NCBI GenBank assembly: GCA_021812905.1
Contig: JAKAMM010000014.1
Coordinates: forward strand, 1 to 14,626
Source of the DNA: Chloroflexota bacterium
GTDB lineage: Bacteria > Chloroflexota > Anaerolineae > Anaerolineales > Villigracilaceae
DNA: 14,626 bases
Reading direction: 5' to 3'
Shown here: piece after piece, positions 1-14,626 of the stretch
Layout of the letters: the number at the start of each line of letters is the position of its first letter
Position numbering within the stretch: the first letter of the stretch is position 1
Position numbers and translations under genes: made by a program
Notes under the pieces: generated by a model
Seen by the model: only the letters and a program-made list of their open reading frames with translations
Database searches by the model: none
Told to the model about the DNA's origin: nothing

Positions 1-324
1 CGGATAGAAAGTCTGTGCGTCGGATTCCGGCTCGATGCTGGATTCAAGTTCCGCCTCTTTCCGCGCCCTGGACCGGTTGACCGTTATCTTGAATTGCGCG
101 GCGGCTGAATCCAACCAGGCGCGCGCCCGCCCAGCCATCCCACCAGGCATTTCTTGAAGCGGCGATTCAATTTCGAAAGTTGTGAAAGTTGAGGGCGGAG
201 TGACCGCCTCCAGGTGCGTTTCTTCGACAGATGGCTCTACAGTTTCTTCGAAACGAGACGCGTTGGGCGTGAACTCAGCCTGTGCGATGATCAGCCGCGC
301 TTCGGTTGAGACATATTCGTTATC
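1..324 (-). CDS. Continuation of the RodZ-like protein in the -1 frame (partial, runs off window)
   Basis: Reading the minus strand from 324 down to 1 in the -1 frame relative to the RodZ-like gene gives 108 codons without a stop, starting 'DNEYVSTEAR' and ending at the window edge with 'SDAQTFYP'. The composition (acidic, Pro/Thr-rich, then a basic Arg/Lys stretch 'NRSRARKEAE') matches the linker of the upstream gene. No ATG with a ribosome-binding site begins this frame; the first ATG is about 59 codons in. It is therefore better explained as the rest of the same protein, reached by -1 frameshifting, transcriptional slippage, or a one-base homopolymer error or mutation. A transmembrane helix and DUF4115 domain would be expected beyond the window. 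Confidence 0.6.
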
Positions 325-971
325 TTTTTTTTTTCTTCTGATCCCGGTCCGGCTTTTGTCGTGGCAGAGGACTTTGCCTTTTTGGGCGCGGATCTCTTCG
401 CGGTAATTGTCTTTCTGTTTGATGAACGCTTTGCCGATTTCGTCGGTCCTCTTGTTGTGGCTGGTTCTTCAACTACAACCGGCGCAGGTTCGGCTGGCAA
501 TTCTTCTGTATAGCGCGCCGGCACGAACGCTGGTTCGAGAGCGGCAGGTTGCTCATCAGTTCCGGGTGCGTCAGTGACGGTATTCTCTGTATTTGAGTGA
601 CGCATGAAACGGTCGCGCAGACTGGTCAGCAGGTTGGGACGCGCCGGCGCGGGCGAGGAAATGGTCTCTTGAACGGAAGCCGCTGGACGTTCCGCGTCGA
701 GCGGCGTCGAAGCGTCCGGCGAAGAGATGATTGGTTGAGGTTCGGGCGGGCGCGCCATCGGCACGAGTTCATCCGCGTCCAGGCCAAGAAAATCTGCATA
801 GATGCGCAAAAATCCGCGCGCTTGCGCCGCGGAAGGAATGGCGGAAAGATCGTCGCGCTCAAGGGCCTCGAGATTATGCGGTCGAATTCGTGTGACCGCC
901 GAGACTTGCTCGAGGCTGAGGTGTTTTTCCTGGCGGGAACGCCTGAGTTTTTGACCGATGGTTTCAAACAT
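291..971 (-). CDS. RodZ-like helix-turn-helix protein (frame interrupted at an A-run)
   Basis: Residues 1-70 form the HTH_25 domain of RodZ-type cell-shape/cytoskeleton proteins: an 'IGQKLRRSRQEK' start, 'LSLEQVSAVTRIR', 'LEALERDDLSAIP' and 'ARGFLRIYADFLGLD'. RodZ proteins usually follow this with a linker, one transmembrane helix and a periplasmic DUF4115 domain. Here the HTH is followed by a long linker rich in Pro, Ala, Glu, then Lys/Ser/Thr, with no membrane helix before the stop at 291. The stop comes 11 codons after a run of ten A (minus strand), and the -1 frame is open from that run to the window edge, so the annotated 226 aa is probably the front part of a longer protein. The ATG at 971 begins the domain exactly, though no strong ribosome-binding site precedes it. 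It lies downstream of rplI on the same strand. The HTH family call is firm; the RodZ function is inference because the membrane part is not in view. Confidence 0.75.
   Translation of the reverse strand: MFETIGQKLRRSRQEKHLSLEQVSAVTRIRPHNLEALERDDLSAIPSAAQARGFLRIYADFLGLDADELVPMARPPEPQPIISSPDASTPLDAERPAASVQETISSPAPARPNLLTSLRDRFMRHSNTENTVTDAPGTDEQPAALEPAFVPARYTEELPAEPAPVVVEEPATTRGPTKSAKRSSNRKTITAKRSAPKKAKSSATTKAGPGSEEKKKITNMSQPKRG
325..334 (-). other. A10 homopolymer slippage site in the RodZ-like gene
   Basis: Ten consecutive A on the minus strand, followed by G. In the frame of the HTH gene the codons are GAA AAA AAA AAG, which contains the heptamer A AAA AAG in the zero frame, the slippery heptamer known from E. 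coli dnaX. A -1 slip moves the ribosome into the 108-codon open frame below it. One extra A in the template or transcript would have the same effect. Confidence 0.55.
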
Positions 972-1041
972 GGCTGGATTATTTTACTGCTTCTTGTTGG
1001 AATCAGCGAACCTGAAATAAAATAATACACGATAGCACAAC

Positions 1042-1067
1042 ATCACCGGCCCTTTTGAGCCGGTGAT
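1042..1067 (-). terminator. Hairpin between rplI and the RodZ-like gene
   Basis: A perfect 9-bp stem ATCACCGGC / GCCGGTGAT (1042-1050 with 1059-1067) closes an 8-nt loop. It lies downstream of rplI and upstream of the RodZ-like ATG, both on the minus strand. No good U-tract follows on either strand, so it may be a weak or factor-assisted terminator, an attenuator, or an mRNA-end stabiliser. Confidence 0.4.
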
Positions 1068-1075
1068 TCTCAATT

Positions 1076-1181
1076 TGTCATTGCGCGCAGGGCAAGTGTG
1101 CGAAGCATCCTAAAAGAACCGTGACTTGCTCCTCGCCGAAACAAGAGATGGCTTCGAGATGGAACACCCCTTGCAATGACA
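1076..1181. repeat. Dispersed palindromic repeat, TGTCATTGCG family, copy 1
   Basis: This element of about 106 nt begins TGTCATTGCG and ends TTGCAATGACA, so its ends are inverted repeats. Inside it shares blocks such as GTGTGCGAAGCA and GAGAT-GCTTCG with the copy at 7090-7232. It starts just downstream of the rplI stop codon (about 6 nt). Similar TCATTGCGAG-type repeats are common between genes in many bacterial genomes; no transposase is present, so a MITE-like or REP-like element is likely. Confidence 0.65.
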
Positions 1182-1186
1182 CTGCC

Positions 1187-1750
1187 CTATTCGGCTTTTG
1201 TTTCTTCGGCAGGAGATTCTTCGATAGGAACTTCTGCGGTCCTTTTCCTGCCGCGTGGCTTTTTGGCTTTTTCTTCCGCTTCGGCTGTTCCGGCCTCTGC
1301 GGCTTCGCCTTCGCGATGGACAATGACCTTGACTTCAGGAACCAGATCCATCGTCAGCCTCACGTGAGCCTTGAACTCGCCCAACTCGCGGATCGGCTGC
1401 ATGTCGATCTGCTGGCGCTTGACTTCGTATTTGGTCTGCTCCACGATGGCGGCGGCTACATCCTGCGTGGTGATCGAGCCATAGAGTTTTCCGGTTTCAC
1501 CGGCTTTGGCGGCGAAGGTCAGGGTGATACCGTTGACGTGCTCGGCCAGATCCTTGAGTTCGCTATTGAGCTTGGCGCGCTGTACTTCGCCTTGCGAGCG
1601 GATCTTCTCAGCAGTTTTCATGGCTCCGGGCGTGGCCAGTAAGGCCAGTTTCTGCGGAATCAGGAAGTTGCGGCCAAATCCATCGGCGACCTTTTTGACA
1701 TCACCGGCGCGGCCTAATTTGTAAACGTCCTTGATCAATAATACTTTCAT
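1187..1750 (-). CDS. rplI: 50S ribosomal protein L9
   Basis: L9 binds 23S rRNA domain V at the base of the L1 stalk and helps maintain the reading frame. The N-terminus 'MKVLLIKDVYKLGRAGD' followed by 'KKVADGFGRNFLIPQKLA' is the L9 N-domain signature, then the long connecting helix (about residues 40-75) and the C-terminal domain ('ITLTFAAKAGETGKLYGSIT', 'VRLTMDLVPEVKVIVHREG'). The start is the ATG at 1750: an AAAGGG ribosome-binding site lies about 10 nt upstream, whereas the in-frame TTG at 1759 sits too close to it. At 187 aa it exceeds the usual ~150 because of an acidic/basic low-complexity tail (Ala/Glu/Lys, 'KKPRGRKRT') of about 40 residues. It stands alone here, divergent from the DivIC-like gene. 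Confidence 0.95.
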   Translation of the reverse strand: MKVLLIKDVYKLGRAGDVKKVADGFGRNFLIPQKLALLATPGAMKTAEKIRSQGEVQRAKLNSELKDLAEHVNGITLTFAAKAGETGKLYGSITTQDVAAAIVEQTKYEVKRQQIDMQPIRELGEFKAHVRLTMDLVPEVKVIVHREGEAAEAGTAEAEEKAKKPRGRKRTAEVPIEESPAEETKAE

Positions 1751-1837
1751 TTCGTTCAAGCCCTTTCTGGCTATGGATTTCGTTGTGCGAAGGGTACCAC
1801 GCTCAACGGGCGGAGATTGTACCAGATGCTTCGGTTC

Positions 1838-1866
1838 TTGCCAACCACAGCGACAACGGGTAAGAT
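1838..1866 (+). promoter_or_regulatory. Predicted promoter giving a leaderless mRNA for the DivIC-like gene
   Basis: TTGCCA (1838-1843) and TAAGAT (1861-1866) are separated by exactly 17 nt. Transcription would start about 7 nt after the -10, at or next to the A of the ATG at 1873. No ribosome-binding site with normal spacing precedes that ATG, which fits leaderless initiation. Sequence-based prediction only. Confidence 0.45.
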
Positions 1867-1872
1867 AAAGGC

Positions 1873-2253
1873 ATGGATCGCTGGCCTATCAATCCCCGCC
1901 GCATATTTGTTTTTGTGGGCATCCTTGTGCTTATTCTGATGGTCATGGATTTCAATGCGCGTCTCGAAGAATTGGATCGCTTGAAGAAACAGTCACAGGT
2001 TGTGAGCGTGCAGGTAACGCAGGGGATACAAACCCAGCTCGCGTTACAAACACAGGCGGCATATGCCACTTCGGACCAGGCCGTGCAGGATTGGGCGTAC
2101 GGTGAGGGACATTATCACCAGCCCGGTGATCAGCCGGTCGCGCCGGTCGCAAAACCGGGTGTGTCTCCCATCGTCTCGGTTAAGCCAACACCGATCCCCA
2201 CTCCGATGCCCAACTGGCAAGTCTGGTTGAATCTGTTCTTTGGCGACCAATAA
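1873..2253 (+). CDS. FtsB/DivIC-like septum-formation protein
   Basis: A 126-aa bitopic protein. A short basic N-terminus ('MDRWPINPRR') is followed by one hydrophobic helix at about residues 12-28, then a Leu/Gln-rich coiled coil (about 29-65, 'ARLEELDRLKKQSQ'). Next comes 'AYGEGHYHQPGD', which matches the 'EEG...PGD' boundary of the DivIC/FtsB family, and a proline-rich tail ending 'NWQVWLNLFFGDQ'. Family members join the FtsQ-FtsL-FtsB divisome complex at the membrane. The 3' end overlaps the possible TTG start of lysA by 14 nt, suggesting coupling. Sequence similarity is low in this family, so the call rests on architecture. Confidence 0.65.
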   Translation: MDRWPINPRRIFVFVGILVLILMVMDFNARLEELDRLKKQSQVVSVQVTQGIQTQLALQTQAAYATSDQAVQDWAYGEGHYHQPGDQPVAPVAKPGVSPIVSVKPTPIPTPMPNWQVWLNLFFGDQ

Positions 2254-3574
2254 CATTCTCCCACTTTTGATTTCAGAACGACTTGCGCTCTTCCCTGATT
2301 CGACTCGTGTCCGCAACGATGAATTAACCATCGCGGGACATGATCTCGCCTCTCTCGCCGATTTATACGGGACGCCGTTATATTTATATGACCGCGCCAC
2401 GCTCGACTCTTCCGCCGCTGAATACAAAGGCGCGTCGAAAGAATATTATCCCGCCGCATCTGACATCACGTATGCAGGCAAGGCCTTTCTCTGCAAGGCC
2501 ATCGCCGAATGGACACAGACACACAGCTTATATATAGACTGCACCGGCGAAGGCGAGATCGGTATCGCGCTGGCGGGCAACGTACAACGCGAAAAAATAT
2601 TGGTGCACGGCGTAAATAAATCCATCAGCGATTTACAATCCGCAATTCAGCATTCGAATACGATCGTTGTTGATAATCTTTCTGAGTTATCACGCATCGC
2701 GAATCTTCTCATGCCCAACGCCCAACGCCCCACGCTTTGGCTTCGACTGCAACCGGGCATCGCCGTCCACACACATCACGCGTATACGCAGACGGGCCAG
2801 CATGACAGCAAATTTGGGATGACGCCCGAGGAAATTCTTCATGCAGTTGAGTTTTGCAGATTAAATAACCTGCCCTTGAATGGCCTCCATTTTCATCAAG
2901 GCTCGAACTTCCGTGACCCCGAGCCGTTGATCCCGGCCATTGATCTGGCATTGGATTTGGTAAGACAAATCAGCTTTGCAGGCGACTGGCATTTTTGTCC
3001 CGGCGGTGGCTGGGGTGTGGCATATCACGAAGATGAATTACCCAATCCATCCATTGAAAATTATGTGCGCGGCATTGCCGAGGCTGTGGTCGAAGGCTGT
3101 CGGCAGCGCGAACTCGATTTGCCGCATTTACATCTTGAGCCTGGCCGAAGCTTGATCGCGCGTGCGGGAGTCGCCATTTATCGCATCGGTTCGATCAAGC
3201 GGCGCGGCGAAAAGACCTGGCTGCTGACCGACGGCGGCATGGCGGACAATCCGCGGCATGCGTTATACGGCGCAAAATATTCCTGTTTAACGGTGGCCGG
3301 TTTGGGTCGGGAAATGAATGAGCATGTTTCCATCGCCGGGCCGTATTGCGAATCGGGCGATGTGGTCATTGAAAATTTGCCGATGCCAAAAGTCGAAGAG
3401 GGCGAGTTGATCGCGATCCCCGTCAGCGGGGCATATCATTTGAGCATGTCGAGCAATTACAACGGGGCACACCGTCCGGCGGTGGTTTGGCTGGAAAAGG
3501 GTAAGGCGAAATTGATCGTCCGAAGGGAAACGACCAAGGATTTATTAAGGCGCGACTTAAGCATCCGCGTATAA
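2240..3574 (+). CDS. lysA: Diaminopimelate decarboxylase-like PLP enzyme
   Basis: A fold-type III PLP decarboxylase (Orn/DAP/Arg decarboxylase class 2). DAP decarboxylase converts meso-diaminopimelate to L-lysine. Visible motifs: the PLP lysine in 'ITYAGKAFLCKA' (K81 from the TTG start), 'LHFHQGSNF' corresponding to the family's HIGSQ motif, the glycine-rich 'PGGGWGVAYHE', 'HLEPGRSLIARAG', the catalytic-loop cysteine in 'GPYCESGDV', and 'GAYHLSMSSNYNG' near the C-terminus. The start is uncertain: no ATG precedes the conserved region. Candidates are TTG at 2240 (overlapping the previous gene) or TTG at 2267; neither has a clear ribosome-binding site. A related carboxynorspermidine- or ornithine-type substrate cannot be excluded, but the motif set best fits LysA. 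Confidence 0.85.
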   Translation: MATNNILPLLISERLALFPDSTRVRNDELTIAGHDLASLADLYGTPLYLYDRATLDSSAAEYKGASKEYYPAASDITYAGKAFLCKAIAEWTQTHSLYIDCTGEGEIGIALAGNVQREKILVHGVNKSISDLQSAIQHSNTIVVDNLSELSRIANLLMPNAQRPTLWLRLQPGIAVHTHHAYTQTGQHDSKFGMTPEEILHAVEFCRLNNLPLNGLHFHQGSNFRDPEPLIPAIDLALDLVRQISFAGDWHFCPGGGWGVAYHEDELPNPSIENYVRGIAEAVVEGCRQRELDLPHLHLEPGRSLIARAGVAIYRIGSIKRRGEKTWLLTDGGMADNPRHALYGAKYSCLTVAGLGREMNEHVSIAGPYCESGDVVIENLPMPKVEEGELIAIPVSGAYHLSMSSNYNGAHRPAVVWLEKGKAKLIVRRETTKDLLRRDLSIRV

Positions 3575-3602
3575 TCTAAAGCAGTTTTACGTTAGGAGAA
3601 CC

Positions 3603-3794
3603 ATGTTTGCCCTCATCAAAAAACTCCACCTCTACTGGCCGCTCATCAAATCTACGCAGACGGGATTGTTGCTTGCCACAGGCATCGCGGGCTACCTCAG
3701 CGTAGGTACGCGCATTGGCCTGTCCACCCTGCTGGGTGTGTCGGCCACGCTCTTCCTCACCATCAGCGGCGAGAGACCCTCGGAGATCTGTTGA
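3603..3794 (+). pseudogene. Truncated N-terminal copy of heme O synthase (ctaB remnant)
   Basis: The first ~56 residues ('LHLYWPLIKSTQTGLLLATG...SATLFLTISG') clearly match the start of the intact CtaB-like protein at 8174 ('FRLYWPLIKSSQTSLLLLTG...SGSLFLAISG'). Similarity stops abruptly after CATCAGCGGC (about 3770), just before the NxxxDxxxD prenyl-diphosphate motif, so no catalytic residues remain. The last seven codons ('ERPSEIC') are unrelated. A good ribosome-binding site (TTAGGAGAACC) still precedes the ATG. Nucleotide identity to the intact copy is only moderate, so this is a paralog remnant rather than a fresh duplication. The 63-aa product would be two hydrophobic helices. Confidence 0.75.
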
Positions 3795-3874
3795 GCCGCG
3801 ATTCAAGTAGTTAGAAATGGGAAGACAATTTTAATGGAGGGCAGCCTTGCGCCGGTCGGCTTCTTACAGCAGAG

Positions 3875-4567
3875 TCATGGATGCGCCCATTGTTCCAGCG
3901 CGGATGGGTCTGCGATATGAATGCAATGGTCTTCCATGCGGATCGCTCCACCGCGTTCCAATTCCCTGAGCGAGCGCGCCACCACCTCACGCACGGTCCC
4001 AAGCCGCGCCGCCAGTTGCTCTTGCGTCCAACGCGGAACAGGGCGGCCCTGTGAATCATTCTGTGGCAATTCGCTGATCAAGCGCGCCAGGCGGTGAGTG
4101 ACCTGGTAAAATGCCATCTCACTGACCTGGTGAACCATGTTACGCAACATTTTTCCAAAATTGACCAGTATTTTTTGAGCAAACTGGGGATGAGCCAACA
4201 CCAGCCGACGCAAGAATTCGGCTTCAATTACCCACACGCGGCAAGCCTCCAACGCCTCCACATTGACCGGATTCGTTCCGCCGTCAAAGGCCGGCACTTC
4301 GGCAAACGTGTCGCCTTCTTGCAGTACACGCACAATATACTGGCGGCCCTGCGGAGAAAGGCGATAAATTTTCGCGCTCCCCTGCTCGATGATGTGCAGT
4401 CCATGACACGGATCGCCTTCCCAGAAGAAAGCTTCGCCACGCTGGTACTCGCGCAACTGCGTATGCGCGGCGATTTCTTTCAACAGGTCTTCGGGCAAAT
4501 CGTTGAAATATTCGTTGCCGTGCAGCGTCTTGATTTTCAACGAAAGGGCGGCTTCAATCTGTCTCAT
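3875..4567 (-). CDS. Crp/Fnr-family transcriptional regulator
   Basis: A cyclic-nucleotide-binding-like beta-roll (about residues 20-115: 'YQRGEAFFWEGDP', 'LHIIEQGSAKIYRLSPQGRQYIVRVLQEGDTFAE'), a dimerisation helix (about 118-165) and a C-terminal winged HTH ('RWTQEQLAARLGTVREVVARSL', about 180-201). The recognition helix carries R193-E194-x3-R198, matching R180/E181/R185 of E. coli CRP. The cAMP-contacting Arg-Ser pair of CRP is absent at 'DGGTNPVNVEAL', and there is no N-terminal Fe-S cysteine cluster as in FNR. The ligand is therefore probably not cAMP; a DNR-like heme/NO or other redox signal is possible (inference). The start is uncertain: ATG 4567 (chosen, 230 aa), ATG 4576 or TTG 4615. 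It faces away from the operon at 4831 and is its likely regulator. Confidence 0.85.
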   Translation of the reverse strand: MRQIEAALSLKIKTLHGNEYFNDLPEDLLKEIAAHTQLREYQRGEAFFWEGDPCHGLHIIEQGSAKIYRLSPQGRQYIVRVLQEGDTFAEVPAFDGGTNPVNVEALEACRVWVIEAEFLRRLVLAHPQFAQKILVNFGKMLRNMVHQVSEMAFYQVTHRLARLISELPQNDSQGRPVPRWTQEQLAARLGTVREVVARSLRELERGGAIRMEDHCIHIADPSALEQWAHP

Positions 4568-4574
4568 AAACAAC

Positions 4575-4580
4575 ATTATA
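4575..4580 (-). promoter_or_regulatory. Possible -10 box of the Crp/Fnr-type regulator gene
   Basis: A perfect TATAAT on the minus strand ends 8 nt before the ATG at 4567 and overlaps the alternative ATG at 4576. If used, the transcript would be leaderless from about 4567/4568. No -35 was recognised at the expected spacing. Confidence 0.3.
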
Positions 4581-4736
4581 TCCCACTCACATTTTGATCC
4601 TGCCCTGGTATGCAACCATTCTCAATATGAATCATGTCGTTGCGAAACGGCGCTCTCGAACGTAGTAAGACGTCATCTTTGCTCCAACGGGACCCGGCAC
4701 GAGGTCCAGATGGATGCGGCTTTTTATCACAAGAAG

Positions 4737-4752
4737 TGTGACTTTAGTTACA
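4737..4752 (+). promoter_or_regulatory. CRP/FNR-type operator for the five-gene operon
   Basis: TGTGA-CTTTAG-TTACA, a 16-bp inverted repeat with one mismatch from the TGTGA-N6-TCACA consensus of CRP. Its centre (4744.5) lies about 40.5 bp upstream of the start predicted from the TATAAT at 4773-4778, the class II activator position. A further TCACA at 4727-4731 makes an outward-facing pair with the same TGTGA. The adjacent regulator has the residues that read TGTGA. Confidence 0.6.
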
Positions 4753-4772
4753 GTCTTTATGTACGCTTGTAC

Positions 4773-4778
4773 TATAAT
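4773..4778 (+). promoter_or_regulatory. -10 box of the operon promoter
   Basis: A perfect TATAAT, with a predicted start near 4785 and a leader of about 45 nt to the ATG at 4831, which has an AAAGGAG ribosome-binding site. No TTGACA-like -35 exists at 17 nt; that place is taken by the end of the CRP-type operator, as expected for an activator-dependent promoter. Confidence 0.55.
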
Positions 4779-4830
4779 TCACATTATACGCAGTATAAAT
4801 CTGTGTTCCAAATTCTGAAAGGAGAATGCC

Positions 4831-5430
4831 ATGAAAGACACTATCTTCCTTCTACTCACCGGCCTGCTGGCCGCGTACCTGTGCTGGGTTTTCTACCAGC
4901 GCTACACCCAAAGCAAGGCGCTGCCTAACCTGTATTATCTGATGGGTTTTGCAGTGCTTTTGGTTTCGGGGCTGTTGCTGATTTTCCTCGGCCTGGGAAT
5001 TTTGGCTTCGCCCTACGTGCTGACCGTCGCCAGCCTGATCCCGCTCGGCATTTCCATGGGACTTGCTGAAGAGTATTTCCCCGCCTGGAAGAAGTATTTC
5101 AAGTGGTTCGCGATGATCGGCTTCCTGGCGATTGCTGTGACCAGCATCGGCGGCATGGACACACTCAAGAAGGTCGCCGTTCCGCTCTTCCACGGCGTGG
5201 CGGGACTCGTGATCTTCCTCGGCCCATTCTTTGCCAAGGGCGCTCCGAAGGGTTTCTGGTGGGTCGGCATCGGCGGCGTTTTGATCGGCCTAGGCGGCAT
5301 CGCGCTGGCGTTCATCTCGGTCGGCGCGCAGTTGCTGTTCTTCAGCCCTGAGTTCGTCATGCTGATTTTGACTCCTCTGCTCTTCCTGATGTCTGGCGCG
5401 TTCGCGTTGGGCTTCACGAAGAAGGGTTAG
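4831..5430 (+). CDS. Polytopic membrane protein of unknown function (paralog A)
   Basis: 199 aa with about six hydrophobic helices (roughly 4-22, 35-57, 60-77, 90-106, 116-134, 143-165, with a further one at 174-194). I do not recognise a named family. It is clearly paralogous to the product of 9037-9642: both start 'LLLTGLLAAY' / 'LLVTGLLAAY', share 'GxLLVxGLLLIxLG' and 'IPLxxSxGL', an acidic residue at E80-E82 after that helix, 'FLAVT'-like text, and a conserved 'HGVAG' with H121. It is the first gene of the operon, with an AAAGGAG ribosome-binding site. The conserved intramembrane His and Glu could bind heme or metal or carry protons, but this is speculation. It may be an accessory subunit of the oxidase-like protein encoded next. 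Confidence 0.7.
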   Translation: MKDTIFLLLTGLLAAYLCWVFYQRYTQSKALPNLYYLMGFAVLLVSGLLLIFLGLGILASPYVLTVASLIPLGISMGLAEEYFPAWKKYFKWFAMIGFLAIAVTSIGGMDTLKKVAVPLFHGVAGLVIFLGPFFAKGAPKGFWWVGIGGVLIGLGGIALAFISVGAQLLFFSPEFVMLILTPLLFLMSGAFALGFTKKG

Positions 5431-5461
5431 TATTTTCACCATTGAGGCACCAAGATTTTTG

Positions 5462-5531
5462 AACCGCGAAGCACGCTAAGGTCGCAAAGAAAACCTTTTT
5501 AATCTTCGCGTTCTTTGCGGTCTTCGCGGTT
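5462..5531. repeat. Palindromic repeat of the AACCGCGAAG type
   Basis: Outer arms AACCGCGAAG (5462-5471) and CTTCGCGGTT (5522-5531) pair perfectly over 10 bp; inner arms GCAAAGAA (5484-5491) and TTCTTTGC (5511-5518) pair over 8 bp. The element lies between the first and second operon genes, so a large hairpin would form in the polycistronic mRNA. Repeats built from CGCGAAG units are common intergenic elements. Confidence 0.6.
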
Positions 5532-5595
5532 AATTTTTCTGTGTCTCATGCACTCGAAAACCTGTAATCATTTTTTGTTTTTTGGAGGCATCCAA

Positions 5596-7071
5596 ATGCA
5601 ATTCGTCAAAGACAGATTTAACTACCTCTTCGGCTCGACCAAGGGACTGATCCTGGTGGCGATTGCCATGATCGGCATCGTCACTGCCATCTGGGGCATG
5701 TTGTCGGGTCCCATGGCTGAGATGGGCGTGCGCGAGATCGTGATCAAACTCCTGCGCATGGATATCGTCCAAGCCGAACGCGAAGGACGCATCATCATCC
5801 TGTATCACTCGATTGCCATGGCCGTCATCGCCATCGAGACCTACATGATCACGAGCCTGTTGAAGATGAGAGCCTTCTTCAAGACGGCTATCAATGCCGC
5901 CATCACGGTCGGCTACATGCTGACAATGATCTTCGGCATGGGTTTTGCCTACTTCGGCCACAACTGGGCATTCCACGGGCTTTACATCGTCGGCCTGTCG
6001 TTGATCTTCTTCGCGGGCGTGATGCTCATCATTGCCCTCTGGCCGTGGAACCCCGAAACCTACATCACCGACAAAGACTATGCCCACACCAAAAAAGGTG
6101 TGAATATGGAACGCGTGGCCTTCTTCGCCACCGCCGTCACCACGGTCATTTCTGCGTTCTTCGGCGCCATCCCAGGTTCGTATTATGGTCACGGCTTCGA
6201 GACCTTCCTCGCCGAGAACATCATCCGCTACCCCGAAAAGACTACGATGGAATACTCCATCATCGGCCACCTGCACATCATGCTGGCGCTGATTGCCATC
6301 ATGATCACGCTCATCATTGGCCGCTGGTTTAATTTCAAAGGCATTTTGCACAAGTTTGCCATGCCGCTGATGATCCTCGGCACCATTGTGCTCAACCTCG
6401 GTGTGTGGGGCGTAGTCACTCCGCTTGAACCTGTGGCGCACATGATTATCTACGTCGGCGCGACGCCGTCCATGTTTGCGGCGCTGCTCCTGCTCATCTG
6501 GAGTTGGGGCAAACTTATCCGCGAAGGCACAGCCCACATCCAAAAGCCCAACTTCGGACAGAAGATCGGCGCGCTCCTGCGCGACCCGCTCAAGTTTGGC
6601 CCCACCTGGCAGATGCTGTTCATGAACTTCACCACCAGCGGAATCGGCATCTTCATGGCGATCCGCCTTGAACAAATCTTCCGCGTGTGGCCTGCCCGTG
6701 AGGAGCGCATTGAATTGACAGGACACTGGCACGCGCTTTCGGCCATCATCGCCACCATCATCCTGTTCTACTACGGCGACATGATCGGCCTCAAAGGCAA
6801 GATCCGCCAGGTATACGGCTGGGGCATCCTCATCCTTTCAGACATCGCCCTGGCCGCCGTCACGGTCTTCGAGATGAAACGCCTCTTCATCACCGAAGCC
6901 GTCCAACAGCCGCTGGTCAATGGACTCATGTACGCCATAGACTTCGGCCTCGGCATGTTGCTGGTCATCCTTGCTGCGTTGCTGGTGTATCGCTTGACAG
7001 ATCTATTCAAAAACAAAGGACGCTGGATCGAAGAACTTGACCACGAACTCGCGCAAGAGGTGGACAAATGA
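5596..7071 (+). CDS. Heme-copper oxidase/NOR subunit I-like 12-helix protein
   Basis: 491 aa from the ATG at 5596, chosen for the GGAGG ribosome-binding site 7 nt upstream. Twelve hydrophobic helices fit subunit I of heme-copper oxidases and nitric oxide reductases. Histidines sit in TM2 ('LYHSIAMA', H71), TM6 ('GHLHIML', H225/H227) and TM10 ('GHWHALS', H377/H379), spaced about 152-154 residues apart as the threefold pseudo-symmetry of the family predicts. 'TPLEPVAHM' (TM8) resembles the 'SxLEP/V' segment of NorB. TM7, where the family has two adjacent His that bind CuB/FeB, reads 'LGTIVLNLGVWG' and has none. So low- and high-spin heme binding is plausible but a normal binuclear centre is not. 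No periplasmic cytochrome c subunit gene is adjacent. The stop overlaps the next ATG (ATGA). Superfamily call moderately sure; activity unknown. Confidence 0.65.
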   Translation: MQFVKDRFNYLFGSTKGLILVAIAMIGIVTAIWGMLSGPMAEMGVREIVIKLLRMDIVQAEREGRIIILYHSIAMAVIAIETYMITSLLKMRAFFKTAINAAITVGYMLTMIFGMGFAYFGHNWAFHGLYIVGLSLIFFAGVMLIIALWPWNPETYITDKDYAHTKKGVNMERVAFFATAVTTVISAFFGAIPGSYYGHGFETFLAENIIRYPEKTTMEYSIIGHLHIMLALIAIMITLIIGRWFNFKGILHKFAMPLMILGTIVLNLGVWGVVTPLEPVAHMIIYVGATPSMFAALLLLIWSWGKLIREGTAHIQKPNFGQKIGALLRDPLKFGPTWQMLFMNFTTSGIGIFMAIRLEQIFRVWPAREERIELTGHWHALSAIIATIILFYYGDMIGLKGKIRQVYGWGILILSDIALAAVTVFEMKRLFITEAVQQPLVNGLMYAIDFGLGMLLVILAALLVYRLTDLFKNKGRWIEELDHELAQEVDK

Positions 7072-8102
7072 AACGCCTCATCAATATTATGTCATTGCGA
7101 GCGTTCTTCCCTGGCACCGCCCGCCAGGGCAGGTGTGCGAAGCAATCCCCTGTTACTCAAGGAGACTGCTTCGTTCCTCGCAGTGACACTACGAAGAGGA
7201 GATTGCTTCGGGCTGTCGCCCTCGCGATGACATTCATTTTACTGGCCTCGTGCGCCCCTGTAAATTTGAACGCTCCGATCCCCACCTTCGACACGGGCGT
7301 GGACCCGAACGCGTGGACGCAAATCCCTGCGGGTGAATTCCATTTCGGCCAGCAGGATGACATCAAAACCACCGATGCCTACGAGATCATGATCACGGAT
7401 GTCACCGTCAGCCAGTACACAGCCTTTTTGACGGCGGCCCTGTCCAACGGTCAGGTAAAGATCGGCGAGTTCAAAGGTCAAAAAGCCATCGTTGGTTACT
7501 ATCCTGGAGATGTCTTTCACGGCGTGAAGCACGAAGAAGAGATCAAAGCGGGCGATTGGATATTCATCCCGTTGGACGATCCCGCCTCGCGCTTCACCTT
7601 TGACGGCACAACCTTCACTCCTATGCCTGGCTACGAAAACCACCCGATGGCGATGGTCACCTGGTTCGGCGCGTGGGCTTACTGCGGCTCCGTGAATGGA
7701 CGCCTGCCCACCGAAATGGAATGGGAAAAAGCCGCGCGCGGCACAGACAAGCGTCCCTTCCCGTGGGGCGATGATATTGCTCGTAACAACGCCAACTTCT
7801 ACGCATCGCGCGACCCGTTTGAAAACATGAGTTCCTTCGGCTCGCGCACAAGTCCAGTCGGCTTCTACAACGGACAGAAATACGGCGACTACCAGACACT
7901 CAACTCTGCTTCGCCCTACGGCCTCTACGACATGGCAGGCAACGTCTGGCAATGGACGGGTAACGTCTACGAAGGCATGCACTACCGCTTCATGCGCGGC
8001 GGCTCAAAAGACACCTACGACATGGACTTGCGCGTGTGGGTTCGCAACAACGCCACGCCCACTTACTTCAGCCCAGGCGTTGGGTTCAGGTGTGTAAGGT
8101 AA
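7068..8102 (+). CDS. FGE-sulfatase-fold lipoprotein (NirV-like), catalytic cysteines absent
   Basis: After a signal peptide with lipobox 'LLASC' (C62) comes a formylglycine-generating-enzyme/SUMF1-type domain: 'WTQIPAGEFHFG', 'DVTVSQYTAFL', 'HPMAMVTWFGAWAYC', 'RLPTEMEWEKAARG', 'FPWGDD', 'GLYDMAGNVWQWTGNVYEG', 'FMRGGS', ending 'GVGFRCVR'. In true FGEs the stretch after RGGS holds two copper-binding cysteines; here it reads 'KDTYDMDLRVWVRNN' with none, so oxidase activity is unlikely. Similar domains occur near nitrite/NO-reduction genes (NirV), which suits the oxidase-like neighbour. The start at 7068 is supported by the ATGA overlap with the previous gene and by GAGGTGG upstream. Residues 9-54 are encoded by a palindromic repeat inserted in the signal-peptide region. 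TTG at 7203 is an alternative start. Confidence 0.75.
   Translation: MKRLINIMSLRAFFPGTARQGRCAKQSPVTQGDCFVPRSDTTKRRLLRAVALAMTFILLASCAPVNLNAPIPTFDTGVDPNAWTQIPAGEFHFGQQDDIKTTDAYEIMITDVTVSQYTAFLTAALSNGQVKIGEFKGQKAIVGYYPGDVFHGVKHEEEIKAGDWIFIPLDDPASRFTFDGTTFTPMPGYENHPMAMVTWFGAWAYCGSVNGRLPTEMEWEKAARGTDKRPFPWGDDIARNNANFYASRDPFENMSSFGSRTSPVGFYNGQKYGDYQTLNSASPYGLYDMAGNVWQWTGNVYEGMHYRFMRGGSKDTYDMDLRVWVRNNATPTYFSPGVGFRCVR
7090..7232. repeat. Dispersed palindromic repeat, TGTCATTGCG family, copy 2, inside a coding region
   Basis: It begins TGTCATTGCGAGCG and ends CTCGCGATGACA, with shared internal blocks GTGTGCGAAGCA and GAGAT-GCTTCG seen in the copy at 1076-1181. The right half contains two successive end-like units (GGAGACTGCTTCG...CAGTGACA and GGAGATTGCTTCG...GATGACA), so it may be a composite of two copies. 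It lies wholly within the 5' coding part of the FGE-like lipoprotein gene and keeps its frame open. Confidence 0.75.
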
Positions 8103-8111
8103 AATAGAAAG

Positions 8112-8157
8112 CAGAGAGCAGTGAATACTAAACCAATCTCTAATCATCTACTCTCTG
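8112..8157. repeat. Short inverted repeat between the FGE-like gene and ctaB
   Basis: CAGAGAG (8112-8118) and CTCTCTG (8151-8157) are perfect 7-bp arms around a 32-nt loop in the 71-nt gap before ctaB. No T-run follows, so it does not look like a terminator. It could influence mRNA processing between cistrons, or be chance. Confidence 0.25.
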
Positions 8158-8173
8158 GTTTTAGGAGTATGAG

Positions 8174-9034
8174 ATGAAAATCTTCATCGCCAAATTCCGC
8201 CTCTACTGGCCGCTCATCAAATCATCACAGACCAGCTTACTCTTACTGACAGGCGTCGCTGGTTTCCTCAGCGCAGGCACGCACATTGGATTGCTGACCT
8301 TGCTGGGCCTATCCGGCAGTCTCTTCCTCGCCATCAGCGGCTCGACCATCCTGAACATGTGGTACGACCACGACATTGACGCGAAGATGAAGCGCACGCA
8401 CAAACGTCCCGCCGCCTCGGGTCAGTTGAGCCGCACCGAAGTCTTCTGGGTCGGCATGATCGTCTCTTTGCTCGGCGTGGGCGGCGCGCTGGTGATTGCT
8501 CCACTGTACGGCCTGGTCGTGTTCGCAGGCTGGTTCTTCGATGTGATTGTGTACACTCTCTGGCTCAAACGCCACACCGCCTGGAGCATCGTATGGGGCG
8601 GCATCTCAGGCGCCATGCCGATTCTTTCTGGGCGCGTACTCGCGACGGGACACATTGACCTGGTTGGCATCCTGCTTGCGCTCGCCATTCTCTTCTGGAT
8701 CCCGACTCACACGCTGACCTTCTCCATCAAATTCCGCGAAGACTATGCCAAGGCGGGCGTGCCAACCTTCCCCTCGACCTATGGCGACACCTTCACCCGC
8801 GCGGCGATTGCGATCTCGTCCGTACTGGCAGCGATCTCCATCGGCTGGGCCAGCGTGGATATCGGCATCAGCGCGGGCTACTTGCGTCTCATCGCCGTGC
8901 TCACGGCGGGACTACTCCTGCTGGCCTTCGCCACCTTCCGAGTTCAATCCGAGCGCGTCAACTTTGGCTTGTTCAAGTACGCCTCGCTCTACATGCTGTC
9001 GGCGATGATCATCCTCGCCATGAAAGCATTCTAA
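8174..9034 (+). CDS. ctaB: Protoheme IX farnesyltransferase (heme O synthase), UbiA family
   Basis: Transfers a farnesyl group to heme B, making heme O for heme-copper oxidases; an integral membrane enzyme. The family's first Asp-rich motif is intact: 'NMWYDHDIDAKMKRTHKRP' (NxxxDxxxDxxMxRTxxRP, about residues 57-75). Next come 'YTLWLKRHTAWSIVWGGISGAMPILSG', typical of CtaB rather than other UbiA members, and the second motif region 'IPTHTLTFSIKFREDYAKAGVPTFP' in place of the usual 'PHF...DY..AGxPMLP'. About nine helices; 286 aa is a normal length. AGGAG lies 7 nt before the ATG. Its position downstream of the oxidase-like gene suggests it supplies heme O to that protein. The PTH instead of PHF in the second motif is a modest divergence. 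Confidence 0.88.
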   Translation: MKIFIAKFRLYWPLIKSSQTSLLLLTGVAGFLSAGTHIGLLTLLGLSGSLFLAISGSTILNMWYDHDIDAKMKRTHKRPAASGQLSRTEVFWVGMIVSLLGVGGALVIAPLYGLVVFAGWFFDVIVYTLWLKRHTAWSIVWGGISGAMPILSGRVLATGHIDLVGILLALAILFWIPTHTLTFSIKFREDYAKAGVPTFPSTYGDTFTRAAIAISSVLAAISIGWASVDIGISAGYLRLIAVLTAGLLLLAFATFRVQSERVNFGLFKYASLYMLSAMIILAMKAF

Positions 9035-9036
9035 CC

Positions 9037-9642
9037 ATGAAAATGACCATGCTCGACCGCATCCTTTTGCTCGTTACTGGCCTGCTTGCTGCGTATCAAA
9101 TTGTCATCGGCATAGACAAGCTCTCCACCACGCCAATCATCGCCTACACCATCGCCTTTGGCGTTCTGCTCGTGGCAGGACTCCTGCTCATCATCCTCGG
9201 CTTTGAAGTTCTGGATAGTCCCATCGTGGTTATCGTTTCGACGATCATTCCGTTGTCACTTTCGCTGGGACTCGTCTGGGAACACTCCGCCTCTTTTCGG
9301 ACCCCGTACCTGGTCTTTGCCATTTTGGGTTTCCTGGCTGTGACTCTGACCCGCTCAATCCCCACCCCGGGCAAAATCCCCACCATCGTGCTGGCCCTCG
9401 TCCACGGCGTGGCAGGCATAACCATCTTTCTGTTGCCCATCATCATCTCCATGCAGGGACGGATGAAACCGGCATTTACCCTCGTAGGCCTCGGCGGCGC
9501 GTTGATCGGTATCGGCGGTCTTCTACTCGCGTTCCTGAAAGCAGGCAAGCCCATCCTATCGAGAGAAACCATCTTCAAAGTTCTGCCAGGGCTACTCCTG
9601 CTGATGACAATCTGTTTCGTGGCCGGATTCAAGTTTGGATAA
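9037..9642 (+). CDS. Polytopic membrane protein of unknown function (paralog B)
   Basis: 201 aa, about six to seven hydrophobic helices, paralogous along its whole length to the first operon gene (4831-5430). Shared features are 'LLxTGLLAAY', 'FGVLLVAGLLLIILG', 'IIPLSLSLGL', an acidic residue at E82 followed by His, 'LGFLAVT', the conserved 'HGVAG' with H123, and a glycine-rich helix 'VGLGGALIGIGGLLLAF'. It starts 2 nt after the ctaB stop, so it is probably translated by coupling; ATGs at 9037, 9043 and 9049 are all possible starts and none has a strong ribosome-binding site. It is the last gene before a strong terminator. Function not recognised. Confidence 0.7.
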   Translation: MKMTMLDRILLLVTGLLAAYQIVIGIDKLSTTPIIAYTIAFGVLLVAGLLLIILGFEVLDSPIVVIVSTIIPLSLSLGLVWEHSASFRTPYLVFAILGFLAVTLTRSIPTPGKIPTIVLALVHGVAGITIFLLPIIISMQGRMKPAFTLVGLGGALIGIGGLLLAFLKAGKPILSRETIFKVLPGLLLLMTICFVAGFKFG

Positions 9643-9693
9643 AGACTCGATATGACGGCGACCCAGCTTGAAGTGCGGGCAGAGGCACACATA

Positions 9694-9727
9694 AAAATCG
9701 GATGCACTTTGAAGCGCATCCGATTTT
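9694..9727. terminator. Bidirectional Rho-independent terminator
   Basis: AAAATCGGATGC (9694-9705) pairs perfectly with GCATCCGATTTT (9716-9727): a 12-bp stem with a 10-nt loop. The plus strand continues TTTTATTATTT and the minus strand ends in a T-run as well. It sits between the convergent operon (ends 9642) and cupin gene (ends 9729), so it can stop transcription from both sides. Confidence 0.85.
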
Positions 9728-9728
9728 A

Positions 9729-10157
9729 TTATTTCCAGAGTTGTCGCGTCAGGTCAATCACTCGTTGATGTTGAGCGGGTGTCAAATCCACAAAAGGGGA
9801 ATTTTTATCCGTCGTGTCCCGGTTTTCCACGATCAAAACTTTTGCATCTTCGCTAAATGTGTGGGAATGCCATGCGCCGCGCTTGACGTTATAAAGTTGA
9901 AAGGGCCGCATATCCGCTGCGTGTACTTGGGTGACTGCATCACCGCCCTCGCCGAGAAAAAGAATACAGCGCCCGGCCAGCAAAACAAAGACTTCATCAG
10001 TCTCGGTGTGTTTTTGCATACGGTCGATCTTTTCAGACAGAAGCTCGGACGTGTAATTCATCAAAGCCACACGCCACGACTGGTAATCAATCAAAGATTT
10101 GTAATCGGATCCATCATGCTCGCGAACTTCGAGAAGAGATGCTGGAATATTACTCAT
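9729..10157 (-). CDS. Small cupin-domain protein
   Basis: 142 aa, single cupin barrel. Motif 1 is 'KHTETDEVFVLLAGRCILFLG' (about residues 49-69, with H50 and E55), and motif 2 is 'RGAWHSHTFSEDAKVLIVEN' (about 93-112, with H97/H99). These His/Glu residues could bind a metal, though the spacing of motif 1 is slightly reduced. Members of this group occur as sugar-isomerase-like, dioxygenase-like or sensory proteins; the substrate cannot be read from sequence. The ATG at 10157 has AGGA about 8 nt upstream. It stands alone, upstream of transposase debris and convergent with the respiratory operon. Confidence 0.8.
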   Translation of the reverse strand: MSNIPASLLEVREHDGSDYKSLIDYQSWRVALMNYTSELLSEKIDRMQKHTETDEVFVLLAGRCILFLGEGGDAVTQVHAADMRPFQLYNVKRGAWHSHTFSEDAKVLIVENRDTTDKNSPFVDLTPAQHQRVIDLTRQLWK

Positions 10158-10184
10158 AATAGTTTCCTAATTCGCTGATCATTT

Positions 10185-10299
10185 TTACGGGCGTTGCACA
10201 ATCCATGTTTCAAGTTCGGATATTGGTGATACGCAGCCCGTTTCATCAAAATGTTCCACTGGCGCTTTATATGTCAAATGTTCTTTAATCGCTTTGTTG
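10185..10299 (-). pseudogene. IS66-family transposase fragment
   Basis: The minus strand encodes 'NKAIKEHLTYKAPVEHFDETG', which fits the IS66 transposase region around its first catalytic Asp ('...VVHFDETG'). Text after DETG ('SELETWIVQRP') looks like a degenerate form of the following 'KLHWLHVAST' segment, with small indels. Only ~38 residues remain and no other catalytic segment is present. It joins directly onto the ISAzo13-like remnant at about 10299. Confidence 0.5.
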
Positions 10300-10631
10300 G
10301 CCGGTTCAACCAGTTCCAACAGTTTCGGCTCTAACTGCGTGTTTTTTGACTCGCATCCTTCCTCCGCCTTCCTGTCGTTGCCGACCCACTGGCAAGGCAG
10401 AGAGTTGATCCTGCAATTCTGCTTCACCGCATCGTATCGTTTTTTCACCCAGACCCGTGATCAGTGCCAGTTGGCGGTCACTGGGACTATCTGCATCTTC
10501 TGATATGGTTGCAACATACCAGCGTCTTTGCGGCTCATTCAGGCAACTCAAAAACAGTTGATTCTTTGGTGGCTTTTCATGATTTCCGCATCCAGACTTG
10601 GTTTACAAGTCTCACACTCACATTGGTGCAT
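10300..10631 (-). pseudogene. ISAzo13-like transposase N-terminal remnant with frameshifts
   Basis: From an ATG at 10631 the minus strand gives 'MHQCECETCKPSLDAEIMK' then 'SHQRIN', breaks near an A-run at 10550-10554, and continues in another frame as 'LNEPQRRWYVATISEDADS', 'RQLALITGLGEKTIRCGEAEL' and 'GGGR'. A second break at the A-run 10342-10347 leads to 'NTQLEPKLLELVEPA'. The order (LNE-RR, an HTH ending in TIR, GGGR, LxLVEP) matches the N-terminus of ISAzo13-family transposases. At least two frameshifts and loss of the catalytic part show it is dead. Confidence 0.55.
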
Positions 10632-10722
10632 GTTTGGCTCTATGCTCACGATTCAATTCCTGTTCACCAAGTATAGCCGATGTGAGGGAATTCATCATCT
10701 TATGAAACCTAACGCAGAATTA

Positions 10723-10789
10723 ACCGCCAAGACACGGAGAACGCCAAGATTTATCAAATGACGCCAAAAAAACTTGGCGACTTGGCGGT
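10723..10789. repeat. Palindromic repeat of the ACCGCCAAG type
   Basis: Outer arms ACCGCCAAG (10723-10731) and CTTGGCGGT (10781-10789) pair over 9 bp; inner arms CGCCAAG (10742-10748) and CTTGGCG (10773-10779) pair over 7 bp. The organisation parallels the CGCGAAG-type element at 5462-5531 but the sequence differs. It lies between transposase debris and the broken end of the glycosyltransferase pseudogene. Confidence 0.6.
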
Positions 10790-10854
10790 GAAAGTACACG
10801 ATTTTGCGAGAGTACTATAAATGATCGTTTCGGAAAAATGGTATTATTGGCCGC

Positions 10855-11916
10855 GACTTTTATCTCGCCGCCGCATCCACCGGACTTGCGACCAGCACCA
10901 AGGTAATCGGTCTTTTCTTTTTCCTTGCCATTCCTACCTACTTGCTCGTCGGAATTGTTCACAAACGAATTACGTGACGCACAGCATTTGTCTATGGTGC
11001 TGCTTTCGTCAGCATCATGAATGCCACGATTTTGATCAGCAACCCGTTCTTATTCTTCCCGAGCCAGTTTGTGCGCATGGTCCGCATCATGACTCAGCAA
11101 TCCGCGGCCATGTCCTCCGGCTGGACTCTGACCAAGGCAAAAGGTCCCGCTTCATGGCTTCCGATCATCAATCAATTCTACGGTCAACTGATTTTTATCG
11201 CGCTGGCTTTCATTGCGCTGGCGCTTGGCATTTGGCGCGGCGCCAACAAAACACTTCATCCACTGATCGCGGCGTGGGCCATTCCATTTGGCTTGTACAT
11301 GCTGTTCGCCATTGCGATCAAATCAACTCATTTCTTTTTACCGATCCTTCTTCCTGTATATGGGAGTTTAGTTGTGCTGCTTGAATTCCCGCCGTTTGTT
11401 TCTGAAAAACCACGTCCTTTCATTCCGTGGCTTTGGGGTGGACTGGTCATTGCGTTGATCACCTATCAATTTGTGGTCTACATCAATCAAGATATTGCGT
11501 TATATCGCAATGTGTTGGGACGTGAAGACACGGAACAATCTCTGGTTTTTTATCATATTATCGAACGCAATTATCTCCCGCTCATCAAATCTGCTGAGCC
11601 GCTGACTGTTTTTCGCGATGTGCGTATGTATTTTCCCGATACGCCAAAATGGGTCATTCGCAGTTACTGGAAAAGCAACTACACGATCATTGATGAGGTT
11701 CATCCCGATCTGATCGTCCTATGGTCACAACGAATTCGGGATTACACACAGCAGGGAGCGTTGGGGAGTGCGGTCGATCTGGTTTCATTTCAAGATATGT
11801 ACCAATTCTATATTGACGCAGACAAAGGTCAGTTACGCGGCTATCACCTGATCTATCGCAACGAAGAGGGATTGTTCTTCATCAGTGACGCGCTCTATCA
11901 ACAGTTCTTTAAGTAG
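10855..11916 (+). pseudogene. Glycosyltransferase family 39-like membrane protein, 5'-truncated, with in-frame TGA
   Basis: One frame runs from about 10855 to 11916: 'DFYLAAASTGLATSTKV', then 'GLFFFLAIPTYLLVGIVHKRIT', a TGA at 10975-10977, and 'RTAFVYGAAFVSIMNATIL' onward. 'AAASTGLATSTK' resembles the 'AaA.lGLA.stK' cytoplasmic-loop motif of GT39/ArnT-like polyprenol-phosphate sugar transferases. After it come several hydrophobic helices (about 11170-11490) and a soluble C-terminal domain ('YFPDTPKWVIRSYWKSNYTIIDEVHPDLIVLWSQRI'). The catalytic N-terminal half (first extracellular loop with Asp) is missing. The longest stop-free piece, 11017-11916 (299 aa), begins with an ATG inside a helix and has no ribosome-binding site. 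Truncation plus a nonsense codon argue for a pseudogene. Confidence 0.65.
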
Positions 11917-11942
11917 AGTGTGCACTGTCAACGCACACACTC
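11916..11942. terminator. Weak hairpin between convergent genes
   Basis: GAGTGTG (11916-11922) pairs with CACACTC (11936-11942) around a 13-nt loop, between the glycosyltransferase pseudogene and the HD gene, which converge here. The following CACATCATTTATT is only moderately T-rich, so termination would be inefficient. Confidence 0.4.
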
Positions 11943-11950
11943 CACATCAT

Positions 11951-12517
11951 TTATTGAATATTTCCCACCAGCCCCAACTCAGGCGCAATGCGCCGCATGG
12001 CGGTGATGACGTTGCCAACATGCTCCCATAATTCAACGCCGAAATCCTGCGCAGCTTCAGCCATCTCTGCGCGGTTGGTGCCCGCGGCAAAAGCTTTGTC
12101 CTTCCATTTCTTTTTAACGGAAGACGGTTCGAGGTCCAGCAGGGAGCGGGATGGACGAACCAGCGCGACCGCAGTCACGAGTCCGGTGATCTCATCGCAG
12201 GCCATCAAGGCTTTGCGCCGCAGCGTGTCGCGCGGCACGCCGGTATCCACGCCGTGACTCAAAATATCCTGAATAATATCTTCGGGGATGCCGCGCTGGC
12301 GTAAAATCGGCGCGCCTTTGACCGGATGCTCTTCGAGTGTGGGATGAATCTCCCAATCGAAATCATGGATGAGGCCAAGCTGTCCCCAGGCTTCGACGTC
12401 TTCGCTGAATTTCCCGGCATAAAAGCGCATGGATGTTTCAACGCATAGCATGTGTTTGATGAGACCTTCGTTCTTAACAAACTCACCGACAAGAGCCAGG
12501 GATTCTGCGCGGTTCAT
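11951..12517 (-). CDS. HD-domain phosphohydrolase-like protein
   Basis: 188 aa. The HD metal-site pattern is visible: H22 ('LIKHMLCVE'), H51-D52 ('LGLIHDFDWE'), H64 ('EEHPVKGAPIL') and H88 ('DILSHGVDTGV'). HD proteins hydrolyse phosphate esters or nucleotides with divalent metals; the substrate is not predictable here. The C-terminal third ('KKKWKDKAFAAGTNRAEM...') is typical of stand-alone bacterial HDIG-like hydrolases rather than GGDEF- or RelA-linked ones. AAAGGAG lies about 6 nt before the ATG at 12517. It is co-oriented with the sanA-like gene upstream but separated by 160 nt of repeats. Confidence 0.85.
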   Translation of the reverse strand: MNRAESLALVGEFVKNEGLIKHMLCVETSMRFYAGKFSEDVEAWGQLGLIHDFDWEIHPTLEEHPVKGAPILRQRGIPEDIIQDILSHGVDTGVPRDTLRRKALMACDEITGLVTAVALVRPSRSLLDLEPSSVKKKWKDKAFAAGTNRAEMAEAAQDFGVELWEHVGNVITAMRRIAPELGLVGNIQ

Positions 12518-12536
12518 TTCTTCTCCTTTGTGTTTA

Positions 12537-12660
12537 TGTTACTGCGAGGGATGTTCTTTTCCAGAAGCAGTCTCCCACAATAAATAGAGATTTTCGCCGC
12601 TGGTCTCGATACGCTGGCTTCGACAGGCTCAACCCAAGTCTCTACTCGACCACCAGCGGC
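12537..12660. repeat. Repeat-rich spacer: partial TCATTGCGAG-type copy and a GCCGCTGGT palindrome
   Basis: TGTTACTGCGAGGGA...GAAGCAGTCTCCC (12537-12575) looks like a decayed left end of the TGTCATTGCG family. Next, GCCGCTGGT (12596-12604) and ACCAGCGGC (12652-12660) are perfect 9-bp inverted arms enclosing CTCGATACG and GGCTTCGACAGGCTCA, a text widely seen in intergenic repeats. Together they fill the gap between the sanA-like and HD genes. Confidence 0.5.
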
Positions 12661-12677
12661 TCGCAACATAATTGGGA

Positions 12678-13337
12678 TCAAGAGCTTTTTGGAAAGATCG
12701 GTTCAGGATTGCCAAGCACGGGCAAAGGTCTTTCGATGTAGACATCCCACAGCGCGCCGACGGTTGCAAATTGCTCGCGAATATTCCAGGCGGCCAACGA
12801 CAACTTGCGATAGGCAATATTGTTCGCTTCCACGCCCGTAGCCTGCAAGCCAAGCGCGTTGCATAGAAAGAGCGCGCGCGGCAGATGAAATCCCTGGGTT
12901 ACGAGAAGGGCTGAGTCCACGCCGAAGATGGCTTTGGCGCGATAGCAGGAATCGTATGTGCGGCGGCCGGCATAATCGAGCACGATGGCGTTTTCCGGCA
13001 CACCGAGGCTGATGGCGTAATCACGCATAGCGCCGGGTTCGTTGTAGTTCACATAACTATTGTCGCCGCTCATCAATAATTTTTGGACCTTGCCTGCGAA
13101 ATAAAGTTGCGCGGCAGTATCGACGCGGTCACGCAAAATGGCAGTCGGATAGCCGTCACGCGTCAGACCCGCCCCGAAAACGATGGCAACGCGTTCGGTC
13201 GGGGCGGTGTCCGGCGAGTAGATGCGTGTCCAGCTATAAACATTAGTGATCAAGCGCGGCAGGAAGAAAATGAGCAACCCAACTGCAACGGAAGCAAGCA
13301 ACAACTTACGGATGAATTTCCAGATCCTTTTTAACAT
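12678..13337 (-). CDS. SanA/YdcF-like DUF218 membrane-anchored protein
   Basis: 219 aa. A basic N-terminus and one membrane helix (about residues 11-30) are followed by a DUF218 domain: 'VAIVFGAGLTRDGYPTAILRDRVDTAAQLY' (about 50-79), 'KLLMSGDN', 'EPGAMRDYAISLGVPENAIVLDYAGRRTYDSC' and 'LLVTQGFHLPRALFLCNALGL'. The order fits SanA, which affects vancomycin exclusion and envelope integrity in E. coli, and the related YdcF/ElyC. The biochemical reaction is not settled in the family. The ATG at 13337 overlaps the end of the truncated upstream ORF by 7 nt. Confidence 0.85.
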   Translation of the reverse strand: MLKRIWKFIRKLLLASVAVGLLIFFLPRLITNVYSWTRIYSPDTAPTERVAIVFGAGLTRDGYPTAILRDRVDTAAQLYFAGKVQKLLMSGDNSYVNYNEPGAMRDYAISLGVPENAIVLDYAGRRTYDSCYRAKAIFGVDSALLVTQGFHLPRALFLCNALGLQATGVEANNIAYRKLSLAAWNIREQFATVGALWDVYIERPLPVLGNPEPIFPKSS

Positions 13338-13606
13338 TCCCCCGATTCTACCAATAAAACAATCGGACGAGCGGCGGCACGCCTTTGTTTATCGGTGATT
13401 GGCACAAGGTCGACGTGCGAAGCGCTGAGGAATCGAAACCAGCGCTGGCCCTTGCGTCCGGCCCGTTCGTGATTGTTGTCTGGCGCGGCAACCGTAGGTA
13501 GGATGGCAATTGGAGCATAAAGCCCTCCAGCCAACTCGATGGCGCACAAGTCCGTCTCGGATATTTGTCCGCCAAATTCCGCTCCGCCTTCAAGCAGGAT
13601 ATACAT
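13331..13606 (-). pseudogene. Truncated peptidase S51/cyanophycinase-like gene
   Basis: 91 aa. The first ~70 residues, 'MYILLEGGAEFGGQ', 'DLCAIELAGGLYAPIAILP', 'AAPDNNHERAGRKGQRWF' and 'HVDLVPITDK', match the N-terminus of S51/type-1 glutamine-amidotransferase-like proteins as I know them. The family normally runs beyond 200 residues with a catalytic Ser in a GG-S-G nucleophile elbow; here the text degenerates after 'PITDKQ' and stops at 13331, without any catalytic segment. AAGGTG lies just before the ATG at 13606. It may still be translated and coupled to the sanA-like gene through the 7-nt overlap, but is most simply a 3'-deleted remnant. Confidence 0.55.
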
Positions 13607-13717
13607 CGCACCTTACAGTCATGCAAGACTCGGAGGATGATAGAATCATAATCGTTACAATCAGTTTATCTCTGAAGCAAGCAGGCTCGGAGAAATCAAG
13701 AGAAAGGAGAATATGCC

Positions 13718-13873
13718 ATGCTGTTCGCACCTGAAGAAAGAGGCCAGGGCCTGGTCGAATATGCTTTAATTCTTGTTTTTGTTGCCATCGTTGTTATCGC
13801 GGCCCTGTTGATTCTTGGCCCGGTCATCGGCAACTCGTTCAGCACACTCAACAACAGTCTCAAAAACGTCTGA
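13718..13873 (+). CDS. Flp/Tad-type type IVb pilin
   Basis: 51 aa. After a short leader ('MLFAPEERGQG') comes the prepilin site 'G|LVEYALILVFVAI': a Gly followed by the Glu-Tyr motif that defines Flp pilins, with Glu at the conserved +3 position of the cleaved form ('LVEY'), then a hydrophobic helix (about residues 12-37) and a short polar tail ('NSFSTLNNSLKNV'). Such pilins are cut by a TadV-type peptidase and polymerised by the Tad machinery in adhesion or DNA-uptake pili. AAAGGAG lies about 8 nt before the ATG at 13718; a nearer ATG at 13713 leads to an 18-codon unrelated frame. No other tad gene is in the window. A strong terminator follows, so it is monocistronic. Confidence 0.88.
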   Translation: MLFAPEERGQGLVEYALILVFVAIVVIAALLILGPVIGNSFSTLNNSLKNV

Positions 13874-13890
13874 CAATTTCCAATCAAGGT

Positions 13891-13932
13891 AAAGGTTCCA
13901 TCAAGGTATGAACGTTGATGGAACCTTTTTTT
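13891..13932 (+). terminator. Rho-independent terminator of the Flp pilin gene
   Basis: AAAGGTTCCATCAA (13891-13904) pairs perfectly with TTGATGGAACCTTT (13915-13928), a 14-bp stem with a 10-nt loop, followed by a run of seven T. The same DNA encodes the last codons and stop of the convergent ComEC-like gene. Confidence 0.92.
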
Positions 13933-14626
13933 GTTCGCTTCTTTCTGCTTGTACCCACATCTCTTTGCCATCGGTCGTGATTTCTATCCAGCCATTCTGG
14001 TCGGTACGAAGCAGGGAACGTTCCGCCAGCGCATCGAGGGTTTCCTGATTGGGTAAACCATCTTTGTCGTCTGCCGCGACACTGAGCACAGTCATCTGCG
14101 GGTTCAGGTTGTCGATCCAATCCACGGGGGACAACGGAGCATAACCGCTCTGAGACAAAGACAACACTGTCGTGGAGCCAACGGCATTTCCATATTCCAG
14201 TTGGTTGAGCGTGTCAAAATTTTCTCCAATCGGAAGCAGGGCACGGAAGCCGTTCCATTCGATCAGCAGGGTGGCGCCGAGCGGTGAAACGGAAAGAACT
14301 TTGAGCGTCGCTCCCTGGCCGAGATCGAGCGCCTGGCCTTGTGCGGCCTGCGTGACTGGAATGGAATGATCGGTCAGCCATTTATCCAGATCTCGTGAAG
14401 CGAACGAGGCTTGCTGGTTTCCACTCCACAACACATTTTTGGGCGGATAGCGGTCAAGCAGACGCGGCAGGGAGACGAGTTGGTTGTCGTTGGTGGATGC
14501 GACGATCAGCCAATCGAGACTACGGTCAATAGGCGAGACTCTGCGTCCCAGCGCGTCGGATAGGGACGACAAGGATGGGCCGCCGTTAATGAGGATATGT
14601 CTGCCTGCTGGCGTTTCGATCAAGAC
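13901..14626 (-). CDS. ComEC-like C-terminal metallo-beta-lactamase-fold domain, partial, metal ligands lost
   Basis: The frame is open to the window edge (242 codons including stop), so this is the C-terminal part of a longer protein. 'VLIETPAGRHILINGGPSLS' followed by 'LGRRVSPIDRSLDWLIV' matches the beta-lactamase-like domain at the end of ComEC/Rec2 DNA-uptake channels. Where active domains have THPHADH, this one reads 'ASTNDNQ', and the later HHGS and N-x-x-GHP motifs read 'SQSGYA' and 'KDGLP'. All the usual metal ligands I can align are replaced, so the domain is probably structural. The stop codon lies inside the pilin terminator hairpin. The membrane competence domain would lie beyond the window, which limits the certainty of the ComEC assignment. 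Confidence 0.7.
   Translation of the reverse strand, partial: VLIETPAGRHILINGGPSLSSLSDALGRRVSPIDRSLDWLIVASTNDNQLVSLPRLLDRYPPKNVLWSGNQQASFASRDLDKWLTDHSIPVTQAAQGQALDLGQGATLKVLSVSPLGATLLIEWNGFRALLPIGENFDTLNQLEYGNAVGSTTVLSLSQSGYAPLSPVDWIDNLNPQMTVLSVAADDKDGLPNQETLDALAERSLLRTDQNGWIEITTDGKEMWVQAERSEQKKVPSTFIP

Follow-up and report, generated by a model that had tools for sequence, protein, structure and literature searches.

The window analysed here is a stretch of 14,626 nucleotides from a Chloroflexota bacterium (assembly GCA_021812905.1, contig JAKAMM010000014.1). It contains five genes, encoding a membrane protein (A), an oxidase-like protein (Ox), an FGE-like lipoprotein, a CtaB-type heme O synthase and a second A-type protein (A'), which a sequence-only reading had described as one tightly spaced module with one promoter and one terminator (Table 1). 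The five genes are present as first described, and all five open reading frames lie on the + strand. Of the tight spacing, the ATGA overlap between Ox and FGE (7068-7071) and the 2-nt gap between CtaB and A' (9035-9036) hold, but A and Ox are 165 nt apart and FGE and CtaB 71 nt. The start of Ox is set at ATG 5596, which is supported by the family alignment and replaces the mechanical call at TTG 5515. The single end terminator is an inverted repeat of 16 bp with 94% complementarity, and the hairpin in the A/Ox gap is possibly an attenuator or a dispersed repeat. A and A' are indeed paralogs (42% identity, 5e-44), and at least 95% of 74 A/A' sequences keep the His121 of their shared HGVAG motif. 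A plasmid search gave no match.

Table 1. Features of the operon and its immediate surroundings (positions within the window).
Feature	Position	Strand	Description
CRP/FNR-family regulator	3875-4615	-	divergent from operon; cNMP_binding 4.3e-23, HTH_Crp_2 1e-13
Dyad TGTGACTTTAGTTACA (TGTGAC-N4-GTTACA), 16 bp	4737-4752	+	putative CRP/HcpR-type activator site
Second, weaker dyad TGTACTATAATTCACA	4768-4783	+	covers TATAAT -10 (4773-4778)
A	4831-5430	+	membrane protein of 199 aa outside any Pfam family; H121 is its one conserved His
Hairpin in A/Ox gap	5462-5531		29-nt imperfect inverted repeat
Ox (oxidase-like)	5596-7071	+	491 aa, 12 predicted long helices, predicted heme-copper subunit I fold
FGE-like lipoprotein	7068-8102	+	PF03781 1.5e-36; lacks FGE catalytic Cys pair
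CtaB/CyoE heme O synthase	8174-9034	+	TIGR01473 223.6 bits, cut-off 210.3
A'	9037-9642	+	201-aa paralog of A
Hairpin, probable bidirectional terminator	9694-9727		between A' and convergent cupin-like gene

The first dyad matches TGTGA-N6-TCACA at 9 of 10 positions and is centred, as judged by eye, about 40 bp upstream of the start expected from the TATAAT. A sigma-70 scan, which wants a -35 hexamer, recognised no such hexamer and did not list this promoter. The activator-type promoter of the earlier reading recurs: 37 of the 45 loci with enough flank and an A gene upstream carry a site scoring 9 or 10 of 10 no more than 250 nt from A, against 0.33 expected from shuffles and 28 of 2556 other 250-nt tiles. 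In many loci with an upstream A, TGTGCAATAATTCACA-like elements form the second dyad over the -10. The divergent regulator has the recognition helix TVREVVARSLRELE, with Arg-Glu at the positions of CRP 180/181 (by eye), and CRP-family genes are located in the flanks of 46 of 80 Ox loci. The Desulfovibrio HcpR site is given in PMC1274295 as wTGTGAnnnnnnTCACAw and is there called similar to the CRP consensus. Because the site resembles both, it is compatible with an NO-sensing regulator as well as with another CRP-family regulator. The comparison with HcpR covered the site and the Arg-Glu helix, and a regulator of the CRP/HcpR type would probably control the operon.

Distribution and conservation of the operon

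Among 7998 candidates scored, at least 3240 are relatives of Ox at E <= 0.001. A scan of genome contigs confirmed 110 relatives, the best 80 of which were kept (L001-L080); these are titled mostly Anaerolineae or Chloroflexi, and a few Chlorobi, Bacteroidales, Draconibacterium or Spirochaetaceae. Neighbours were counted at loci with enough flank, hence with varying denominators. An FGE-like gene lies 3' of Ox in 75 of 75 loci and CtaB in 71 of 73 (the exceptions being L023, whose genome, G014, has a CtaB of similar score about 155 kb away, and L053). An A-type gene precedes Ox in 45 of 75 loci and lies on the downstream side in 53 of 71, and all five genes occur in order in 33 of the 67 loci with full flanks. 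The core of the operon is Ox, FGE and CtaB, with A genes often missing on one side. Distance matrices of these three proteins correlate across 55 loci (r = 0.83, 0.69 and 0.74; 0 of 999 permutations as high), which speaks for co-inheritance and not for interaction. The neighbourhood is thus conserved outside the source genome, so that missing conservation, one ground on which the earlier reading would have been given up, does not apply, and the case for the observation is stronger than first put forward.

In the class sample of G206, the wider family is present in 64 of 396 genomes (44 with full or nearly full Ox, 14 with a sister family, 6 partial), and in a phylum sample in 17 of 400 (two of sister type, one partial); the class sample around G027 consists of one genome only. 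A family of this size in public proteins and in the genomes of one class is missed by the standard COX1 profile. The composition, for which the earlier reading knew no name, has none in the titles or abstract starts among the matches listed, which come mostly from outside the subscription literature. Two membrane families that Pfam does not recognise are also common in the flanks (43 and 46 of 80 loci). One genome (G640) harbors two copies of Ox-FGE-CtaB, L193 and L195, one of them with NirS. In L027 (3146-3961), tandem open reading frames of 138 and 132 aa precede Ox; the first resembles only COX1 positions 3-140, under the cut-off, and similar short matches occur in many genomes.

The sister family was inspected at 15 loci (L098, L099, L167-L179), several of them on short contigs. 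CtaB lies directly 3' of the sister gene in L176, L178 and L179. A DUF438-hemerythrin-PAS protein is encoded nearby in L098, L099, L168, L169, L172 and L173, and in L098 a flavodiiron protein, of a class able to reduce O2 or NO, adjoins the sister gene. An atypical COX1 protein is encoded nearby in L099, L169 and L171, together with a cupredoxin, and in L172, where the contig ends, by itself. The atypical protein of L099 (10319-12379, PF00115 220.9 bits) appears in the alignment to have no TM6 CuB His. In L126 (163-3645) a qNOR adjoins a protein of the DUF438-hemerythrin-PAS type, both named from their sequences by eye; L126 comes from the same genome as L080, one with a Bacteroidales title and with Ox.

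Fold and metal site of Ox

Ox had been called a divergent oxidase-like subunit, which agrees with its predicted structure: the model has the 12-helix fold of subunit I and makes Ox very probably a member of the heme-copper fold, with Foldseek E values never below 0.001. PF00115 (COX1) does not match Ox up to E 0.1, Pfam, NCBIfam and PDB profile searches offer no route from Ox to the heme-copper superfamily, and hhalign against two heme-copper alignments yields E values of 0.079 and 0.37, neither significant. Of the routes to this superfamily, only the comparison of folds succeeded.

In an alignment of 50 sequences, which includes the sister family and reaches down to 34% identity, H71, H127, H225, H227, M229, H282, H377 and H379 are invariant, and by the predicted helix limits each of the seven His falls within the first half of its helix (2, 4, 6, 8 or 10). 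In 13 heme-copper sequences (numbering of the CcoN of L121), H59, H256, H257, H344 and H346 are invariant and H206 is nearly so. The intervals from TM2 to TM6, from TM6 to the His-His pair and from the pair to TM10 are 147, 50 and 88 residues in the heme-copper sequences and 154, 57 and 95 in Ox. Of the six His positions (TM2, TM6, the His-His pair, and His-x-His of TM10), five have counterparts; at the CuB pair Ox has a single His (A281-H282), and H127 and H227 are additional invariant His. Because the six-His set is incomplete and PF00115 does not match, we do not class Ox as a heme-copper oxidase, although it may work like one despite these deviations. An altered CuB ligand set would show how far the active site of heme-copper enzymes, which are dominant in both aerobic and NO respiration, can change.

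The residue at +4 from the TM6 His is Met229 in 50 of 50 sequences, presuming that H225 is the TM6 ligand. Oxygen reductases have Tyr at this position, according to PMC8756737, so that Ox does not have the mark of the A and B types. Among the NO reductases, cNOR and qNOR have Glu there (read in NorB of L197/L199) and eNOR has Gln (as read in the sequences of L131 and L200), where Ox has Met. Ox also has one His fewer at the CuB pair than these enzymes, and the operon contains neither a NorC-like nor a cupredoxin gene; a cupredoxin subunit II accompanies Gln in eNOR, and no protein of the operon matched a cupredoxin family. The cbb3 oxidases differ from the Tyr rule. With their CcoN (C-family) Ox shares 9-10% identity and lacks the His-His pair, and its operon has no gene for a CcoO/CcoP-like cytochrome c, but does have CtaB, which cbb3, containing heme b only, has no need of.

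Partner proteins

The FGE-like protein has SUMF2 as best PDB match (3.6e-18) and GldK as best NCBIfam match, the latter far under its cut-off. Its lipobox Cys62 is kept in at least 95% of 72 homologs. In the alignment to 6muj_A there is no Cys at the positions of the catalytic pair, and a working formylglycine-generating enzyme was rejected on this ground. NirV carries the same domain (PF03781), which is also common to GldK/PorK and SUMF2; here, in distinction, it belongs to a lipoprotein that partners the oxidase-like protein. NirV accompanies NirK in some denitrifiers, as stated in PMC4770552. The signal-peptide region of the FGE-like gene (7089-7233) includes a palindromic repeat read in frame (MSLRG..DCFVA.LLAMT type), from which some of the hydrophobic core seems to come. 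About a dozen of the 72 homologs have similar N-termini by eye, and L006, L019, L021 and L030 have a second type.

The CtaB of the operon scores above the TIGR01473 cut-off. Ox-side copies range from about 194 to 241 bits, against more than 290 near A-type oxidases, though some copies near other oxidases reach 230-245, so that the score alone does not separate the Ox-side ones. The genome comparison set 38 carriers of Ox against 38 non-carriers, the latter picked by handle order within the same class sample; four more carriers were added. Proteins matching PF00115 over the cut-off are present in 31 of the 38 carriers and 22 of the 38 non-carriers (p = 0.045, kinship ignored), a mild enrichment that a facultative lifestyle alone would give; in another count, 25 of 29 carriers had canonical heme-copper proteins. 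Ten carriers have no such match (seven of the 38, plus G005, G007 and G015). In nine of them the only CtaB of at least 190 bits is the one beside Ox, and G442 has two; three of the ten Ox-side copies are just under the TIGR01473 cut-off, as is that of G442. Most of the genomes are drafts and may be incomplete, so that each single absence is weak; the pattern as a whole is stronger than any one of them. By this pattern CtaB looks dedicated to Ox. Ox is probably a heme-O dependent enzyme, to which CtaB would deliver heme O as first suggested. In a genome in which no Ox was found (G438), a CtaB of 197.5 bits adjoins NrfA (L201, 5368-8066).

Genomic associations and candidate reaction

Genes of nitrogen metabolism are unevenly distributed between carriers and non-carriers. 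Of 44 carriers, 12 have NirS (PF02239, E <= 1e-20), against 7 of 98 non-carriers (Fisher p = 0.0024, kinship ignored; by batch, 12 of 38 then 0 of 6 carriers, and 2 of 38 then 5 of 60 non-carriers) and none of 14 sister-family genomes. NrfA is found in 22 of 38 carriers, one match being fragmentary, and 10 of 38 non-carriers (p = 0.010, kinship ignored). NosZ is as frequent in carriers as in non-carriers (6 of 38 each) and thus not associated with Ox. Neither NirS nor NrfA occurs in 12 of the 38 carriers, and 26 have no NirS. The available flanks of L001-L080 contain no NirS. In L193, one strand encodes CRP, A, Ox, FGE, CtaB, an unknown membrane protein and NirS; in L192 (G476) NirS follows CtaB on the Ox strand, and in L194 it starts about 10 kb from Ox, beyond CRP and other genes. 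L192 and L193, whose NirS proteins are 84% identical, are probably relatives, so that the linkage amounts to two or three events. In L202 (G158), unrelated genes separate Ox by about 3-4 kb from an NrfA on the opposite strand, which is preceded by a tetraheme protein.

In the NirS of these loci the d1 domain is preceded by two cytochrome segments with CXXCH, in which it is similar to the C1-C2-NirS of PMC8756737. That paper states that most Chloroflexi genomes with C1-C2-NirS have no known NO reductase gene, and PMC12569097 counts Chloroflexota among the phyla having genomes with nir and nosZ and without nor. Among 13 carriers with NirS (12 of the 38, plus G001), seven (G588, G518, G451, G078, G021, G034 and G126) encode a PF00115 protein of 212-233 bits in a frame of 578-589 aa, a class judged to be eNOR from two of the seven sequences (G078 and G021). 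G476 and G640 have a cNOR (both sequences read), and G016, G508, G579 and G001 have a single full PF00115 protein each, of at least 447 bits and classed by score only. Where an eNOR-class or cNOR protein is present, NirS can be explained without Ox, and the idea that Ox is, as a general rule, the sole NO reductase of NirS carriers was rejected. One of the 13 is a cultured isolate, Thermanaerothrix daxensis GNS-1 (G001, L060), with Ox-FGE-CtaB-A and with NirS and Ox on different contigs, which makes an NO-reductase role testable. The announcement of its genome (PMC4653793) mentions NirS and NrfA, one oxidase of the A family and one of the bd type, but no NO reductase.

Building on the predicted fold, we infer the hemes, the metal, the electron donor and the substrate as follows. 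Ox would be the large subunit of a membrane oxidoreductase and a very divergent member of the heme-copper fold, for which CtaB would make heme O; the likely role of A, A' and the FGE-like lipoprotein is that of accessory subunits or assembly factors. Judged by position, the ligands of a low-spin heme would be H71 and H379 and that of a high-spin heme, probably heme O, would be H377, while a neighbouring Cu or Fe would be bound by H225 and H282 with help from H227, M229 or H127. Electrons would probably come from menaquinol, since the operon encodes no subunit with CuA or cytochrome c. The most likely reaction would be the reduction of NO, in detoxification or respiration, under the CRP/HcpR-type regulator. 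Taken as a whole, this proposal is plausible, with doubt slightly prevailing; NO as the main substrate is our best single guess and a tentative one, O2 reduction and a non-catalytic role being its main rivals. That Ox represents an undescribed class of NO reductases, defined by heme O, a His/His/Met-type metal site, its own CtaB, the FGE-like protein and membrane partners, is more doubtful. If true, Ox would fill the NO-reductase gap of NirS-bearing Chloroflexota, including T. daxensis, and such a hidden family would change the accounting of N2O for nor-less genomes, though NosZ is not enriched in carriers.

With the same fold and heme O, Ox could instead act on O2, as a micro-oxic oxygen reductase or as a scavenger protecting anaerobes. 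CtaB serves known O2 reductases, and the enrichment of PF00115 in carriers and the flavodiiron protein beside the sister gene in L098 fit this function; the invariant Met in place of Tyr, the presence of another heme-copper protein in 31 of 38 carriers and the enrichment of NirS and NrfA make it rather unlikely. Another role would be that of a non-catalytic homolog, serving as a sensor, as a heme or metal carrier, or as an assembly factor of a canonical oxidase, NirS or NrfA. The degenerate CuB ligand set, an FGE-like partner without catalytic Cys and the canonical heme-copper proteins in most carriers are what one would expect of such a protein. We nevertheless consider it unlikely, as seven His, both putative heme sets included, are invariant over 50 sequences, an adjoining CtaB is hard to explain for a mere helper, 12 of 38 carriers have neither NirS nor NrfA, and ten have no PF00115 match over the cut-off, though drafts may be incomplete. 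Nitrite, hydroxylamine, N2O or a sulfur species as substrate would suit the unusual His/His/Met set and the association with NrfA and NirS, but is quite improbable, as no gene identified in the cluster points to one and we know of no heme-copper subunit I acting on any of these.

Two further proteins were observed in genomes with NirS. In L194 (16574-17749), a polytopic protein of 392 aa without a Pfam match is encoded beside NirS, and proteins of this type also occur in the Ox loci L005, L012, L021, L022 and L026. G640 and G476 encode a COX1-family protein of 528-529 aa (L196, 1524-3107; L198, 1445-3031) that by eye seemingly lacks several metal ligands, with SFWIFAQTSVYM at TM6 and GVHTFTSD at the pair.
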